64,000 nt of DNA from a virus: positions 124,001-188,000 of IMG/VR virus record IMGVR_UViG_3300020469_000008; one strand, written 5' to 3'. Below, piece after piece: positions 1 through 64,000 of the stretch (position 1 is the stretch's first letter; each line of letters starts with the position of its first letter). The notes under the pieces are model-generated. The model ran no database searches and was not told the origin of the DNA. It worked only from the letters and a program-made list of their open reading frames with translations. The position numbers and the translations under genes were made by a program.

Positions 1-78
1 TTAAACAATCATCCCGCGTTGATTATGATGACACAGTCCTTACATCTAGACCGTATGATAACTAATCTTGGATTATAA
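1..78 (+). CDS. C-terminal end of an unidentified protein (partial)
   Basis: An open frame runs in from the left edge and stops at TAA 76-78, directly abutting the GTG start of the next gene in the same frame. The last 25 residues read LNNHPALIMMTQ and continue to ITNLGL. The tight junction is typical of this genome, but too little is visible for a functional call and the frame could be fortuitous. Confidence 0.4.
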   Translation, partial: LNNHPALIMMTQSLHLDRMITNLGL

Positions 79-414
79 GTGTTCGAAAAAATAAAAGAAT
101 ATTGGCAGTGGATTTTAGGCGTTATCGTAGCGATATTAGGTGTTGGTGTGTTAGCATCTAAAAAAAGAGACAGTAGAACAATAGTAAAGGTAAGTGACGG
201 TGAGCTTGAAAAGATCCGCGGCGAGAAGATTATCTCGGCCCAAGAAGACATATATGAACAACATCTTGAGAAAAGGTCTACTGCGCAGGAAGAGTTTGCG
301 CGCAAGAGCGAGAAGATTGCTAAAATTAAATCCGCGCGCCAAAAAGAATTAGAAAACAATCCCGAAGAACTTGATAAAATCTTAAAGGAGAAATACAAGT
401 TAAAGGGGGAATAA
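79..414 (+). CDS. Small membrane-anchored coiled-coil protein
   Basis: 111 residues starting at GTG. One hydrophobic segment (about residues 9-27, WILGVIVAILGVGVLA) is followed by a basic stop-transfer and a long charged helical region rich in Glu, Lys and Arg. It overlaps the start of the next gene by one base (TAATG), and that gene also encodes a membrane-associated helical protein. The topology (N-terminal anchor plus periplasmic or cytoplasmic coil) would fit an inner-membrane spanin or a virion protein, but no specific family is recognised. Confidence 0.7.
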   Translation: MFEKIKEYWQWILGVIVAILGVGVLASKKRDSRTIVKVSDGELEKIRGEKIISAQEDIYEQHLEKRSTAQEEFARKSEKIAKIKSARQKELENNPEELDKILKEKYKLKGE

Positions 415-809
415 TGTTTTTACTTGCTTTTATAAGCACACTATGGGCAGCTGATGTTGATTATGCAAATGTTGATAAAGGTGATGTAGCGCCATTTACT
501 GGCAAGCTGCTAACACATGATGCATTGTCACAAATAATTACAACTCATGAAAAAGAATTACTTCAAGCAGATCTGGATAAAGAATTTGAACTGCAAAAAG
601 TGACAGACACACTTAATCTTAAATATGACTTATACTATGCGCGGGCAGAAGCTGACAAAGCGATGTATCAACAAATGATTGAACTGCGTGACGAAGAAAT
701 AAAAATACAATCGCGTAAAGATTGGATTCAACGTCTAGCTTTCTTTGGTGGTTTTGCATTAGGGACAGCAACGACAATAGGAATTACGTATTCTGTTAAT
801 CAAAATTAG
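414..809 (+). CDS. Exported helical protein with C-terminal membrane segment
   Basis: 131 residues. The start MFLLAFISTLWAADV looks like a cleavable signal peptide (AxA-like end near residue 13). The middle is a long charged helix and residues about 108-126 form a Gly/Ala-rich membrane segment. The gene is translationally coupled to the preceding anchored coiled-coil gene. Together they could act in the envelope (spanin-like or tail-associated), but this is inference from topology only. Confidence 0.7.
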   Translation: MFLLAFISTLWAADVDYANVDKGDVAPFTGKLLTHDALSQIITTHEKELLQADLDKEFELQKVTDTLNLKYDLYYARAEADKAMYQQMIELRDEEIKIQSRKDWIQRLAFFGGFALGTATTIGITYSVNQN

Positions 810-821
810 TATCGACATAAT
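793..821 (+). promoter_or_regulatory. Possible promoter before the 895-aa virion gene
   Basis: CTGTTA (793-798), a 17-bp spacer and CATAAT (816-821) sit about 28 bp before the start at 849. The -35 matches only 4 of 6 of the GTGTAA motif seen at better sites in this window, so this is a weak call. Confidence 0.3.
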
Positions 822-848
822 AATTAGTACATATCACGCGAGGTTGAA

Positions 849-3536
849 ATGAAAGTAGCAGTAAAGAAACGCGTTTTATTTAATTTATTAAAAAATCGAT
901 TAAATGAAAATAGAATGCAAGGTGGCGATATGGCGGGTCGTTTAATACACCCATTTAACATCCAGTCACCAAACTCCGATCCTTTTGGATTCTACGAAGA
1001 CGACGAGGAAACTCCGATAAAAGTTTCAGATCATATGTCTGTACAATTGTCTGTTCCAAAGATGCCTGTTGAAGATGAGGATTTTGTACCTAGTACAATA
1101 ACTGAATTGTGTAACGCTGCAACTTTAATATGCAAAGAGGTTCCTTTAACACAAATTGAATATTATTATCGGCAGTTACATATGCTTTTAGATAGAGCAC
1201 TCGATAGAGAGTCAGACCAAGGCCTAAATATGGTTAACGAATCTTTTGAAATTTCCAGAAATACAACTATAAAAGATTTCACCATGATATCAGAATCGTC
1301 TAGGATAAGGGTAAGACAAAGAAAAAACACGCCAACAGAAGCTCTTCCTGCTGAATTGCAACCGGAAGACTTGCCTGGATTTGCTGAAGCAACTAATAAA
1401 GATGAATATATGAGAGGCTATAACTTTGCTGCTGACTTTGAAGTCGAAGGTAAATCTGAAGATGAGTTATATGAACATGATATATATGTCGCAGCGCAAT
1501 CAGATGATTTCAAAGCTGGTTATTCTGCGGGTGACGAGGTTGCAACTGGAATACAGTATGATGTAAGTGCTGAAAGGCCACTTTTTCCGACTAGGGCAGG
1601 AGAAGAGAAAAGAGGCGTAGGAATTCCGTTGTTTGATAGTTACGAGCAGTTTTTAGCAAGAGGCACTGAACTAGACCCAGTAACAGGAGATGTAGACACA
1701 TCAGCATATGATAATGCAACACCCCAAGAAAAAGCTGCTATGGATGCTAGTGCTGCGCTCCAAGAAGTTTTTAAAGAAATCCATTCTGAAGCTACAGCAA
1801 TAATGATGGATCCAAAAATGGCAAGAGAATTTGGTGCGTTAATGACGCCTATAACACAAGAAATGGGTTTAGGTAGTACTGATATTCTAACACCTTTAAA
1901 CGTTGGGCGAATGTTTTCATACGTCAACAGAATGAAAGATCAAACAAAGAAACTCCAGAAAATACAAGATCTTCAAATGAAAATGTTCACAGTAATAAGT
2001 GAAGCTTTAGACAAAACTTTGAAACGAAAGCCTAGAATAAGAAAAGCGATTCAAGGGTATGCTTCAGAAGCGAACGTCCCGTTAGATCAGTTTATGTTAA
2101 AATTAAAAGAAGACATAACTAATTCTTATACACAATACGGTTCGACCAGTAGGGTTGCAGCGCAAGGTGGTGATGCCGCGGTTGTCAATAGTGCAATTGA
2201 TAAGTTGTTTGCAGTTTTTATTAAAACTTTAAAATTACCAGGTACAGACAATAAATTTAAAGACAGGAGTCACTTTTATAGAAACGTTGATTTAAATAGC
2301 TTAGAAGAGATACTTGACGGTTTTAAGGCAGTAATTGATAACCAACTTAAAGATAAAACAAATCCTGACTTATATGTTGTTCGTGATAGAGACGTAACGG
2401 TAGGACTTACAGAAGAAGAAATTATGGGCACAGTTGAAACATATATTAATTTAGAATTTGAACAAGCTGAAAGCACACAGACAGGTGACCCAACTAGCGA
2501 AGAAACTCAGGACACAATTGATTTAGAGAATGAAACCACTGATGAAGTATCTGAAATCGAAGCTGACGATTACTTAACTGCACTTGAAAGATATGGGAAG
2601 AGATATGCTCAAGGAAAAAATGTAGAATTCCAAGATATGGCACCATTTTTTGGATATTCAAACACCTCTGGCATGCGCCAGTACTATTTAAAAGACATTT
2701 TAACGAAACTTCAAATGTTAGCTTTTACAGACACAGATGGACAACCATCGAGTGTGGGAGACCTACAGGATGAGAATGCTGTTCTAATTGTAAACAAAAT
2801 GGTTGAAGTTGTACAGACAAACCTAATACCTGAATATGAAAAGAAAGTAAACAAAGGCCAGACTAAGCCTAGAAATATTGACAAGAAAAACAAAGTTAAG
2901 GAAGTTGGTACCACAGAGATCTTAGCAGCATTAAAGGAACAAATCTTACCTAGTCTAGAATTGCTACAGAAATTATTTGCTCAAGGATATAAGTTTACAG
3001 AAATAGCAGCTGACGAAAATCACGTTGCTTATGATGCACTTCAGCTAGTTGGAGGTTCAGTCTTTAGAGAAGTTCAGGACGCGCCTATATCAAATGCTTT
3101 AAGTAAAATGTTGAAGAAAAGAAATGAATTAATTGCTGATGAAATAATTGCAAGAGTAGGACAAGGTAAAGTTAACAGAACAGATATTACCGACAAAGGT
3201 GGTATTGCAGAATACTTCACAGGTCTCAAAGGGTTGCCAGATTTTGATGCTGATCCGACATCAAAAAAAGGAAAAATTGTGGGGAAACTTATCAACATTG
3301 GAATCACAGCAGAAGTTTTTGCTGAAGTTTTAGTAGAAACAGACATAATTTGGAACGAAGTAATTCTTGATGAACTCCAATATGAGGGAGGCGAATATCG
3401 TGATGAGATAGTTGCGGGTTACAAAAGCTTAGTAGACGATGAAAAATTAATGAAGAAAACAATTTTGTCAGGAATTAAGGCAATAGCACAAGAAAAACAC
3501 TATATGAATTTAGAAAAGCAACCGGGCAGAAAATGA
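849..3536 (+). CDS. Large putative virion or internal protein with leader-like N-terminus
   Basis: 895 residues. The N-terminus MKVAVKKRVLFNLLKNRLNE is basic and amphipathic and ends in L-N-E, the I/L-x-E form that T4-type prohead proteases cut, resembling the shared leader found further downstream. The remainder is hydrophilic and acidic with many helices and no recognisable enzyme motif. It has a good Shine-Dalgarno (CGAGG) and overlaps the next gene by four bases (ATGA). The size and cluster suggest a virion or packaged internal protein; the exact role is unknown. Confidence 0.7.
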   Translation: MKVAVKKRVLFNLLKNRLNENRMQGGDMAGRLIHPFNIQSPNSDPFGFYEDDEETPIKVSDHMSVQLSVPKMPVEDEDFVPSTITELCNAATLICKEVPLTQIEYYYRQLHMLLDRALDRESDQGLNMVNESFEISRNTTIKDFTMISESSRIRVRQRKNTPTEALPAELQPEDLPGFAEATNKDEYMRGYNFAADFEVEGKSEDELYEHDIYVAAQSDDFKAGYSAGDEVATGIQYDVSAERPLFPTRAGEEKRGVGIPLFDSYEQFLARGTELDPVTGDVDTSAYDNATPQEKAAMDASAALQEVFKEIHSEATAIMMDPKMAREFGALMTPITQEMGLGSTDILTPLNVGRMFSYVNRMKDQTKKLQKIQDLQMKMFTVISEALDKTLKRKPRIRKAIQGYASEANVPLDQFMLKLKEDITNSYTQYGSTSRVAAQGGDAAVVNSAIDKLFAVFIKTLKLPGTDNKFKDRSHFYRNVDLNSLEEILDGFKAVIDNQLKDKTNPDLYVVRDRDVTVGLTEEEIMGTVETYINLEFEQAESTQTGDPTSEETQDTIDLENETTDEVSEIEADDYLTALERYGKRYAQGKNVEFQDMAPFFGYSNTSGMRQYYLKDILTKLQMLAFTDTDGQPSSVGDLQDENAVLIVNKMVEVVQTNLIPEYEKKVNKGQTKPRNIDKKNKVKEVGTTEILAALKEQILPSLELLQKLFAQGYKFTEIAADENHVAYDALQLVGGSVFREVQDAPISNALSKMLKKRNELIADEIIARVGQGKVNRTDITDKGGIAEYFTGLKGLPDFDADPTSKKGKIVGKLINIGITAEVFAEVLVETDIIWNEVILDELQYEGGEYRDEIVAGYKSLVDDEKLMKKTILSGIKAIAQEKHYMNLEKQPGRK

Positions 3537-3958
3537 GTAGATTATTAGAAAACATACTTAAAAATCGGCAGCAACAAAAATTAAATGAACTTGATATGAC
3601 AAAAAGTGGAACTGCAATGATGCGTCATTTAGGGAGTAATTTCCCATATGTTGATGATAACAATCTACCCATTGAGCCTGAGGGTGCTAATTGGAAACAA
3701 GTTCAGCAAAACGATAGAATATGTTTGCAAAAAACTTATGAGCTTGATGCAATAAAATTTTTAAAGTATTTTGTTAATGAGTTAATTCACCTTGCTGAAG
3801 AAATGTACCACCATCCAGAAATTTTAATTAATCACACAGAAGTCACTATAACATTATTTACACGCGACTTAAATGACGTAACTGATCGTGATATCCAGAT
3901 GTCTAAAAAGATTGATGAAGTAATTGAAGATATTAACGTCATAAAGTTTAGAGGGTAA
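3533..3958 (+). CDS. Phage protein of unknown function, leader-like N-terminus
   Basis: 141 residues, coupled by ATGA overlap to the large upstream gene. The start MSRLLENILKNRQQQKLNEL again combines an amphipathic helix with L-N-E. The body includes a helical stretch around KFLKYFVNELIHLAEEMYHH and no enzyme motif. Its position in a run of probable structural genes suggests a virion or assembly protein. Confidence 0.65.
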   Translation: MSRLLENILKNRQQQKLNELDMTKSGTAMMRHLGSNFPYVDDNNLPIEPEGANWKQVQQNDRICLQKTYELDAIKFLKYFVNELIHLAEEMYHHPEILINHTEVTITLFTRDLNDVTDRDIQMSKKIDEVIEDINVIKFRG

Positions 3959-3959
3959 T

Positions 3960-4331
3960 ATGTCTTTTTTTGTAAGTGATAGTTTAAAAGGTATTATAAG
4001 CGAAAAAGATTTAGAAGCAGAAAGTCCGATTAAAATTCTTGAAGAAAAAGAAAATATCACCATCCGTTTTAACAACGACAATAGTATTTTTGAATGCGAA
4101 CTATTAACAATAAACTTTAGTGAAACGTGTGATGAAATTAAAATAATTACTGACACAGCAGGTTTAACAAATGTTTTTAAGAGTGAAAACAAAATAATAA
4201 TGTATTCAATAATTTTAAATGGCGAAGATTACATGCAAACCAAAGGGACAGTTTACATAGATAAATTAGAAGTCAATAAAGCAGATAATTGTATTGTGTG
4301 CAAAATAGATATATTTAAAAGGGGTTATTAG
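3960..4331 (+). CDS. Small beta-rich phage protein, unknown function
   Basis: 123 residues with alternating hydrophobic pattern suggesting a beta fold. The start lies one base after the upstream stop and the stop is adjacent to the next ATG. There is no leader motif and no recognisable domain. It is probably part of the same structural operon. Confidence 0.65.
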   Translation: MSFFVSDSLKGIISEKDLEAESPIKILEEKENITIRFNNDNSIFECELLTINFSETCDEIKIITDTAGLTNVFKSENKIIMYSIILNGEDYMQTKGTVYIDKLEVNKADNCIVCKIDIFKRGY

Positions 4332-5012
4332 ATGTTTAAAATTAATTCAGAAGATGAGTTGCTGCAGTTATTAAAAATTGTTTCACAGGAAGCCGTAGAC
4401 AAATCAAGAAAAACTTTATTTGAGGCTGTAGATACAGCTCAAGAAAGATATATTTCAAATCTTCGTGCTAGCGAAAGCAAATATGGCGTTGATTTATCTG
4501 AGCAAGAGGAAGAACCAGAACCGGATCAAGAAGTCACAGCTGAAAAAGAACCGACTGCAGAGCCTGAAGAAGAAACACAAAAATCATCAATTGACTCAGA
4601 AACGTTAGGAGTTTCTTTCGATACCGTAATTAAAGATATTAATACTTTACGTGCAGGTCGTTCAACCAAAGATAAAGAAATCAAAGACGAATTATTAGGT
4701 TACTACGATAGATTAGATGACTCGGAGCGCAAAGTGCTTCATCTTTTTTTAAGTGAAATATCAAAAATACTCCAAGGGGCATTAGATGCGTCAGATGCAC
4801 AAGATCCGAGTGAACCACCCTTTAATGCAGAAATTTCATTTGGAGAGGATGAAGAAACCATTCCAGATAGTGCTAACACAGAAACATCTTCCGAAACTAA
4901 CGATACAGAAGAGGATGCAGGTGAAGACTCTAGCCCACCAATTAAAGTTAACGAAAGCCAAGATTTAAGAGAAATTAGAAAAAGAGTACAAAGGCTGATG
5001 AAGAGGTTTTAA
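4332..5012 (+). CDS. Acidic phage protein with basic C-terminal motif
   Basis: 226 residues. Two strongly acidic Glu/Asp/Ser/Thr-rich low-complexity segments (about 55-85 and 165-205) flank a helical domain. The C-terminus NESQDLREIRKRVQRLMKRF is a short basic amphipathic helix similar in character to the leader and tail motifs of other proteins in this window. Acidic composition plus a basic tail would suit a scaffold or internal head protein. Function not recognised. Confidence 0.65.
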   Translation: MFKINSEDELLQLLKIVSQEAVDKSRKTLFEAVDTAQERYISNLRASESKYGVDLSEQEEEPEPDQEVTAEKEPTAEPEEETQKSSIDSETLGVSFDTVIKDINTLRAGRSTKDKEIKDELLGYYDRLDDSERKVLHLFLSEISKILQGALDASDAQDPSEPPFNAEISFGEDEETIPDSANTETSSETNDTEEDAGEDSSPPIKVNESQDLREIRKRVQRLMKRF

Positions 5013-5013
5013 A

Positions 5014-6051
5014 ATGAGAATGACTAAAAGACAGCTTAGTGAAGTAATTACAGATTACTTGTTAAGTGAGGCAGAATTTGGATCATTTAGGGGTAGTGTA
5101 GATATAGAATTCTGTGATTTAAGCGGATTACCTAAAATCTTCACAGCTATTTTTGAACCAATAAGAGATCGAGACAGTTCAAAGCTTAAGCTCGCTTTAA
5201 GTGAAGAGCTTGAAAAAGCTGAGGCTAGCCGTGATAAGCGAAGAATTGAAAAATTAAGTGCACGAATTAGCGAATTAGAAGATGAAAATTATTGGTCAGG
5301 TTCAGATGCATTTGCCGGTATATTTGGGTCTGCAACTTTCATGGGCTTAACAAAAATCCTAGGACCAGGTTTGACAATGATGACAATGATGACAAAGGTA
5401 GATTGTGATCACATCATAAATCTTGTTAATATATTCACAGTTAACATTTTAGCACCGTTGTTAGGAATTGAAGGTGCACAACTTCAAGAACTTGAAGACG
5501 AAATTAAAAGAAACAAAGGTGAGAGAGTTACATCGAGTGAAGGTGAGGCGCAAAATCAGTCGAATATGTATTCTGATGATATGCAAGTAAAAATATTCAA
5601 CTCAGTGTCGAATGTTTTTAAGGATAACAATCTTTTAAATTATGAAAAACGTGACGAAGCAAGAGTGTCTGGTAAATTACGTTTAAATGATTATGACGGC
5701 AAAATAACTGATATGCACTTAGATTTCTTTGAGCTATTTTCTCCTGTTGAATATTTAAAATTTTTAGAGGATCCTAGAGAGGATATTCCAGAATCAGCAA
5801 AAGATAATTTTCTTAATGCCATAAAAATTTTAGAAGATCAAGGCCATCGAGATTTTGGATCTTTTATAAATGCATTTGTATTAGCCACACCAGGAACAAG
5901 AACAGATAGTGCTGTGGCAAAAATTCTTAAAGCAGCAAATTTAAAAAATTATTTTAAGGAACCTAAAGATGCAATAAAGTTTGTGAAAACAACATTTAAC
6001 ACAATGTACAAAGAATTTGAATTTGACGGATTCCAATTATTCGGTTTATAA
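5014..6051 (+). CDS. Leader-bearing putative internal virion protein
   Basis: 345 residues. The start MRMTKRQLSEVITDYLLSEA carries the shared leader pattern (M-x-T-[KR]-R-Q-L) and ends in L-S-E. A coiled-coil-prone charged segment (about 50-90) precedes hydrophobic stretches around IFGSATFMGLTKILGPG and VNIFTVNILAPLLGI that could be membrane-active or buried helices. It lies last in the first operon. By analogy with T4 internal proteins it is probably packaged and cleaved; the body is unlike any enzyme known to me. Confidence 0.65.
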   Translation: MRMTKRQLSEVITDYLLSEAEFGSFRGSVDIEFCDLSGLPKIFTAIFEPIRDRDSSKLKLALSEELEKAEASRDKRRIEKLSARISELEDENYWSGSDAFAGIFGSATFMGLTKILGPGLTMMTMMTKVDCDHIINLVNIFTVNILAPLLGIEGAQLQELEDEIKRNKGERVTSSEGEAQNQSNMYSDDMQVKIFNSVSNVFKDNNLLNYEKRDEARVSGKLRLNDYDGKITDMHLDFFELFSPVEYLKFLEDPREDIPESAKDNFLNAIKILEDQGHRDFGSFINAFVLATPGTRTDSAVAKILKAANLKNYFKEPKDAIKFVKTTFNTMYKEFEFDGFQLFGL

Positions 6052-6080
6052 TTTACAATTGTAGTAACATTAATTATAAT
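6052..6080 (+). promoter_or_regulatory. Sigma-70-like promoter
   Basis: TTTACA (6052-6057), spacer of exactly 17 bp, TATAAT (6075-6080), followed by AAGGAG and the ATG at 6105. It begins just after the stop of the upstream gene. This one resembles the host housekeeping consensus rather than the GTGTAA type. Confidence 0.55.
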
Positions 6081-6104
6081 TTTTTGTTTTAAGGAGAATT
6101 AATT

Positions 6105-6455
6105 ATGAACAAAACAAATTGGATTCCAGAAATTATGTACGAAGAAAGTGATGACGGATTGTCTAGTAACATTCCTTTTATAATGGTACCGCAAGATCAA
6201 GTCATGCCAAAAGTTGTTTTTATCTTTGAAAGTAGAGAAACAGGTGAATACGAGCCAAATGAAGAAGGTGATCCTGTACCTATTATGGAAATGGATCTTC
6301 ATCAATATGCAGATATGGAAATATTAAAACAAGGTCTTGATGAGGCTTCTTATGATATTGTAAGAAAAGTACTTGGTTTGCAACCATTGCGCGAAGCAGC
6401 AGCAGCTGGCCAAAAAATCACAGACAATGTAAGAAAAAATTTAGAATCTAAATAA
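6105..6455 (+). CDS. Conserved marine-phage protein, unknown function
   Basis: 116 residues starting MNKTNWIPEIMYEESDDG, preceded by AAGGAG with good spacing. The sequence NIPFIMVPQDQVMPKVVFIFESRETGEYEP matches the general look of a protein repeatedly met in marine phage genomes next to scaffold-like genes. No catalytic motif is visible. A virion or assembly role is plausible from context. Confidence 0.65.
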   Translation: MNKTNWIPEIMYEESDDGLSSNIPFIMVPQDQVMPKVVFIFESRETGEYEPNEEGDPVPIMEMDLHQYADMEILKQGLDEASYDIVRKVLGLQPLREAAAAGQKITDNVRKNLESK

Positions 6456-6511
6456 AAGTATAGAAAATACATTTGATAGATGATAATTAAATGTTGTGGA
6501 GGGCATTTATT

Positions 6512-7045
6512 ATGCGTATTAATTTTGATAGACTAAGTCAATTAGCAGGTTTACCTACTAATGGAAATAGAAAAAGCCTTTATGAAGGTGCTGATCACGA
6601 TCATAAAATGGAAATGGATCACGGTCACAGTATGGAAGAAGAACGCGAAGATGAAGATTACAAGTACGAAGGATCTGCATTAAGCGGTGTCATGGAAGAG
6701 GACGAGGATGATGAACCAATGTCTGAACCTAAGGCAAAGAAAGAAATGATGGATCCTAAGTTAGATGAGATGATCGAAGTGGATGAAGTTATGTTAGTAC
6801 AAGAACTTCGTCGTGCTAAGAAAATTATGCAAGAAAGCAAGCGTAGAAAATTAAATGAATCTCGCAAAAGAAATATGCTTGAAGCACAACTTAAGCAAGT
6901 AATTGATGAAGAAGTTCAAAATGTGATGGACGAAATGAATCTTACTGCTGGGTGGGTTTACGGTGATAGACGACCAAGAAACAGCAAAAAAGGCTACACA
7001 AATCAAGGAAGCATGTTGCCTGGTATTGGTTTTCGCAGAAGATAA
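6512..7045 (+). CDS. Putative scaffold or head-core protein
   Basis: 177 residues. The start at 6512 is chosen because GGAGG (6498-6502) precedes it at normal spacing; an upstream in-frame ATG at 6491 lacks one. The sequence opens MRINFDRLSQLAGLP, then SLYEGADHDH, giving an L-Y-E cleavage-like site. A very acidic Met/Glu/Asp/His middle is followed by a long charged helix (VDEVMLVQELRRAKKIMQES) and a conserved Arg/Gly tail WVYGDRRPRNSKKGY. I recall similar proteins in marine T4-like phages. A prohead scaffold or core role is inferred. Confidence 0.65.
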   Translation: MRINFDRLSQLAGLPTNGNRKSLYEGADHDHKMEMDHGHSMEEEREDEDYKYEGSALSGVMEEDEDDEPMSEPKAKKEMMDPKLDEMIEVDEVMLVQELRRAKKIMQESKRRKLNESRKRNMLEAQLKQVIDEEVQNVMDEMNLTAGWVYGDRRPRNSKKGYTNQGSMLPGIGFRRR

Positions 7046-7120
7046 CAATATCATAAACTTCCACATATAATTATAAATCTGGCTAATACGATATATTATA
7101 ATCCTAATTAAGGAGGATAT

Positions 7121-7618
7121 ATGCAACAATATCGTGTTGGTCAGATTTTATTTTTAATAGCAGACGCTAGTAAAGTAGTACCTATTCAAGTTGTTGAAGA
7201 AGTAATTAGAACCACACTTGAGGGTAAAGAAAAAACATACATTGTTAAATTTCCTAATAAAGAAGCGACGACTGTTGATATTAAAAAAGTAAAAGGTGGT
7301 CTATTTAAATCAAAAAGTGAAGTCAAAAGTTACATGATTGAAAATGCAACCAGCGCAATCGAACAGATGGTTACATTAGCTGAGGAAATGTCAATTAATA
7401 TTTTTAACAGTCACCCTAATGATGTTACTTTACCTACACAATCACAAGACATAATGCAATTACAAACCGAAGATAATTTAGAAACCGAAGATAATTTAGA
7501 AACCGAAGAAAAAGTGCAACAGACTGACGATGATGGTATAATAAGAGTAGATCTTGGCAATGGAAAATATGGCAAAATCAACGTTGACAACCTTAATAAA
7601 GCAGGAGCACCCCAGTGA
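7121..7618 (+). CDS. Conserved phage protein with SH3-like start and acidic repeat
   Basis: 165 residues with AAGGAGG upstream. The N-terminus (YRVGQILFLIADASKVVPIQVVEE) reads like a small beta-barrel (SH3/KOW-like), followed by a helix (SEVKSYMIENATSAIEQM) and a repeat of NLETED units around residues 115-128, encoded by imperfect 18-base repeats near 7465-7510. It overlaps the exonuclease gene by four bases. Function unknown; the coupling suggests a replication or expression-linked role. Confidence 0.65.
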   Translation: MQQYRVGQILFLIADASKVVPIQVVEEVIRTTLEGKEKTYIVKFPNKEATTVDIKKVKGGLFKSKSEVKSYMIENATSAIEQMVTLAEEMSINIFNSHPNDVTLPTQSQDIMQLQTEDNLETEDNLETEEKVQQTDDDGIIRVDLGNGKYGKINVDNLNKAGAPQ

Positions 7619-8415
7619 ACGTATTACTCTTAGACGCATACAATTTAATTTATAGAGCACGTAGTGGTTATATGAAAGGAGACTATCCCGTTGTCTATAA
7701 CTTTTTTCGAGGTGTCAGACCTTTAGTCGAAAAGTTCAACCCACAAAAAGTATACTTTGTACTTGAAGGAAACCCACAATTTAGAACACAGCTTAATGAA
7801 TCATATAAGGCCAACCGCGTTAATAATGACAGACACTTTCATGAACAGAAGGCACAAATTATTTCTATTGTCAAAGAGTGTTTTCCTTTTGTTACGGCCA
7901 GACATCCTCACTTAGAGTGTGATGATACAATTGCAACACTAGTAAAGATTCACTGTGATCAAGGCGATGATTGTACAATCATATCTTCTGACTCTGATTT
8001 TTACCAGTTGTTAAATGTTTTCGATAACTGTTCGATATACAATCCAGTTAGAAAGAAAATGATCGATAAACCTGATTATGACTATGTCACTTGGAAAGCG
8101 CTTCGAGGCGATCCTACTGACAACATCGCGGGTATACCTGGTTGTGGCGATAAAACAGCAGATAAGCTTGTACGTTCTCAAGAATTGCTCTCAGAGTACT
8201 TCAAGAAGGAGCCTATAAGACAACAAATATTTGAAAGAAATGTTAATCTGATTAGGCTTGTGGACTTCTCTGATAACGTTACAGAGATGGAACGCCATGA
8301 TGGCGTCGCAGATTTTGAGCAGTTATACGACATATTTGATGATATGGATTTTCATTCTATGCTGAAGGAAAAAACTTGGAACAAGTATGTTAACACATTT
8401 AAGGAGGTGATCTAA
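7615..8415 (+). CDS. 5'-3' exonuclease / flap endonuclease (FEN family)
   Basis: 266 residues, the family's usual phage length. Visible motifs are the N-terminal LLLDAYNLIYR with Asp7, YKANR (64-68), ECDDTIATLV (acidic cluster 101-104), SSDSDFYQ (124-131) and the helix-3-turn-helix GDPTDNIAGIPGCGDKTA (165-182). These are the metal-binding and DNA-binding elements of T4 RNase H and the Pol I 5' nuclease. It should remove RNA primers or flaps during phage replication. It is coupled to the genes before and after by short overlaps. Confidence 0.93.
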   Translation: MNVLLLDAYNLIYRARSGYMKGDYPVVYNFFRGVRPLVEKFNPQKVYFVLEGNPQFRTQLNESYKANRVNNDRHFHEQKAQIISIVKECFPFVTARHPHLECDDTIATLVKIHCDQGDDCTIISSDSDFYQLLNVFDNCSIYNPVRKKMIDKPDYDYVTWKALRGDPTDNIAGIPGCGDKTADKLVRSQELLSEYFKKEPIRQQIFERNVNLIRLVDFSDNVTEMERHDGVADFEQLYDIFDDMDFHSMLKEKTWNKYVNTFKEVI

Positions 8416-8624
8416 TGTATTTGGATGACAATGTACAGCAGGCTTTACGCCAGATGAATAAAATAGCAGTAAATGAAGTTTTGAAAAAAGAAGGAGATTT
8501 GTTTGTAGCAGTTAACGTTGAGACACAGCAACGTAGAATTGTACAGATCGAACAATCATTGGTCGAGAGTTTAGCAAAAGGACAACGTCCCCCTAGTTCT
8601 GGAAGGGGGCTACTAAAGGGGTAA
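8415..8624 (+). CDS. Small phage protein of unknown function
   Basis: 69 residues, start overlapping the exonuclease stop (TAATG) with AAGGAGGTGAT upstream. Mostly helical N-terminus, then VAVNVETQQRRIVQIEQSL and a Pro/Arg/Gly tail. The C-terminal codons contain the C-run and G-run of a hairpin that precedes groEL. Confidence 0.6.
   Translation: MYLDDNVQQALRQMNKIAVNEVLKKEGDLFVAVNVETQQRRIVQIEQSLVESLAKGQRPPSSGRGLLKG
8589..8621 (+). promoter_or_regulatory. Switch-like hairpin overlapping the groEL Shine-Dalgarno
   Basis: CCCCCT (8589-8594) can pair with AGGGGG (8604-8609) or, alternatively, with the AGGGG (8617-8621) that forms the Shine-Dalgarno of the groEL start at 8626. The two pairings exclude one another. 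That could tune GroEL translation by temperature or translation of the upstream gene. Seen only as base complementarity. Confidence 0.4.
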
Positions 8625-8625
8625 A

Positions 8626-10224
8626 ATGGAAATCAAACGCGAGATTTATTCTGGACAAGAGCTTGATGCAAAATTGCAAAAAGGCATTAATAAATTAGCT
8701 GACGCAGTAAAAGTTACAATGGGACCTAAAGGTAAACTTGTGTTAATACATAGGCCTGGACAACATCCTATCGTAACAAAAGATGGCGTCACAGTAGCAC
8801 AGGCTGTTAATTTAATTGACGAAGTTGAAAACTTGGGCGCACAAATTATAAAGGAATCAGCTAGTAGAACTGCAGATGAAGCAGGAGACGGCACCACAAC
8901 TGCAACAGTGTTAGCACAGTTTATCTACAATGAAGGTTTAAAATATAAAACTGCTGGATTTGATGTAATGCAAATAAAAGAAGGCATTGAATATGCGAGT
9001 AGTATATTAATAGAATCTGTAAGAAACACTGCAAGAGAAGTTAAGAGCAACGATGATCTGCTTAAAGTAGCAACTATATCTGCAAATGGTGAAGAAGATG
9101 TAGCAAAACTAATCGTCAATGCGATTGACGCAGCCGGCCCAGACGGTCATGTAATTGTTGAAGAAGCTAAGGGGTTTAGTAGCTCTTTACAGGTTGTTGA
9201 TGGATTTCAAATGGAGCGTGGATTTTTGTCTCCTTACTTTGTAACCGACAAAAACAAAATGACAGCAGAGTTCACAAAACCACTAATACTCATGGCTGAT
9301 AGAAATTTTAATTCTGTTCGTGAGCTTATGAAGCCACTAGAAGCTGCACTCGAAATGGGCCGGCCGATAGTTGTTATAGCCAACGAGATTGAAGGAGACG
9401 CCTTACAAGGTTTAGTTTTGAATAGAGTTAAAGGGTCTTTGCGAGTAGCTGGTATGAAGTCACCTGGATTTGGTGGCGCAAGGCATGATTTGCTTTTAGA
9501 TCTAGAGTCTATCGTTGGTGGCAAGGTTTTAGACAGCGCTTTTGATATGACTTCATTTGAACCTGAAATGTTCGGAACTTGCAAAAAGATGATTATTCAC
9601 AAAAGCAAAACGCTCGTAATTAAAGAGGAATCACGTTCTGATGCGACGCAAGCGAGAATGGATACAATTAAAGAGAAACTTAGATATCCCGGAATAAGTG
9701 ATAATGAGCGTGAACTTTTAAAATATCGTATCCAACAGTTATCTGGGGGCATCGCAATTTTACGAGTAGGTGCAGCAACAGAATCGGAATTAATTGAACG
9801 ATATGATCGAGTTGATGATGCTTTGCATGCAACTCGTGCTGCACTGGAAGAAGGTGTATTACCTGGTGGCGGAATTGCTTTGCATCGTTTAACGAATGAT
9901 TTGGATCAATGTGACGTTTCTAGACAATCTAAAAGTTTCATTGCGGGTTTTAGGCTCTTAACAGATGCGTGCTTAGCACCATTTAAACAAATCTTAGAAA
10001 ATGCTGGGTTGTCACATCATAAAGTTTTAAATGAGTTAAAAGAAACAGAGAATAATTTTGGCTATGATGTTCGTCACAAGAAGTTTGGGGATATGTTTGA
10101 ACTAGGTGTACTTGATCCCGCAAAGGTTTCCCGATGTGCTGTTGAGAATGCTGTGTCTGCTGCAACTATGTTGTTAATGGCTGACTGTTCAATGATTGAA
10201 GTAAATACCGAAGTTAAAGAATAG
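8626..10224 (+). CDS. groEL: GroEL-type chaperonin (Hsp60)
   Basis: 532 residues, close to the usual 540-550. ATP-site motifs are intact: TMGPKG (31-36), TKDG with Asp53, and GDGTTT (87-92); the C-terminal equatorial ALEEGVLPGGGIAL is also present. The Gly-Gly-Met tail of bacterial GroEL is missing (ends SMIEVNTEVKE). It folds phage proteins in an ATP-driven ring. No GroES gene is visible in this window; the next gene is not GroES-like, so it may use host GroES or act alone. Sequence is divergent from bacterial forms, as expected for a phage chaperonin. Confidence 0.95.
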   Translation: MEIKREIYSGQELDAKLQKGINKLADAVKVTMGPKGKLVLIHRPGQHPIVTKDGVTVAQAVNLIDEVENLGAQIIKESASRTADEAGDGTTTATVLAQFIYNEGLKYKTAGFDVMQIKEGIEYASSILIESVRNTAREVKSNDDLLKVATISANGEEDVAKLIVNAIDAAGPDGHVIVEEAKGFSSSLQVVDGFQMERGFLSPYFVTDKNKMTAEFTKPLILMADRNFNSVRELMKPLEAALEMGRPIVVIANEIEGDALQGLVLNRVKGSLRVAGMKSPGFGGARHDLLLDLESIVGGKVLDSAFDMTSFEPEMFGTCKKMIIHKSKTLVIKEESRSDATQARMDTIKEKLRYPGISDNERELLKYRIQQLSGGIAILRVGAATESELIERYDRVDDALHATRAALEEGVLPGGGIALHRLTNDLDQCDVSRQSKSFIAGFRLLTDACLAPFKQILENAGLSHHKVLNELKETENNFGYDVRHKKFGDMFELGVLDPAKVSRCAVENAVSAATMLLMADCSMIEVNTEVKE

Positions 10225-10247
10225 TTAATAACAACTCGGAGAATCAC

Positions 10248-10586
10248 ATGTCAACAGCAACAAATTACAAATTAAAAAGAAAATTAGCAACTGCCGTTGT
10301 GACAGTTAAGATTGAAAACGAGGTACATGTTCCTGATTTGATGACACGAATTAGAATTTTACCTGGAATTGCTGTTGTCGGTCAAAAAGATAGAGTCGCT
10401 CGATTCTCAGATGGAGATGGGCGTCTTCCCCTAAGTATCAAATATCTCCCGCAGTCTGATGAAATATATGAAAGCTTAAAACAGATGTGTAATCTTGTAA
10501 AGAAATTACCCGGTGTAAAGACGATTGCTGTTGTGTCGTTTAATAAAAGAAACATTACTATGAAAGGTAAAAAACTTATTTTTTAA
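10248..10586 (+). CDS. Conserved marine-phage protein, two-part alpha/beta fold
   Basis: 112 residues after CGGAG. The sequence has ATAVVTVKIENEVHVPDLMTRIRILPGIAVVGQ and, later, CNLVKKLPGVKTIAVVSFNKR, two copies of a helix followed by LPG[VI]..[IV].VV. This looks like a ferredoxin-like or ACT-like beta-alpha-beta arrangement. I recall similar proteins in marine phages but know no function. Its place directly after groEL and before hsp20 is suggestive only. Confidence 0.6.
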   Translation: MSTATNYKLKRKLATAVVTVKIENEVHVPDLMTRIRILPGIAVVGQKDRVARFSDGDGRLPLSIKYLPQSDEIYESLKQMCNLVKKLPGVKTIAVVSFNKRNITMKGKKLIF

Positions 10587-10602
10587 TTTTTTTTAAAAAA
10601 GG

Positions 10603-10631
10603 GTGTAAACTTTGAAAACGGTGTTTATTAT
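10603..10631 (+). promoter_or_regulatory. GTGTAA-type phage promoter for hsp20
   Basis: GTGTAA (10603-10608), 17-bp spacer, TATTAT (10626-10631). It lies in a 106-bp gap before hsp20 and shares hexamer and spacing with the sigma-gene promoter. Confidence 0.7.
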
Positions 10632-10692
10632 ATAACTGCTGGCAATTTTAATATGCTAGTTAACAACTTCATGTTTAATAAAGGAGGCTGAT

Positions 10693-11112
10693 TTGAAGTA
10701 TAATTCTTATAATTATTTTAATGATTTTTTTGACGACAAACTTTTTAATAGCTTATCGTCTGTGACATCTAAAAGATCTACAAAAAATGTATACCCACAG
10801 TGTAATATAACACAAGCAGATGATGGAGGTTTTAATTTTCATTTATATGTTCCAGGATTTTCAAGGAACGATTTTAAAATTGATGTGAAAAACAATGTAC
10901 TTACTGCAAAAGGCCAATTGTCAGAAGCATCACGTACAAAATATGTACAACAAGAGTTTTCTCAATACACATCTTTTGAGCGCTCTTGGACTTTACCCCA
11001 AGGTGTGAATGTGGACGGTATCGACGCGTCTTACAATGCAGGTATTTTGCAGATTTCTGTACCTTTATTGCAAGAACGTAAGCCTGAAACAAAAACAATT
11101 ACAGTCCAGTAA
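10693..11112 (+). CDS. Small heat-shock protein (Hsp20/alpha-crystallin family)
   Basis: 139 residues with TTG start, chosen because AAGGAGG (10681-10687) is five bases upstream. The alpha-crystallin domain spans about residues 35-125, with NFHLYVPGFSRNDFKIDVKNNVLT and the diagnostic ASYNAGILQISVPL near the end. Such proteins hold unfolded proteins in a refoldable state. It has its own GTGTAA-type promoter. Phage Hsp20 genes are common in marine T4-like phages. Paired with GroEL nearby it suggests a phage protein-folding module. Confidence 0.93.
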   Translation: MKYNSYNYFNDFFDDKLFNSLSSVTSKRSTKNVYPQCNITQADDGGFNFHLYVPGFSRNDFKIDVKNNVLTAKGQLSEASRTKYVQQEFSQYTSFERSWTLPQGVNVDGIDASYNAGILQISVPLLQERKPETKTITVQ

Positions 11113-11130
11113 TTAAAATAATACATTTTT

Positions 11131-11168
11131 GCGCGCAGAGTGTAACCTGCGCGCAATTATAGTATAAT
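11131..11168 (+). promoter_or_regulatory. GTGTAA-type promoter inside an inverted repeat, sigma gene
   Basis: GTGTAA (11140-11145), 17-bp spacer, TATAAT (11163-11168). The -35 hexamer sits in the loop of a perfect 8-bp inverted repeat, GCGCGCAG (11131-11138) and CTGCGCGC (11147-11154). The repeat could be an operator or a hairpin ending upstream transcription, although no T-run follows on the + strand. Confidence 0.7.
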
Positions 11169-11211
11169 AACAATACAAACTAAACATTAAACATTAAACA
11201 TTGGAGAACAT

Positions 11212-11958
11212 ATGAAAACGAACAGTTCACTCGAATTGTACTTTCGAGATATAAAGCGACAGACCAAACTCTTGACAAGAGAACAAGAAGTTGAATTGGC
11301 CAAACGGATCGAAGCAGGTGATATGCGTGCACGACGTATTATGATTGAGTCAAACTTGCGTTTGGCAATATCTATTGCTAAAAAATATGCACAGTATGGC
11401 GGAAGTCTAGAAGATTTAATTCAAGAAAGTAACATTGGTTTAATTAAAGCAGTCGAAAAATTCGATTGGCGTAAAGGCTTTAAGTTTTCAACTTATGCAT
11501 GCTGGTGGATTAAGCAAGCTGTAACGCGCAGCTTAACTTCTAATAGCACACTACTCAAAGTACCTTCTCACACTCTTTCTAATGCTAGAAAAATCTGGGC
11601 CTTAAGACAAGAGTATCAAGAAGAGTTCGGGCACGAACCATCAATTGATGAGATATGTGAAGCTTTAGGGATGACAGAAAAACATGTGCGCAATGCACTA
11701 GACGCTGTCAAAACAAAAAGTATTGCATCTATCGATCAGAAAATAGGTGATGAAGGTAATAGAACATTAGGTGATGTCATTCCTGATAATGATTCACCAA
11801 ATATCGAACAAATACTTGACAACGAATTAATCCGTGCAAGAATTGTTAAGGCGCTTACTTCTTTGACTAAGCGCGAAGAGTTGGTTCTTCGCATGCGTTT
11901 TGGTATATCAGAAGTAAGTGAAGATGATGAAAATGTTTACGAAGTAGAACTAGCATAA
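11212..11958 (+). CDS. Sigma-70 family factor lacking region 4.2
   Basis: 248 residues. Region 1.2 (NSSLELYFRDIKRQTKLLTREQEVELAKRI), region 2 (NLRLAISIAKKYAQYGGSLEDLIQE through FKFSTYACWWIKQAVTR) and region 3 (PSHTLSNARKIWALRQEYQEE, EPSIDEICEALGM) are all clear. After region 4.1 (LTSLTKREELVLRMRFGI) the protein ends with an acidic tail; the -35-reading helix-turn-helix is absent. The next gene encodes a stand-alone HTH of the missing kind. It directs RNA polymerase to -10 elements and is preceded by a GTGTAA-type promoter, so it may be autoregulated. Confidence 0.93.
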   Translation: MKTNSSLELYFRDIKRQTKLLTREQEVELAKRIEAGDMRARRIMIESNLRLAISIAKKYAQYGGSLEDLIQESNIGLIKAVEKFDWRKGFKFSTYACWWIKQAVTRSLTSNSTLLKVPSHTLSNARKIWALRQEYQEEFGHEPSIDEICEALGMTEKHVRNALDAVKTKSIASIDQKIGDEGNRTLGDVIPDNDSPNIEQILDNELIRARIVKALTSLTKREELVLRMRFGISEVSEDDENVYEVELA

Positions 11959-11981
11959 TAATATAATAAGGAGAAAAGATT

Positions 11982-12275
11982 ATGGCAATGCCTAAAGGAT
12001 TTAAAAGCGAAAACGGCTATGGTACATCAAAATTATTTGATGGACTAACTTATCATGAAATTGCAGATACTATGCGGGAGTCAGGATATAAAATGAATCA
12101 TTCAACAGCAAGAAATGTATTTGTCAATGCATTGATTAAGGTTGCAGACGAAATTGCTGATTTATATCAGCTCGAGCTAACTGATAAAGATTTGAAGCGT
12201 TTGGCAATCAACCCAGACTTTCAAGACTCTGTTCGTGGTTTTTTAAGTGAGTTAGAAATTGAGCGATCCAAATAA
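11982..12275 (+). CDS. Stand-alone sigma region-4-like HTH protein
   Basis: 97 residues with AAGGAG upstream. Residues 21-56 read FDGLTYHEIADTMRESGYKM and then NHSTARNVFVNALIKVADEI, matching the plan of a sigma region 4.2 helix-turn-helix (LTxxEIA-x-x-x-STAR-x-x-x-x-AL-x-K). It directly follows the sigma gene that lacks this part. I recall relatives starting MAMPKGFKS in marine phages. It may supply -35 recognition or act like T4 gp33, a flap-binding partner of gp55; this is inference. Confidence 0.7.
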   Translation: MAMPKGFKSENGYGTSKLFDGLTYHEIADTMRESGYKMNHSTARNVFVNALIKVADEIADLYQLELTDKDLKRLAINPDFQDSVRGFLSELEIERSK

Positions 12276-12528
12276 GCTGTTATTTCTTGATTTGAACTTT
12301 CGAACTGCTTTGTTAGAGAGTGTAGACTGGGATGAAGCTCAGTCTGCCTCTCTTTTACAGTATCTACAAGAATCCTTAACAAACTTATCTGTATTGCCTG
12401 AAGATATATTAGAACATATATTGATTGAATATGGTGTGGCTGCACATACACTAATAAAAAAAATGTTTGTAGACGCATATATAGAAAGTGGATTGTATAC
12501 AAAATCAAAGGATGATTATGAGCATTAA
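12259..12528 (+). CDS. Small helical phage protein, unknown function
   Basis: 89 residues, TTG start overlapping the previous gene by 17 bases. Contains helical segments DEAQSASLLQYLQESLTNL and AAHTLIKKMFVDAYIESGL. No known domain. Overlaps with genes on both sides indicate a single operon with the sigma-related genes. Confidence 0.55.
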   Translation: MSDPNKLLFLDLNFRTALLESVDWDEAQSASLLQYLQESLTNLSVLPEDILEHILIEYGVAAHTLIKKMFVDAYIESGLYTKSKDDYEH

Positions 12529-12808
12529 ATTAGAATATATTCTTAAAAGAAATAAATCGAATTTGAAAACATTTATTCAAAAAAACAGATTAACTTCGTA
12601 TCAACGATTGTTAGAATATTGTGAATCACGAAAATTTATTCCTTGTGCAGAAGAAGAGTACAATAAAGTAGTTAAGGAACCGGTTCAAAATGAAAGAAAA
12701 AAAGTTAGTGGGAAAGCTAGTCAAGCACAAGAACCAAAAAAACGTAGGTATCGTCGTAAAAAACAACAAGATACACCCAAGTTACCTGACAGTTCTGACG
12801 ATGGGTAA
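12518..12808 (+). CDS. Small basic phage protein, unknown function
   Basis: 96 residues. The start at 12518 is preferred over in-frame upstream codons because AAAGGA lies just before it. The N-terminal half is helical with CESRKF and PCAEEEY; the C-terminal half is Lys/Arg-rich (KKRRYRRKKQQD), suggesting nucleic-acid binding. No family recognised. Confidence 0.6.
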   Translation: MSIKLEYILKRNKSNLKTFIQKNRLTSYQRLLEYCESRKFIPCAEEEYNKVVKEPVQNERKKVSGKASQAQEPKKRRYRRKKQQDTPKLPDSSDDG

Positions 12809-12877
12809 ATTAGAAGAATGGCATATTTTATCTGTTGTAACAGATAATTAGTATATGTAATTAAAAAGGAGTTTATA

Positions 12878-13198
12878 ATGGCAACACATTGGCCCAAGCC
12901 CGGAATAAATCACGTAGGTGAGTATCAAGCATCAGGACATTTAATGCCCATCAATGGATCTAGTGATATAGTTAAATTAAAATTTGTTGCTAGCTCAATT
13001 ACTTTTACACAGAATGGAGCGTTTACTGTCTATGACGGAAACAGCAATGAATCAACAACTGTCACAGTTGGCGCAGCATGCAGAATCAAAGGTAAGTTTT
13101 TAACTTTTAAAACAACGGGTGATGCTGTTGTTGAGATTACAAACATACCATCAGGTTCTTATGCACCACCTTTGTTCACACAAATCACAGGTAGCTAA
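12878..13198 (+). CDS. Small beta-rich virion-type protein
   Basis: 106 residues after AAAAAGGAG. Starts MATHWPKPGINHVGEYQASG and continues with alternating beta-strand pattern ending IPSGSYAPPLFTQITGS. The look is that of a small structural protein common in marine myoviruses (neck, decoration or tail). A strong terminator follows, 47 bases downstream of its stop, which fits a highly expressed gene. Confidence 0.6.
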   Translation: MATHWPKPGINHVGEYQASGHLMPINGSSDIVKLKFVASSITFTQNGAFTVYDGNSNESTTVTVGAACRIKGKFLTFKTTGDAVVEITNIPSGSYAPPLFTQITGS

Positions 13199-13203
13199 CT
13201 AAA

Positions 13204-13434
13204 TTGAAATACAGTAAAGGCGACTTAGTATTGTTGCGAGGAAGAGCGTTGTCTATGAGTGACAACGCTTTTTTTGTAGGTGTAATATTGTCTGAATCTG
13301 AAAAAAGGTATACAAAAGAATATGACGATTTGTGGAACACTAAAGAATTAATTTGGGAAAAAGTGTACAAAGTGCTAACACAGGGTAAAATTATTAATGT
13401 CACATATTATGATATTAAAGGAAAAGCACATTGA
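13204..13434 (+). CDS. SH3/KOW-like small protein
   Basis: 76 residues from TTG. The start KYSKGDLVLLRGRAL with later FFVGVILSES fits the GDLV-type small beta-barrel seen many times in this window. An alternative in-frame ATG at 13255 would start within the hairpin described next. It overlaps the following nucleotidyltransferase gene by four bases. Function unknown. Confidence 0.55.
   Translation: MKYSKGDLVLLRGRALSMSDNAFFVGVILSESEKRYTKEYDDLWNTKELIWEKVYKVLTQGKIINVTYYDIKGKAH
13245..13275 (+). terminator. Intrinsic terminator inside the start of a gene
   Basis: Perfect 9-bp stem AGCGTTGTC (13245-13253) and GACAACGCT (13261-13269), 7-nt loop, then seven T (13269-13275). It would end transcription of the virion gene at 12878 but lies within codons 14-24 of the next ORF. 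Confidence 0.8.
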
Positions 13435-13889
13435 AGGAAATTAAAAGACAACTAATTGACAATAAAAAAATTGTATGTGTGTCAGGTGGATTTGACCCGA
13501 TCCATATCGGACATGTAAGAATGATACTAGACGCAGCAAAGCTAGGGCATGTAATTGTTATTGCAAATTCAGACGAATGGCTAGTTCGCAAAAAAGGTTA
13601 TGTGTTCATGCCTTATGAAGAAAGGCAAGAAATTCTGTATGCGATCAAGGGTGTTGTTGATGTAGTTGAAGCGAAAGACGACAACGATACCGTGTGTGAA
13701 TCTCTACGTCATTTAAACCCCCATATCTTTGCAAATGGGGGCGATAGAGGTGATAGAAACACACCTGAGATGGATGTATGTAAAGAACTAGATATTCAAA
13801 TGGTTTGGGGGATGGGAGGCAATAACAAGCCCCAATCTTCATCCTGGTTAATTGATGCAATTAGAAACAAGGCGGAGAGCGAAAAATGA
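13431..13889 (+). CDS. Cytidylyltransferase-like nucleotidyltransferase
   Basis: 152 residues. VSGGFDPIHIGHVRMI (18-33) is the HxGH nucleotide-binding motif; IANSDEWLVRKKGY and FANGGDRGD resemble the RfaE/TagD type enzymes that couple CTP or ATP to sugar or glycerol phosphates. It overlaps the phosphomannomutase-like gene by four bases, suggesting a joint sugar-phosphate pathway. The substrate cannot be read from sequence. Confidence 0.85.
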   Translation: MKEIKRQLIDNKKIVCVSGGFDPIHIGHVRMILDAAKLGHVIVIANSDEWLVRKKGYVFMPYEERQEILYAIKGVVDVVEAKDDNDTVCESLRHLNPHIFANGGDRGDRNTPEMDVCKELDIQMVWGMGGNNKPQSSSWLIDAIRNKAESEK

Positions 13890-14704
13890 AAAAAATTGTT
13901 TTATTTGATATGGACGGTACTTTAACACCTGCGCGTAAGGAAATGCCAGGTGAAATTGCAGAAAAATTATTTATTCTGCACAACTCAGGCTATGATATTG
14001 GGATTATTTCCGGATCAGGTTTAAATTACATAATGGAACAGTGTTGTATTCTATTTCAAATGTACGGTGCTAGACTGGATAATCTTAAAATATATCCTTG
14101 TAATGGCACGAAATATTACAAATGGAATAGTTTAAAATCAGAACCTGAAAGTCAGTATCAAAACAGTATTAGATCTGAGTTAGGCTCTGTTAAATTAAAA
14201 AAAGTGTTAAACGCACTGTTAAAATATCAAATTGATTTTATGAACAATTACGAATTTAGCGAACGATTTAATTACACTGGTACATTTGTCGATTACAGAG
14301 AGTCAATGATTAACTGGTGCCCTATCGGTAGAAATACAGGCTTTAGTGACCGTGCTGTCTTTGAAGATTTAGACTCATATTTCAAAATAAGAAATAAGTT
14401 TGCAAGGGTGCTTGGAAAAGATTCTACCTTTTCAGGTTTAGCAATTAGAGTCGGAGGCGCCACAAGTTTTGACATATACCCACACGGATGGGACAAGACA
14501 TTTCCGATGAATGGTAATAGCGTAAAAAGTGGAATGTCAGTATACGATGAAATATATTTTGCAGGTGACAAGTGTCAAGAAGGCGGCAATGATCACGAAC
14601 TGTACTTACACGTAAAACTTCTAAACGAAGAAAACGTGTTTGAGTCAAATGGACCAGGACATACGATCAACTTTATTAACGACTTAATTAATAGGACAAG
14701 ATGA
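13886..14704 (+). CDS. HAD-superfamily phosphomannomutase-like enzyme
   Basis: 272 residues. The HAD motif I is FDMDGTLTPAR (Asp8, Asp10). Further motifs are SGSGLNYI, CNGTKYY, the NWCPIGRN block, VGGATSFDIYPHGWDKT and FAGDKCQEGGNDHEL, which correspond to conserved sections of the eukaryotic-type phosphomannomutase (PMM) family. It would interconvert mannose-6- and mannose-1-phosphate or hydrolyse a related sugar phosphate. Together with the preceding nucleotidyltransferase it may supply activated sugars for DNA or surface modification. Confidence 0.82.
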   Translation: MKKIVLFDMDGTLTPARKEMPGEIAEKLFILHNSGYDIGIISGSGLNYIMEQCCILFQMYGARLDNLKIYPCNGTKYYKWNSLKSEPESQYQNSIRSELGSVKLKKVLNALLKYQIDFMNNYEFSERFNYTGTFVDYRESMINWCPIGRNTGFSDRAVFEDLDSYFKIRNKFARVLGKDSTFSGLAIRVGGATSFDIYPHGWDKTFPMNGNSVKSGMSVYDEIYFAGDKCQEGGNDHELYLHVKLLNEENVFESNGPGHTINFINDLINRTR

Positions 14705-15297
14705 ATATATTTATATTAGACGAACAGCCCCAAAAAGCTGCAGAATACCATTGCAATAAACACGTAGTTAAAATGATTCTAGAGGCAGGTCAAATGTTGT
14801 GTGCAGCGCACTGGATGAGTTGGCTAGATAAGTTTGACAAAACTCGATCAGACTTTAAGCTGATGCGGGACGTAAAAGAATATTTAAGAGTTAATGTACC
14901 TCTAGATAAACAACCACCCTGGGGTCTGACACATGTCAATCATCCTTGTACTATCTGGACCAGACAGTCTGCAGAAAACTATGGTTGGCATGTAGAGCTA
15001 ATGAGGTGTTTACTACGTGAGTACAATCTAAGGTATGACAAGATTCACAAATCTACTGCGGTTTATTATTGGCTAATTAAAAATAGTCCGGTTAGCTTTC
15101 CTGTTCAAGGTAAAACTCCATTTCCTATCTGCATGAAAGAAGAGTATAAAGTGGGTGATGATCCTATACAAAGCTATAGAAAGTATTATATTAAAGATAA
15201 GGTCAGGTTTGCAAAGTGGGAGCCTCGGGCAGAAACTCCTGACTGGTTTTTACAGGGAGTTAGAAATGAGTCAAGAAGAAATACAAAAGTTGGTTGA
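14701..15297 (+). CDS. Conserved phage protein, unknown function
   Basis: 198 residues starting MNIFILDEQPQKAAEYHCNK. Conserved-looking blocks are HVVKMILEAGQMLCAAHW, THVNHPCTIWTRQSAENYGW and YRKYYIKDK with a W-x-PEWF-like ending (TPDWFLQG). I have seen this family in T4-like and other phages, where it remains uncharacterised. Several Cys/His residues could bind metal. It overlaps the PMM-like gene (ATGA). Confidence 0.65.
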   Translation: MNIFILDEQPQKAAEYHCNKHVVKMILEAGQMLCAAHWMSWLDKFDKTRSDFKLMRDVKEYLRVNVPLDKQPPWGLTHVNHPCTIWTRQSAENYGWHVELMRCLLREYNLRYDKIHKSTAVYYWLIKNSPVSFPVQGKTPFPICMKEEYKVGDDPIQSYRKYYIKDKVRFAKWEPRAETPDWFLQGVRNESRRNTKVG

Positions 15298-15451
15298 AGT
15301 CCGGATGATGTTATTGCAAAGCTTTACTAAACATAAAGACTGGCGTAATAATAAAAATGCTATTATGCGAGAAATCGATCACATTGAGACTGTTGGTGAA
15401 GCAATTAAAAAAATAGACGTATTATTGTCCGGACATGTGACATTTTCGTAA
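15266..15451 (+). CDS. Small helical protein, unknown function
   Basis: 61 residues. The start at 15266 (MSQEEIQKLVEVRMM) has AGGGAG upstream and overlaps the previous gene by 32 bases. Two amphipathic helices and no known domain. Confidence 0.55.
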   Translation: MSQEEIQKLVEVRMMLLQSFTKHKDWRNNKNAIMREIDHIETVGEAIKKIDVLLSGHVTFS

Positions 15452-15494
15452 AAAATAAAATATTTCCTATATTTAAAAATATGGGGGGTGTTTT

Positions 15495-17081
15495 ATGCTG
15501 TACATTCTATTTACTTTACTGTTATTCTCTTGTAACGATTATGGCGTCAACAAAGTAGTTCAAACTGATCCAGAATTAGTTGTCTACCCTGAATCAATTG
15601 ATTTTGGACATTTACTGTCCGGACATGAATCGGGGCTGGCAACTTTTGCTGTTATAAACGCAGGTGATGAGGAATTAATCATAAGTCAACCTGAACTAGT
15701 CACAAGTAACGACAAGTTTAGCCTAGATAGTGATTTAGAGGAAAACTATACAATCAGTCCGGGAGAAACCTTAGAGTTTGTTGTTTATTACGAACCGAAA
15801 ACTTTTGAAAGTAATACCGGGCTGATTCGATTCGTGACAAACGACGAAGATGAAAATCAATATGAATTACCAGTATCAGGTTTCGGTGATGCACCAGTCA
15901 TGACAGTGACACCAGAGACATTTGATTATGGTCAAATAAGTATAGGATGTGATAATGAAGAAAGAATCACCATCCGCAACGATGGAAACATATCGTTAAC
16001 CATAGAAAATATCACACAAATGGTAACACAACCTCAAGATATTATCATGGAAATGGGTAGTTTACCAGCACCGCCATGGGAATTATTGCCCGGTCAAGAA
16101 GTTGATTTTTTGGTTTCTTACATTCCAGTTGACATTAGTTATGACGAAAGTATTATTCGTATCGAAGGTAATGATCCCGTACTTCCTGTTAAGGAGGTAA
16201 TACAGTATGGCGATGGTGATGTCGAACATTGGTATACACAAACGCACGTGCAAGAAGAAATAGCATTGCTCGACGTCATATTCGTAGTGGACAATTCCGG
16301 GTCAATGAATGTATTCCAGCAAGAGTTAGGCAATCAAATGAGTTCATTCATGTATGTTTTTAATGCATCAGGAGCAGATTATCACCTTGCAGCGATTACA
16401 ACAGATGAAGCTCGATTTATTTATTTTGATGGGCTAACTTGGATTGACAAATCACACCCACATCCAATTGCTTGGATGCAGAATGTTATTTCATCTATCA
16501 GTACTACAGGAAGTGGCATGGAAAAAGGTATTGAAATGGCAAAGTACGCACTGGAAGGAGATGGCGCACCAGGTAATGGTTTTTATCGTGAAGACGCAAC
16601 CATGGTCATAATATACGTATCTGATGAACCAGATCATTCGAGCGGTGGGTATGGTTCATATACATCTTTTTTTGATGGTTTTAAGGCATCGCCTGACTTA
16701 ATGAGACAATTTGCTGTAATTGGTGATTATCCATCCGGATGTCAGTTTCCTTGGATGTCTTCACACAGAAATGTATTCTTTGGATCAGGCTATTATCATA
16801 TGACTCAAAGGTACAACGGTGATTGGTATTCAATATGTGCCACAGACTGGGGTCAACAAATGCAAAACTTAGCAACTACTGTCACAACACGTAAAATATT
16901 TCCACTCGATGCACACGATCCAATTGAACAAACAATTTCTGTCTCAGTAAATGGCCAATTAACAAATAACTGGGTGTATGATGTAGGAATTAACGCTGTT
17001 ATTTTTGATGATCATTCTGTCCCGGAGCCAAATCAGACTATTACGATTGAATATGCAGTTTGGGGATGTGGCGATGAGTAG
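15495..17081 (+). CDS. Exported lipoprotein with HYDIN-like repeats and a VWA domain
   Basis: 528 residues. The lipobox LLFSC gives lipid-modified Cys13. Two immunoglobulin-like ASPM-SPD2-Hydin-type modules follow (YPESIDFGHLLSG around 31-43; TPETFDYGQISIG around 139-151). A von Willebrand A domain starts near 258 with VIFVVDNSGSMN, giving the MIDAS DxSxS (266-270). It should sit at the outer membrane or cell surface and bind ligands through metal. The architecture is typical of Myxococcota-type bacterial lipoproteins and unusual for a phage. It overlaps the protease gene. Confidence 0.85.
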   Translation: MLYILFTLLLFSCNDYGVNKVVQTDPELVVYPESIDFGHLLSGHESGLATFAVINAGDEELIISQPELVTSNDKFSLDSDLEENYTISPGETLEFVVYYEPKTFESNTGLIRFVTNDEDENQYELPVSGFGDAPVMTVTPETFDYGQISIGCDNEERITIRNDGNISLTIENITQMVTQPQDIIMEMGSLPAPPWELLPGQEVDFLVSYIPVDISYDESIIRIEGNDPVLPVKEVIQYGDGDVEHWYTQTHVQEEIALLDVIFVVDNSGSMNVFQQELGNQMSSFMYVFNASGADYHLAAITTDEARFIYFDGLTWIDKSHPHPIAWMQNVISSISTTGSGMEKGIEMAKYALEGDGAPGNGFYREDATMVIIYVSDEPDHSSGGYGSYTSFFDGFKASPDLMRQFAVIGDYPSGCQFPWMSSHRNVFFGSGYYHMTQRYNGDWYSICATDWGQQMQNLATTVTTRKIFPLDAHDPIEQTISVSVNGQLTNNWVYDVGINAVIFDDHSVPEPNQTITIEYAVWGCGDE

Positions 17082-17580
17082 AAATTTAAAACTTTTTCTT
17101 ACATTAATTTTTGGTTTTTGCTTAGGTTTGACGATAAAACGTGTTTATGAAGCTAATGTTTTCCACGCGTGGGTGTGGCCAGAACCGCCTATCGTAATAA
17201 ATTGTTATGGCAAAGTCTTACCTGAAATTGTTGTGGTTCGGGCAATTGATTATTGGACAATAAGGGGGTTTCCTATCTCTTTTTACGAAATGAATCCATC
17301 AAAAGAAACGTGTGCGAATGATTCTATAGAAGGTTTTATAATCATAAGGAGAGACCCAAGCTTAGAAAATATAAATGTTTTAGGCCAGACTGCAAGACAT
17401 ACGCAATTAAAGTGGATGAGAAGTGCTGTTATTAGTTTGAGACCTGGATCATATAATCTAGATTTATTATTAGAGCATGAGCTAGGACATGCACTAGGTT
17501 TAGGACATGTAGAAGTAGAAGGTCACATTATGCACCCGATGTACATGCAGATTGGTAGTAAGTTTTGGATACCAAAATAA
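17074..17580 (+). CDS. Exported metzincin zinc metalloprotease
   Basis: 168 residues, start overlapping the lipoprotein stop. An N-terminal membrane or signal segment (LFLTLIFGFCLGLTI) is followed by the zinc motif HELGHALGLGH (135-145) and a Met-turn HIMHPM (151-156), defining a matrixin-type metzincin. It is short for the family but has all zinc ligands. It could cut cell-wall-associated or extracellular proteins, or process the neighbouring VWA lipoprotein or the tail fibre. Confidence 0.85.
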   Translation: MSRNLKLFLTLIFGFCLGLTIKRVYEANVFHAWVWPEPPIVINCYGKVLPEIVVVRAIDYWTIRGFPISFYEMNPSKETCANDSIEGFIIIRRDPSLENINVLGQTARHTQLKWMRSAVISLRPGSYNLDLLLEHELGHALGLGHVEVEGHIMHPMYMQIGSKFWIPK

Positions 17581-17588
17581 TTTGATAT

Positions 17589-19676
17589 TTAAAGTTTGTT
17601 GATTGTCAAATAGGTTAAATGTAATCCTGAATTGATTGTAGTTCCCGATTCAGCTCCCCCAATATTGCGAAAGTTTATCTTAACTTTATCATTTTTCTCT
17701 AGATGCGCAACCCTATCTAGTTTATGCATGTGGGCTGAATTTTCTGCCGATCCACCCGGGAAGTAATTTCTAAATGCAATTCCGCCATTGTTTTGAGCAT
17801 AACTACAAGACGAAGATACCCAAAGCTGATACTGTGAAGTACCAGTATTGATACTTTGCTGGTATGCAGAAACGTTGATATTGTAAAAACCTTCTTCAGA
17901 TGCTGTAAATGTATATGTTCCTGTGTCAAATTCACCTGAACCGAATGTATCTTTAAGGACATTGTTAAAAGGTATAGCTTGGAATTCGTTAGTACCTGTG
18001 GGACTATAAGCAAAATCGCTTGACATGTGGACCATAAGAACTTTTGGTGTTATGTTTGCCGTTAAAGATCCAGATATAACTACATCACCAGTAAATACTG
18101 AGGTACCTCTAGTTGTTGTACCTCTTGATCCAATAGCCCCTGAAAAAATTTGTATTGCATCCAGCTGTGGTTCTATTACTGAACTTGCAGTTGGAGTAAA
18201 AACCTGAACTAGTTCATTGTTACCGTCAGCGCCTGCAAACTTTACCTGCTCATCAAATCTTAAATCAATCCTATTATCACCATCAATAGTTAGAACTTGT
18301 GTATTACCTTTAATCCATGGGCCGTTTGCTAGTCCAGTTCCGTCAAAAAATATTGAATCAGTGCCATCGCCATCACCACTGATTATAATATTGCCGTGAA
18401 GTCGCGCGTTACCACTGACAACTAAATCACCGCCAAAAACAGCCGTACCTGCTGTAGAAGATCCTCGTGAACCTATGGAGCCAGAGACAAAAAAGTTAGT
18501 GTCTGTAGCATTCTTAACGTTGGGACTAGTTCCGGCGCCGCCAGACATTATTAAAACCTGGTCTATTGAACCTTCACTCATTTTGATCATTGATCTGCCA
18601 CCGGCTTCAAAAGATATCTCATCAGCATCAAACGAAATACTAGTATCAGAATCACCAATGTGATGAATCTTATGTGCGATCGCCAGGTCGCTGTCTGTGT
18701 TACTGCTAGAAACTGTAAGCGTTGCTGCGGGTAACGAAGTCACCTTGCCAATCCCTACTCTACCGTCACCTCTCACGCGTAACACCGTTGTCGATGCAGA
18801 CTCAACATCAAAGAGGTTTGTTCCAGAGCCTGTTCCGTCACTGGTAACTTTTAATCCGTGACCTGATGTACCCTGGTCGTTATCAATAATCGCAGCATAA
18901 TCAGAGATATTTGCATATACGCCTAATGCTCCAGTTACTGTTAAAACACTTCCATCAAAATTAAGATTTGCTTCACCGTTTAATGTATCAGACGATGAAA
19001 AAGTTGCAATTCTATTATTAGCACCATTTGTGACACCAGAAACAGAACCGCCTCCACCACCGCCTGACTGATTAACAAAGCTTAAAACACCGTTACCGTC
19101 TGTCTTTATAACTTGATTTGCGGATCCATCTGTTGTGGGAAAGCTAAGACCATTAGCAGTCAGACTACCAGATATCACAACATTACCACCAAACACAGAT
19201 TGACCTTTCCCGTCTTTCGAACCAGAAACAAAAACGTTGGTATCTGAACCAAGACCACTTGGAGTTGCAGTATTTGAATTAATTAAGATATAATCATCTG
19301 CAGCGTCAGTAAATAATTGATGTGTGTTACTGTTAGATTCTATTCTAAAGTCAACATCATTAGAACCTTCATTTATAACAACAGAATCTTGTGATGCATT
19401 TTCATCACAAGAAACCATAAACACACCACCAACAACTAAATCAATACCATCAGAAGCATTAAATCTTATTGACGTGTCAGTATTGCCTGAGCTAATAGTT
19501 CTACCAGTACCCGCTGCATCAGCACCAATGCTAATATTATTGCAAGTAATGTCACCTAATATGCTTGTACTGCCTGTTACGACAAGTGAATGTGTGTCAA
19601 TACCAGCTGATCCGGATACAATGACGCCTTCACCAAACCGCATTGTTGCTGTTCCCATATTTTTTATCTTTGCCAT
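17589..19676 (-). CDS. Tail fibre with C1q/TNF-like receptor-binding tip
   Basis: 695 residues, one of the few minus-strand genes. Low-complexity Ser/Gly/Thr/Asn-rich repeats such as VFVSGS..G.GQSVFGG.VVISGSL recur at about residues 130-175, 395-425 and 510-540, typical of trimeric fibre shafts. The C-terminal part (GTYTFTASEEGFYNINVSAYQQ, then LEKNDKVKINFRN) matches the C1q/TNF-like jelly-roll fold used as a receptor tip. A poly-Gly linker lies near residue 206. It probably binds the host surface. GAGGT precedes its ATG on the minus strand. Confidence 0.85.
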   Translation of the reverse strand: MAKIKNMGTATMRFGEGVIVSGSAGIDTHSLVVTGSTSILGDITCNNISIGADAAGTGRTISSGNTDTSIRFNASDGIDLVVGGVFMVSCDENASQDSVVINEGSNDVDFRIESNSNTHQLFTDAADDYILINSNTATPSGLGSDTNVFVSGSKDGKGQSVFGGNVVISGSLTANGLSFPTTDGSANQVIKTDGNGVLSFVNQSGGGGGGSVSGVTNGANNRIATFSSSDTLNGEANLNFDGSVLTVTGALGVYANISDYAAIIDNDQGTSGHGLKVTSDGTGSGTNLFDVESASTTVLRVRGDGRVGIGKVTSLPAATLTVSSSNTDSDLAIAHKIHHIGDSDTSISFDADEISFEAGGRSMIKMSEGSIDQVLIMSGGAGTSPNVKNATDTNFFVSGSIGSRGSSTAGTAVFGGDLVVSGNARLHGNIIISGDGDGTDSIFFDGTGLANGPWIKGNTQVLTIDGDNRIDLRFDEQVKFAGADGNNELVQVFTPTASSVIEPQLDAIQIFSGAIGSRGTTTRGTSVFTGDVVISGSLTANITPKVLMVHMSSDFAYSPTGTNEFQAIPFNNVLKDTFGSGEFDTGTYTFTASEEGFYNINVSAYQQSINTGTSQYQLWVSSSCSYAQNNGGIAFRNYFPGGSAENSAHMHKLDRVAHLEKNDKVKINFRNIGGAESGTTINSGLHLTYLTINKL

Positions 19677-19730
19677 TTTTACCTCAAATTAGTTTTTCAA
19701 ATATAATTATAAATTAGAGGAGGTTAATGT

Positions 19731-20255
19731 ATGGCAAAATATATAATCGATCAAACGCACAGTGACATTTCATTTAAAGTAAAGTACATGATGATATCTT
19801 CTGTTGAAGGATGTTTTAATAATTATGAGGCATCTTTAATCTCCAGCAAAGAAGATTTGAGTGATGCTGCATTTGAGTGTGAAATAGATGTATCTAGTTT
19901 GTATACGGGAAATGTAGACAGAGATACACACTTAATATCATCAGAATTTTTAAGTTCTGAAAGTTTCCCAGCAGTGATCTTTAAATCTACAAATACAAAA
20001 ATAGTTGATGGTGAGTATATTGTAGACGGATCATTACAAATTAAAGAACACTCTAGGTCAGCAACTTTACGAGGCAAGTACCTAGGTGTTGTTGTGGATT
20101 CTTGTGGTCAAGAAAAATATTGTTTTGAATTAAAAGGATCAATAAAAAGATTTAGTTGGTTTTTAGATTTTGTTATAACTAGCAGTAAAACTGTTTTAGT
20201 TGACAATAACATAGAGTTGAATTTAGATTTACAGTTTTTAAAAGCGGAAGATTAA
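19731..20255 (+). CDS. YceI-like lipocalin-fold protein
   Basis: 174 residues after GAGGAGG. The YceI pattern is visible: IDQTHSDISFKVKYMMISSVEGCF, then SSLYTGNVDRDTHLISSEFLSSESFPAVIFKST and DGSLQIKEHSRSATL. YceI proteins bind isoprenoids or amphiphiles in a beta-barrel. There is no signal peptide, so it would be cytoplasmic. It overlaps the histidine kinase gene, making it the first gene of a signalling cassette. Confidence 0.85.
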   Translation: MAKYIIDQTHSDISFKVKYMMISSVEGCFNNYEASLISSKEDLSDAAFECEIDVSSLYTGNVDRDTHLISSEFLSSESFPAVIFKSTNTKIVDGEYIVDGSLQIKEHSRSATLRGKYLGVVVDSCGQEKYCFELKGSIKRFSWFLDFVITSSKTVLVDNNIELNLDLQFLKAED

Positions 20256-21493
20256 TGAGATTAAAAACAAGAACGAAGGTCGCTTTCTTACTTGCAGCCA
20301 TTGCATCACTTGTGTTTATGATATCACAAGTATTTATGTATCTGGATATTATTCATTTCTCATACAATATACCTCTATTCAACATTCTGTTATTTGCAAT
20401 TTACATGCCGTCATCTGCAATTTTTGGTTGGGACATGTACATCAAGTATCGTGATGAGAATCAAATGATTAAAGATAAACTAGCAGCAATTAACAATTCT
20501 AATATTGTTGTAATTTATGATAGTAAAGGAAATATTGTGCGTGCAAATGACAATTTCTGTCGTGTTGTCGGTTATACACAAGAAGAGATTATCGGTTTAC
20601 ATCATATGCTTTTTGTTCCTAATGATTTTGTGAGAAATAAAAAGTACAGAGATTTTTGGAGCAAGCTAAGAACGGGAAAGAGTGTTAAAAGAAAATTTAA
20701 GAGAATCAATAAAATCGGAGAAGTAATTTGGTTATACGGTTCTTATAATCCTATTAAAAGTGGAAGTGGTGCTGTTTATCAAATCATTAATGTGTGTAGC
20801 GATGTAACTGGTGAACACAACGCTCAACTAGAATTAAATAATAAAAACACTTATTTAGAACATGCAGCAAAAATTCTACGTCACGATATGCACAGTGGTA
20901 TTAATACATACATTCCAAGAGGTATTAAAAGCTTAGAACGTAGAATTAAACCAGAGCAAGTAAAAGAAATGAAGATCGAATCTTCACTTCGCCTAATTAA
21001 AGATGGATTAGATCACGCACAACGTGTTTATCGTGGTGTGTATGAATTTACAAATTTAGTAAAGGAAAATGCTGTATTAGAAAAAAATGAGCATGATTTA
21101 GGTGTGATACTAAAAGATTATTTAAAAAAGACAGCATACGCGGATCAAGTAATAATTGAAGATTTACCCACAATGTTAGTGAACGAAGCACTTTTCTGCA
21201 CAGGAATCGATAACTTGATTAGAAATGGTTTGAAATATAATGATTCTAAAACCAAATTCGTAAAAGTCAGAATGCAAGGGGAAAAACACTTGGTAGTAAT
21301 TGATAATGGTCGAGGTATGTCACAGAAAGATTTTGAAAAATTAAGTCAACCATATCAAAGGAAAGAAGGTCAAAAAGAAAAGGGCACTGGACTGGGATTA
21401 AACATTTCTGTCGCCATATTTAAAGAACATGGGTTTCACATGACTGTTGAGAAACTAGACGTAGGTACGATGATCAAGGTAAAGATACGATGA
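20255..21493 (+). CDS. Membrane PAS-domain sensor histidine kinase
   Basis: 412 residues. Two membrane helices (about 9-30 and 39-57), then a PAS domain (about 75-190; VIYDSKGNIVRANDNFCRVVGY). The phosphoacceptor box is AKILRHDMHSG with His210. The ATPase domain has the N-box DNLIRNGLKYND (Asn324), DNGRGM (350-355) and GTGLGL (377-382). All catalytic elements look intact. It should sense a redox, light or small-molecule cue and phosphorylate the response regulator encoded by the overlapping downstream gene. Phage-encoded complete two-component systems are rare. Confidence 0.93.
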   Translation: MRLKTRTKVAFLLAAIASLVFMISQVFMYLDIIHFSYNIPLFNILLFAIYMPSSAIFGWDMYIKYRDENQMIKDKLAAINNSNIVVIYDSKGNIVRANDNFCRVVGYTQEEIIGLHHMLFVPNDFVRNKKYRDFWSKLRTGKSVKRKFKRINKIGEVIWLYGSYNPIKSGSGAVYQIINVCSDVTGEHNAQLELNNKNTYLEHAAKILRHDMHSGINTYIPRGIKSLERRIKPEQVKEMKIESSLRLIKDGLDHAQRVYRGVYEFTNLVKENAVLEKNEHDLGVILKDYLKKTAYADQVIIEDLPTMLVNEALFCTGIDNLIRNGLKYNDSKTKFVKVRMQGEKHLVVIDNGRGMSQKDFEKLSQPYQRKEGQKEKGTGLGLNISVAIFKEHGFHMTVEKLDVGTMIKVKIR

Positions 21494-21921
21494 TTAATTC
21501 TATTTTATTAGTTGATGATGAAAATTTGTTTCATCTCGTTTTTGAAGATGCATGTAGTTTGTTAGACATAACATTAGATCTACAAAGCATTGCATCCTCT
21601 GATGAAGCAGCTCGATTATTTGAGCAATGGACATCAGATCCTAGGGGAAAGCCTGAATGTGTTTTTGTTGATCTAAACATTATTGGTTCTTCTTTTAACG
21701 GTATCGAATTAATTCAAAAGATTAATTACGAGTACGGAAACGGAGTTGTTGTTGGAATTATAAGCTCATCAGCAGATCAAGAAGAGATTGATCGGAGCTT
21801 GCACGCCGGAGCACAGTTTTGGATTGTCAAATCAGATGACATTGAACCTAGACTAGAATCTTTTAAAGAAGATTACGAAGGATATAAAAATCGTACATCT
21901 CCTTTTAAAGTATATAAGTAA
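21490..21921 (+). CDS. Single-domain response regulator receiver
   Basis: 143 residues, ATGA overlap with the kinase. The acidic pair Asp9/Asp10 (LLVDDE), phosphoacceptor Asp61 (VFVDLNI), switch Ser (IISSSA) and Lys114 (IVKSD) are present. There is no output domain, so it must signal by protein contact, possibly with the following coiled-coil membrane protein or with host motility or stress systems. Confidence 0.92.
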   Translation: MINSILLVDDENLFHLVFEDACSLLDITLDLQSIASSDEAARLFEQWTSDPRGKPECVFVDLNIIGSSFNGIELIQKINYEYGNGVVVGIISSSADQEEIDRSLHAGAQFWIVKSDDIEPRLESFKEDYEGYKNRTSPFKVYK

Positions 21922-22478
21922 TGATTATTCTTAGTGAAGAAGATAAAAAACAATTAATTGATATTGGTCAATCACGTAATGTTTATCTAGAAGGTAATAT
22001 TATAAAATTAATCGATCCTCAAGCTGACGAATTGTTTAAAAAGTATCTTGTTGACGCTAAAATTCAAGATCGAGAGAACAGAAAAAAGCGTCTCGAAGTT
22101 ACTAAGCAAGTTCAAATACAAAATAGAGAGTTAATTGCTTCACAGGAAGAAAACGAAAAACTTCTTTTAGACTTAAAAGAAGCTGTTAAAAAAGCAGATG
22201 AAGCAAAAGATGCAGCATTAAATGATTTAGACCTGATGCAAAAGAAAACCCAGTTTGAACTAATCGGAAAAATTGTTCAGGTTGCATTGTGGATCATTAT
22301 TGGCGTTGGAGTTTTCACGACAGTTTTGTTTATGTTTTCAATGTATACAGGTATAGACACTACTTTGATTGGTAATACTTGGAGTAACCTGTTTGGAATA
22401 TTACTCACAAATTCTTTTAGTATTATTGGTACAATAATGGGTGTAAAGTATGCTAGTGAAAGTAATAAAGAAAACTAG
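21921..22478 (+). CDS. Coiled-coil protein with two C-terminal membrane helices
   Basis: 185 residues. Residues about 50-115 form a long Glu/Lys coiled coil (QIQNRELIASQEENEKLLLD), followed by two hydrophobic helices (VALWIIIGVGVFTTVLFMF and LLTNSFSIIGTIMGVKYA). The start overlaps the response regulator stop by one base, so it may be the effector of the two-component system. Alternatively it may be a holin-like or channel-forming protein. No family recognised. Confidence 0.7.
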   Translation: MIILSEEDKKQLIDIGQSRNVYLEGNIIKLIDPQADELFKKYLVDAKIQDRENRKKRLEVTKQVQIQNRELIASQEENEKLLLDLKEAVKKADEAKDAALNDLDLMQKKTQFELIGKIVQVALWIIIGVGVFTTVLFMFSMYTGIDTTLIGNTWSNLFGILLTNSFSIIGTIMGVKYASESNKEN

Positions 22479-22777
22479 TTTTCCCACCACACATTTGCAA
22501 CGTCCCAATCAATCATTTCACTTAGCCAATTAGGAAATGAACCTGTACAATCAAAATCAAACCACTCGCCCTTGCAAGATTGTTTATAGGGCTTCAAAGA
22601 TTTAAGCAGGGATCTTTCTAAATCACCCCTACCATTTACTATGGTGAGCAACTTAAGTTTATATGGAGATCCAGTTTGAAGCTGTCGCAACCTATTTTGG
22701 GGATTTTTACTCATACCAATTTTAATTGCGCCCGTGACGTCAGATTGTATTACATAAAGGTGTTTATTCATATACAT
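22475..22777 (-). CDS. GIY-YIG-like domain protein (Mug113/T5orf172 type)
   Basis: 100 residues on the minus strand, tail-to-tail with the preceding gene. HLYVIQSDVTGAIKIGMSKNPQNRLRQLQTGSP matches the compact GIY-YIG variant of the Mug113 or T5orf172 families, in which Y..Q, IKIG and R..QLQTG are hallmarks. It is a likely small nuclease or DNA-binding domain. It could be a mobile-type endonuclease, but there is no intron or host gene split next to it. Confidence 0.75.
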   Translation of the reverse strand: MYMNKHLYVIQSDVTGAIKIGMSKNPQNRLRQLQTGSPYKLKLLTIVNGRGDLERSLLKSLKPYKQSCKGEWFDFDCTGSFPNWLSEMIDWDVANVWWEN

Positions 22778-22838
22778 AATTTTATATAGTTATTTACTCT
22801 AATAAACAATAATTATAAAATATGTGCGAGGTACATTG

Positions 22839-23825
22839 ATGGAAATAAGTAGGCTACAACTAAGCAATTTAATTTATGAAGCACTAGAAGGTAAAGAAGG
22901 TGAATGGTCGTACAACATAGTTTCAATAGGTGATTACAGTGACAAAGAAAATTTAAAACCTAAGGACATTAAAGACGTCCAGGTTAGAGTTGCTTCTGGT
23001 CCTAGTAACGTAGGTTATGAGTTTCCTTTGTCGGAAGTTGAAACTAATGAAGGTACAAAAGCATACGAGCAGCACCCGTTAATTTTGCAAGTAATCGAAG
23101 CGATTAAGAATAATGAAAATTTAGATAATGTAATAGTAAAAACTGCGAACCCAATTGTTGATGCATCAGGTGAAGTTTTCTTAACGGGCGAAGGATTTAT
23201 GGCAATTTCTCCTAAAAAACTTAGGGAAGCTCATCCAGCAATATCTAATGATTTGGCAGTTTATGCTTTGAGTAGCTTTAGACAACATCACAAATCAGGT
23301 AAAATTAAAAGCAAACATAAGATGATGATTGTGGATTACACAATTCCAGGTAATAAAGTTAGACTGTGGTGTTTGCAAGTGAAAAACGGAAAAGTTAAAG
23401 CTTCCATCGCAACTCCTGTAGCTCATGGTAAAGGAAACAGAGCAAAAGGAAGCGATTCTGTAACTAAATTTAGTAATTCACCCGGTACCAATGCTGCTTC
23501 TGTAGGGGCTTTTGTTACTACGAAAACTTATTACTCTAAAGCTGGATCACCTGAAAAATATCCAGGCGGTCGTCCATACAAAGGAATATCGTTAAGAATA
23601 GATGGGCTTGACAAGACAAACAACAACGATCTAGCTCGTGGCATCGTAATACACGGTGCATGGTATAGAGAAAAAGGTAAGACAGGCAGGAGTTGGGGTT
23701 GTCTAGCGACTTCAGCTGAAACAAATAAAAAAATTATTGACTTTGCAGGAATTGGTACTTTTGGATATAAATTTGGCGGAAGAACAAACGCTGCAAGCAT
23801 TAATACTAACTGGTTAAGCGTATAG
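22839..23825 (+). CDS. Leader-bearing murein L,D-transpeptidase
   Basis: 328 residues; the start at 22839 has CGAGG upstream. The leader MEISRLQLSNLIYEA ends in I-Y-E. The C-terminal half holds RGIVIHGAWY and, 18 residues later, SWGCLATS, the HG-x-S-x-GC pattern of YkuD-type L,D-transpeptidases with catalytic Cys. These enzymes cross-link or edit peptidoglycan peptides. With a packaging leader, it may be carried in the capsid and delivered into the periplasm on entry. It opens the leader-gene island. Confidence 0.82.
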   Translation: MEISRLQLSNLIYEALEGKEGEWSYNIVSIGDYSDKENLKPKDIKDVQVRVASGPSNVGYEFPLSEVETNEGTKAYEQHPLILQVIEAIKNNENLDNVIVKTANPIVDASGEVFLTGEGFMAISPKKLREAHPAISNDLAVYALSSFRQHHKSGKIKSKHKMMIVDYTIPGNKVRLWCLQVKNGKVKASIATPVAHGKGNRAKGSDSVTKFSNSPGTNAASVGAFVTTKTYYSKAGSPEKYPGGRPYKGISLRIDGLDKTNNNDLARGIVIHGAWYREKGKTGRSWGCLATSAETNKKIIDFAGIGTFGYKFGGRTNAASINTNWLSV

Positions 23826-23833
23826 GTCATCAT

Positions 23834-24403
23834 ATGAGATTAACAAGAAAGAATTTAAGAAAATTAATTTTGCGTGAATTTAAGTTGACCGGTCAAGCGT
23901 TTGATGATTTAATCGGTAACACAGGCAGCGGTGAACCTCCTCCAACTAAACCACCTAAAAGAGGCGGTGGCTCCGGAGAAGGTTGGCCGACTTCGGTTGT
24001 TGAGAGGTTGATCAATGCTGAGTATGGTAGTTTAAGCAAGTGGACACAGGATCCTCGAAATAGTCGTGCTGCTGTTTATGATAATTCACAAATCAAACTT
24101 TATGCTAAAGCTGTTGATTCTCAAAATTCACTTGTTTGTACTTTAGTCAGAGGAAACAAAGTTTTAGATCGATATGTGTTTATTAGAAAATCAGGTGGCG
24201 CTAGCGGAATGTTGCCTCGCATGATGGAGATTACAAATAATATATGTGATATGACAGGTAGTGAAGCAGAAAGGAAAGCTAGCGAATATAAAGAGTATAA
24301 CAAGAGTTTGATAGACTTTATGACTCGAAGCGGACCGCCCTACAAGGGTGATGATTGTGCACCGCCCGAGGATGATGGAACTGGTTGGATTAGGAGATAT
24401 TAA
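23834..24403 (+). CDS. Leader-bearing cargo protein with Pro/Gly linker
   Basis: 189 residues. The leader MRLTRKNLRKLILREFKLTG ends in L-R-E. A Pro/Lys/Gly linker (about 31-54, GEPPPTKPPKRGGGSGEG) joins it to a globular part with YDNSQIKLYAKAVDS and TCTLV-like strands, ending GTGWIRRY. The linker plus unrelated body is shared with two other genes here. The modular layout suggests packaged effector or internal protein; activity unknown. Confidence 0.7.
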   Translation: MRLTRKNLRKLILREFKLTGQAFDDLIGNTGSGEPPPTKPPKRGGGSGEGWPTSVVERLINAEYGSLSKWTQDPRNSRAAVYDNSQIKLYAKAVDSQNSLVCTLVRGNKVLDRYVFIRKSGGASGMLPRMMEITNNICDMTGSEAERKASEYKEYNKSLIDFMTRSGPPYKGDDCAPPEDDGTGWIRRY

Positions 24404-25035
24404 TGAAAATAACAAGAAAACAATTGCGTCAACTGATGCTTAGAGAATTTAAATTTACCGGCAATAACTTTGTTGATGACCTAGATTTGTTAGGTGGAGG
24501 ACCTCCTCCTGCAGAGTCTCAAGAACCTAGTGGCGGTGGCGGTGGCGGAAGAATTCATCAACTGGTGCGTATTGATTTTGAACCGGGTAATGAGTTTAAT
24601 CCTAGTTCATATAATAAAGTAGCTATTGATGTTAGCGCCGGTTCGACTTTTTCTAAGATGCGTGAGATTTATAATTTATTTTCTGATAACACAAAGAACA
24701 AGCTTTACCAGATGTTTCCAGGTGGTATCGATCCAGAAGACGGATATGTAGATGCCGATGGAGACTTTATCTTTGATCAAGATAAAATATGGGATTTTCG
24801 AAGCGAGTATTATAATTTGTTAAACACTATGGATGATGCGCTTCCAGAAGGGAGTGATTACGAGTATTTTACTATTTTTCATCCAAGTTACGCTAGTCAT
24901 GGTAGAAATTTTGCTGGTGCTAATGAGTTGGAAGCTATAGACTTATATCGAAGGGTGACGGGTTATACACCTGATGAGGACTTGCTTGGCGAGTATGAGA
25001 TTATTATGCACAGCGCTAGTTCGTTGTTTGGGTGA
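24403..25035 (+). CDS. Leader-bearing cargo protein with Gly-rich linker
   Basis: 210 residues; the ATG overlaps the previous TAA. Leader MKITRKQLRQLMLREFKFTG, cleavage-like L-R-E, then linker GGGPPPAESQEPSGGGGGG. The body has VAIDVSAGSTFSKMREIYNLF and an acidic Tyr-rich C-terminal half. No enzyme motif. Its leader and linker are close to those of the gene before, but the bodies do not align by eye. Confidence 0.7.
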   Translation: MKITRKQLRQLMLREFKFTGNNFVDDLDLLGGGPPPAESQEPSGGGGGGRIHQLVRIDFEPGNEFNPSSYNKVAIDVSAGSTFSKMREIYNLFSDNTKNKLYQMFPGGIDPEDGYVDADGDFIFDQDKIWDFRSEYYNLLNTMDDALPEGSDYEYFTIFHPSYASHGRNFAGANELEAIDLYRRVTGYTPDEDLLGEYEIIMHSASSLFG

Positions 25036-25040
25036 AATAA

Positions 25041-25589
25041 ATGAAAATTACAAAAAAACAATTAAGACAATTAATAAGCGAAGCCGTTTCTCAAAATCAT
25101 CGACGACAGGAAGCGTTGTATGCTGTAGTATATACGTCTGGTTATCTTGATGCGTCTGATACAGCGATTGGTAATATCCTTAGAAATTACAAGGAGCTTT
25201 CCGGTCGTACTGATAGTTGGGTGCCTCTCGATGAAGCATTCGGCAACTTGAATGCTGTTATGATTGGTGGCGCTTCTGCGATAAAGAGAGAAAACCCGGG
25301 ACTCGATCTTACAGAGGAATTAGTTATTCTTCGAGAGGGCCAGGCTGCTGGCCAGGCAGATTTTCGAGAGAGCCCGTATAAATACATTGAACAAGTAGCT
25401 ACTCTTGTTAACGTGCAAACGCCAGTAGGTATGAGTGCTGCTGAAGGTTTAGGAATCTTTGGGGTTGCAGGAGGAGGTGTTTTACTTAGAGACACTGCCA
25501 TTGGGGACGTACAACTCTTGCTTAATTTAATGAATAATGATAATATTTTAAGTTGGTTAGATGAGTTAGAAAGCATGCAGTCCATCTAA
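25041..25589 (+). CDS. Leader-bearing cargo protein
   Basis: 182 residues. Leader MKITKKQLRQLISEAVSQN (I-S-E). The body is helical, with YTSGYLDASDTAIGNILRNYKEL and a Gly/Ala-rich turn (AAEGLGIFGVAGGGVLL) that might be membrane-active. Base composition is somewhat richer in G/C than neighbours. No family recognised. Confidence 0.68.
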   Translation: MKITKKQLRQLISEAVSQNHRRQEALYAVVYTSGYLDASDTAIGNILRNYKELSGRTDSWVPLDEAFGNLNAVMIGGASAIKRENPGLDLTEELVILREGQAAGQADFRESPYKYIEQVATLVNVQTPVGMSAAEGLGIFGVAGGGVLLRDTAIGDVQLLLNLMNNDNILSWLDELESMQSI

Positions 25590-25605
25590 TACATGAGGTT
25601 AAAAA

Positions 25606-26373
25606 ATGAAAATAACAAGAAGACAATTAAGAAAACTTATAAACGAAGTCATGGTAGGCTATCCTGATGAGCGTGCACCATTCGATGCAACTGCTGCATT
25701 AAAAAGCGCGAAAAAGAAAATCTCAAAAGAGCCAGCGCTATCAGACATGTTTGATGACGATGACGATTACGACCAAAAAAGACAAGCTTATGCCTTAGGA
25801 TCAATGACTACAGATCTCACAGATGATGAAGAACTTGCTGCAGATATGGCGTCTGATGTCATTAGGGATACTGTTGACCCGGATGAATACGAAACATCCT
25901 ACAATTACAACCCTTTTGATGCGGTTCCTGGTTCTGAAGAGCTAGATCCGGATCAGCGTTTTTTCCATGAGGTAGACGATTATCAACCAATTGAGCAAGC
26001 GCTTCAAGGAACTGTCAAAGACATTATACCTGAATTGCAGATATCGAGGTTTGAAAAAAATAAAAGAGCATCTCAGGACAAGACAACTTATTACACACCG
26101 GATAAAAAATTCCAAATTTTAATGTCATTTCGTCCTGCTTACGAAGACATAGAAGATGGTGTTGATTACAGTACACCACCACAATATACAGTTGAAGTTA
26201 GAAAGTATATGCCTAAAGTCCAAAGATATGAGATGTATTCACCTGGTCCTGGTAGCTTTGACAAGTTTCGTGATGGAACTAAAGCCTTCTTTTCCACTAC
26301 CTCGACGACTGCTAGATTTGTACAGGTGTTAGATCACCTAAGAAGGTATCTTGAGGAGTTAAAATCATTATGA
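25606..26373 (+). CDS. Leader-bearing cargo protein, acidic
   Basis: 255 residues with GAGGT upstream. Leader MKITRRQLRKLINEVMVG (I-N-E), the exact consensus. The body has an acidic region (DMFDDDDDYDQKRQAYALGSM) and a more ordered C-terminal part (YYTPDKKFQILMSFRPAYEDI, QYTVEVRKYMPKVQRYEMYS). The motif D.D.KRQAYALGSM recurs in related form in the next two genes (QRQGYELASLM; QARSFAQALGSM), so these three share ancestry beyond the leader. Confidence 0.7.
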   Translation: MKITRRQLRKLINEVMVGYPDERAPFDATAALKSAKKKISKEPALSDMFDDDDDYDQKRQAYALGSMTTDLTDDEELAADMASDVIRDTVDPDEYETSYNYNPFDAVPGSEELDPDQRFFHEVDDYQPIEQALQGTVKDIIPELQISRFEKNKRASQDKTTYYTPDKKFQILMSFRPAYEDIEDGVDYSTPPQYTVEVRKYMPKVQRYEMYSPGPGSFDKFRDGTKAFFSTTSTTARFVQVLDHLRRYLEELKSL

Positions 26374-27023
26374 AAATAACAAGAAGACAGTTAAGAAAAC
26401 TCATCAATGAAATGAGAATTGACACTAAAAATCCATTGGACTTTGTACCTGACGGGCCAATGAAGGACAATGTAATGGATCTAATAAACGATCCGGATAA
26501 AGACGTACAGCGCCAGGGGTATGAGCTAGCTTCTTTAATGCAAGAACCAATAGAGCTTGATGCTGGTGGTGGACAAAAGTACGAAGATATTGGCTACGAA
26601 GGCGAAGATTATTTAAAAGACCTCCGCGCGGGACTATTAAATCGTGAGCAAGTGATCAGTATTTTAGATAATCTATTCGACAAAAATAAAGACTTTGAAG
26701 TACTTTCCTTTCGAGAGGGAGCCGCCCCTTCTGGAAAATTTTCGGGTCAGTACAGGGAAGTATTAAGTGATGACTTTAGTAATCGTGCTGAACGCATAAA
26801 CATTAGTGTAGGTAGTCCGGGTAACAAGCCCGATTATGAAACAGGCGAATTTAGATCAGGGAAATCATTAACTTGGATAAATATTGAACAAGGACTTTAT
26901 TATGACTTTGTTGCAGCAATACGTGTTTCAGATCATGACGATGACAGCAAAGGTCACAAATTAAGAGACGTAATTAGCGCATACATGCTTGCAGTCAATA
27001 TCGTGAGTAAGCATTTAAAATGA
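26370..27023 (+). CDS. Leader-bearing cargo protein
   Basis: 217 residues, ATGA overlap with the gene before. Leader MKITRRQLRKLINEMRI (I-N-E). Residues 40-60 (DPDKDVQRQGYELASLMQE) align with the neighbours' (K)RQAYALGSM segment. The C-terminal half contains KSLTWINIEQGLYYDFVAAIR. Probable packaged protein; activity unknown. Confidence 0.7.
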   Translation: MKITRRQLRKLINEMRIDTKNPLDFVPDGPMKDNVMDLINDPDKDVQRQGYELASLMQEPIELDAGGGQKYEDIGYEGEDYLKDLRAGLLNREQVISILDNLFDKNKDFEVLSFREGAAPSGKFSGQYREVLSDDFSNRAERINISVGSPGNKPDYETGEFRSGKSLTWINIEQGLYYDFVAAIRVSDHDDDSKGHKLRDVISAYMLAVNIVSKHLK

Positions 27024-27073
27024 AAATAACAAGAATATATAGAAATCCAATGGCAGCAATTCGGAGTTTTTAA
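27020..27073 (+). pseudogene. Deletion remnant of a leader gene (17 codons)
   Basis: The ORF reads MKITRIYRNPMAAIRSF and tiles exactly between its neighbours (ATGA and TAATG junctions). Its first five codons equal the shared leader start. Its last 13 codons including stop match the 3' end of the leader gene at 29477-29956 (31 of 39 bases by hand count). This is best read as the fused start and end of a leader gene whose middle has been deleted. Confidence 0.75.
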
Positions 27074-27777
27074 TGAAAATAACAAGAAGACAATTAAGAA
27101 AATTAATAAGTGAGGCAATCAAACGTGTTCCTGTATTTGAACCTGTGTCGCGTGAAGAAGTTCGCAGTAAGCTAGCTCAAAAACGCGCACAGAGCCGAAG
27201 TGCTGCAGACATCGATCCAGCTATGTTAAGTAAGATTGGCGAGATGGAAGCCTTGGGAGACGCTGAATCTAACCAGGCGCGGTCCTTTGCGCAAGCACTA
27301 GGGTCGATGGCACCGGCAGAAGACGTCACCGATCAACAAGAAGATGAGTATGCTGATAAGATGCTCACGCAGCATATGGGATATTATCTTGGGCCAGGCG
27401 TGAAAAAAACAGAAACGCGACTTCTAAACAAAATGGCAAAAAGATTAAAAAGCTATAGGAAGGCTGGAAGCCCTATTGAGGTTTGGATCTCTGAAGGAGT
27501 TAACTACCCTAGAACTGCAATAATTCCACGTGAACCTGAAAGAGAAACAGTAGATAGTTTATTAAAAGCTTTAAAAAATCAAGTCTATTATATTCATAGT
27601 TATGGTTATGGCGATGCCCGAGATTACCTTGAACCCTTTTTTGATAATCAAATAGATGAATATGAAGAATTCTTGGACCAATTAAAGATTGGTGGTAGTC
27701 AACCGCCTGATTACTATGTTTTTGCAGCGTTGGTTTATTTTGTTGGTAAAGATAAAATCGTTATTAAAAGTATGTGA
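27073..27777 (+). CDS. Leader-bearing cargo protein
   Basis: 234 residues. Leader MKITRRQLRKLISEAIKR (I-S-E). Next comes a charged helical part with SRSAADIDPAMLSKIGEME, the shared QARSFAQALGSM segment, and a folded C-terminal half (SPIEVWISEGVNYPRTAIIPREP). Last of a run of leader genes before the tmRNA. Function unknown. Confidence 0.7.
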   Translation: MKITRRQLRKLISEAIKRVPVFEPVSREEVRSKLAQKRAQSRSAADIDPAMLSKIGEMEALGDAESNQARSFAQALGSMAPAEDVTDQQEDEYADKMLTQHMGYYLGPGVKKTETRLLNKMAKRLKSYRKAGSPIEVWISEGVNYPRTAIIPREPERETVDSLLKALKNQVYYIHSYGYGDARDYLEPFFDNQIDEYEEFLDQLKIGGSQPPDYYVFAALVYFVGKDKIVIKSM

Positions 27778-27785
27778 AACTAAGA

Positions 27786-27814
27786 ATGAAAATAATAACT
27801 CTTCTCGATATAAT
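27786..27814 (+). promoter_or_regulatory. Promoter for the tmRNA gene
   Basis: ATGAAA (27786-27791), 17-bp spacer and TATAAT (27809-27814), placing the start of transcription close to the mature 5' end at 27825. The -35 fits both the host-type and phage-type motifs at 4 of 6. Confidence 0.55.
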
Positions 27815-27824
27815 ATATAGGTAA

Positions 27825-28161
27825 GGGCCCGTAATGGTTTCGACGGGGTAGAATCAAGGGGAGAGTGCAAGTAGGGAAGATACGCCCTTAACAGTTCAAA
27901 CATAATAGTTGCAAACAATAACAACTTTTACGACGTAGCTTTAGCTGCATAATCGTGGTGGTCGTCTCAAACCATCTAACCAAGAGAGGCTTTAGCAGTT
28001 GGAACTGCCGAGAAATAAAATGACAACAGTCCTCACTCGGTCACGGAGAGGCGAACAATACAGTGACTATCCTGTTAATCGGAGAAATGATTAGATAAGC
28101 TTGTGAATGACTCAAACTAAGACTATTGCGGACAGGGGTTCGACTCCCCTCGGGTCCACCA
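27825..28161 (+). ncRNA. ssrA: Phage-encoded tmRNA
   Basis: The tRNA-like ends pair: GGGCCCG (27825-27831) with CGGGTCC (28151-28157), then ACCA encoded in the DNA. GGTTTCGACGGGG near the 5' end and the T-arm GGGGTTCGACTCCCC near the 3' end are diagnostic. The resume region ATAGTTGCA leads into a tag ORF at 27911-27952 encoding ANNNNFYDVALAA, whose ALAA end is a protease degron. It rescues stalled ribosomes and tags the products. One-piece form; no permutation. Confidence 0.95.
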
Positions 28162-28175
28162 CTTTAGGATGTATT

Positions 28176-28436
28176 ATGGCAGACAAAAATGATAAATGGG
28201 AAGATAACGTAGGTGGGTTTAGAATAATTAACGGTAAGAAAGTTTCTTTCTATGTTGATCGAGAGTGTATACTTTGTTCAGTGTGTGAAGAGGTTGCACC
28301 TAACAATTTTAAAATGAATGACAATGATGATCATGATATATGTTACAAACAACCAGAAAACGAAGAGGAACTCGAAGAATGTTATGAGGCCTTAGATTCG
28401 TGTCCGGTAGAGGCTATTGGCGATGATGACATTTAA
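28176..28436 (+). CDS. Single-cluster 4Fe-4S ferredoxin
   Basis: 86 residues; the start at 28176 follows TTAGGA. Cys31-x2-Cys34-x2-Cys37 and Cys76-Pro give the four ligands of one 4Fe-4S cluster, with the usual CPVEAI ending. The protein is acidic. It would carry electrons to a reductase or desaturase, perhaps altering host redox metabolism during infection. It is followed by a clear terminator. Confidence 0.9.
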   Translation: MADKNDKWEDNVGGFRIINGKKVSFYVDRECILCSVCEEVAPNNFKMNDNDDHDICYKQPENEEELEECYEALDSCPVEAIGDDDI

Positions 28437-28452
28437 TTTTTTCTTCACAGAT

Positions 28453-28496
28453 AACTCCTGCTAAATTTGATATATATTTATAGCAGGAGTTTTTTT
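28453..28496 (+). terminator. Terminator whose stem holds the next gene's ribosome site
   Basis: Perfect 11-bp stem AACTCCTGCTA (28453-28463) and TAGCAGGAGTT (28481-28491), 17-nt loop, run of T to 28496. The 3' arm contains AGGAG, the only good Shine-Dalgarno for the GTG start at 28497. Confidence 0.85.
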
Positions 28497-28928
28497 GTGT
28501 CTGGAATTGAATTCAAACAAGGTGATCAAGTTATTGTTGATAATTTTCTTGAACAAGGTGATAGGTTTAAACTTATAGCAAGTAATGTTTGTCAGGTTCT
28601 GGCAGTGGGTAAGTATGATTTAATAGTTAAGTCACATGAATCTTCTTACTATCCTCGAATATTTACAGTATCTAAGTTGGTGTGCAGAAGAATCTCAAAA
28701 AGCAAGTCAAAAGTCCAGGTTGACGTGACACTTCCAAAAATCAACGATTTAGTTGCAGGAATCACATCTGACTTGGGGAATAAAAATCAAGAAATGCATG
28801 TTGGTGTGTTAGAAGAAATTAGACACAACAACACTTCTTCAAAAACTGCAGTAGTTAGGGAAGGAAATAAACGCACAAACATATCCTTATCTAGTTTAAT
28901 TGTTTTGGAGCAAAAGAATGAAAAGTAA
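28497..28928 (+). CDS. SH3/KOW-like protein
   Basis: 143 residues from GTG, chosen because CAGGAG precedes it. The sequence has two similar beta-rich halves: EFKQGDQVIVDNFLEQGDRF and LPKINDLVAGITSDLG... VGVLEEIRHN. The GD-x-V start is the hallmark of the small barrel family enriched in this genome. Function unknown; its ribosome site is inside the preceding terminator hairpin. Confidence 0.6.
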   Translation: MSGIEFKQGDQVIVDNFLEQGDRFKLIASNVCQVLAVGKYDLIVKSHESSYYPRIFTVSKLVCRRISKSKSKVQVDVTLPKINDLVAGITSDLGNKNQEMHVGVLEEIRHNNTSSKTAVVREGNKRTNISLSSLIVLEQKNEK

Positions 28929-29475
28929 AAAACTTTTATCAGAAGGTTTAAAGTACCACGTAGAAAATAATGTACCGCTTAATGAAAGCATTTACAGGCC
29001 TGGTTCTAAATCTTTTTTCGCTATGATCAACGAGGCAAGAACTGCATATGAAAATGGAGATCTCGCGTTAAACGAAGATGATTTCGATTTAATTAAAACA
29101 GATATAGGTCAATTGGCTGAGTACAAAGGAATGGTTGTTGCTTTAGACTTTCCAATATTAGAGATGTATACTCTTGACGAAGCAGAGTATCAAGGTAGAA
29201 AAGTTAAGCTTAACAAACCAAAAAGAAACAGTGGTAAAGGGGGTGGAAAATACGTTGTATACGTTAAGAACCCAAAAACCAAAAAGGTTAAGAAGCTGAC
29301 TTTTGGTTCTCGTGAAATGAGCGTTAAGCTTAAGGACCCTAAGCGCAGAAAATCTTTTGTTGCACGGCATAAATGCAAAGAGACAAAAGACAAGATGTCA
29401 AAAAGATATTGGGCATGTCGCATTGGCAGATATCCCCACCTTTTTGGTGGAAAGACTAGGTATACGTGGTGGTAA
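28918..29475 (+). CDS. Conserved virion-type protein with basic C-terminus
   Basis: 185 residues from ATG 28918 (GGAG upstream). The start MKSKKLLSEGLKYHVENNVPLNES has two I/L-x-E sites (L-S-E, L-N-E). A folded middle (DIGQLAEYKGMVVALDFPI) leads to a basic C-terminal module KNPKTKKVKKLTFGSREMSV and FVARHKCKETKDKMSKRYWA, ending YTWW. This C-terminal pattern recurs widely in marine T4-like phage structural proteins as I recall. Likely a processed head protein. Confidence 0.7.
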   Translation: MKSKKLLSEGLKYHVENNVPLNESIYRPGSKSFFAMINEARTAYENGDLALNEDDFDLIKTDIGQLAEYKGMVVALDFPILEMYTLDEAEYQGRKVKLNKPKRNSGKGGGKYVVYVKNPKTKKVKKLTFGSREMSVKLKDPKRRKSFVARHKCKETKDKMSKRYWACRIGRYPHLFGGKTRYTWW

Positions 29476-29476
29476 C

Positions 29477-29956
29477 ATGAAAATAACAAGAAGACGATTA
29501 AGGAAGATGCTATTAAAAGAGTTTAGAGAAGATGGACGCTATGATGACTTTAACTTCGGCGCCGGCGTAGGCGGTGGCCAATTACCTCCAGTTAAGCCGC
29601 CTAGAAGAGGCGGCGGTGGAGGTGGTGGCGAGGAACCTAGAGACTACCGTGGTAGAAGTAATGATCCTTGCGGTTTTGGTAATCCGAAGGGTGACTACTA
29701 TTATGACTTAGTATTTAATTCTTTTGGTGTTTGGCTTGAATCTAATATGAGTGAAGGAAGTGCTAACGAGTATGATAACTATTTAGATTACTTAAAAAGT
29801 ATTGATTCTGAATTTACTATGGATTTACTTTCTGATAGATATATGGAGTTTTTTGAATTGCTTATGACAGCAATTGCTGAGTATGCATGTAAAAATAACA
29901 TTAGAGATATTGAATCCATATATAGAAACCCGATGTCCGCAATTTTAAATTTTTAA
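29477..29956 (+). CDS. Leader-bearing cargo protein with Gly-rich linker
   Basis: 159 residues; the start at 29477 follows the previous stop by one base. Leader MKITRRRLRKMLLKEFREDG (L-K-E), linker GVGGGQLPPVKPPRRGGGGG, then a helical body (YYDLVFNSFGVWLESNMSEG) ending IYRNPMSAILNF. The leader-linker part resembles the genes at 23834 and 24403; the 3' end is repeated in the 17-codon remnant at 27020. Activity unknown. Confidence 0.72.
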   Translation: MKITRRRLRKMLLKEFREDGRYDDFNFGAGVGGGQLPPVKPPRRGGGGGGGEEPRDYRGRSNDPCGFGNPKGDYYYDLVFNSFGVWLESNMSEGSANEYDNYLDYLKSIDSEFTMDLLSDRYMEFFELLMTAIAEYACKNNIRDIESIYRNPMSAILNF

Positions 29957-29962
29957 AAATAT

Positions 29963-29992
29963 TTGTAAATTTACAAAAACCATCTTTACTAT
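29963..29992 (+). promoter_or_regulatory. Candidate promoter with 14-bp palindrome
   Basis: TTGTAAATTTACAA (29963-29976) is a perfect palindrome. Its first half is a TTGTAA -35-like hexamer, with TACTAT 18 bp downstream (29987-29992) before the Nudix gene. It may be an operator overlapping a promoter. Confidence 0.4.
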
Positions 29993-30003
29993 TTAGGTGT
30001 CCC

Positions 30004-30453
30004 ATGAATAATAGAACAAACATAACTGCATCCGGAATTATAGTATTTAGAAATAAAAATAATCACCCAGAGATATTAGGATTAGTAGCGCTACCTAAAC
30101 ATAGAAAAAGAAGTAAAGGTAAGTATGACGTACCTAAAGGTAGAATTGATGATGGTGAAACACCAATCCAAGCTGCATACCGGGAATGTTATGAAGAGTG
30201 TGGTTTAGAACCTAAAATTATAAACATAAATGATCCTGTAATACATGGACCATTATGTTTATGGCTTGGGGAAGTGAATCCTGATGATGATGTTGAATTA
30301 ACTGCAAATCCTTATACCGGTGAATATGAGCATGAAGGCTACGAGTGGTTGACAGTAAAAAACATGAAAAGTAATTGTCTGAATTATCTTAGGCCTTTTA
30401 TAACAGAAACAGAAAAAGATATATGGGAACATTTTAAAATCTGGAGAAAATGA
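30004..30453 (+). CDS. Nudix hydrolase
   Basis: 149 residues. The Nudix box is complete at residues 46-68: Gly46, Glu52, Arg60-Glu61, Glu64-Glu65 and Gly67, within KGRIDDGETPIQAAYRECYE. The family hydrolyses nucleoside diphosphates linked to other moieties (for example NADH, ADP-ribose, capped RNA, dinucleoside polyphosphates). The substrate cannot be read. It overlaps the cysteine synthase-like gene (ATGATG). Confidence 0.9.
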   Translation: MNNRTNITASGIIVFRNKNNHPEILGLVALPKHRKRSKGKYDVPKGRIDDGETPIQAAYRECYEECGLEPKIININDPVIHGPLCLWLGEVNPDDDVELTANPYTGEYEHEGYEWLTVKNMKSNCLNYLRPFITETEKDIWEHFKIWRK

Positions 30454-31295
30454 TGCATGTGACAGGTGACACGCCTTTGATACCTATTGGAAACGGTTTA
30501 ATTTGGGCAAAATTAGAAACGCATAACAGAACCGGTTCAGTTAAAGATAGAATGATAAACTACATTATGAATATTGCATTGCAATATAACAATGTTAAAC
30601 CGGGTGTAACTACCATAGTAGAAGCCACTAGTGGTAATACAGGAATATCATTAGCGTCATATGCATCATCAATCGACTGTCCCTGTAAGATTATTATGCC
30701 ACGAAATATGTCTGCACAAAGAAAAGATATGATGCGAGCATTTGGTGCAGAAATAATTGAAACTCCCGACAACGATTTCTTAGGTGCTATTGACATAAGG
30801 AATAGTATGATCGAAGAAACAGATGTATTTTCACCTATGCAATTCTCGAACCCGTTAAATATTGACTGTCACTACAATATCACAGCACCTGAAATATATG
30901 AACAATGTGTTGATTTGATGTTAGACTGGCGAACTTTTGTTCACGGATCTGGTACGGGTGGAACAATGATGGGAGTTAAAAAATATATCGATTTCGCCGG
31001 CTTAAATATAAAATGTGTTCTGACTCAACCAAAAGAAGACAATCTTACACACGGCATACAGGGGATTAACGATGGAGCTGACTTTTTACTGGACCGGTCA
31101 CTGATGGATGCAACGATATCTGTAAAAACAGAAGATGCTATAAAACGGATGAAACAGTTTTGGCAAGAGACGGGAATACTGGTAGGTATTAGTAGTGGTG
31201 CTAATATTTTAGCTGCTGAAAATTACTTAAAAACATTCAATCCGTCTGGTATAATTATAACAGTGCTGTGCGATCGCGGCGAGAGATATTTATGA
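30450..31295 (+). CDS. Cysteine synthase-like PLP enzyme
   Basis: 281 residues. PLP lysine in TGSVKDR (Lys32), phosphate-binding TSGNTG (60-65), PRNMSAQRKDMMRAFGAEII, HGSGTGGTMMGV and ISSGAN near the end are all features of O-acetylserine sulfhydrylase (CysK/CysM). It is slightly shorter than the usual 300-320 residues. It would make cysteine from O-acetylserine and sulfide or a thiol, or a related product. Possible auxiliary metabolic gene; overlaps the following leader gene by four bases. Confidence 0.9.
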   Translation: MMHVTGDTPLIPIGNGLIWAKLETHNRTGSVKDRMINYIMNIALQYNNVKPGVTTIVEATSGNTGISLASYASSIDCPCKIIMPRNMSAQRKDMMRAFGAEIIETPDNDFLGAIDIRNSMIEETDVFSPMQFSNPLNIDCHYNITAPEIYEQCVDLMLDWRTFVHGSGTGGTMMGVKKYIDFAGLNIKCVLTQPKEDNLTHGIQGINDGADFLLDRSLMDATISVKTEDAIKRMKQFWQETGILVGISSGANILAAENYLKTFNPSGIIITVLCDRGERYL

Positions 31296-31942
31296 AACTA
31301 ACAAGAAGACAATTAAGAAAACTAATAAACGAAACAATCTTTGCAGGTGGGCCAACTGTTGACAGCCCTGACAAAAGCGTAGGGGTGACAGTTGACATGG
31401 GAAGACAAAACCCGCCGATATATCGACCCCAGAGTGACAGAGACGAAGAAATTAGAAGAACAGCAGATCCACGAATTGTCGATCTGTTAGATTCCGATTC
31501 TGAAGCGGACAAGCAAATGGCGAGGACATTAGCTAGCTCTATTGACGGGAAACCAGAGGCGTATGAGACTTTAACTCCGGAGGAGCGCGAAGCACAGGGT
31601 TTGTTTGATGAGTTTTACCCTGAAGATCCGTTTGACGAGCCACACGACATGTCAGGTGATATGGAAAGATCGTACGCTCCTGAGATACAACAGATAAGAA
31701 ATGCTATGAAGAAAAGAATCGAGGATGCTATGGACAAAGGTGCTAGTAGTTTTGACGATTTATATTCAGCTGCTTATACTACACCAGGTTATGATAACCT
31801 GAGAAGACATTTGATGAATTTACCTTTAAACCAAAGGCGGAACGCCAAAGGTGTTTATGGCGACAAACCCGAAGATGAATTAATGAACATGCCCGGTCAA
31901 TTAGTTGACATGTATCAGAAACATGATAGCGATCATTATTAA
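31292..31942 (+). CDS. Leader-bearing cargo protein
   Basis: 216 residues; the start at 31292 overlaps the PLP-enzyme stop (ATGA). Leader MKLTRRQLRKLINETIFAGG (I-N-E). The body contains DLLDSDSEADKQMARTLASSID, another version of the (K)RQAYALGSM-type segment seen in the genes at 25606-27777, plus a helical C-terminus. Function unknown. Confidence 0.7.
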   Translation: MKLTRRQLRKLINETIFAGGPTVDSPDKSVGVTVDMGRQNPPIYRPQSDRDEEIRRTADPRIVDLLDSDSEADKQMARTLASSIDGKPEAYETLTPEEREAQGLFDEFYPEDPFDEPHDMSGDMERSYAPEIQQIRNAMKKRIEDAMDKGASSFDDLYSAAYTTPGYDNLRRHLMNLPLNQRRNAKGVYGDKPEDELMNMPGQLVDMYQKHDSDHY

Positions 31943-31952
31943 AGAGGCTGAA

Positions 31953-32414
31953 GTGAAACTAACAAGAAGACAACTGATCGATCTAATAAACGAAGCAATA
32001 GATCCTGTTAGAGTAAAGACAGTAAAACCTGAGGATTATAATCCTCCCCAAGCTTTCAGCTCTGTCAGTTTAGGAAAGCCAAGGGAGCTTGAGACACCAG
32101 CCAAACGCGTTGGAAACTTTTTTGCCACGCGACTGCCTTACAAACCCCCGCGAGGTTATTCATCATTAAATAAAAGAAAATATTTTTACATGGTTCTTCC
32201 TGACGGTGAGGCTATTAATATTGATCATAGAGATATTAGGATTAACAATCAAAAATTAGTAAATGCATATTTAACGTTATTAAATCAGAAAGTTACACCT
32301 TTACCGATAGAAGATATACATCAACCCACAATTGAAGACGAACAAAATATTCAAAAAATGCGTTCCCAAATTGAGTTGGTTGTTAATGAATTTAAGGCGA
32401 CACATGATATTTAG
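31953..32414 (+). CDS. Leader-bearing cargo protein
   Basis: 153 residues from GTG with AGAGG upstream; the longer ATG reading frame lacks a ribosome site. Leader VKLTRRQLIDLINEAIDP (I-N-E). The body has FFATRLPYKPPRGYSSLNKR and a compact alpha/beta look (KYFYMVLPDGEAINIDHRDI). Function unknown. Confidence 0.68.
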   Translation: MKLTRRQLIDLINEAIDPVRVKTVKPEDYNPPQAFSSVSLGKPRELETPAKRVGNFFATRLPYKPPRGYSSLNKRKYFYMVLPDGEAINIDHRDIRINNQKLVNAYLTLLNQKVTPLPIEDIHQPTIEDEQNIQKMRSQIELVVNEFKATHDI

Positions 32415-32422
32415 ATGTTTGT

Positions 32423-32491
32423 ATGAGTAGAGTAACAGTAATGATACGTGTAATAGAGGAAAAAGATACTTATGAAATTAACAAGAAATAA
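32423..32491 (+). pseudogene. Remnant copy of the nucleotidyltransferase gene start
   Basis: The first 24 bases (32423-32446) are identical to the start of the gene at 33662, encoding MSRVTVMI; the frame then diverges and ends after 22 codons inside the next gene. No homology continues beyond that point. It looks like a broken duplicate left by recombination at a gene start. Confidence 0.65.
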
Positions 32492-33128
32492 ATTAAGAAG
32501 ACTTTTAAAAGAAACAGTGAATGATGCATTTGTAGTTTCAGAAATACAATCTTTTGTAGACAACAACCAATATCTAAAAGGCACCGTAGTAAACGAGCAA
32601 GACTTAATCCATGACACTCGTTATGTTTTATTTGCACCAGAAAGTTCTTTAGGACATATCAAGGACAGACACATGAATGTTGACGCCCCTGGATCAACAA
32701 TGTATCCAGAAGTAGATTTAAGACAAACGATATCAGCAGTCCTCCAAACTCCTGAAACATCATCGCCTGAAGATTTTATGGTAAAGTGGGAAGGAATAGT
32801 TTCACCGGTAGGACCAATTGGCGACATGGGTGTTGCAGCAGCACCAATAGAAACTGTAATGATGATGCAAGATTATCAAATGCCTGGTGGTAGAAATGAA
32901 ATGGTTAAAGTGGCTCAAGGTCAAAGAATGTCGACAGACGAAATTACACTAGTCACTGCAAAATTAGGTCAGTTAACTGACGGAAGGTTGGTTATAAGTT
33001 TAGTAACAATGTATCCTGGCGGTTCAACTGTTGACAGTATACCGATACCTTTTGATAGAAACCAGTTTGCAGCATCAGGATTATATTTTCCTTTACCTGC
33101 GACTAGTCCAATATTAGCAGCTATTTAA
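32472..33128 (+). CDS. Leader-bearing cargo protein
   Basis: 218 residues. Leader MKLTRNKLRRLLKETVNDAF (L-K-E). The body is more ordered than other leader proteins: RYVLFAPESSLGHIKDRHMNV resembles the His-rich loop of phage nuclease or transferase folds, and YPGGSTVDSIPIPFDRNQF is beta-rich. GHIKDRH is a possible catalytic site, but I cannot assign a family. Confidence 0.68.
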   Translation: MKLTRNKLRRLLKETVNDAFVVSEIQSFVDNNQYLKGTVVNEQDLIHDTRYVLFAPESSLGHIKDRHMNVDAPGSTMYPEVDLRQTISAVLQTPETSSPEDFMVKWEGIVSPVGPIGDMGVAAAPIETVMMMQDYQMPGGRNEMVKVAQGQRMSTDEITLVTAKLGQLTDGRLVISLVTMYPGGSTVDSIPIPFDRNQFAASGLYFPLPATSPILAAI

Positions 33129-33139
33129 GGAAATTACAT

Positions 33140-33643
33140 ATGAAAATAACTAGAAGACAGTTGAGAAAGTTAATCCAAGAATCATTGTTACGTGAAGGCG
33201 ACGTTAAAAAAATGAAGTCAACATACGTTCACAATGATGATGCAGAAGCTATAGCTAAAAGTCTGCTTGATACAGACAAGAAAAAACCAACATTTAAGTT
33301 GCACTTAGATAAACACACAGCATACAACGCGTATATCAAACCAACCGGTCAAATATCTGGTAAGTATCATTTTGAACTAATCGATCCAAAGTCTGGTATA
33401 AAATTGGACGGTGGGGGTCACATTGAGTTTCCTGGTTTGAGTGACAAAGAAGGCACTCACCTTGGTGGTGAAATTGAATTAGCAAAACATTTAAAACAAA
33501 GTAATGTCGACGTCTTTTTAAAAGGAGACGCTAGTACACATTTAGGTTTGGATCACGGTAATGTTCACATTTCTGCACCTGACACAGCAATTACATTTGG
33601 TGTTAAGGGAAAAATTGGTAAATCTAAAAAGAAGCATGTATAA
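33140..33643 (+). CDS. Leader-bearing cargo protein, beta-rich
   Basis: 167 residues with AAGGAA upstream. Leader MKITRRQLRKLIQESLLREG (I-Q-E, then L-R-E). The body alternates strands and Gly/His-rich turns (KYHFELIDPKSGIKLDGGGH, STHLGLDHGNVHISAPD), like a small beta-barrel, with a basic end GKSKKKHV. Function unknown; likely packaged. Confidence 0.7.
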   Translation: MKITRRQLRKLIQESLLREGDVKKMKSTYVHNDDAEAIAKSLLDTDKKKPTFKLHLDKHTAYNAYIKPTGQISGKYHFELIDPKSGIKLDGGGHIEFPGLSDKEGTHLGGEIELAKHLKQSNVDVFLKGDASTHLGLDHGNVHISAPDTAITFGVKGKIGKSKKKHV

Positions 33644-33661
33644 AAGGAAGGGACAATAAAG

Positions 33662-34642
33662 ATGAGTAGAGTAACAGTAATGATAGGTGCTATGAAGCCA
33701 ATGACAGCAGGTCACTATCGTCTTATAACAGAGGCTGTTGCGGATTCACAGTGCCCGGAAGGAGAAACTCCTGCAAACGAGACATATGTTTTAATATCGA
33801 TGCAAGATAGAATCAAGAAGAATCAATTTCCAGTACGTGGCGAAACGGCGTTGTCTGCACTTCGTGATATCTATATGGATCCTGCTTCTGGTTTGTTTGA
33901 GTTTGGTGCTGACAAGTATATTAAAATGATATTTTGTCATTCAAAAAGCTTTGCAGAGAAGAATCCAGATAGATTAATAGAAATGCGAGAAATTGTAGAA
34001 GGAATTAAAGAAGCATTGTCAGCGCGAGGCTTAGCAAATATAACAGCTGAAGTTGAACAGGTAAGGAGCGGACCGCCTGACGTGTTGATGGGTCTAGCTG
34101 AGTCCCGTCCAAATGATAAATTTATTTTGTATACCGGTGATGATGACCTTAAAAAATATCAATATTTTAAACGTTACACGCAAAACGTAGGATTTGCTGG
34201 GTTTGAAAGATTTGAGGGCGGTATGTCTGGGACTGAGGTGCGCTCATTATTCCAAACTGATTCAGACGTTGCTGATTTTGATGCAGAAAGATTTGCTTCT
34301 GCATTCCCACAAGGTGTCGATCCTTCGCTCGTCCGACAGAAATATAGAGCAGATGCTGGTCAAGATCCGTTAAAAGAAGTTAAACGCGCAGACAAAGGCA
34401 CGCCAGAATATTCAACTTATCTTGAAAAAATGATGGACGAGTTAAAATACATTAAATCAGGCTATGATTCTAGAAAAAAAGCAAGTGCAAGATATAGAAA
34501 AGAAGCTAGCAAAATACAAGACGCATATTCTGAATTAAGAAAACTTAAAAGAAAAAACGATAAGCTATTACATTCAGATGAAAAAGAATCGTTTGATAGG
34601 AAAGCATTAAAAGAGTGGTTTAAGAAAACATACAAAAAATAG
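33662..34642 (+). CDS. Nucleotidyltransferase-fold protein with C-terminal coil
   Basis: 326 residues. MIGAMKPMTAGHYRLI (7-22) is a variant of the HxGH nucleotidyltransferase motif (TAGH), and MSGTEVRSLF (about 187-196) is the SGTxxR motif near the active site. The C-terminal 80 residues are a charged coiled coil (SRKKASARYRKEASKIQDAY). NMNAT or cytidylyltransferase-type chemistry is likely; the missing first His is odd. A fragment duplicating its start lies 1.2 kb upstream. Confidence 0.75.
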   Translation: MSRVTVMIGAMKPMTAGHYRLITEAVADSQCPEGETPANETYVLISMQDRIKKNQFPVRGETALSALRDIYMDPASGLFEFGADKYIKMIFCHSKSFAEKNPDRLIEMREIVEGIKEALSARGLANITAEVEQVRSGPPDVLMGLAESRPNDKFILYTGDDDLKKYQYFKRYTQNVGFAGFERFEGGMSGTEVRSLFQTDSDVADFDAERFASAFPQGVDPSLVRQKYRADAGQDPLKEVKRADKGTPEYSTYLEKMMDELKYIKSGYDSRKKASARYRKEASKIQDAYSELRKLKRKNDKLLHSDEKESFDRKALKEWFKKTYKK

Positions 34643-34651
34643 GAGACTGCC

Positions 34652-35143
34652 TTGTCACTAGAACTAGACACCAAAGCATATTGGAAAGATTGTGACGGCA
34701 ATGATTACGATGATGAGTTTATTAAGAAAGAAATTGAAGGATATGTGGCCCAAGGTGGTAGAGTATACGTGGGTACTGACAGTATGCTTCTTGCTCATAA
34801 GTGCAATTTTGCTTCTGTGATTGCATTTCACTCCCGTGATCTAAATATCGCAAGGTACTATTACAAGCGTTTTAAAACCGGATCTGTCGAGTATAAGGAG
34901 TTACAAGTAAAGATTTTAGAAGAGGTGGCACTTGCAATACAAACAGCACAATTTGTTCTCAAACTTTGCCCGGATGCTGATGTAGAATTACATATAGATA
35001 TAGGTACAAAGAAACGCAACGCCACTGCACGTTTTTTTAAAACAATCCAAGGTTGGGTAATAGGCACCGGATTTGATTTAAAAGTCAAACCAAATAGTTG
35101 GGCTTCGTCGCTAGCTGATGGTCACACAAAGGGGAAAAAATGA
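34652..35143 (+). CDS. RNase H-like fold protein (DUF458-like)
   Basis: 163 residues from TTG with TAGGAG upstream. VYVGTDSMLLAHKC supplies the first Asp; VELHIDIGTKKRNATAR the second; and ASSLADGHTKGKK the last acidic position. This pattern matches the DUF458/YkuK group of RNase H-like proteins. It may be a nuclease acting on RNA-DNA hybrids, untested. It overlaps the next gene. Confidence 0.72.
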   Translation: MSLELDTKAYWKDCDGNDYDDEFIKKEIEGYVAQGGRVYVGTDSMLLAHKCNFASVIAFHSRDLNIARYYYKRFKTGSVEYKELQVKILEEVALAIQTAQFVLKLCPDADVELHIDIGTKKRNATARFFKTIQGWVIGTGFDLKVKPNSWASSLADGHTKGKK

Positions 35144-35562
35144 GTATTATACTTAAAAAGAAAAAAGGATTATTAACACCAAAGTCACATCCACCAAGCC
35201 CAAGCCAGATACTCGGTAGTTTAGGGATAGGTTCTGTACTAGGTGCATCAATAAACAAAGAATTAGCAATAGACACAATTATAGAAGAACACATTGAAAA
35301 GTTGATAATGGAAAAAATGCTTTTTCATTCAACGCGGCTTTTGCGCGGTCTAGATTATTTTCCTACCTACTGTTTAGTCGACGGAGAAAAGAGTGTCAAA
35401 ACTTTATTTATAAAGAAGCGTGCTTGGATGAATTTCGTCACAATCGATCGCAAAGAAATGATCGTATCAGGAGCATCACCTGAGGAATTTATTAAATTTC
35501 TAAAGAAGAAGCGTTGCAGAAAAGTTAAAATAGATAGGACGCAACTTGAAAAAAACATATAG
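35140..35562 (+). CDS. Phage protein of unknown function, basic ends
   Basis: 140 residues, ATGA overlap with the RNase H-like gene. Basic N-terminus (MSIILKKKKGLLTPKSHPP), Gly/Ser turn, and a helix-rich middle with EEHIEKLIMEKMLFHST. The C-terminal part ends KKKRCRKVKIDRTQLEKNI. No domain recognised. Part of a small operon with the preceding gene. Confidence 0.6.
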   Translation: MSIILKKKKGLLTPKSHPPSPSQILGSLGIGSVLGASINKELAIDTIIEEHIEKLIMEKMLFHSTRLLRGLDYFPTYCLVDGEKSVKTLFIKKRAWMNFVTIDRKEMIVSGASPEEFIKFLKKKRCRKVKIDRTQLEKNI

Positions 35563-35574
35563 ATTGTGTATAAT
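35546..35574 (+). promoter_or_regulatory. Strong promoter for the DinG-like helicase
   Basis: TTGAAA (35546-35551), 17-bp spacer, TATAAT (35569-35574). It overlaps the 3' end of the preceding gene. It fits the housekeeping sigma-70 consensus in 11 of 12 positions. Confidence 0.75.
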
Positions 35575-35595
35575 ATAAACTCCAAGGAGTAGTTT

Positions 35596-37221
35596 ATGTT
35601 AGATTATAATACGTTTTTCCCATACGCAAAACCACGTAAAGAACAACGCAATGCAATTGAGTTTGCAATAGATGCAATTGAAAAAAGCGAAAAGCGCTTT
35701 GTTATTATCGAAGCCGGAACCGGTGTAGGTAAGTCAGCTATAGGTTTAACCTTAAGTCGTTATTTAGAACAGTCTGTACCGAACAAGGAGGGATTCGCAC
35801 AAGGCGGTTACTTTTTGACCACACAAAAGATACTCCAGGCTCAGTATGAGAATGACTTTGGCATGCCACGTGGTGAGATGAAGTCTGTATACTCAGCGTC
35901 TAATTACAGATGCAAGTTCCACAAAGCTAACGATTGTCGAACTTCACAGCAAATGTTAAGAACAGCTGATAGAAAATCTGCATTCTTTAGAGCCTGCGCC
36001 GGTGGTTGTCGTTATAAGATGGCAAAAAAGAATTTTTTAGAATCACCTGAATCAGTCACTAATTTTCCTTACTTTTTAACTGAGGCAACTTACAGTGGGG
36101 GTATTACACCGAGAAAAATCTTAGTAATCGATGAAGCACACAACACAGAAGCAGTGCTAAGTAATTTTGTTGAAGTAAGCATTAGCCAATACTTTTGTGA
36201 AAAGATTGTTAAGTGTAAGTGGCCTGACAAGATAACACCTATTAATTTTGTGAAGTGGATTGATAATGTTTATTATCCAAAGCTCCAATCTCAAATTATG
36301 CACTTTGAAAAACAGATTGAGGACTTAGGACTAAAGGACAGGATCAAAGAATTATCATCAATTGCATTGAAATATGACATGATGACAGGACATTCAGGTA
36401 AACTAGAAAAGTTTCTTAAAGACTACGATAAAGATAACTGGGTTATGGAGAAAGAAGAAACTGAAAAACGAGGTTATGTAAAAGTAAATTATCGTGCCAT
36501 TGATGTTTCAGACTATGCAGAAGAATACTTGTTTCGCTTAGGGCAAAAAGTAATTTTAATGTCTGCAACAATTTTAAATGCAGATGCTTTTGCAGAATCT
36601 CTAGGAATACCAAAAGATCAATATGAATCGATTAGTATTCCATCGCCTTTCCCAGTAGAGAATAGACCTATCATAAACGCGTCAGTCGGTAGTATGAGTG
36701 CGAGAACAATAGACGCAACACTACCCCAATTAAAGAAAGCAGTCAAAGCAATTATGCAAGAGCATAGTAATGAGAAGGGTATCGTCCACTGTCACACCTA
36801 TCGCATAGCAAACTACTTAAAAAATAACATACGTGGTAAACTCGGAAAGCGAATCTTAATTCATAATAGTAAGAATAGAGATGCAATTTTAAAACAGCAC
36901 ATGTCATCAAAAGAACCAACAGTGTTGTTATCGCCGTCAATGACAGAGGGCGTTGATCTTAAGGGTGACTTAAGTAGATTCCAAGTTATATGTAAAGTCC
37001 CTTATCCGTGGTTAGGTGACCCTATTGTTAGAAAACGTATGAATAAATTCCCTAATTGGTACTCACTCAAAACAGCGATGACAGTTGTCCAAGCTGTTGG
37101 GAGAAGTGTAAGAAACTCAGAAGATACAGCAATTACTTATATTTTAGATTCTGATTGGAGTAGATTTTATAAAAAGAACAATAAACTATTTTGTGAAGAT
37201 TTTAAAAGGTTGATTGTCTAG
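35596..37221 (+). CDS. DinG/XPD-family DNA helicase
   Basis: 541 residues. Walker A EAGTGVGKSA (39-48), DEAH box in VIDEAHNTE, four cysteines between the two (YRCKFHKANDC and RACAGGCRY) for an iron-sulfur cluster, motif VLLSPSMTEGVDLKGD and the motif VI QAVGRSVRN. These define an XPD/DinG-type 5'-3' helicase. It probably resolves R-loops or repair intermediates in phage replication. All core motifs are intact. Confidence 0.93.
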   Translation: MLDYNTFFPYAKPRKEQRNAIEFAIDAIEKSEKRFVIIEAGTGVGKSAIGLTLSRYLEQSVPNKEGFAQGGYFLTTQKILQAQYENDFGMPRGEMKSVYSASNYRCKFHKANDCRTSQQMLRTADRKSAFFRACAGGCRYKMAKKNFLESPESVTNFPYFLTEATYSGGITPRKILVIDEAHNTEAVLSNFVEVSISQYFCEKIVKCKWPDKITPINFVKWIDNVYYPKLQSQIMHFEKQIEDLGLKDRIKELSSIALKYDMMTGHSGKLEKFLKDYDKDNWVMEKEETEKRGYVKVNYRAIDVSDYAEEYLFRLGQKVILMSATILNADAFAESLGIPKDQYESISIPSPFPVENRPIINASVGSMSARTIDATLPQLKKAVKAIMQEHSNEKGIVHCHTYRIANYLKNNIRGKLGKRILIHNSKNRDAILKQHMSSKEPTVLLSPSMTEGVDLKGDLSRFQVICKVPYPWLGDPIVRKRMNKFPNWYSLKTAMTVVQAVGRSVRNSEDTAITYILDSDWSRFYKKNNKLFCEDFKRLIV

Positions 37222-37244
37222 ATATTATTATACAGAGGTGATTA

Positions 37245-37454
37245 ATGTCAAATTTTTTAAGAGAAGGTGATAAGGTTTATGTTACTCATAACATGGGAGT
37301 AAAAGGCTTTGTCACAGAAGTATTTTATCGTTCAATAACAGCAAACATCGGCCCAGGAACGCTTTCAAAACAAATGTGGGTGAAATTTAGAAAACACGAT
37401 ACGGGTGAAATTTTAACTGCAAAACGTCAGGATTTAACAAAAGATATAACATGA
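37245..37454 (+). CDS. SH3/KOW-like small protein
   Basis: 69 residues with AGAGG upstream. LREGDKVYVTHNMGVKGFVTEVF and MWVKFRKHDTGEIL fit a compact SH3-like barrel (G-D-x-V then G-x-V). Function unknown; overlaps the next gene by four bases. Confidence 0.6.
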   Translation: MSNFLREGDKVYVTHNMGVKGFVTEVFYRSITANIGPGTLSKQMWVKFRKHDTGEILTAKRQDLTKDIT

Positions 37455-37648
37455 ACTGGTTTTTACTACCAAACTGGGTAATATATCTGTCGGTCGCTTT
37501 GAATCTTTTACTACTCTATGTCTGCACATTGTATGGAGACGTACAAGGTATAATTTTATGTGTATCTTGCATCTTTTGCTTTATAATTACATATAGGATA
37601 AATGAACGGGTGCGCAGTGAAGAAAAAGACAAAAAGCAAGGCGATTAA
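37451..37648 (+). CDS. Small two-helix membrane protein
   Basis: 65 residues with two hydrophobic segments (WVIYLSVALNLLLLYVCTL and IILCVSCIFCFIITY) and a charged C-terminus (VRSEEKDKKQGD). A holin-like size and topology, but no lysis enzyme is adjacent. ATGA overlap with the gene before. Confidence 0.6.
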   Translation: MNWFLLPNWVIYLSVALNLLLLYVCTLYGDVQGIILCVSCIFCFIITYRINERVRSEEKDKKQGD

Positions 37649-38465
37649 AGACTTATACCTTGATAGACCAACATCGCATGGTGGGTGGCCAGGTGGTCAC
37701 AGTGGTTCATATCGAGATCCGAATACACCTGTCTATAAGCAGATAGCACAGTATTTGAAAGACATGGGTTTGGCAGACGATGATAATCCGCGCGCAAGAT
37801 TATCTGAATCGCCAGATCAGTTTAATATGTATCAACCTTTAAGCTTGCAAGAACCGCTTAACAAGGCGATTAAAGCAATTATAGATATTATTAAGAACAC
37901 TAATTCAGCGGAAGATTTGCATGCGCAAGCATATCAAATGATGATGTTGCTGTCTCAAGTAATTTTAATAGAAGCACCAATATCAGAAAAACAATCCTTT
38001 TACTTGGCTGCAGCAATACTTAGATACCACAACAAAATGGTGGACTACAAGGAATTACTTAAAAAACAATTTGAAGACAACAGACATAAAACAGGAAATT
38101 GGTCTGGTACATTTTTTGACTCACCTGATATGGATAAATGGCGTGATATCGATGCAAAACAAGTAGAGTTTCATCGAGAAGTCGAAAGTATGATAGGTAC
38201 TAAGATAGAACATCAAGGAACACCAGACATAGATCATTATGTCGTTTATCCATATGATATCGATGATTTAAGAAGTAAATTTGTTTCTGCAGGTTTAGCA
38301 AACTCAAATGATGGTACTTTTGTTGGTAGGTATGGTAATCCACCAAGTGATCTAGATAAATCTGATTTATATAGTAAAGCTTTTTATCATGGTGAAAATA
38401 GATATTTTGTGAACGAAAACTTAATAAGAAATATAATACGAGAATCAATAAAGAGGTACTTGTGA
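37617..38465 (+). CDS. Virion-type protein with C-terminal leader-like motif
   Basis: 282 residues from GTG 37617 (overlapping the previous gene). The start KKKTKSKAIKDLYLDRPTSH with GGWPGGH is a pattern I recall in marine phages. The body is helical. The C-terminus NENLIRNIIRESIKRYL mirrors the N-terminal leader of other proteins (helix plus I-R-E), suggesting C-terminal capsid targeting. It overlaps the following gene by four bases. Confidence 0.65.
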   Translation: MKKKTKSKAIKDLYLDRPTSHGGWPGGHSGSYRDPNTPVYKQIAQYLKDMGLADDDNPRARLSESPDQFNMYQPLSLQEPLNKAIKAIIDIIKNTNSAEDLHAQAYQMMMLLSQVILIEAPISEKQSFYLAAAILRYHNKMVDYKELLKKQFEDNRHKTGNWSGTFFDSPDMDKWRDIDAKQVEFHREVESMIGTKIEHQGTPDIDHYVVYPYDIDDLRSKFVSAGLANSNDGTFVGRYGNPPSDLDKSDLYSKAFYHGENRYFVNENLIRNIIRESIKRYL

Positions 38466-38692
38466 GTAATATTGTTGAAAGATTAGAAAGACTACGTTCG
38501 TTACGCGAAAACCTATGCGAAAAGAGTCAGACTTGGAGTGAAGCTTTCGAAACTCGTGATTGGATCATAGAAAAAATTAGAGACGTAATTCAGCAAGGTA
38601 AAAATGACAAAGTCACTAAAGAAGATATAATTAATAAGTTAGAGGATTTTATTTGCGTAATAGAACCGCAATCGGATGAGGAAGAACAATGA
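38462..38692 (+). CDS. Small helical protein
   Basis: 76 residues from GTG with AGAGG upstream. Largely helical (VERLERLRSLRENL, DWIIEKIRDVIQQ), acidic tail EPQSDEEEQ. Coupled to both neighbours by four-base overlaps. Unknown function; probably a partner of the flanking virion-type proteins. Confidence 0.6.
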   Translation: MSNIVERLERLRSLRENLCEKSQTWSEAFETRDWIIEKIRDVIQQGKNDKVTKEDIINKLEDFICVIEPQSDEEEQ

Positions 38693-39939
38693 ATAGAGAC
38701 GAGATAATTTTAAGAAAAGCAATGGTGGTTTGTGAGCATTCCCAAGTCCACACGTTAAAATCAAAACAATTATTACTTGCGTATAGTGATACTTCTGTCA
38801 TTCAAGAAGGCGTATTCATTGAAACAGGACGCGTTATAATTGATGATTTAATTAAAAATATATTATCAACTGGAGCAGTTGCAGCAACTGGGGCACTGGG
38901 AGGAGATACTATAGTAGATGTAATGTATGCTATTGAAAGAACTTCACAAGTAATCACAGCATACAATGCAATTAAATCTGCGGGTGGAATTTTATCTAAT
39001 CTCTTAGACGACATTGACAATATTCCTCTTACTAGTGACATCAGTACTATACGTGCAGAAACAGAAAAATCGATAGCATTGATTGCACAACAATATGACA
39101 GAGTTGCTGGCACTGATAAAGCATCGAAAGGGTTGGAAGATCTCGAAGAATTAACTGAAGAAGTTAAAGAAGAGTTTATGGAATTTTTCAGATCAATTGC
39201 AAAGTCTATATCTACTTGGATAAGTACTTTAATTCCTGACGATGGTGGTAATATAGGCACTTTTATCAACATTACTTTGGTGAGTATTGTAGAGAAAGGA
39301 TTAGAAAACCCGTTAGGCGTTTTTATGAATTCTGTTAGTCAGTTACCAGATGATTATGAAAGGCTGGTTTTTGATGAGGCTGCTTTGCGTGATTTTCTTG
39401 TTGGCTTATGTAATACAATAGCCGATGCAGTTGAGGAACACGGGGGCGGATTAGCAGGTAAAGCCGCAAAAGGCATCGCATCCGGAGCACAGTCTTATTA
39501 TGACTTTTTAGGTGACTACACACCGCTTGGATTCGTTTATAGCGGTGCAGGATACGTTGGTAAAAAAGCCGGCGAAATGATTGGTGGCGAAGACTCATCT
39601 GCTGCAAAATACGGTGAAGCAATGTTTGACCCAAGAAAATCAGTAGAAGTAGGAAGAGAAAAACTAGATGCATTAATTGATGAATTTCCATCTTACATAC
39701 GTAATGAATTAATCCCGCAAATACCTGAAGCAGTAGAAACTTATGGTAAGTTTATGAAGTATATTTTGTCTTTCTTAAGTTTGTTAGAATCTACGGCAAC
39801 CGGAGAAATTTCTCAAATCGCGAGTTCTGAAAACTACAATCAATACTTACCAGCAGAAGATGACTTTGAAATGCAGCAGCAAATGGTTGCAGAGATTAGA
39901 AGATCTCTGATGATGCATCAACGTAGGTTGATCGGTTAA
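38689..39939 (+). CDS. Large putative virion protein with membrane-active segments
   Basis: 416 residues. Contains Gly/Ala-rich hydrophobic segments (NILSTGAVAATGALGGDTIVD near 58-78; AGKAAKGIASGAQ near 253-265; YSGAGYVGKKAGEMIGG) reminiscent of proteins that enter or cross membranes during genome entry. An acidic helical middle separates them. The C-terminus (EIRRSLMMHQRRLIG) is a basic helix like the other tails in this window. Ejection or internal protein is an inference. Confidence 0.6.
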   Translation: MNRDEIILRKAMVVCEHSQVHTLKSKQLLLAYSDTSVIQEGVFIETGRVIIDDLIKNILSTGAVAATGALGGDTIVDVMYAIERTSQVITAYNAIKSAGGILSNLLDDIDNIPLTSDISTIRAETEKSIALIAQQYDRVAGTDKASKGLEDLEELTEEVKEEFMEFFRSIAKSISTWISTLIPDDGGNIGTFINITLVSIVEKGLENPLGVFMNSVSQLPDDYERLVFDEAALRDFLVGLCNTIADAVEEHGGGLAGKAAKGIASGAQSYYDFLGDYTPLGFVYSGAGYVGKKAGEMIGGEDSSAAKYGEAMFDPRKSVEVGREKLDALIDEFPSYIRNELIPQIPEAVETYGKFMKYILSFLSLLESTATGEISQIASSENYNQYLPAEDDFEMQQQMVAEIRRSLMMHQRRLIG

Positions 39940-39952
39940 GCAGGATATTATC

Positions 39953-40276
39953 ATGACAGGTAATGAAAATGGTTGGACTGAGTACTCTCGTTTAGTGCTG
40001 AAGGAGTTAGAAACACTTGCTGTTGGTATCAAGGAGTTAAACGAAAGTTTACAAGATGTCAAACGCGAGATTACCGAAATGAAAGCGAAGGAAGATAAGG
40101 TCCAAACACTAGTTGAATGGAAAGGCAGAGTTGATGAGGTAACATCACCCACTCAGTTAAAAGAGTTACGAGACGAAGTTGAAGATTTAAAATTGTTTCG
40201 CACGAAAGCAGTTACTATCTTTGCTGTTATACAATTTGCCATGGCCGCGATAGTGTTTGCACAGAGGTTTATTTAA
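39953..40276 (+). CDS. Coiled-coil protein with C-terminal membrane helix
   Basis: 107 residues. A long heptad-type coil (LKELETLAVGIKELNESLQDV) is followed by one C-terminal membrane helix (VTIFAVIQFAMAAIVFAQRF). This topology matches XhlA/hemolysin-type phage proteins that help holins, but family membership is uncertain. Directly precedes the 913-residue leader protein. Confidence 0.65.
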   Translation: MTGNENGWTEYSRLVLKELETLAVGIKELNESLQDVKREITEMKAKEDKVQTLVEWKGRVDEVTSPTQLKELRDEVEDLKLFRTKAVTIFAVIQFAMAAIVFAQRFI

Positions 40277-43018
40277 ATGAAAAAAATAAGAATTACAAGA
40301 GATCATCTAAGAAAACGTGTTAGAAAAATGCTACTAGAAGCGCAATATACGACGCAGCTAAGCGCTCCTGACCAGCTTCATGCACCAACACAAAAGCAGT
40401 ATGCAAAAAAAGTTTTCGAATTGATTGATAATAACGATATATATAAAATTGTTGGTTCAGTCGCGAGAAATTCTAATTCAAAACAATATGTTTATCTGGA
40501 AGGCGGCGCGCAACCGCACTATATCGTTAACGGCGATCCGGATATCATGCTCGGAGAAGTAGCAAAGGGTGGAGATACAGGAACAACTGGGAATGTAGGG
40601 GAATATCTGACAGGTGAAGTTTGTTGTCTAGATGGCATCAAATTAGCGGGTGACGTAGAACATGATAAATATTCTAATTTAAACTTAGAGACGAGACAGG
40701 CAGGTGGCGTTAGGATTGCAAACATAGCGGGTAAACCATCAGGAGGGTTTAAGGGTGCTGATGTATGGCTTGTAAAGTCAGGCAAAGATCGCAGATTTGA
40801 TGAGGTACCTCTGACCGGAGATCCTGGAAATCTGACGCTAGATTTTTCAGACTACGGTACTTTTGTGTCTGCAAAAGCATCAAGGATCAACTCAAAAGAA
40901 GGTAATATATCTACACAAAAGCCTTCCTTAAGTGCTACTGACCAAGAAGATGTCGCCAATTTAATTCTTTTCTTCTGGTTAAGTCACAATGCAACAGCTA
41001 ATGCTATTGCCGCTCGATTGGTTCCCACAACAGGAATGCGGATGCGCAAGATAAAAAACATTATGACCCAGGCTGAAGCTGGCCTCGAGGCACTAGTACT
41101 GAATCCTAAACTTTATTCGAATATTGATTTAGATAGAGATAGGATTGTTAACAAGGCAGACCAATTCAAGGGTTACACTGGAGCAGGAAACGCTGCAGTC
41201 AAAATATGCCGGGAATTAGGCATTAAAACTATAAAGATGCGATTTGATGCAATAAATATATGTGGTATTGCAACATGTGCTGCTAGCGATTTAATAAAGC
41301 CTGATTTTAACAATCCAATTGCAAAACAAGTTGGTTACTCTGTCGTAGTTCAATCAAAAGGCACAAACTCGACAATAACCTTGACAGTTCCAACGACCGG
41401 TACTGATTTTTATTACGCAGATGCTGTGGGTATGGCCAGTGAAACATACAGTAAAAATTTAGCTGCACTTCACACAACAGATTTTAAACACGATCCGGAT
41501 AAAATTATTGACGAAATATTTTACGCTGACATAAAAGTAACGACTGGAGCTTTAGGCGCTCCAGCTGCTACAACAGGTAGATCTCTTGAAGGTATTCCTG
41601 GTATGGCGCCTGCCGGTACTTCAGGCGGTGCAAATTCTGATGCTGCGATCGAAATAGCAAAAAAATATTACGATAAAGATCAAAATCCAATTTCAGGTGT
41701 CGCCAACCCACTCGGACAGGTTAGTTACGCTCAGTTTCTCCAACGTGCTAGATCACCCATACAAATACAACTATTACAAAGATTGACGTCGTCAATAACG
41801 TTAGCGATGGAAAATTCCCAAAACCCAACCAGTCAAGATAGAATTACAATTCTAACCAGTCAAATATCAGAGGATGTTCAGTCAATTACAAATTATAATA
41901 ATCTAATTGATGTAGAACTCTCAAACCAAAATCCGCATATTGATAATGCAAACTCATCAATCGCTAAACAGGCTCAGACAAGAATTGCTGTACTACGGCC
42001 TTTAAAGAGAAAAGCAAGTAAATTGGAAAAGAAAATGCTAGACGTACAGACTGTTTTAACTAACTCGGGTGCTGCACAGGCTGTGATGGTCAATTTTCTA
42101 GAAAACGTTAATGATAAAATGCTAGATGCAATTGACACCAATGCCGCCGCGTTAACACAAAGAACAGAAACATCACTTTCCCAGGTGCAACAAAACTTAA
42201 CAGCAGCCGCTGCACTATCGAATACGCTACCCACTGAGGTTGTTTCAGCTATTTTTGGTGAATTAGTACAAACTGGAGATGGTCCTGGTTCTAGTATGCT
42301 TGATTACTTGATAAACGTAAAGCGTAGAATTAAATTTTTAATGGGCAAGGTGTCCAGATCTGTTACAAGCCCGTCAACTACCTCACCAAATATTTCACAA
42401 ATTGCAAATCGATCATTACTTGAAATTTTAGCTTTCATGTATCCATCACACCAATTTCCAACCGCGACAGATCTAATAAATCTTAGTAATTCATTGGTCG
42501 CAGCTGATCAGGCCAAGGCACAAAAAATCACAAAAACCATTAATCTTATTGTTACTATATTAAAAGAACAGTATAATATTTTGCTTTTAACAGCTGCTTT
42601 TATGAGACCTCCTCTTTTAAGTTACGCTGAATGGAATAATAACAAAGGTAAAATGGGTCTTTTCTTAGAGAACGTCCAGACTTCTGAAGATAGCCCCGGA
42701 AGTTTGATTGTTATGATCACACAGATTAAAAACTCGATAGATACACTGTTAGAATTTGCAGAGTTATTAGCATCCCCGGTAATTAGCGCTGTTGCAGAAC
42801 CAGACGTTAACAAAAAATTAGACGTAGATTTTTCTGATATTCCTGCCAGAAAAAGTTTTAATGATATTCCTGACACACAATACAAAGAAATGTTACCGAG
42901 TTTTATGGCATCTCAAAGAATGCCGGATGCATCTATGACAGCAGCATCCATGAGTGAAGTTAATCTTTACGAATCGATCCTTTGTGACTTAATGAAAGCT
43001 TCTGCAAAAAACAAATAA
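40277..43018 (+). CDS. Very large leader-bearing internal virion protein
   Basis: 913 residues. Leader MKKIRITRDHLRKRVRKMLL ends in L-L-E-A. The N-terminal domain has PD-like GDPDIMLGEVAKGG and VRIANIAGKPSGGFKGADVW, while ASRINSKEGN and later stretches are helical with Ala/Ser/Thr-rich regions. No complete enzyme motif is assigned, although the first 200 residues could be a nuclease-like fold. The largest leader protein, and probably a major packaged or ejected component. Confidence 0.68.
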   Translation: MKKIRITRDHLRKRVRKMLLEAQYTTQLSAPDQLHAPTQKQYAKKVFELIDNNDIYKIVGSVARNSNSKQYVYLEGGAQPHYIVNGDPDIMLGEVAKGGDTGTTGNVGEYLTGEVCCLDGIKLAGDVEHDKYSNLNLETRQAGGVRIANIAGKPSGGFKGADVWLVKSGKDRRFDEVPLTGDPGNLTLDFSDYGTFVSAKASRINSKEGNISTQKPSLSATDQEDVANLILFFWLSHNATANAIAARLVPTTGMRMRKIKNIMTQAEAGLEALVLNPKLYSNIDLDRDRIVNKADQFKGYTGAGNAAVKICRELGIKTIKMRFDAINICGIATCAASDLIKPDFNNPIAKQVGYSVVVQSKGTNSTITLTVPTTGTDFYYADAVGMASETYSKNLAALHTTDFKHDPDKIIDEIFYADIKVTTGALGAPAATTGRSLEGIPGMAPAGTSGGANSDAAIEIAKKYYDKDQNPISGVANPLGQVSYAQFLQRARSPIQIQLLQRLTSSITLAMENSQNPTSQDRITILTSQISEDVQSITNYNNLIDVELSNQNPHIDNANSSIAKQAQTRIAVLRPLKRKASKLEKKMLDVQTVLTNSGAAQAVMVNFLENVNDKMLDAIDTNAAALTQRTETSLSQVQQNLTAAAALSNTLPTEVVSAIFGELVQTGDGPGSSMLDYLINVKRRIKFLMGKVSRSVTSPSTTSPNISQIANRSLLEILAFMYPSHQFPTATDLINLSNSLVAADQAKAQKITKTINLIVTILKEQYNILLLTAAFMRPPLLSYAEWNNNKGKMGLFLENVQTSEDSPGSLIVMITQIKNSIDTLLEFAELLASPVISAVAEPDVNKKLDVDFSDIPARKSFNDIPDTQYKEMLPSFMASQRMPDASMTAASMSEVNLYESILCDLMKASAKNK

Positions 43019-43028
43019 AATAGAAAAA

Positions 43029-43057
43029 GTGTAATAACAAAAGATACAATGTATAAT
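43029..43057 (+). promoter_or_regulatory. GTGTAA-type phage promoter
   Basis: GTGTAA (43029-43034), 17-bp spacer, TATAAT (43052-43057), in the short gap before the gene at 43092. Perfect match in both hexamers to the motif. Confidence 0.8.
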
Positions 43058-43091
43058 AAAAGAGTAACCCATAAAACAAGAGGTGTACTCA

Positions 43092-43961
43092 ATGTATATT
43101 ACCCGTGAAGATGTCCTTGAAGTGATAGGACGCATGCAAGACTTAGAGCATAAGCTTGGCAATCTATTTGCAAATCACAACTACGATCTGCGTGAAAACC
43201 TTGGAAGGCGCAATCAACTTCTCAGTTGTGTCCAAGAAAAAGAAACAGCACGTGTTCTTCGTAAAAAATATGTGATGGTGTTAGACGATGGTGCACCTGG
43301 TAAGCCGGACGTTGTTATCTGTGACATTGAAAAAGAACTGGAATGTAAATTAACCTCGGGTAGCAAGAGCGGTGGCTCTGTGTCATTCTCCTTACAAACA
43401 GACTATGCTACCCTTGAGAACAAAGGGTCGTTAGATTATTTATTTATGCTAGCAAACGATGATTTCAATGAGTTCTGTGTAATCTTCTTTGAAGGTCTTA
43501 CTATTGATGATTACTTTCCTCCCGCTAGTGGTTCCCGTGGAAAAGCGAGGATGAGAAAAGATAGTGCACTGAAGAAGGCCAAGTTCTTAGTCGGAGGTGT
43601 TTCTAATTTAGCTGATGCTCATTTAGAAAAAATTGATGCTGAACTCTCTGAACGTGCTCAAGAACTAGATTATCGTTTGATAGGCTTACGTTCTAAACTA
43701 AACGAAACCAGTTTAAACGCAAAGTCTGCAAGAGAAAAGATATCAAATGTTATCACAAACGAATCTTCTCGATACGATTCAGCAATCGCAAAACTTGTTT
43801 CTAGGAGAAAATATTGGGTTGAAAATCCAAAATACAGTTTTCAATTCGAGAAAGTTTCTTTTAAACCTCCCGTAAAACCAACAAAACTCCAGACGTTTAG
43901 AGGTTGGTGGGTAAATAAGTTAACAACAAAACTAGGGATTATCTCGTGGATGACACCGTGA
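43092..43961 (+). CDS. PD-(D/E)xK nuclease candidate
   Basis: 289 residues; ATG 43092 is preferred over GTG 43083 because AAGAGG lies eight bases before it. GKPDVVICDIEKELECKLTS (about 71-90) gives a Pro-Asp...Glu-x-Lys core as in restriction-type nucleases. Flanking ARVLRKKYVMVLDDG is compatible. The C-terminal half is a coiled coil (LGRSKLNETSLNAK-like) ending with a Trp-rich basic tail. Expressed from its own phage-type promoter. A DNA-degrading or recombination role is inferred. Confidence 0.65.
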   Translation: MYITREDVLEVIGRMQDLEHKLGNLFANHNYDLRENLGRRNQLLSCVQEKETARVLRKKYVMVLDDGAPGKPDVVICDIEKELECKLTSGSKSGGSVSFSLQTDYATLENKGSLDYLFMLANDDFNEFCVIFFEGLTIDDYFPPASGSRGKARMRKDSALKKAKFLVGGVSNLADAHLEKIDAELSERAQELDYRLIGLRSKLNETSLNAKSAREKISNVITNESSRYDSAIAKLVSRRKYWVENPKYSFQFEKVSFKPPVKPTKLQTFRGWWVNKLTTKLGIISWMTP

Positions 43962-44152
43962 TAAAGTATATTACAATTAATGGTACCTTGTATAGAATAG
44001 ATGAGTACTCATATCGAGGTTATGCAGATTCTATTCACACGACCAGTACTATGACAAAGGTACCTGAGGATGAAGTGGAAAAAATTAAAAGAATGGTGGC
44101 AGAAAAAGGTGAAAAAATCGAAGAAAGACAATATAGAACAGAAATCGGATGA
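43946..44152 (+). CDS. Small protein, unknown function
   Basis: 68 residues from GTG, overlapping the nuclease-like gene by 16 bases. A short beta-hairpin-like start (VIKYITINGTLYRIDEYSYRG) and a charged tail. It overlaps the following gene by 83 bases in another frame, so one of the two starts may be mis-set. Confidence 0.5.
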   Translation: MDDTVIKYITINGTLYRIDEYSYRGYADSIHTTSTMTKVPEDEVEKIKRMVAEKGEKIEERQYRTEIG

Positions 44153-44492
44153 AAGTAAGTCTGTTGAAATAGAAGAAATCGATCCTTTTGAAGAATTAGA
44201 AAAAGAAGAAAGGGAAAAGGTTATTGCAGACTTAATGGATCAGATATTGAGCTCAGATATTTTTCATGAAACTTTTGATAAATTATCAAAACCGATAACT
44301 ATGCTTTTACCATTTGAGGGAAAGAATCAATTTTATTTTTTCAGTCCAACACTACAGATATTTCGAATGGTACGCGCTCCAACTGAAGCTATAGTGATCG
44401 AAGAAAGCAAGGGTGGAGAAACACTGTGTCTCATTCATGATGTGCCATATATGGTGCCAGACAAATACTTAAAAAATGTGGGGTATAACTGA
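44070..44492 (+). CDS. Small phage protein, basic-acidic N-terminus
   Basis: 140 residues. Basic start (MKWKKLKEWWQKKVKKSKKD), acidic middle, then a compact part with ITMLLPFEGKNQFYFFSPTL and ESKGGETLCLIHDVPYMVPD. The start codon is uncertain because of the long overlap with the gene before. Function unknown. Confidence 0.55.
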   Translation: MKWKKLKEWWQKKVKKSKKDNIEQKSDESKSVEIEEIDPFEELEKEEREKVIADLMDQILSSDIFHETFDKLSKPITMLLPFEGKNQFYFFSPTLQIFRMVRAPTEAIVIEESKGGETLCLIHDVPYMVPDKYLKNVGYN

Positions 44493-44800
44493 TGAAATTT
44501 GATCACGTAGCAGTGAATGTAAAAGATATCAAGGCTTCGACAGAATGGTATTGCAGGAACTTAAACGCAGTTACGTTATATGTAGATGATACGTGGGCGT
44601 TTTTGAAGGTTAACGGTACGAAGATAGCGCTGACTCTCGCATCACAACATCCCGCGCACATCTGTTTCTCTATAGACAAAGATGAAAAAACCAAATATTT
44701 TGGTGACAAAGTTTTCAAAGATCACCGAGACGGTTCGTCTTCTTGTTACACGAGAGATCCAGATGGTAACTTTATAGAGTATTTAATATGGCCGGAATAA
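44492..44800 (+). CDS. VOC (glyoxalase-like) protein
   Basis: 102 residues, one-base overlap with the gene before. MKFDHVAVNVKDIKASTEWY (metal His5), a middle VNGTKIALT strand and the closing DPDGNFIEYLIWPE (metal Glu) give the vicinal-oxygen-chelate fold. The family includes glyoxalase I and antibiotic- or small-molecule-modifying or binding proteins. The substrate is unknown. Confidence 0.85.
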   Translation: MKFDHVAVNVKDIKASTEWYCRNLNAVTLYVDDTWAFLKVNGTKIALTLASQHPAHICFSIDKDEKTKYFGDKVFKDHRDGSSSCYTRDPDGNFIEYLIWPE

Positions 44801-44985
44801 AAAAAAAGATAGAGCAAGTTTGGAATGCCATCATACTACCAGATGGCGTCGACGAAGAATATGACGAAAAATGTGATAAAGCTTTTTATAAAATAGTTGA
44901 TTGTTTTATTAACGTTTGTTATTCAATTTTATTTGTAATGTCAATTATTTCACTATATTTTTTAATAACAAGAGAGATATTATGA
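44788..44985 (+). CDS. Small single-span membrane protein
   Basis: 65 residues with GGCCGGAA upstream, a charged N-terminal half and a hydrophobic C-terminal segment (CFINVCYSILFVMSIISLYFLI). Overlaps genes on both sides by a few bases. Function unknown. Confidence 0.55.
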   Translation: MAGIKKKIEQVWNAIILPDGVDEEYDEKCDKAFYKIVDCFINVCYSILFVMSIISLYFLITREIL

Positions 44986-45122
44986 TTAAGAAAATAATTA
45001 AGAATAGAAATCAAATCGTTGAGGGCGTTACAATGGTGTCAATGCTTTATGTTTTGATTGCTGTACACAGTTTAAGGACGGTTTATCATGCAAGAAATAC
45101 AAGAGCTTATAGGCATTATTAG
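44982..45122 (+). CDS. Tiny membrane protein
   Basis: 46 residues from ATG 44982 (ATGA overlap; AGAGAG upstream). Basic N-terminus (MIKKIIKNRNQ) and one hydrophobic segment (VTMVSMLYVLIAVHSL). Overlaps the next gene. Function unknown. Confidence 0.5.
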   Translation: MIKKIIKNRNQIVEGVTMVSMLYVLIAVHSLRTVYHARNTRAYRHY

Positions 45123-45321
45123 AAAAATCATTAGAGAACAAGACGATAAAGTTCTTAATGTTAGAGGTGGCAAAGGCTACAGTGTGGGTCACCCATATCC
45201 AGTTAAATCAGTGCCACCAGTTAGCCAAGCGCTTGGAAGCCCTGGCCCTTATGAAGATGATGAAGAAGATTATAATGAAGACAAACCCGTAAAAATTAGC
45301 AAAGCTTTTAAGAAGGAATAA
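45088..45321 (+). CDS. Small protein with leader-like N-terminus
   Basis: 77 residues. MQEIQELIGIIRKIIREQDD resembles the leader helix ending in I-R-E. The rest is Pro/Gly/acidic (SVGHPYPVKSVPPVSQALGS) and probably unstructured, ending KISKAFKKE. Potential packaged peptide; function unknown. Confidence 0.55.
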   Translation: MQEIQELIGIIRKIIREQDDKVLNVRGGKGYSVGHPYPVKSVPPVSQALGSPGPYEDDEEDYNEDKPVKISKAFKKE

Positions 45322-45322
45322 G

Positions 45323-45541
45323 ATGATTGAATTTTTAGTAATGTATTGTAAAGAAAAAAATTATGATATCGTTGGTGAAAAAATATTAAAAGAAGGACAA
45401 CAGATAGGTAATATAGACCACTTAGATAAAATTGTTACACTCGGTAGTAACAAATACAAGTTTGGCGACTTTGCTCTCGCTATACTTGAAGGATACTTTG
45501 ATTTGTACGACGGAGGTGAATATGTCAATGTACAGAGCTGA
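45323..45541 (+). CDS. Small phage protein, unknown function
   Basis: 72 residues, start two bases after the previous stop. Compact alpha/beta look (IEFLVMYCKEKNYDIVGEKI; YKFGDFALAILEGYFDLY). Ends inside the next gene's start. No family recognised. Confidence 0.55.
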   Translation: MIEFLVMYCKEKNYDIVGEKILKEGQQIGNIDHLDKIVTLGSNKYKFGDFALAILEGYFDLYDGGEYVNVQS

Positions 45542-46118
45542 ATATGATACACGGTTACTTTACTCACAGAGTTATACGGCAGATGAAGGGTTGTTTGTTT
45601 CAACTGATTGTTATGCCGTAATGTGGACATATCCCCAAGCCGTAAGCCCAACAACAACAAGAGTTAGATTAACTTACATATACACTAAGGAAGGGGGTGG
45701 TATCTCACCTGTTCAGGGTATTATGGAACAGTGGAAGTCTGAAGGTTGGACTGTAATGGATGAATTTTGTGATGGTTATTCTGACTTCTCAACTGCAGAA
45801 GAACTTCGTGACCAGATGATGCAAATGGTTAGATCATTTCTATTGGGGGTTCCAGTAGGAGCAGAAGTTGAGGGTGATTCTTCTCCGAAGCCTGGAACAC
45901 CAAATAAGACAGGATTTAAGAAACCATCTGCACTTAAGTCTCGAATCGAAAAACTGATTAAAAAGCCAGTACCTACAGAATCTGGTGATGCAGAAAGTCC
46001 AGATGAAGATGACATTTTCGCTAGCGCAAGAATAATTAAAGTAGTTAAACCGTTAAAACCATCAGGCTCAAAAGCAGATAAACCTGATGACGATGACGAT
46101 GACGACACCTGGATATAA
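45522..46118 (+). CDS. Phage protein with acidic C-terminal tail
   Basis: 198 residues; the start at 45522 follows GGAGGT. The N-terminal domain has RAEYDTRLLYSQSYTADEGL and VRLTYIYTKEGGGISPVQGI, beta-rich. A Lys/Pro linker (PKPGTPNKTGFKKPSALKSR) precedes an Asp-rich end (DDDDDDDTWI). Acidic tails of this type are common in virion-associated proteins. Function unknown. Confidence 0.6.
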   Translation: MSMYRAEYDTRLLYSQSYTADEGLFVSTDCYAVMWTYPQAVSPTTTRVRLTYIYTKEGGGISPVQGIMEQWKSEGWTVMDEFCDGYSDFSTAEELRDQMMQMVRSFLLGVPVGAEVEGDSSPKPGTPNKTGFKKPSALKSRIEKLIKKPVPTESGDAESPDEDDIFASARIIKVVKPLKPSGSKADKPDDDDDDDTWI

Positions 46119-46130
46119 AGGAGCATAATT

Positions 46131-47414
46131 ATGGGCGGTGCAGCAGGACATATGGCACATCTTCACGAAGATTTGAGCCTGACATTTAACGAATTAGTTT
46201 CTATAATTAACACAGTTGCTTCAGCAGATGTTGAGGTTACTGAAAAAGTAGATGGACAAAATTTATTTCTGACAGTAAATGAGTTTGGTGAAATAAGGAC
46301 CGCTCGTAATCCTACAGATATTCGTAGAGGTGGGATGACACCAGAAGAGTATACGGAAAAGTGGCAAGGGCACCCAGCTGAAAGAGCTTTCATGAGAGGT
46401 TTCAAAGCAGTTAAAAGCGTAATCGATTCATTACCGCTTGAACAGAAAATAGAGATATTTGATAGCGGAAATAGTTACGTCAATATGGAAATAATGTATT
46501 ACAATCCAGATACCGGACTCAATTCTAATATCATAAACTACAATGCGTGTTACATCGTAATGCACGCTTTAGTATCAGATGATCCGAACACTGAACAGCA
46601 ATTCCAGACACTGTCAAGTTTAGTAAATGCAAAACAGGCAGAAATTGACAGTCAGGTCTGGAGTATTTACGGCCCTCAGATAATTGAGTTAAATGACATT
46701 GCTAACGGTGAAGCACACGAGTTAGCAAAGCAAAGAATTTCTGCAATTGCGCAACCAGTCGGTATGAACGCTACTATTGAGAGTCTTTGTAAAATCTATT
46801 ATAAGGAATTGATGCTATCAGATAGTTTGCCTGAAAACGTGTGTATTGAAATTATAAAACTAGTCTTTAATGAACCTGGTGCACTAACATTAAGAGATAT
46901 AAAAAGAATGGCACCCACAATGTCACCGAAAGTTTCAAAGTATAGTACGAAAGTTAACTCAAAAAAAGTTATTTCTGGGGTTTTGAGACCACTAGAAAAC
47001 ATCATTAACGATTTTGCTATTGAAGTATTAAGAGGGTTGAGAAGTTTCTTTGCTGTTGATCATGATCAAGCGGTCACAGATATGCGTCAAGAACTTGAAA
47101 CTAGTATTGATAGACTACGTGGGATAGCAGCTGAAGGCGATGAGAACATGGGTAAGATGGTCGACCGACAGCTGGCGAAACTTGGTAGTGTAGAGAACTT
47201 AGCTTCATCATTAGAAGGGATTGTGTTTCGTTATAATGGCAAGATATATAAAATGACAGGTGCATTCGCCATGGCAAATCAAATTATAGGAAGAGCAAGA
47301 AGAAATCCACCTCGTTTAAGAAAAAAAGCAGAAATTACTGAAGGCCAAATAAGAAAAATGGTCCGAGAATCAATAACTCGAACCTATCTCTCAATGTTAC
47401 CAGTAAGACGATAG
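46131..47414 (+). CDS. Ligase-like nucleotidyltransferase with C-terminal leader-like tail
   Basis: 427 residues with AAGGAG upstream. TEKVDGQNLFLTV (Lys39-Val-Asp-Gly) is the nucleotide-binding motif I of the covalent nucleotidyltransferase superfamily; YVNMEIMYY and LEGIVFRYNGKIYKMTG correspond to motifs III-V of DNA/RNA ligases. The C-terminus ITEGQIRKMVRESITRTYL mimics the shared leader (ITxxQ[IL]RK[LM][IV]xE), suggesting packaging. An RNA ligase-type activity is plausible. Confidence 0.72.
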   Translation: MGGAAGHMAHLHEDLSLTFNELVSIINTVASADVEVTEKVDGQNLFLTVNEFGEIRTARNPTDIRRGGMTPEEYTEKWQGHPAERAFMRGFKAVKSVIDSLPLEQKIEIFDSGNSYVNMEIMYYNPDTGLNSNIINYNACYIVMHALVSDDPNTEQQFQTLSSLVNAKQAEIDSQVWSIYGPQIIELNDIANGEAHELAKQRISAIAQPVGMNATIESLCKIYYKELMLSDSLPENVCIEIIKLVFNEPGALTLRDIKRMAPTMSPKVSKYSTKVNSKKVISGVLRPLENIINDFAIEVLRGLRSFFAVDHDQAVTDMRQELETSIDRLRGIAAEGDENMGKMVDRQLAKLGSVENLASSLEGIVFRYNGKIYKMTGAFAMANQIIGRARRNPPRLRKKAEITEGQIRKMVRESITRTYLSMLPVRR

Positions 47415-47430
47415 TCTATTTCTTTAGACT
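47413..47430. repeat. Inverted repeat at a convergent gene junction
   Basis: AGTCTA (47413-47418) and TAGACT (47425-47430) with a six-base loop span the stop codons of the ligase-like gene (+) and thyX (-). It could help end transcription from both sides, but there is no strong T-run. Confidence 0.3.
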
Positions 47431-48129
47431 GTTATATGTTTCCATAGCAACGGGCCATAGTTCTGTCGCTATTTCTTTACATGCTTGAGCTACTTTCTGT
47501 ATTTCCCATTGTGCATGCTCATCGTCTCGAAGACTAATAAATTTAATGAGATTATTTAAATTGACTGTCCCGTAATACTCGGTGTAAAGATTCTGTGGCA
47601 GTACTCCTCGAGCCTGTTCTCTGCAAACTCCCGCATCAATAAGCTCATCAAATAACTTTAAAGAATCACTATGATGTTTTATAATTAAGTCAGATGCAAG
47701 ACGCTTTATTGGTTGAGAACAAGCAGGTGAGTAAGTGTCTATCTGCGGATTAATTATATCGTCTTCGTTGCTCGCTTGCCTATTACTTTTATGCTGAGTC
47801 CTAAATTCCTGAGGTTCATAAAATTTTAAATCTTTGTCAGTATATCTACGACTAATTTCATTATAAGACCAAGTTCTATGGCGATGGTGCTGACCACGCA
47901 CAAATAGAGGTACAGTAAACTTAAATGTAACAACATTGTGTTCAAGCGTTGACGTGTGTCTATTTTTAACGAGGTATCTGATAAGTTTTCTGTCTCTTTC
48001 ATTGACTTCATTTTTTTCTACTCCAAACGAAACACGTGCTGCATTGACAATTGTGAGGTCATTGCCCATGTGTTGTACATATTCAACGCAGCCTATTGTA
48101 TCATTATATAAAATTTTTTTATTAATCAA
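47416..48129 (-). CDS. thyX: Flavin-dependent thymidylate synthase
   Basis: 237 residues, minus strand, TTG start with AGGAG at normal spacing. The ThyX signature RHRTWSYNEISRRYTD is present, preceded by QHH. This enzyme makes dTMP from dUMP using FAD, NADPH and methylenetetrahydrofolate, supplying nucleotides for phage DNA synthesis. Length is typical. It converges on the ligase-like gene, sharing only a one-base gap. Confidence 0.95.
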   Translation of the reverse strand: MINKKILYNDTIGCVEYVQHMGNDLTIVNAARVSFGVEKNEVNERDRKLIRYLVKNRHTSTLEHNVVTFKFTVPLFVRGQHHRHRTWSYNEISRRYTDKDLKFYEPQEFRTQHKSNRQASNEDDIINPQIDTYSPACSQPIKRLASDLIIKHHSDSLKLFDELIDAGVCREQARGVLPQNLYTEYYGTVNLNNLIKFISLRDDEHAQWEIQKVAQACKEIATELWPVAMETYNSLKK

Positions 48130-48194
48130 TTGTTTATCTCCTATATATTGCGTTATAATAATACGATATTAGATTTAAATTTATAGGAGAAACA

Positions 48195-49391
48195 ATGATT
48201 AATTTTATTTCTTGTCTATTTCTAGGTACAGCTTTAGGACAAGATATCAGTACTAGTGAAACATCATACACCGGTGCAACAATTTTGCAAGGCGACTGGG
48301 AAGTTCAATTTGATACAGTAACGGGTTTGGACGGTGATGAGGTACCATCTACATACGCTTTCTTTGAAGGTAATACATTATATGTAGGTAATTCAGACGA
48401 CAGTGGGAACACAGTTGATGGGATTATAGAGTTCTTCTGGTTCCAGTCATCGATTGATAGGGGCGCCGATTTTTATGTAGCAGTAATTAAAGCAAGAACT
48501 TCACCAGGTGACAATTGTTTTGTAGCACCGTGGATAAGCGGTTATGATTGTCACTTGTGGGCAGATGAGTATCAAGACTTTGGAGAATATCCCGTTCTTT
48601 CTGTTGAGGCATTTACAGATGTATCAAGGGAGTCAGGCGCATTTAGGTGGGATTGGTCAGTTCCTTTTGAAAATTACGGTATTGATGCATACGGCCAGAT
48701 TAGCATGTCCAATCAATACGGCATTGGTAGTACGACACAAACGGGTATGGAAGGGTCAGTCATGACAGCACTGAACATTCCAGATGGCACAAACATTAAT
48801 GGCGTTCCTATTGAAGGTGGTGTTGAAGGGAGTGCGAGCGTCCAATCAAAAGGTTATATTAGCACAGATTATAAAGTGCAGACGCAATATGACGTAACAT
48901 TATATGAGTGGGACGTGTTTGTGGATGGTCGAGCTAATCTAATGGCTTGGGATATGTATCTGAACTTAGGAGTCCGCGATAATCAATCTGCATATCATGA
49001 ATATTTTTTAGCAATACAGGTTGAAGAAGGTCAACCTTTTATGTTAGATGAGATGAATTTACTGGGTAACTTTGATACAGGGTGGTGGAATCCGTTCAGA
49101 CATGAGCTAGGTTTATCAGTAAAAGGTTTGCAGATATATCAGCCTGAATGGGAAGAAGCAAGTGAAGAAGTTGAAGAAGAATTATTTGACACCGGATTCG
49201 AGGAAGAAATTGAAGAAGAGACAGTTGAAGAAGAAATTGAAACACTTGATACTGGCAACGATGAAAGACTCGAGCTAGAAGATTCAAAGTCAGATGCTTT
49301 CGTAAGCGGTTGTAGTGTTTCACAGTTCAAACAAAATAATTTACTCTATGCACTTATTCCGTTATTTTTCATAGTTAGGAGAAAACAATGA
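48195..49391 (+). CDS. Exported protein with MYXO-CTERM-like anchor
   Basis: 398 residues with TAGGAG upstream. A signal peptide (MINFISCLFLGTALGQD) leads to a beta-rich extracellular domain with FEGNTLYVGNSDDSGN and many aromatic residues. The end has an acidic Asp-Thr-Gly-rich stretch, then SGCS, a hydrophobic segment (LLYALIPLFFIV) and RRKQ: the layout of MYXO-CTERM sorting tails. It would be displayed on the host outer surface. Phage-borne; function unknown. Confidence 0.75.
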   Translation: MINFISCLFLGTALGQDISTSETSYTGATILQGDWEVQFDTVTGLDGDEVPSTYAFFEGNTLYVGNSDDSGNTVDGIIEFFWFQSSIDRGADFYVAVIKARTSPGDNCFVAPWISGYDCHLWADEYQDFGEYPVLSVEAFTDVSRESGAFRWDWSVPFENYGIDAYGQISMSNQYGIGSTTQTGMEGSVMTALNIPDGTNINGVPIEGGVEGSASVQSKGYISTDYKVQTQYDVTLYEWDVFVDGRANLMAWDMYLNLGVRDNQSAYHEYFLAIQVEEGQPFMLDEMNLLGNFDTGWWNPFRHELGLSVKGLQIYQPEWEEASEEVEEELFDTGFEEEIEEETVEEEIETLDTGNDERLELEDSKSDAFVSGCSVSQFKQNNLLYALIPLFFIVRRKQ

Positions 49392-50341
49392 TGATAAAAT
49401 GTATGATAACAGCGCTATGTTTGGTTGCATGTACAGAAGTTTCTATTTCAAAAACATATCAACCCACTGACAGTGCATTCCCTGAAGATACAATTGTAGA
49501 AGACGATACAAATGTTGAAGATTCAGACAGTGAAGATACAACCGTGACAGACACAAACGACGATGATACTTCAAATCAAACAGATCTGTCACAAACCGTG
49601 GGATATGTTGAATTAGGATTGATGCAGGCATCATGCCCATATTGTTTAGGATTACAGCAAGAAATTAACATCACAGCATACGCAAGGTTTCATCAAGCAA
49701 CAGGAGCTAGTCACACAAATTGGTTACCACAAACAGACGGTTGCAGAGATTACTACGAAACAACTGTATCATCACCAAATACAGATGTGGGTCAATTTGT
49801 CACACTACAAAATAACTTTGGTGATAACTTTACGCTGAATCAAACTTACGATTCAACAGGTGTTGCATACGAAAATGGTTACTTGATGGAATCTAGCTTT
49901 AGAAGAAACACTGCACATACATTAAACGCACAAAATAAAAATGCTGAAAATGTGATTGAAACTCTTCGAGGCTTTGACTTTATCGAGCCTTATACAATGC
50001 TTTATGTTGATCCATCGTATGCTTTTCAAACGCCTGTATACAGAACGGGTGATAACGTTTTTACTTGGGGTCCAAGTGGTGACGTTAACAGTTTCTTTAC
50101 TATACACATATCAGTTTACAGTAATGATGGTAGTTATTATTATGGGACAGTTATCTGTCGGTCGCCTGATGTAGGGTATATGTCAATCCCAGGCAGTTAC
50201 TTCTCACAATATCAACAGGGTAATTTGACTTCTATACACCTTATGCGACACAGAGTTTTTCTCGATCAGTACATAGATTTTGGTGGCACAATCGAGAGTT
50301 ATAGTTGGTGGGAAGTGATAGGTACAGGATTTATACAATGA
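49388..50341 (+). CDS. Exported lipoprotein with Thr/Asp-rich stalk
   Basis: 317 residues, ATGA overlap with the gene before. The lipobox LVAC gives Cys15; a Thr/Asp/Glu-rich stalk (about 26-65) follows, then a folded domain with CPYCLGLQQEINITAYARF and aromatic/Gly-rich strands ending GGTIESYSWWEVIGTGF. CPYC could be a redox pair or metal site. It resembles the lipoproteins of marine deltaproteobacteria. Its operon partner is the MYXO-CTERM-like protein. Confidence 0.75.
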   Translation: MMIKCMITALCLVACTEVSISKTYQPTDSAFPEDTIVEDDTNVEDSDSEDTTVTDTNDDDTSNQTDLSQTVGYVELGLMQASCPYCLGLQQEINITAYARFHQATGASHTNWLPQTDGCRDYYETTVSSPNTDVGQFVTLQNNFGDNFTLNQTYDSTGVAYENGYLMESSFRRNTAHTLNAQNKNAENVIETLRGFDFIEPYTMLYVDPSYAFQTPVYRTGDNVFTWGPSGDVNSFFTIHISVYSNDGSYYYGTVICRSPDVGYMSIPGSYFSQYQQGNLTSIHLMRHRVFLDQYIDFGGTIESYSWWEVIGTGFIQ

Positions 50342-50348
50342 GGAAATT

Positions 50349-50549
50349 ATGGCAAAAGTAATAGTAAGAAGAAATGAGTCACCAGAAAAAGCGATGAAAC
50401 GATTCAAAAGAAAAGTTGAGAGAGCAGGTATCATGAGGGATATTAAGAAAAATAGATATTATCAAAAACCTTCAGTGCGCAAGAAAGAAAAAAAGAAAGC
50501 AGCAGAAAAGAGGCGTAGAAAACTTGAACGAAGAAGGCAAAGAAGATAG
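50349..50549 (+). CDS. rpsU: Ribosomal protein bS21
   Basis: 66 residues, very basic. AKVIVRRNESPEKAMKRFKR then KVERAGIMRDIKKNRYYQKP with KKEKKKAAEKRRRK match bS21 along its length. bS21 is a small-subunit protein placed near the anti-Shine-Dalgarno and influences initiation. A phage copy could replace the host protein in ribosomes to favour phage messages. GAGGAAATT precedes the ATG; a terminator follows. Confidence 0.93.
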   Translation: MAKVIVRRNESPEKAMKRFKRKVERAGIMRDIKKNRYYQKPSVRKKEKKKAAEKRRRKLERRRQRR

Positions 50550-50567
50550 ACTAAGTTGTGTTATGTG

Positions 50568-50597
50568 AAAGGCACTTTACTGTGCCTTTTCTTTTTT
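50568..50597 (+). terminator. Intrinsic terminator after bS21
   Basis: Perfect 8-bp stem AAAGGCAC (50568-50575) and GTGCCTTT (50582-50589), six-base loop, then TCTTTTTT. It separates the exported-protein/bS21 operon from the leader gene at 50633. Confidence 0.9.
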
Positions 50598-50632
50598 AAA
50601 GAGATAGTTAATAGTATTAAGGGTTTATAATT

Positions 50633-51208
50633 ATGAAAATAACAAAAAGACAATTAAAGGTAATTGTTGAAAATTATTTATTTGAACAAGATGCATTATC
50701 AGACATCATTGACGAACCTGAAGAAGCCAGTGATACATCACAGGCGGACGCGGAAGTGACAGATGACAACACTGGTTTGAAGCCTATTGATGATTCTGAA
50801 TCAGAAGAAGACTCTTCTGATGCGCCTCCTGAAGAAGAGGAAAAGACAGAACCTGAAAGTGATTTTAATAAAATAAAATCTTTCAGACTCGTAACACCAG
50901 ACTCACCAAAGGAAGGTCACAAGATACATTTTAAAAAAGATAGTAGCTCAGAAAAAATTATAGTTTTTATTGATGAAAGAAAGTTTACAAACCCTAAAAC
51001 TTCTGACATGGTCGCACTTGCGGGAGCGGGTTTATCAATTGTTGAGGATGAAAATACAAAAAATTGTCTCTTGAAAATTGTGCAAATGGATGCAAGTTTT
51101 AAAGGTAAGAATGTAAAATCTGCTGCAAGCATTATTAAACGAAAAATGCAAGGAAGTAGATTTCCTTTCGTCAATTTCAAGGATGTAATAAGAAAAGCTT
51201 TAGGATAG
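50633..51208 (+). CDS. Leader-bearing cargo protein, acidic
   Basis: 191 residues. Leader MKITKRQLKVIVENYLFEQD (V-E-N, then L-F-E). A strongly acidic Ser/Glu/Asp region (about 25-75) precedes a compact domain (KIKSFRLVTPDSPKEGHKIH; SDMVALAGAGLSIVEDENT) that may be a small alpha/beta fold. Sits alone after the terminator, outside the main leader island. Probably packaged; activity unknown. Confidence 0.7.
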   Translation: MKITKRQLKVIVENYLFEQDALSDIIDEPEEASDTSQADAEVTDDNTGLKPIDDSESEEDSSDAPPEEEEKTEPESDFNKIKSFRLVTPDSPKEGHKIHFKKDSSSEKIIVFIDERKFTNPKTSDMVALAGAGLSIVEDENTKNCLLKIVQMDASFKGKNVKSAASIIKRKMQGSRFPFVNFKDVIRKALG

Positions 51209-51211
51209 AAA

Positions 51212-51436
51212 TTGGATGTAATAAGAAAAATCACTTTCTCGGATTTAATTAACCTTAATCGAAGAGAGGCCGATGTTTTAGCAGATGTCATCGAGGGTGA
51301 TTTAATAAAAGTGCACATTGATTCTAGAGAATTAATTGGAATTGTTGTGGGTGTTGACGACAATTCAATGGAATTGCAAACTCCTGATGGTGCAATAAGA
51401 TGGGTGTCTCGTTATGTAATCTACGAAAAGTTATAG
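51212..51436 (+). CDS. SH3-like small protein
   Basis: 74 residues from TTG. EGDLIKVHIDSRELIGIVVGVD followed by NSMELQTPDGAIRWVSRYVI resembles the GD-x-[VI] small barrels elsewhere here, preceded by a short helix. Its 3' end contains a -35 hexamer for the next operon. Confidence 0.55.
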   Translation: MDVIRKITFSDLINLNRREADVLADVIEGDLIKVHIDSRELIGIVVGVDDNSMELQTPDGAIRWVSRYVIYEKL

Positions 51437-51442
51437 TATAAT
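51414..51442 (+). promoter_or_regulatory. GTGTAA-type phage promoter
   Basis: ATGTAA (51414-51419), 17-bp spacer, TATAAT (51437-51442), overlapping the end of the gene at 51212 and preceding the gene at 51464. One mismatch from the GTGTAA consensus. Confidence 0.65.
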
Positions 51443-51463
51443 ATTCCTAACTAAGGAGATACT

Positions 51464-51781
51464 GTGACAATCAAACGAAAAACAAAACAAGTAAAAAAAG
51501 AAAAACCTAAATTAAAAAGAACATCGCGAAAAATAACGCGCAATCAAAAGGCAAGTGTTACCATCCGTGAAGATAAAAATCTTCCATATAAGCAGGGTGA
51601 TTATTGTTTCTATTTAGACAAATATAATAAAACTCTTTTTGCACAAGTTCAGTCTGTTCACGAGTATGAAGGCGGATACTATTACGTATTAGTTGAACAA
51701 CATGATTGTAAGTTTGTTACAATCGAACACAAGTGGTGTGCTGATGATGACAAAGCTTTTAAAGGTATAAAACGAAAATAG
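51464..51781 (+). CDS. Small basic protein with SH3-like domain
   Basis: 105 residues, ACTAAGGAG upstream, GTG start. A Lys/Arg-rich N-terminus (about 1-38) precedes KQGDYCFYLDKYNKTLFAQV and EYEGGYYYVLVEQHDCKFVT, a small barrel pattern. Probably binds nucleic acid or ribosome; no family recognised. Confidence 0.6.
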   Translation: MTIKRKTKQVKKEKPKLKRTSRKITRNQKASVTIREDKNLPYKQGDYCFYLDKYNKTLFAQVQSVHEYEGGYYYVLVEQHDCKFVTIEHKWCADDDKAFKGIKRK

Positions 51782-51809
51782 TGCAACTGTATTTAAAATA
51801 CTGTATAAT
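51781..51809 (+). promoter_or_regulatory. GTGTAA-type phage promoter
   Basis: GTGCAA (51781-51786), 17-bp spacer, TATAAT (51804-51809). Upstream of the small gene at 51839 and the DNA ligase. The downstream context ATAAACACAACC resembles that after the promoter at 55909. Confidence 0.7.
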
Positions 51810-51838
51810 ATAAACACAACCAAACCATGGGAGGATTC

Positions 51839-52018
51839 ATGGCAATAACAATGGCATTCATTGAAGAAAGACTCAGTGAAGAAATTGCAATAAACATTAA
51901 TAACATCTCAAGCATTAGAATAACTAACGGTGTTGTCTATATTCATCTTTGCGGTGACAAAGCAATAGCAACTAATTTTAAAAACATACGGGAAGCTTGG
52001 CACGCAGTTAACATTTAG
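51839..52018 (+). CDS. Small protein, unknown function
   Basis: 59 residues; the start at 51839 is chosen because GGGAGG precedes it. Alternating strand pattern (INNISSIRITNGVVYIHLCG) and a short C-terminal helix. First gene of the ligase operon. Confidence 0.55.
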   Translation: MAITMAFIEERLSEEIAININNISSIRITNGVVYIHLCGDKAIATNFKNIREAWHAVNI

Positions 52019-52028
52019 GAGGAAAACT

Positions 52029-53267
52029 ATGATAGTAACAGACGAAGTTTTAGACTGTTTTGAAAATGTAGCATCAGCAAAAGGAACTAATGCCAAAAAA
52101 GTTCTTTTAAAAGAATACCTTAGAAACTTATACTTTGCAACACTATTAGAATTTACATTCAACCCGTATCGTTCTTTTCATGTTGTGAAAGTCCCGAAAG
52201 TAAAAAAGGAAAATAGAAAACCAATAGAACCACGAGAAGCGTGGAAATTATTTATTTTAAATGCTGACGCGTGTTCTAAAAGAGAAGTAACAGGCAACGC
52301 GGCGATCAACTTAATTCATTGGACTTTCCAACAGTGTTCCGAAGCACAGGAAAAGTGGATGAGAAAAGTGCTTAAAAAGAATCTAGCAATCGGGGTATCA
52401 ACAAAAACTTTAAACAAAGTACAGTCAAATTTTATTCCTACATTCGATGTAGCTTTAGCTCAGAAGTTTGACATGAAACGTATTAAGAGTTCTGAAGTTT
52501 TTATTGAGCCTAAGCTTGATGGCATCAGATGTCTCGCGATCGTTGAGAATAGAGAAGCAAAGCTGTTTACACGTGCAGGGAAATTGATCACAAACTTTGA
52601 TGATACGCTTGGTAAAGAACTGGCAACACTCAATGACGGCTGTTACGATGGAGAAATCATGAGTAAAGATTTCACTGAGTTAATGCGCCAAGTGTATAGA
52701 AAGGATGCTAAAGATATTAGTGAGGTTTACTTCGCGCTGTTTGATTACATTCCCCTGAAAGATTGGAATGCGAAGCAATCTCCATTGCCGGCATGGAGAA
52801 GATATGAAATATTGTCGTGTCGATTGAAGCTTGCAAAGGCAAAGTATCTTACTTTGGTAAAAAGACAAAGAGTGAAAACAGACTATGACGATATCAAAAA
52901 GATACATGACATATACACAAATCAAGGTTATGAGGGTGCAATGATTAAATCTATCTCTGCACCTTACTGCTTTGGTCGCGACTGGTCGGTCATGAAGTTT
53001 AAGACTTTCTTTGATGCTGACGTACCGATCGTAGGATATAAAGAAGGCACAGGTAAACACCAGAATAAGCTAGGTTCATTCCTGGTAGATTATAAAGGTG
53101 TTGAGGTTAATGTTGGTTCTGGGTTAACAGACGAACTCAGAGAACAGTTGTGGAAGAACCCTGAAGAACATGTAGGAAGAATAATTGAGGTGAGGTACCA
53201 GGAAGAAACGCCTGATGGTTCATTACGTTTTCCTACGTTTGTTTGCTTTAGAAATGACAAATTGTAA
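52029..53267 (+). CDS. ATP-dependent DNA ligase
   Basis: 412 residues with AGGAGG upstream. The adenylation motif EPKLDGIR has Lys162. Further motifs are LFTRAGK (Ia), YFALFDYIPL (III), GYEGAMIKS (IV) and WSVMKFKTFF (V), followed by an OB-type domain ending RFPTFVCFRNDK. It seals nicks during replication and repair. The N-terminal domain of about 150 residues is typical of phage ligases. Confidence 0.95.
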   Translation: MIVTDEVLDCFENVASAKGTNAKKVLLKEYLRNLYFATLLEFTFNPYRSFHVVKVPKVKKENRKPIEPREAWKLFILNADACSKREVTGNAAINLIHWTFQQCSEAQEKWMRKVLKKNLAIGVSTKTLNKVQSNFIPTFDVALAQKFDMKRIKSSEVFIEPKLDGIRCLAIVENREAKLFTRAGKLITNFDDTLGKELATLNDGCYDGEIMSKDFTELMRQVYRKDAKDISEVYFALFDYIPLKDWNAKQSPLPAWRRYEILSCRLKLAKAKYLTLVKRQRVKTDYDDIKKIHDIYTNQGYEGAMIKSISAPYCFGRDWSVMKFKTFFDADVPIVGYKEGTGKHQNKLGSFLVDYKGVEVNVGSGLTDELREQLWKNPEEHVGRIIEVRYQEETPDGSLRFPTFVCFRNDKL

Positions 53268-53290
53268 ATAACACATTCAAAACATATAAT
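53262..53290 (+). promoter_or_regulatory. GTGTAA-type phage promoter
   Basis: TTGTAA (53262-53267, including the ligase stop codon), 17-bp spacer, TATAAT (53285-53290). One mismatch from GTGTAA. It would start the operon at 53318. Confidence 0.65.
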
Positions 53291-53317
53291 GTAAAGTATA
53301 AAAACAAAGGAGAAAAA

Positions 53318-53554
53318 ATGGAACTATCAGATGAACTAAAAACATTTATTGACAAGTACAAGACAATTGAGAATGAAATCAAGATGTTACAAGAAGATAA
53401 AAAGATTCTTATTGAAGACTTAAAAGAAAATCACGGTATCTCACCAAAAGTTATCCGTAAGGCGATTCAAGTTGCAAAGATTAGAACCGCGATGGGTGAT
53501 GAATTAGTACAACTCGACAATATTGTTGAACAGCTTGAAGGAAGTATTGTATGA
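53318..53554 (+). CDS. Small coiled-coil protein, possibly GapR-like
   Basis: 78 residues with AAAGGAG upstream. LKTFIDKYKTIENEIKMLQEDKKILIEDLKENHGISPKVIRKAI resembles the short coiled-coil DNA-binding proteins of the DUF2312/GapR group, in which E-x-x-K-K-x-x-x-x-D is typical. Weak evidence. It overlaps the next gene by four bases. Confidence 0.5.
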   Translation: MELSDELKTFIDKYKTIENEIKMLQEDKKILIEDLKENHGISPKVIRKAIQVAKIRTAMGDELVQLDNIVEQLEGSIV

Positions 53555-53733
53555 ACATTGAGAAGTCAGCTGTAACTGTTAAAGGTTATGGAAACAAGAA
53601 ACACGAAATCTCGATAGAAAAGACAATAATGTCAGGTCATACAAGTATTACGTTGAAAAAGAACGGTAATAGAGTTTTAGTGTGTGATCCGAGAGAATTC
53701 GTTAAACTTAAGAAATTATTTAGCGAGGTTTAG
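53551..53733 (+). CDS. Small beta-rich protein, unknown function
   Basis: 60 residues, overlapping the previous gene by four bases. Strand-rich (SAVTVKGYGNKKHEISIEKT; SITLKKNGNRVLVCD) with a short C-terminal helix. No family recognised. Confidence 0.55.
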   Translation: MNIEKSAVTVKGYGNKKHEISIEKTIMSGHTSITLKKNGNRVLVCDPREFVKLKKLFSEV

Positions 53734-54054
53734 ATGGCTTGGAAAGAGATGTCGCGATATCGCGCTGGTGCTCCTGACGGAGGCACAGAAGAGTTTGTCT
53801 TAGAAAAAGATGAGAACGGTAACTTTCGTGTACGCAACGATTTTGGTAATACTGTCTTTGAGTTTGAACGCATGTCAGGTTATGAGTTCTTACGAAAAAT
53901 CAGTCGTGATGTTGAAAACGATTTAGAAGACGAGCTTAATGAATTGTGGAATAACACGGGCTTTGACGACGATAACTGTGATGGGTTCGACGGAAACCCT
54001 TACAACAGTGTTTCAGGAGCAGACATAGATTCAAATGGATATGGAGCAGATTAA
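53734..54054 (+). CDS. Small acidic phage protein, unknown function
   Basis: 106 residues directly after the previous stop, with GAGG upstream. Begins MAWKEMSRYRAGAPDGGTEE; the C-terminal third is Asp/Asn/Gly-rich. Ends one base into the exonuclease start. Possible partner of the exonuclease; unknown. Confidence 0.55.
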   Translation: MAWKEMSRYRAGAPDGGTEEFVLEKDENGNFRVRNDFGNTVFEFERMSGYEFLRKISRDVENDLEDELNELWNNTGFDDDNCDGFDGNPYNSVSGADIDSNGYGAD

Positions 54055-54632
54055 TGGGAAATTTTACAACAGCAAAAGCAACAACATTTTTTGATATTGA
54101 AACAACACACTTGGACCCAAAACGTTCAGCAGTGCTTGAAGTCTCAATAATCACTGACTGGGAAGGTGGTAACACTGAAGTGTGGACAACAAAAATAAGG
54201 CCAAGAGATCTAGAACTAGAATTTGCTTCGCAAGAAGCATTAGATATATGCGGTTACAATGAAAGTGAATGGGCTGATGCGCCATCTTTTGAAGAGGTTG
54301 CAGAAACAATTTCTAAGAAACTTCGATTTGGTCCTATTATTGCACACAACATTGAATTCGATATAAATCATCTAACAGCAGCATTCGAAAGACGCGGATA
54401 TAAGAAGTGGTCAAGAAATATCTCAGAAAGTGAAAAAACATATAGCTTTGGATATCCAAAAATTGACACTTGTGCACTTGCATATATGTTCTTACCAACC
54501 GAAAAACAAAATCTTGATACACTTCGAGAGCACTTTGAAATTACAAAAGAAGGTGCACATTCAGCTCAAAAAGATGTAGAGGATTGTCGACATGTTTTTT
54601 ACAAAATTTTGTCAGAAACAATTAACAATTAA
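54054..54632 (+). CDS. DnaQ-like 3'-5' exonuclease (DEDDh)
   Basis: 192 residues. FFDIETTHLDP (Asp14, Glu16), AHNIEFDINHL (second Asp) and HSAQKDVEDC (His and last Asp) give the DEDDh active site. It may proofread DNA or trim RNA. Stand-alone exonucleases of this kind occur in many phages. TAATG overlap with the gene before. Confidence 0.92.
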   Translation: MGNFTTAKATTFFDIETTHLDPKRSAVLEVSIITDWEGGNTEVWTTKIRPRDLELEFASQEALDICGYNESEWADAPSFEEVAETISKKLRFGPIIAHNIEFDINHLTAAFERRGYKKWSRNISESEKTYSFGYPKIDTCALAYMFLPTEKQNLDTLREHFEITKEGAHSAQKDVEDCRHVFYKILSETINN

Positions 54633-54652
54633 AGTCTAACTAAGGAGAAAAA

Positions 54653-55096
54653 ATGGAAGAAAACCAACAACACAATTTTATAAAACTTACATCCGAAGGA
54701 TATCCCATACAATTAAAACACAATAAAATTGATTTTTACGAGATATTCCTACAGTTTGTAAATATGTCTGAAGAAAATAGTTTTTTTGCAGAATTATTAG
54801 ACGAAGGCGTCGCAATGCATGCCGGAATGAAAACTGAAATTTGTAGAATGCATCACGACAATGATCACGTTTATATCACTTCTAAAATAAACGAATCAGA
54901 AACTTCTTCGACAGGAGAGTTTTCAGTTGATGAGGAATATACTATTTTAGGACATGCCTGTTTAGGGGTCTTATACTTTTGTGATTTGTATGCGCTCGGC
55001 ACCGGACAAAAAACACACTTTTCTTCTGCTAAAGCAAAAAAACAATTTGATAAAGCAACTGATAATAACGATAAATTCAAGGCTTGGCCTGTTTAG
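54653..55096 (+). CDS. Phage protein of unknown function
   Basis: 147 residues with AAGGAG upstream. Contains HAGMKTEICRMHHDNDHVYI, a His-rich strand-loop, and a helical C-terminus (SAKAKKQFDKATDNNDKFKA). Several His/Cys could bind metal. No family recognised. Confidence 0.55.
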   Translation: MEENQQHNFIKLTSEGYPIQLKHNKIDFYEIFLQFVNMSEENSFFAELLDEGVAMHAGMKTEICRMHHDNDHVYITSKINESETSSTGEFSVDEEYTILGHACLGVLYFCDLYALGTGQKTHFSSAKAKKQFDKATDNNDKFKAWPV

Positions 55097-55104
55097 GGGA
55101 ACGC

Positions 55105-55686
55105 ATGTCATACTATCACCAAAGTTCTTATTATAAAAGTGATGATTTGGTCAATGTAATTAAAAACACAAGAGGTAAACATACACTACCAAAAGCAACT
55201 AAAGGAAACAGGTATCTGATAATAAGTCACTATACAAATAGCTTCGGTACTACAAAGTACATTGTGCTCGACAAAGAAGGTAACGAACATTTTACGACTG
55301 AAAATTCAATACAAAAAGTAGATGACTTTTCACTGGATACATCCAGCGAATGGAATAGAGCAAAGCGAGCTTGGATGGATAGAACGTATATACCTGTCTT
55401 CGCTGTTCACACATATGATTATGTTGGTATGCCTTTTGTATCATCACGAGATGGAAACTCAAGATTAGTGAAGCCACTGTTTGGAAAAACAAATCACACC
55501 TGGGGTGACAAAGAAGGAATATGGGTTCACAAGTCACGTGTACATGACGACGACGTCAAGATTTTTATGAGTTCTTCATTTCCACCAGACATTAACAAAA
55601 AAGGAGAGACATCAGAAACTGTTACGTTTAGAGTTCCTGTTTGGTTCGCGGAAAAGAAAGGATTGTTTGATGGTAATAAAAGCTAA
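55105..55686 (+). CDS. Phage protein of unknown function
   Basis: 193 residues; the start at 55105 follows AGGGGAACGC. Beta-rich (NRYLIISHYTNSFGTTKYIV; VPVFAVHTYDYVGM-like) with many Lys and aromatic residues and YVP-type turns. The second half contains TVTFRVPVWFAEKKGLF. No family recognised. Confidence 0.55.
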   Translation: MSYYHQSSYYKSDDLVNVIKNTRGKHTLPKATKGNRYLIISHYTNSFGTTKYIVLDKEGNEHFTTENSIQKVDDFSLDTSSEWNRAKRAWMDRTYIPVFAVHTYDYVGMPFVSSRDGNSRLVKPLFGKTNHTWGDKEGIWVHKSRVHDDDVKIFMSSSFPPDINKKGETSETVTFRVPVWFAEKKGLFDGNKS

Positions 55687-55891
55687 TAAAAAAATAAGAA
55701 CGTTAATTTATAGACTTTGTAATGGGATTCGTAGAGAAAAAGATATATGTGAATATTTAATAGAAAATCATGAAGATTTTAATGACGAGTATTACACAGA
55801 AAAAACTGTCAAGTATCATTTAGAACAATTAAAAGAGTCTGGTTTGATTCATTTTAAATATAACGGTAGGATTATTGATTTAGAAAGATAA
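55670..55891 (+). CDS. Small winged-helix-like protein
   Basis: 73 residues from ATG 55670, overlapping the gene before by 17 bases. RTLIYRLCNGIRREKDICEY then TEKTVKYHLEQLKESGLIHF has the layout of a winged-helix DNA-binding domain with a recognition helix (T-V-K-Y-H-L). A possible transcription regulator. Confidence 0.6.
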   Translation: MVIKANKKIRTLIYRLCNGIRREKDICEYLIENHEDFNDEYYTEKTVKYHLEQLKESGLIHFKYNGRIIDLER

Positions 55892-55908
55892 TTATAAGAG
55901 AATCAAAA

Positions 55909-55937
55909 GTGTAACTCCTGGCAGTGCGCAATATAAT
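55909..55937 (+). promoter_or_regulatory. GTGTAA-type phage promoter
   Basis: GTGTAA (55909-55914), 17-bp spacer, TATAAT (55932-55937), intergenic before the RadA-like gene. Perfect match in both hexamers. Confidence 0.82.
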
Positions 55938-55971
55938 AAAAACACAACCTAACAAGCTAAGGAGCTAACTA

Positions 55972-56727
55972 ATGAAAATTAAGGTAAAGATTGAAGAAAT
56001 ACCGTTTGGAACTTGTATTCAAGATATTGAAGTACCATCTGTTCTAAAAAAGAGGGTGTCAACTGGGATTGGCTATTTCGATTGTGTTTTAGGTGGTGAA
56101 GGTTTCACACCGTCAATGGTGACACTGTTTACAGGAACACCTGGTGCTGGAAAAACTACCATGATGTTAACTCTAGCAAACGCATTACAAGGACACGGTG
56201 CTCAAGTCGTATTTAATACAGCTGAAGAAAGCTTGTACCAGGTTAAGATGACTGCTAATCGTCTTCGTCTTCGTCATCCATTTTGTGTTGGTGGTGAGAC
56301 AAGTGTTCCTGCTCTTTTAACAGGATGTGATAAAGTGCGTGAAGCAAACCCTGACAGGCCTTTCTTCCTTATTGTGGATTCACTCCAGTGTATGAACGAC
56401 GCGCACTTTAAAACGGGGCGCATTACTACAGCAACAGCTGAAAGAGCATTAGGCTTGTTAACAAGTTATGCTAAAGAACATGCAGTAAATGTTATCGTGA
56501 TCGGACAAGTCACTAAAGATGGCAAAATGGCAGGTTCAAATAAACTTAAACATATGGTTGACAGTCACATTCACCTCTCAGTTGAAGTTAAAGATGATGA
56601 CTTAAGAGGCTGTCGTGTTTTAGAAACTCAAAAGAATAGATTCGGAGGCGCAGGCCACGTTATCTTTTTAAGACTTCGAAGAAATGGTTTTTCAGAAGTC
56701 GCGAGAATTAGTGACTCAGGTGTTTAA
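55972..56727 (+). CDS. RadA/RecA-like ATPase
   Basis: 251 residues. A region RVSTGIGYFDCVLGGEGFTP precedes Walker A GTPGAGKT (55-62), then VVFNTAEESLYQVKMTANRL and Walker B FLIVDSLQCM, TAERALGLLTSYAKEHAVNV and KNRFGGAGHV. This order matches RadA/Sms and archaeal RadB-like ATPases (core only). It may act in recombination or helicase loading. Its operon starts at the phage promoter upstream. Confidence 0.87.
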   Translation: MKIKVKIEEIPFGTCIQDIEVPSVLKKRVSTGIGYFDCVLGGEGFTPSMVTLFTGTPGAGKTTMMLTLANALQGHGAQVVFNTAEESLYQVKMTANRLRLRHPFCVGGETSVPALLTGCDKVREANPDRPFFLIVDSLQCMNDAHFKTGRITTATAERALGLLTSYAKEHAVNVIVIGQVTKDGKMAGSNKLKHMVDSHIHLSVEVKDDDLRGCRVLETQKNRFGGAGHVIFLRLRRNGFSEVARISDSGV

Positions 56728-56738
56728 ACACACCTCTT

Positions 56739-56760
56739 GGTGAGGGTAAACCTCGCCTTT
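56739..56760 (+). terminator. Weak hairpin after the RadA-like gene
   Basis: GGTGAGG (56739-56745) pairs with CCTCGCC (56751-56757) with one G-U pair and a five-base loop, then TTT. It is preceded by the palindrome GTGTTTAAACAC (56720-56731) at the stop codon. Could attenuate transcription; the T-run is short. Confidence 0.35.
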
Positions 56761-56776
56761 CTGGAGGAAATGTGAG

Positions 56777-56956
56777 ATGTTACCAAAATGGACAGCAACA
56801 TATGTTAGAGATGATGACGATGAAAAAGAAAAAACAGTCGAAGTATATGCGGAAACTATTTTTCAAGCTTGGTATAACGCTATGAGCATAATTCAAATAT
56901 TGGAAAAAACAGAAGACTATTCAATAAAAAGTGTAAATCCTACCAAGGCAAGTTAG
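56777..56956 (+). CDS. Small acidic protein upstream of tRNA-Arg
   Basis: 59 residues with GGAGG upstream: MLPKWTATYVRDDDDEKEKT and TVEVYAETIFQAWYNAMSII. Strand then helix; resembles a small alpha/beta phage protein. Its last codons hold the -35 and -10 elements of the tRNA promoter. Function unknown. Confidence 0.6.
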   Translation: MLPKWTATYVRDDDDEKEKTVEVYAETIFQAWYNAMSIIQILEKTEDYSIKSVNPTKAS

Positions 56957-56959
56957 GAT
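56931..56959 (+). promoter_or_regulatory. GTGTAA-type phage promoter for tRNA-Arg
   Basis: GTGTAA (56931-56936), 17-bp spacer, TAGGAT (56954-56959), which overlaps the stop codon of the small gene. The tRNA begins 11 bases downstream of the -10. Confidence 0.65.
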
Positions 56960-56969
56960 TAATAGTTAG

Positions 56970-57043
56970 GCACCCGTAGCTCAGCTGGATAGAGCATCCG
57001 CCTTCTAAGCGGATGGTCACAGGTTCAAATCCTGTCGGGTGTA
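56970..57043 (+). tRNA. tRNA-Arg (TCT anticodon)
   Basis: The acceptor stem GCACCCG pairs with CGGGTGT (57036-57042). The anticodon loop CTTCTAA gives TCT, reading AGA. D-arm AGCTCAGCTGGATAGAG and T-arm CAGGTTCAAATCCTG are canonical. The 3' CCA is not encoded. AGA is a common Arg codon in this AT-rich phage. Confidence 0.95.
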
Positions 57044-57052
57044 CATTTAAGT

Positions 57053-57152
57053 AGTCGATACTTTGGGTTGGATTAATTTATCCTGTGTCCTCAGAGGTAT
57101 AAGTATCGACTTTCCTTGGTTGGCCTCTGGGGACACACTTAATTTTCTGAGG
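57053..57152 (+). ncRNA. Pseudoknotted RNA element upstream of thioredoxin
   Basis: Strands in order: AGTCGATACTT (57053-57063), TGTGTCCTCAGAGG (57084-57097), AAGTATCGACT (57101-57111), CCTCTGGGGACACA (57124-57137). The first and third pair over 11 perfect bp; the second and fourth pair over 14 bp with one G-U. The interleaving makes an H-type pseudoknot. CCTCAG (57089-57094) can alternatively pair with CTGAGG (57147-57152), the thioredoxin Shine-Dalgarno. Confidence 0.7.
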
Positions 57153-57158
57153 TGGAAG

Positions 57159-57470
57159 ATGAGATTAGTAGAAGAAAAAGAATACGACGAAATTATTGGT
57201 AATACAAGTAATTTGATTGTGCAACTATCTGCAGACTGGTGTGGTCCTTGTAGAGTGCTCACACCTATTTTAGAATCGGTTGCTAAAGAAAAAGGTATTG
57301 ATGTGATTAAAGTTAATATAGATAACAACCTGTCAATTGTTGCACGACATGCAGTTAGAGGTATACCACGAATATTATTTTTTAAAGATGGAAATGTTGC
57401 TGCTGATCTCACAGGCAATCAAAAAAGAAATAAGCTAGAAGAAGTTTGCAGTCAAGTTTATGAATGTTAA
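57159..57470 (+). CDS. Thioredoxin
   Basis: 103 residues; the start at 57159 has GAGGTGG upstream. The active site WCGPC (27-31) and the cis-Pro region RGIPRI are intact. It reduces disulfides using host reductase, and could serve ribonucleotide reductase or polymerase processivity. The upstream leader contains the pseudoknot and a strand complementary to its ribosome site. Confidence 0.95.
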   Translation: MRLVEEKEYDEIIGNTSNLIVQLSADWCGPCRVLTPILESVAKEKGIDVIKVNIDNNLSIVARHAVRGIPRILFFKDGNVAADLTGNQKRNKLEEVCSQVYEC

Positions 57471-57636
57471 AAGAAAAAAAGAAATAGAGAAGTATTACCT
57501 TCAAGTTAATCGAGCCTATCGCGATTTAAAATATATGAAGTACGATCATGAATTAAGCTTCCAAGGAGAAATAAAAATCGCAATTGTAAATCTAGAGAAG
57601 ATTAGGTTAGAATTAAAAAGAAAGTTGGAGGAATAG
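57460..57636 (+). CDS. Small basic helical protein
   Basis: 58 residues, overlapping the thioredoxin 3' end. Lys/Glu-rich helices (VKRKKEIEKYYLQVNRAYRD and VNLEKIRLELKRKLEE). The ribosome site would be within the thioredoxin gene. It ends four bases before tRNA-Gly. Function unknown. Confidence 0.55.
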   Translation: MNVKRKKEIEKYYLQVNRAYRDLKYMKYDHELSFQGEIKIAIVNLEKIRLELKRKLEE

Positions 57637-57640
57637 CTTT

Positions 57641-57713
57641 GCGGGAATAGCTCAGTTGGTAGAGCACAACCTTGCCAAGGTTGGGGTCGCGAGTTCGAAT
57701 CTCGTTTCCCGCT
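57641..57713 (+). tRNA. tRNA-Gly (GCC anticodon)
   Basis: The acceptor stem GCGGGAA pairs with TTCCCGC (57706-57712). The anticodon loop TTGCCAA gives GCC, reading GGC and GGT. D-arm and T-arm (GCGAGTTCGAATCTCGT) are canonical. CCA not encoded. Confidence 0.96.
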
Positions 57714-57720
57714 TATTTAA

Positions 57721-57793
57721 GGGCACTTAGCTCAGCGGTCAGAGCATCCGACTCATAATCGGCAGGTCCAGGGTTCAATCCCCTGAGTGCCCA
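57721..57793 (+). tRNA. tRNA-Met or Ile2 (CAT anticodon)
   Basis: The acceptor stem GGGCACT pairs with AGTGCCC (57786-57792). The anticodon loop CTCATAA gives CAT. It could be elongator Met or, if lysidine-modified, Ile reading ATA, which is a frequent codon here. T-arm CCAGGGTTCAATCCCCTG is canonical. It lies seven bases after tRNA-Gly. Confidence 0.95.
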
Positions 57794-57816
57794 CACATCT
57801 TAACAAAGGAGAAAAA

Positions 57817-58011
57817 ATGTTAGGTTTAAGTAAGAAACAATTATCAGATGGGTGTTATGTTGCATCCTTAGTTTCAGTCGCAGTATCAATTGCAACTTGG
57901 GTTTTGATATCACCGGAAGATCCCGCGCATGGAGAACGCTTTGCATTATTTATTGGGCTTTGGGCGCCAACACTTATGGGTCTTGCAAATTATTATAAGA
58001 CAGAGGAGTAA
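57817..58011 (+). CDS. Small membrane protein
   Basis: 64 residues from ATG 57817 (AAAGGAG upstream). Two hydrophobic segments (CYVASLVSVAVSIATWVLI and FALFIGLWAPTLMGLANYY). Holin-like size; no lysis gene adjacent. First of a run of tiny membrane proteins. Confidence 0.65.
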   Translation: MLGLSKKQLSDGCYVASLVSVAVSIATWVLISPEDPAHGERFALFIGLWAPTLMGLANYYKTEE

Positions 58012-58014
58012 TCA

Positions 58015-58167
58015 ATGAATGCCGTCGAATTCCTGTTCGCGCTAGCAGCCGTGTTCGGTTCAACGGCGCTTTGGCTTGTTTGGACAAGTTTTGTTTACAG
58101 AATTGAGAAGTATTCTCAAGAAGACAATACTGATCAATTTAAAAATAATGAAGAAACAATCGTATAA
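58015..58167 (+). CDS. Tiny membrane protein with GC-rich start
   Basis: 50 residues, start three bases after the previous stop. One hydrophobic segment (FLFALAAVFGSTALWLVWTSF) and an acidic/Asn-rich tail. The first 60 bases are clearly richer in G and C than surrounding genes, which may reflect recent acquisition. Confidence 0.55.
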   Translation: MNAVEFLFALAAVFGSTALWLVWTSFVYRIEKYSQEDNTDQFKNNEETIV

Positions 58168-58342
58168 CACGTTTTATTTGAAAGGTGATAATATTTCAAA
58201 AATAATTGAATCAATAATCAATCTAATTTCAGTTACAGTCATTTCAGCTGTTTCGTTGGTTGGCATTGGATTGGAATTCGGATTGAAAATTATTTACTAC
58301 AGCTTTATCATTTTTTTGGTAGCAAAATGTGTAGGATATTAG
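58148..58342 (+). CDS. Small membrane protein
   Basis: 64 residues from ATG 58148, overlapping the previous gene by 20 bases. Long hydrophobic stretch (IINLISVTVISAVSLVGIGL then IIYYSFIIFLVAKCVGY), probably two spans. Weak ribosome site. Function unknown. Confidence 0.5.
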   Translation: MKKQSYNTFYLKGDNISKIIESIINLISVTVISAVSLVGIGLEFGLKIIYYSFIIFLVAKCVGY

Positions 58343-58352
58343 GAGAGAAATA

Positions 58353-58430
58353 ATGTTATTTTTTCTATGCACAATTTTATTTGTGTTTGTTTTCACAGTA
58401 GTTTGGATGTGGATTTTCGATAGAGGATGA
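58353..58430 (+). CDS. Micro membrane peptide
   Basis: 25 residues after AGGAGAG: MLFFLCTILFVFVFTVVWMW then IFDRG. A single transmembrane helix. The good ribosome site and tight spacing to the next gene (one base) support it being real. Confidence 0.5.
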   Translation: MLFFLCTILFVFVFTVVWMWIFDRG

Positions 58431-58431
58431 A

Positions 58432-58572
58432 ATGATTTTGCTAATGTTTTTACTAGGGTGTTCAGCTGAACACTTTAATTCAGAAATAAACAACAACAAC
58501 ATTTATATATGCTTTTCAATGAAAGCAGCCGGTGATTGTGATGAAGAAACCTTACGAACATTTTCAGATTGA
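58432..58572 (+). CDS. Tiny lipoprotein
   Basis: 46 residues. MILLMFLLGCSAEHFNSEIN carries a lipobox LLGC (Cys10). Then an Asn-rich stretch and CFSMKAAGDC, giving three Cys in total. AGAGGATGAA serves as the ribosome site. It overlaps the next gene. Likely envelope-bound. Confidence 0.55.
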   Translation: MILLMFLLGCSAEHFNSEINNNNIYICFSMKAAGDCDEETLRTFSD

Positions 58573-58819
58573 TCTACATAAATTTATAAGGACATTCAGG
58601 GCAGATGATATTAAGTCTGATGACTTGATTTGGCACCGCGATGAGAATGAAAGGTTGATATATGTTATCCACGTTGATCCAGGTTGGACTTTTCAGAGAG
58701 ATAACCGGTTACCACAAAAAATGGTTTCAAATAAAACAGTGATAAGAATTGAAGCAGGAGAATACCATAGGATAACCAAAGGTAGTGGAGTCTGCGTTCT
58801 ATATATAGAGGAGAAATAA
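58541..58819 (+). CDS. Small cupin-like protein, uncertain
   Basis: 92 residues; start at ATG 58541 (an upstream GTG at 58532 is possible). Contains LIWHRDENERLIYVIHVDPG and TVIRIEAGEYHRITKGSG, a strand-rich pattern like a cupin barrel with His residues that could bind metal. Function unknown. Confidence 0.5.
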   Translation: MKKPYEHFQIDLHKFIRTFRADDIKSDDLIWHRDENERLIYVIHVDPGWTFQRDNRLPQKMVSNKTVIRIEAGEYHRITKGSGVCVLYIEEK

Positions 58820-59079
58820 TGAATAAAGTATTTAATTTTTTAAAGACAGTTTGGTCTTGGGTTTATGAAAGAACAGTAATCTGGTGTATTTTTGCATTTT
58901 TCATTTTAATGGGTTGGGGACAATTGCAGAAAAATGAAATGTCACTTGAATTTAAAGAAGCAATTCTAAATTGTAAGGTGACATGTTTGCCATCTTCTTC
59001 AGAGTACTTTGATAACAAAGATACAAACCAGTGCTGGTGTTACAAGGATGTAAATACCTTAGTAAAACCCAGTAAATAG
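58819..59079 (+). CDS. Small single-span membrane protein with Cys-rich domain
   Basis: 86 residues after GAGGAG, one-base overlap with the gene before. A hydrophobic segment (TVIWCIFAFFILMGWGQL) is followed by a soluble part with Cys at CKVTC and CWC. Probably faces the periplasm with disulfides. Function unknown. Confidence 0.6.
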   Translation: MNKVFNFLKTVWSWVYERTVIWCIFAFFILMGWGQLQKNEMSLEFKEAILNCKVTCLPSSSEYFDNKDTNQCWCYKDVNTLVKPSK

Positions 59080-59107
59080 TGTAATAATAATAAAAATAGT
59101 TTATACT
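59079..59107 (+). promoter_or_regulatory. GTGTAA-type phage promoter
   Basis: GTGTAA (59079-59084), 17-bp spacer, TATACT (59102-59107), beginning at the previous stop codon and serving the gene at 59144. Confidence 0.72.
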
Positions 59108-59143
59108 AAATTTACTAACAACAAACAAAACAAAGGAGAAATT

Positions 59144-59452
59144 ATGTCAACAAAACTTGCTCTAATGTGCAAGTCGCACAATTACAAAACTAACTCACTT
59201 CAAAATATTTACAGTGTAGGTAATTGGGTAATTGCTGAAGACAGAAGAAAAGATTTGCTGGGTCAAAAAGTGGTTCTCACAGAATCACAGAAATCACCCG
59301 CTTACTTAGGAGGAACCATTGTTGGTTTCGTTCCTTCAAACGATGGTAGGAAATGTGAAGTCGTCTTTCAAGTCGATGACACACTTACCGGTAACACAGA
59401 CGCAGTTGGACATCGAGGCTGGGCACCCGGCAGCGGTCGTTGCTATATCTAA
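59144..59452 (+). CDS. Small phage protein, unknown function
   Basis: 102 residues after AAAGGAG. Contains NWVIAEDRRKDLLGQKVVLT and GGTIVGFVPSNDGRKCEVVF, a beta-rich SH3-like pattern, and a Gly/His/Arg end (VGHRGWAPGSGRCYI). First gene of an operon with its own phage promoter. Function unknown. Confidence 0.6.
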   Translation: MSTKLALMCKSHNYKTNSLQNIYSVGNWVIAEDRRKDLLGQKVVLTESQKSPAYLGGTIVGFVPSNDGRKCEVVFQVDDTLTGNTDAVGHRGWAPGSGRCYI

Positions 59453-59467
59453 AACAAAGGAGAGATT

Positions 59468-59659
59468 ATGCGTTCATTAATGTTGGCAGCAACTTTATCA
59501 TTAGTTGCTTGTGGAGACAAAGAAGAGGAAGATACTTCAGTTGAAGAAGTCGAAGAAGTTGAAGAGGTTGAAGAGACCGAAGAAACAGAAGAGACTGGTG
59601 AGGCCGAGGAAGAAGAATCTTCTGAGGAATCAGAAGAAGAAACTGGGGGTGAAGAATGA
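59468..59659 (+). CDS. Small acidic lipoprotein
   Basis: 63 residues after AAAGGAG. MRSLMLAATLSLVACGDKEE has lipobox LVAC (Cys15); the rest is almost entirely Glu/Val/Thr/Ser (VEEVEEVEETEETEE). Such acidic lipoprotein stalks are usual in Myxococcota-like genomes. Could decorate the outer membrane. Confidence 0.65.
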   Translation: MRSLMLAATLSLVACGDKEEEDTSVEEVEEVEEVEETEETEETGEAEEEESSEESEEETGGEE

Positions 59660-59898
59660 TTGCATTGATGTTTGCATTTATTCTCGGTTGTGATGACGGA
59701 GACACAACAGAAACAACAACGTCAACAACAGGTACAACTGAAACTACTACAGAAAGTACAAACAGTACAGTTGATAGTAAGACAACACCTGTCAGTAACA
59801 CAAGTAGTGAAACATCTACTACAAATGTTACTAAAGATGAGACGTCTACTGATGAATCATCGAAAACACAAGACAATACAGAAACTAATTCTGATTGA
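59656..59898 (+). CDS. Small Thr/Ser-rich lipoprotein
   Basis: 80 residues, four-base overlap with the previous lipoprotein gene. MIALMFAFILGCDDGD has lipobox ILGC (Cys12) with Asp at +2, an inner-membrane retention residue in E. coli. The remainder is Thr/Ser/Asn/Asp-rich (TTETTTSTTGTTETTTES) and unstructured, possibly glycosylated. Confidence 0.62.
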   Translation: MIALMFAFILGCDDGDTTETTTSTTGTTETTTESTNSTVDSKTTPVSNTSSETSTTNVTKDETSTDESSKTQDNTETNSD

Positions 59899-59922
59899 AC
59901 TTAACAAATGATGTTAGCTGTG

Positions 59923-59948
59923 GCCCCTAGCGTATAAAAGGGGCACTC
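59923..59948 (+). terminator. Possible terminator after lipoprotein genes
   Basis: GCCCCT (59923-59928) pairs with AGGGGC (59939-59944), 10-base loop, then a short CTTT. Weak T-run. Confidence 0.4.
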
Positions 59949-59973
59949 TTTAAACTTAAACACTAGAGAAACA

Positions 59974-60285
59974 ATGCTATTTCACCAACTACTAGCAATT
60001 ATCATTTACAGCGGGTGGCATTACGGGAAAGTTTATCATGAAAACCAAAGAGGTAACATGGACTTTCAACAAGCACTAAGCAAGGTTATATTAATCCTGC
60101 TTATGTCTTATCTGTTATATGCAAAAACTATTTTGTTTTTTGCAATAACATTTAGTAAGTTTTTGTATGATATACTCTTGATTTTTATTTCACCCCCACC
60201 CTCAATTCTACTTCCTAAAAACAAAGAAAACTTATTTGACGCAATGATTGGCTTAGCCTGTTGTGTTCTTTACATCATAGGATGA
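59974..60285 (+). CDS. Small membrane protein
   Basis: 103 residues, start after CTAGAG. Hydrophobic spans around LLAIIIYSGWHY, VILILLMSYLLYAKTILFF and LFDAMIGLACCVLYIIG, separated by a Pro-rich loop (ISPPPSILLP). Function unknown. Confidence 0.55.
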   Translation: MLFHQLLAIIIYSGWHYGKVYHENQRGNMDFQQALSKVILILLMSYLLYAKTILFFAITFSKFLYDILLIFISPPPSILLPKNKENLFDAMIGLACCVLYIIG

Positions 60286-60289
60286 AAGT

Positions 60290-60595
60290 ATGGCACAAGT
60301 AATAGACTTAACTTCTGAAATTAGCAAAAGACGATTGCAAAAAATTAAATCAGAGTTAGAGATTGAACTACAAAGATTAGACTTTGATATTGAAAAAGAG
60401 CTAAATAGATATGTAATTTTTGATACTTCTAATTATTATGAACTATTACATGAAGGAAAAAAGGAGGAAGTGTCTTATGAAAAGGCAATGAAATTATTAT
60501 TAACAGCCTTTGATATGTTGGTAAAATTAAATAAAGAAGAGGCAGCAATCGAGGTTGAAAACACAATAACACGTTTAGAAAACAATAGTTACTAG
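60290..60595 (+). CDS. Small helical protein
   Basis: 101 residues with GGATGAAAGT upstream. Largely alpha-helical (ISKRRLQKIKSELEIELQRL; KAMKLLLTAFDMLVKLNKEE). This size and fold is common among marine phage regulatory or packaging accessory proteins, without known role. Confidence 0.6.
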   Translation: MAQVIDLTSEISKRRLQKIKSELEIELQRLDFDIEKELNRYVIFDTSNYYELLHEGKKEEVSYEKAMKLLLTAFDMLVKLNKEEAAIEVENTITRLENNSY

Positions 60596-60604
60596 GAGTA
60601 AGAT

Positions 60605-60835
60605 ATGGCAATTAAGCTTAAAGATAGAGTTAAACTTCAGAATAGAAATGACAAAAAAGACGAAGGGTTAGTTGTAAAAGTTTACAAGAATCGAAATGGT
60701 TCAATTAAGACAGCAGGTGTACTATGGGACAGTGATTGGCCGAGAGCAGTACAGCATAATCCTAGGCTTCAACCAGGGAGGGTTTTCTACTATAAACCTG
60801 AAGATCTTAAGATTGTTGGAAGCTGGAGAATATAA
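60605..60835 (+). CDS. SH3/KOW-like small protein
   Basis: 76 residues after AGGAG. LKDRVKLQNRNDKKDEGLVV and VLWDSDWPRAVQHN with YKPEDLKIVGS fit the small barrel family of this genome. Directly abuts the next gene (TAATG). Confidence 0.62.
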   Translation: MAIKLKDRVKLQNRNDKKDEGLVVKVYKNRNGSIKTAGVLWDSDWPRAVQHNPRLQPGRVFYYKPEDLKIVGSWRI

Positions 60836-61098
60836 TGAGTAACGACGGTGGTGGTGGTAGATATGATGGAGACGATAAGATAATTGACATAACTGACTTT
60901 GTCAATAAAAAGACAGACGAAGAAATAGAGATTGAAGAATTTACTAACCACTTTGTCAATATGTTTAATCGTGGAATCATAGAAAGACAACGTGAAGAAG
61001 CAAGAAAACAATTTATAAACTTTATGATAAATTTCTTACTTTGCTCACAGATAGCCATTACCGTCGCAATCTGTTTTATCATAGCAAAAATCTACTAG
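60835..61098 (+). CDS. Small coiled-coil membrane protein
   Basis: 87 residues starting in a one-base overlap. A Gly/Asp-rich start (SNDGGGGRYDGDDKIIDITD), charged helix (NRGIIERQREEARKQFIN) and a C-terminal span (MINFLLCSQIAITVAICFII). Function unknown. Confidence 0.58.
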   Translation: MSNDGGGGRYDGDDKIIDITDFVNKKTDEEIEIEEFTNHFVNMFNRGIIERQREEARKQFINFMINFLLCSQIAITVAICFIIAKIY

Positions 61099-61146
61099 AT
61101 TTATGCACTGCCGGGAGATAGTTATAGTCGTTAAGGGAGAACTAAG

Positions 61147-61785
61147 ATGACTGTACTATCTCGCGCTTTTATACGTAGAATGATCATTCAAGAAATGAGA
61201 AAGCCTCCGCTCTCAAGTGGTTTAACTTTTGATGATGAAGACTCAACAATCAATATTGATGATGATACTGAGATCGATGATATCCCAAGTTTCATGGGTG
61301 ATGATGAAGATATCGAAGATTTAGCAGCTTTCGACGCGCTTGCCAATGCCCAAGGTATAGATCAAACTTTATATCGGGATAATCCTGATTATAGAGCGAG
61401 TATTGATGATTTTGGATTCGATGATACTGATGATGATGATGACTTTGAGTTTGAGTTTGAGTCAGAAACAGAGGAAGATTCAGAGTCAGAAACAGAATAT
61501 AACCCAGGACGTCAAGTGATGGATATGTCTGGCGATGAAATTAGAAGACATGTAATGAGTCAAGCTGATAAATTGTCACCGGACATGCGTGCAAGAGACA
61601 TGAGGACACGAGCACAAATGCAATACGATGATTTAGTAAAGCAGGGTAGAGAAAGCGAAATGGATGATCCAGAATTTATGGACACTGCAGAATTACCTCC
61701 GTACAATATGCGTAGGAAAAAATTAAAGGAAAGCATCGCTAGAAACATCAGACAATCAATAAGAAAGAGATTACTCTTATTATGA
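61147..61785 (+). CDS. Acidic protein with leader-like start and tail
   Basis: 212 residues with AGGGAG upstream. N-terminus MTVLSRAFIRRMIIQEMRKP gives a basic helix ending I-Q-E. A long Asp/Glu-rich middle (about 30-115) follows. The C-terminus KLKESIARNIRQSIRKRLLL is another basic amphipathic helix. The combination of acidic body and basic ends would suit a packaged or scaffold protein. Function unknown. Confidence 0.62.
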   Translation: MTVLSRAFIRRMIIQEMRKPPLSSGLTFDDEDSTINIDDDTEIDDIPSFMGDDEDIEDLAAFDALANAQGIDQTLYRDNPDYRASIDDFGFDDTDDDDDFEFEFESETEEDSESETEYNPGRQVMDMSGDEIRRHVMSQADKLSPDMRARDMRTRAQMQYDDLVKQGRESEMDDPEFMDTAELPPYNMRRKKLKESIARNIRQSIRKRLLLL

Positions 61786-62039
61786 CAGTAATACCACGTG
61801 GTGATTACAATCCTGAAATAGATATCGTTGAAGGTGACCTAGTTACTGTTAATTGGGATGAGTCAAACGATTTAGGGATTGTTTTAAAAGTTGCGTTGGA
61901 AGTAAGAAATAACGATCATCTGTGTCCTTCTGAAGAATTTTTAGTTGCTGAAGTCTACATATGTGGACATGTTTTTGTATTTGATGAAGATGAAATAACG
62001 ATCATTGAAAAGTGTAATATTCATAAAACTTGTATATAA
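61782..62039 (+). CDS. SH3/KOW-like small protein
   Basis: 85 residues, ATGA overlap with the gene before. IVEGDLVTVNWDESNDLGIVLKVA is the GDLV small-barrel start; later VAEVYICGHVFVFDEDEITI. The 3' end overlaps a phage promoter. Function unknown. Confidence 0.62.
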   Translation: MTVIPRGDYNPEIDIVEGDLVTVNWDESNDLGIVLKVALEVRNNDHLCPSEEFLVAEVYICGHVFVFDEDEITIIEKCNIHKTCI

Positions 62040-62040
62040 T
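62012..62040 (+). promoter_or_regulatory. GTGTAA-type phage promoter
   Basis: GTGTAA (62012-62017), 17-bp spacer, TATAAT (62035-62040), overlapping the previous stop and preceding the gene at 62060. Perfect match in both hexamers. Confidence 0.82.
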
Positions 62041-62059
62041 AAGAATACAAGGAGAGAAT

Positions 62060-62398
62060 ATGGTTAGTTTTTACGTAGGTGATTATACACCTCAACCTGG
62101 GCAGCTTTGTCGCACATTTAAAGGAAAAGATAGTGTATATCCGTTGTCTCAAGACGTCAACACTTTAATTTCTGACCCACTATCTCCTGGCGAACTTATC
62201 TTAATTACAAAAGTTGAGCATCGTAAAGAGTTTTCTTCTTTTTACGTCGAATTTATGCGTGACAATAGATTGTTCTACACTTACTTTTATGAACAAGTAG
62301 TATGTTTCATACAAGATAACGATAGTGAAGAAATTATTAAAATCGATGAGAAAGAAAGAACATCAACTTTTGATTATCCTTGGGTGATATGTGAATAG
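62060..62398 (+). CDS. Small SH3-like protein
   Basis: 112 residues from ATG 62060 (AAGGAGAG upstream). YVGDYTPQPGQLCRTFKGKD and PGELILITKVEHRKEFSSFY form a strand-rich pattern related to the GDLV barrels. First gene of the last promoter-led operon. Function unknown. Confidence 0.6.
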   Translation: MVSFYVGDYTPQPGQLCRTFKGKDSVYPLSQDVNTLISDPLSPGELILITKVEHRKEFSSFYVEFMRDNRLFYTYFYEQVVCFIQDNDSEEIIKIDEKERTSTFDYPWVICE

Positions 62399-62657
62399 AA
62401 ATTGGAAGGTATACATAGTTGAATGTGCAGATGGTAGCTATTACACTGGTATAACAACAGACACACAAAGAAGACTACTTGAACACAATTACAGTTTTAA
62501 GTCTGCTAAATATACACGTAGTCGGCGCCCTGTAAGATTGGTATATCAAGAATCTGTATTAAATAGAAGTGAAGCTTCGAAAAGAGAATACGCAATAAAG
62601 AAAATGAAAAGAGAAAATAAAACTAGATTAATTAGAAGCGATAAAAATGAATTGTAA
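62391..62657 (+). CDS. GIY-YIG nuclease-like protein (YhbQ type)
   Basis: 88 residues from GTG, overlapping the previous gene by eight bases. WKVYIVECADGSYYTGITTD then RRLLEHN and REYAIKKMKRENK match the compact GIY-YIG domain of the YhbQ/URI group, including VYI, YTGIT and the Arg and Glu positions. A single-domain nuclease of unknown substrate. It overlaps the SprT-like gene. Confidence 0.87.
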   Translation: MNRNWKVYIVECADGSYYTGITTDTQRRLLEHNYSFKSAKYTRSRRPVRLVYQESVLNRSEASKREYAIKKMKRENKTRLIRSDKNEL

Positions 62658-63057
62658 AAATATTGTTTGGCAATATGTGTCTCGTGCTCTCAACGAAAAG
62701 TTCTGGGGTAACAAAGTAAGGGACATCCCGGTTTTCTTAAAACCGCTAGGAGAAGATCATTTAGGTGATTTTAGATTTACTCCTTTTGGTCTAAATTCTA
62801 TAATACTATCAAACAATGCTGGTCTGTCTACAAAAGAAATGGTGGGAGTGCTAGCACACGAAATGACACATCAGTGGGTTTTTCAAAATTACGGCTGTGA
62901 TGTAGAAGAACACGGTGAAGAGTGGATGACAGAAATCTTAAGAATAGGTTTTGATGAAGAAAATTTAGATGGGCTCACATTTTGTGACGATAATTTATTT
63001 AATTCGCTAATGTTACGACACGATAAGCTGATCAATGAGTCTGAAAGAAGTATTTAA
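62647..63057 (+). CDS. SprT-like zinc metalloprotease
   Basis: 136 residues. VGVLAHEMTHQWVFQNYGCD (HEMTH at 71-75) and, 14 residues on, EEHGEEWMTE give the SprT/Spartan arrangement HExxH...HGxxW. Spartan-like enzymes remove DNA-protein crosslinks; here it may act on host DNA-bound proteins. No Cys-rich C-terminal zinc ribbon is present. Overlaps both neighbours. Confidence 0.85.
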   Translation: MNCKNIVWQYVSRALNEKFWGNKVRDIPVFLKPLGEDHLGDFRFTPFGLNSIILSNNAGLSTKEMVGVLAHEMTHQWVFQNYGCDVEEHGEEWMTEILRIGFDEENLDGLTFCDDNLFNSLMLRHDKLINESERSI

Positions 63058-63220
63058 TTTTAAGCCAGGTGACTTAGTAAAAAAATCACGAGGGCATCAT
63101 AAAGGAAAATCCGGGATTATTTTAGAGGTAAATACAAACAGCTTAGGAAACACGATAGTTATAGTTTTATCAGACCGTTTAGTTAGAAAATGGTATGCAA
63201 ATTTTGTGGAGTATATATGA
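63035..63220 (+). CDS. SH3/KOW-like paralogue 1 of the terminal chain
   Basis: 61 residues. NFKPGDLVKKSRGHHKGKSGIILEV is the GDLV plus G-x-x-G-x-I-L pattern of a KOW-like barrel. Starts 23 bases inside the SprT-like gene and overlaps the next gene (ATGA). Confidence 0.62.
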   Translation: MSLKEVFNFKPGDLVKKSRGHHKGKSGIILEVNTNSLGNTIVIVLSDRLVRKWYANFVEYI

Positions 63221-63390
63221 AAAAATCAGATTTAGTTGTTGTTAAGGATGGTCATAAAAGTGAAGGACAGATTGGCGTAATAATAGAGATATCAAAAGGC
63301 TTAGCTAACGTCTATTGGCATAGCGGCAAAGTTTATTGGATTGAAACAAAATTGCTTGAAGTGATTAATAATAAAAAAGGTGACATGTGA
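63217..63390 (+). CDS. SH3/KOW-like paralogue 2
   Basis: 57 residues; start at 63217 in an ATGA overlap. KKSDLVVVKDGHKSEGQIGV then IIEISKGLANVYWHSGKV follow the same barrel plan. Function unknown. Confidence 0.6.
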   Translation: MKKSDLVVVKDGHKSEGQIGVIIEISKGLANVYWHSGKVYWIETKLLEVINNKKGDM

Positions 63391-63587
63391 AACCGGGTGA
63401 TTTAGTTAAATGGACATTTGCAAAGACGTCAAATGTATACAATCAAAAAAATATATCTTATATGGGCATTTTGTTGCATCCAGAAATCCTACCCGCAAAT
63501 AGCTGGTCAATATTACTATCTGACGGGAAAATTGTTCATGGTGACGAATCAGAAATAGAGGTTATAAGAGAAAGTGAAAGTAGGTGA
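63387..63587 (+). CDS. SH3/KOW-like paralogue 3
   Basis: 66 residues from GTG. KPGDLVKWTFAKTSNVYNQK, YMGILLHPE and WSILLSDGKIVHGD; ends EVIRESESR. Its last 14 bases, GTGAAAGTAGGTGA, are also the first 14 bases of the next gene. Confidence 0.62.
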   Translation: MKPGDLVKWTFAKTSNVYNQKNISYMGILLHPEILPANSWSILLSDGKIVHGDESEIEVIRESESR

Positions 63588-63750
63588 TTTAGTAATAGTA
63601 AATGAAGCACATTGGCGAACACCCGGTAAGATGGGAATAATAGTCAGAGATCTATTCGACAAGGGCAATGCATTCAAAGTCTTGTTTTCAGACGGGAAAA
63701 TGTCTTCGAAACTTAGAAAGAACCTTGAGGTGTTAAGTGAAAGTAGGTGA
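63574..63750 (+). CDS. SH3/KOW-like paralogue 4
   Basis: 58 residues from GTG, MKVGDLVIVNEAHWRTPGKM and GIIVRDLFDKGNAFKVLFSD, ending NLEVLSESR. It shares 14-base overlaps of identical sequence with the genes on both sides. Confidence 0.62.
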   Translation: MKVGDLVIVNEAHWRTPGKMGIIVRDLFDKGNAFKVLFSDGKMSSKLRKNLEVLSESR

Positions 63751-63922
63751 TTTAGTACAACACAAAAAAGACAAAATCAGAGGAGGGTATGGGTATATAC
63801 TGAAAATGCAATACTCTGTTTATCCGGATCATCCACCTTGGGTTACCTGTTACTGGCCAAGCTGGAATAGAACAACACGAGGACTAGCAGTACATATAGA
63901 GGTGTTAAGTGAAAGTCGGTGA
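63737..63922 (+). CDS. SH3/KOW-like paralogue 5
   Basis: 61 residues from GTG, MKVGDLVQHKKDKIRGGYGY then ILKMQYSVYPDHPPWVTCYW, ending HIEVLSESR. The end again overlaps the next start by 14 bases (GTGAAAGTCGGTGA). Confidence 0.62.
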   Translation: MKVGDLVQHKKDKIRGGYGYILKMQYSVYPDHPPWVTCYWPSWNRTTRGLAVHIEVLSESR

Positions 63923-64000
63923 TTTAGTAATGCACAAGAAGAAGAAAGACCAAGAAGTTGACCACCGCAGTGATTGGGGATTTGGATACATAATTGAAGT
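63909..64000 (+). CDS. SH3/KOW-like paralogue 6 (partial at edge)
   Basis: Starts GTG in the overlap; MKVGDLVMHKKKKDQEVDHR then SDWGFGYIIE before the window ends. The same fold start as its neighbours; the chain continues beyond the window. Confidence 0.58.
   Translation, partial: MKVGDLVMHKKKKDQEVDHRSDWGFGYIIE

Follow-up and report, generated by a model that had tools for sequence, protein, structure and literature searches.

A phage pseudoknot RNA family with a loop antisense to gene leaders, a putative repressor of early genes

The window analysed here is a stretch of 64,000 nucleotides and spans positions 124001-188000 of a virus record that is 202,054 bases long. Within it a gene for a RadA/KaiC-like ATPase (radA) is followed on the same strand by a tRNA-Arg gene, a structured intergenic element and a thioredoxin gene (Table 1). 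The second promoter in Table 1 is uncertain because it overlaps the end of a small ORF. The phage also has a tmRNA gene (27825-28161) with the tag ANNNNFYDVALAA.

Table 1. Features of the radA-thioredoxin region, in window coordinates
Feature	Position	Strand	Basis or remark
Early-type promoter of the radA transcript, AAAAGTGTAAC ... TATAAT	55906..55940	+	block common to about 18 other gene starts in the same genome
radA, RadA/KaiC-like ATPase gene; upstream of the element in nearly all members	55972..56727	+	PF06745, E 3e-12
Candidate second promoter AAAAGTGTAAA with a weak -10, 5′ of tRNA-Arg and element	56928..56966	+	pattern search; uncertain
tRNA-Arg (TCT); element starts 8 nt later	56970..57044	+	ARAGORN, Rfam
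Helix A 5′ strand (A) AGTCGATACTT	57053..57063	+	stem scan, shuffle test
Loop L1: TGGGTT and possible small hairpin GGAT...ATCC	57064..57083	+	fold
Helix B 5′ strand (B) TGTGTCCTCAGAGGT	57084..57098	+	stem scan, column-shuffle test
Helix A 3′ strand (A′) AAGTATCGACT	57101..57111	+	stem scan, shuffle test
Antisense (A′-B′) loop TTTCCTTGGTTG, core CCTTGG conserved; complements early-gene leaders (A)ACCAA(A)GGAAA	57111..57122	+	
Helix B 3′ strand (B′) GCCTCTGGGGACACA	57123..57137	+	stem scan, column-shuffle test
Weak T-stretch 3′ of B′	57138..57148	+	clear terminator T-run here in several relatives
Thioredoxin gene; follows the element here, linkage not conserved	57159..57470	+	PF00085, E 1e-21

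The element (57053-57137) is built from four strands in the order A-B-A′-B′. Helix A comprises 11 Watson-Crick pairs and helix B comprises 14 pairs including one G-U (57084-57097 with 57124-57137), or 15 pairs including two G-U if a further U-G pair is counted. The loops are accordingly 20, 3 and 12 nt long, or 20, 2 and 11 nt with the fifteenth pair, and the A′-B′ loop reads 5′-UUUCCUUGGUUG-3′. This agrees with the strands, pairs and loops given in the initial annotation, and the next-best stem pair is far weaker: in a scan for interleaved stems on both strands of the window, the summed stacking of the element is -51.4 kcal/mol and that of the runner-up -35.4 kcal/mol. The element is a clear outlier in the 64 kb and not a product of chance. 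In a nested-only fold of the region the dominant hairpin is helix B.

The view that this fold lies outside the known classes is borne out by an Rfam search of positions 55000-59000 (E<=1), which left the element unmatched and returned only three tRNAs and two sub-threshold matches on tRNAs. Nor does any Rfam 15 covariance model cover any of the relatives described below, in a search that included all of them except G008. HDV-like ribozymes have a P3 hairpin between the 5′ strand of P2 and the 3′ strand of P1; we rejected such a ribozyme here, as the strand order does not fit and only 2-3 nt, with no P3 hairpin, separate B from A′.

A DNA similarity search of the region in phage records gave tRNA matches only, the exact stem pattern had zero matches in viral contigs, and none of the many thioredoxin homologues used as anchors had a related leader (blastn). 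Because the leader was without a DNA-level match in phage records, the RadA/KaiC-like gene was chosen as the anchor; 39 radA loci were fetched first, and more were added by profile and single-relative searches. A pseudoknot scan blind to loop sequence identified the same architecture in several loci, the loops of which share CCTTGG, and a scan for a hairpin with CTTGG just 5′ of its 3′ strand, helix A not being required, gave ten members. Such hairpin scans produce many chance matches, and strong B hairpins alone were retained. The family has 14 members, namely the window element (G000) and 13 in related phage contigs: G001 (L076), G006 (L084), G008 (L087), G009 (L089), G010 (L090), G011 (L091), G013 (L094), G014 (L096), G017 (L107), G018 (L111), G021 (L195), G022 (L201) and G023 (L212). 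The G008 member is a hairpin only, with helix A missing, and that of G023, which has a divergent loop, was first spotted by eye. The contigs are of environmental origin, and several of them are incomplete. The radA genes included here share 56-80% identity with that of the window, so the members do not represent independent events. No element was found in the whole sequence scanned of G015 and G012, even under relaxed criteria, and bacterial genome contigs yielded five RadA relatives and no new member among those inspected. One contig of a Halobacteriovorax MAG (L411; 101,404 bases) agrees with G008 in both length and coordinates, which is either a hint of the host or a binning error.

All 14 members pair in helix B and 13 of them also in helix A, with stems of unlike sequence. 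Across 13 members the pairing cells are filled in 129 of 130 cases for A and 130 of 130 for B, against maxima of 78 and 85 in column shuffles. As the stems had been picked for pairing, a fairer test is of A given B: when the upstream sequence was dinucleotide-shuffled, helix A stood out in 12 of the 14 members (at most 9 of 1,000 shuffles each; Fisher 9e-19), G008 and G014 failing. The covariation check proposed for homologues thus comes out in favour of both stems, with pairing retained while stem sequences differ; the computations establish an H-type pseudoknot RNA whose interleaved A-B-A′-B′ helices are kept through sequence change. The conserved portion of the element is the A′-B′ loop, which the original reading did not use, and it is the stem sequences that vary. 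L1 begins with UGGGUU in the window (57064-57069), G001 and G017 and with UUGGUU in G021, a start that could serve as another antisense segment or make a tertiary contact.

At least ten members start inside or directly 3′ of the end of radA, and in several radA-linked members helix A lies within the final radA codons. The members in the window, G001 and G021 are 8-15 nt 3′ of a tRNA (Arg, Met and Leu) and still downstream of radA. In about half of the members B′ is followed by a T-run like that of an intrinsic terminator, and in other relatives plain terminators occupy the place of the element. Short, intergenic GC-rich inverted-repeat arrays of the GGGGCCC type occur behind radA in L087, L091, L095, L103 and L111; repeats of this kind score in the pseudoknot scan, and we set them aside as a separate, repetitive feature. 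One relative has a Group I intron (Rfam RF00028) in its tRNA region (L107:490-693). At a radA locus that is more distantly related (L259:3242-3420) the pseudoknot is absent and the downstream repeats GTGGTTGGT and CTCCTTGG complement that locus's own radA leader, ACCAACCAAGGAG, perhaps another architecture with the same job.

Searching the same genomes for copies of TCCTTGGTY gave 3 + 8 sites in G001, against 0 for reversed controls. Most such sites in G001 and in the early DNA of G000 are the reverse complement of gene leaders, in which a promoter is followed by ...AACCAACCAAGGAAA..ATG. Other CCTTGG sites, considered as extra copies of the element, turned out to lie antisense to gene leaders or within coding sequence. 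G000 has an early promoter class, AAAAGTG(T/C)AAC-N~16-TATACT with AACCAA leaders, most copies of which fall in the 191-202 kb part of the contig, with others in front of radA and an AAA gene; one such leader is AACCAATCAACCAAGGAAACATTATG, and the loop segment of the window element is CCTTGGTT. The mean pairing energy of the window loop is -14.3 kcal/mol for 16 early-class leaders, compared with -8.7 kcal/mol for 234 further starts that bear an SD (p=2.6e-8), a preference reached by 0 of 200 shuffled loops. Loops of the same TTG class (G010 and G017) pair with the G000 early leaders equally well or better, and loops of other classes do worse (-7 to -13 kcal/mol); the 3′ end of 16S rRNA, represented by an E. 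coli-type sequence, pairs with them at -7.8 kcal/mol. The stretch at 191-202 kb (L122:3500-14254) consists of dense small genes, each with an early-class promoter and AACCAA leader, and is likely to be an early region truncated where the contig stops. It includes, outside the window at L122:7976 (position 195776 of the contig), another paralogue of the RadA/KaiC-like gene (MKLNVKIEE...), which carries a leader of the early class; G001 likewise has the RadA/KaiC-like gene in two copies.

In most radA-linked members the loop matches the leader of the same genome's radA, and in several it also matches the leader of a gene of the AAA_5 family (PF07728). The G013 loop ATTCCTTGGCTAC has counterparts in the leaders of radA (CCTAGCCAAGGAAG) and of a 359-aa AAA gene (CTAAGCCAAGGAAA). 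In G014 (loop CCTTGGTCTAG) and G010 (loop CTCCTTGGTTG) radA and the AAA gene have the same leader, CTAGACCAAGG and CAACCAAGGAG, respectively, and in G006 the loop is TTCCTTGGTGAG and the radA leader CTCACCAAGGAA. Between phages the flanks of the loop and the radA leader change together in complementary classes (TTG/CAA, TGAG/CTCA, TCTA/TAGA and CTA/TAG). When the loops of 13 genomes were paired with the radA leaders of all of them, cognate pairs had a mean energy of -16.4 kcal/mol, compared with -13.6 kcal/mol for all pairs, and longest runs of 8.6 versus 7.1 nt; neither value was equalled in 100,000 permutations, a test that measures the flanks because the core is common to nearly all loops. 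Among class representatives (G010, G006, G014, G013 and G023) each cognate pair tops both its row and its column of the 5x5 matrix. These statistics take related genomes as separate samples, and at least four (four to five) loop/leader classes agree.

Genome-wide, radA and/or AAA_5 leaders are among the best non-self sites matching the loop over at least 9 nt (9-13) in G006, G008, G010, G013 and G014, and such leaders are also present among the matches in G011. About ten sites in G001 lie before reading frames, and three leaders in G000 match over 11-12 nt. Top-target energies beat those of shuffled loops (0-1 of 60) in G000, G001, G006, G008, G010, G011, G013, G014 and G017 and are no better in G009, G018, G021, G022 and G023. 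In this test G006, G011 and G017 count as weak support, because the top match in G006 is the element's own antisense and those in G011 and G017 are not radA or AAA leaders; a cognate radA leader match is absent for the G017 loop. G015 and G012 carry GACCAAGGAG-type leaders before radA and AAA genes even though the element was not found there, so this type of leader also has another use. By computation, the complementarity of the loop to the SD regions of targets exceeds chance and the two co-vary.

On this evidence it is rather probable that the element is the structured body of a phage antisense RNA, whose pseudoknot presents an anti-SD loop and represses a regulon defined by its leaders. Helices A and B would form the H-type pseudoknot and display a loop of 9-13 nt beside a stable 3′ hairpin. 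The RNA could be freed when transcription ends after B′ or through processing, and in three members tRNA processing could define its 5′ end. The loop is predicted to pair with the shared 5′ leader of early-promoter phage genes, including the Shine-Dalgarno site (here AACCAA(A)GGA(A/G)A), in a duplex that would block binding of the 30S subunit and probably become exposed to RNases. In most relatives the RNA would be a radA 3′UTR directed at the radA leader, and in several at the AAA ATPase leader too; feedback on the radA/AAA module, in cis or in trans, is possible because the radA-3′UTR RNA pairs with those leaders. The window RNA, in the tRNA-Arg/thioredoxin part downstream of radA, would most likely act in trans on about 15 early genes. 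Pairing would mean feedback on radA and shut-off for early genes. Since a change in the loop goes with a change in the leaders from phage to phage, the knotted RNA probably switches off several of the phage's genes through base-pairing; from the sequences we infer that it is transcribed as a free RNA, that repression results, and the timing. The chances are about even that one pseudoknot RNA governs the whole early regulon through the shared leader, with loop/leader co-evolution as a private code for each lineage.

The nearest competitor to an antisense RNA with trans targets is a purely cis arrangement, as for icaR, in which a 3′UTR element pairs only with the 5′ leader of the radA mRNA that carries it. 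It is a real rival where the element forms the radA 3′UTR, since most members lie directly 3′ of radA and radA leaders are cognate targets. As a general account we consider it unlikely: in G010, G013 and G014 the match to AAA_5 leaders, which lie several kb off, is just as good, three members sit behind tRNAs, and the best targets in G000 and G001 are other genes, the window radA leader pairing weakly with its own loop (5-nt run, -12.2 kcal/mol) and trans targets pairing better. A 3′-end stabiliser or pseudoknotted intrinsic terminator, the loop motif having another role (for example, protein binding) and the leader match being secondary, would fit the stable 3′ hairpin, the T-runs of several members and the plain terminators found in the same place in other relatives, but leaves the co-variation of loop flanks and leaders unexplained and is improbable.

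Two further readings have even less in their favour. The initial annotation saw a cis riboswitch or protein-binding leader of thioredoxin, in which ligand or protein would switch helix B between B′ and the thioredoxin SD. The complementarity of CCTCAG to CTGAGG on which it drew is present, as part of a 9-bp B:SD helix (-12.2 kcal/mol, reached by about 1% of shuffles). B:B′, at -27.3 kcal/mol, exceeds this by 15 kcal/mol, and transcription completes B′ ahead of the SD, which makes an exclusive-fold switch unlikely; in relatives, moreover, radA or a tRNA precedes the element, the downstream sequence varies and there is no conserved linkage to thioredoxin. This reading is very improbable. What survives of it is an apparent role tied to Shine-Dalgarno sites, through the A′-B′ loop as antisense to the leaders of other genes. 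Least probable of all is that the element is a relic of a minus-strand gene start, the antisense match mirroring an opposite-strand leader. The reverse complement of the loop does resemble a leader, but we rejected an opposite-strand gene start because no convincing minus-strand reading frame lies behind the match in the members (the sole ORF, in G006, is antisense to radA), and such a relic does not predict pairing in A and B.

Anti-SD base-pairing RNAs are already known. In the Staphylococcus aureus icaR mRNA an anti-SD motif in the 3′UTR pairs with the SD of the same gene, which blocks ribosome loading and yields an RNase III substrate (PMC3868564); that system is bacterial and has no pseudoknot, and its UCCCC motif is reported as not kept in other staphylococci (PMC3868564), whereas the present element belongs to a family in phages, has targets beyond radA, and shows loop and leader co-varying. 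S. aureus sRNAs of the RNAIII and RsaE type use a C-rich anti-SD motif in trans on the SD regions of several mRNAs (PMC3868564), but are bacterial regulators that are not H-type pseudoknots and whose targets share the SD only, with no lineage-specific leader. In its logic the functional analogue is RegA of T4, one phage factor acting on the initiation regions of about 30 early phage mRNAs (PMC3014915), although RegA is a protein and the repressor proposed here is an RNA that would act by base-pairing. The T4 gene 32 mRNA also has a pseudoknot tied to translation control, but in a 5′ leader bound by gp32 in cis (PMC3014915) rather than in a 3′UTR or intergenic RNA with an antisense loop. VpdS and PreS are phage-encoded regulatory RNAs, PreS targeting host dnaN and VpdS acting on phage and host RNAs, but they are Hfq-dependent, come from temperate phages and have another fold (review PMC12197685). 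In Rfam and the open papers searched we found no phage family combining such an architecture with a lineage-specific shared leader target.

Nature has in effect supplied compensatory mutants in the form of the co-varying pairs of loop and leader. If the antisense reading is correct, the element would represent a new phage RNA family in a field known mostly from temperate-phage examples, and would help to explain the long AACC-plus-SD sequence common to early leaders in these phages. It would also mean that large phages can shut off or balance an early regulon by RNA, and not by repressor protein alone.
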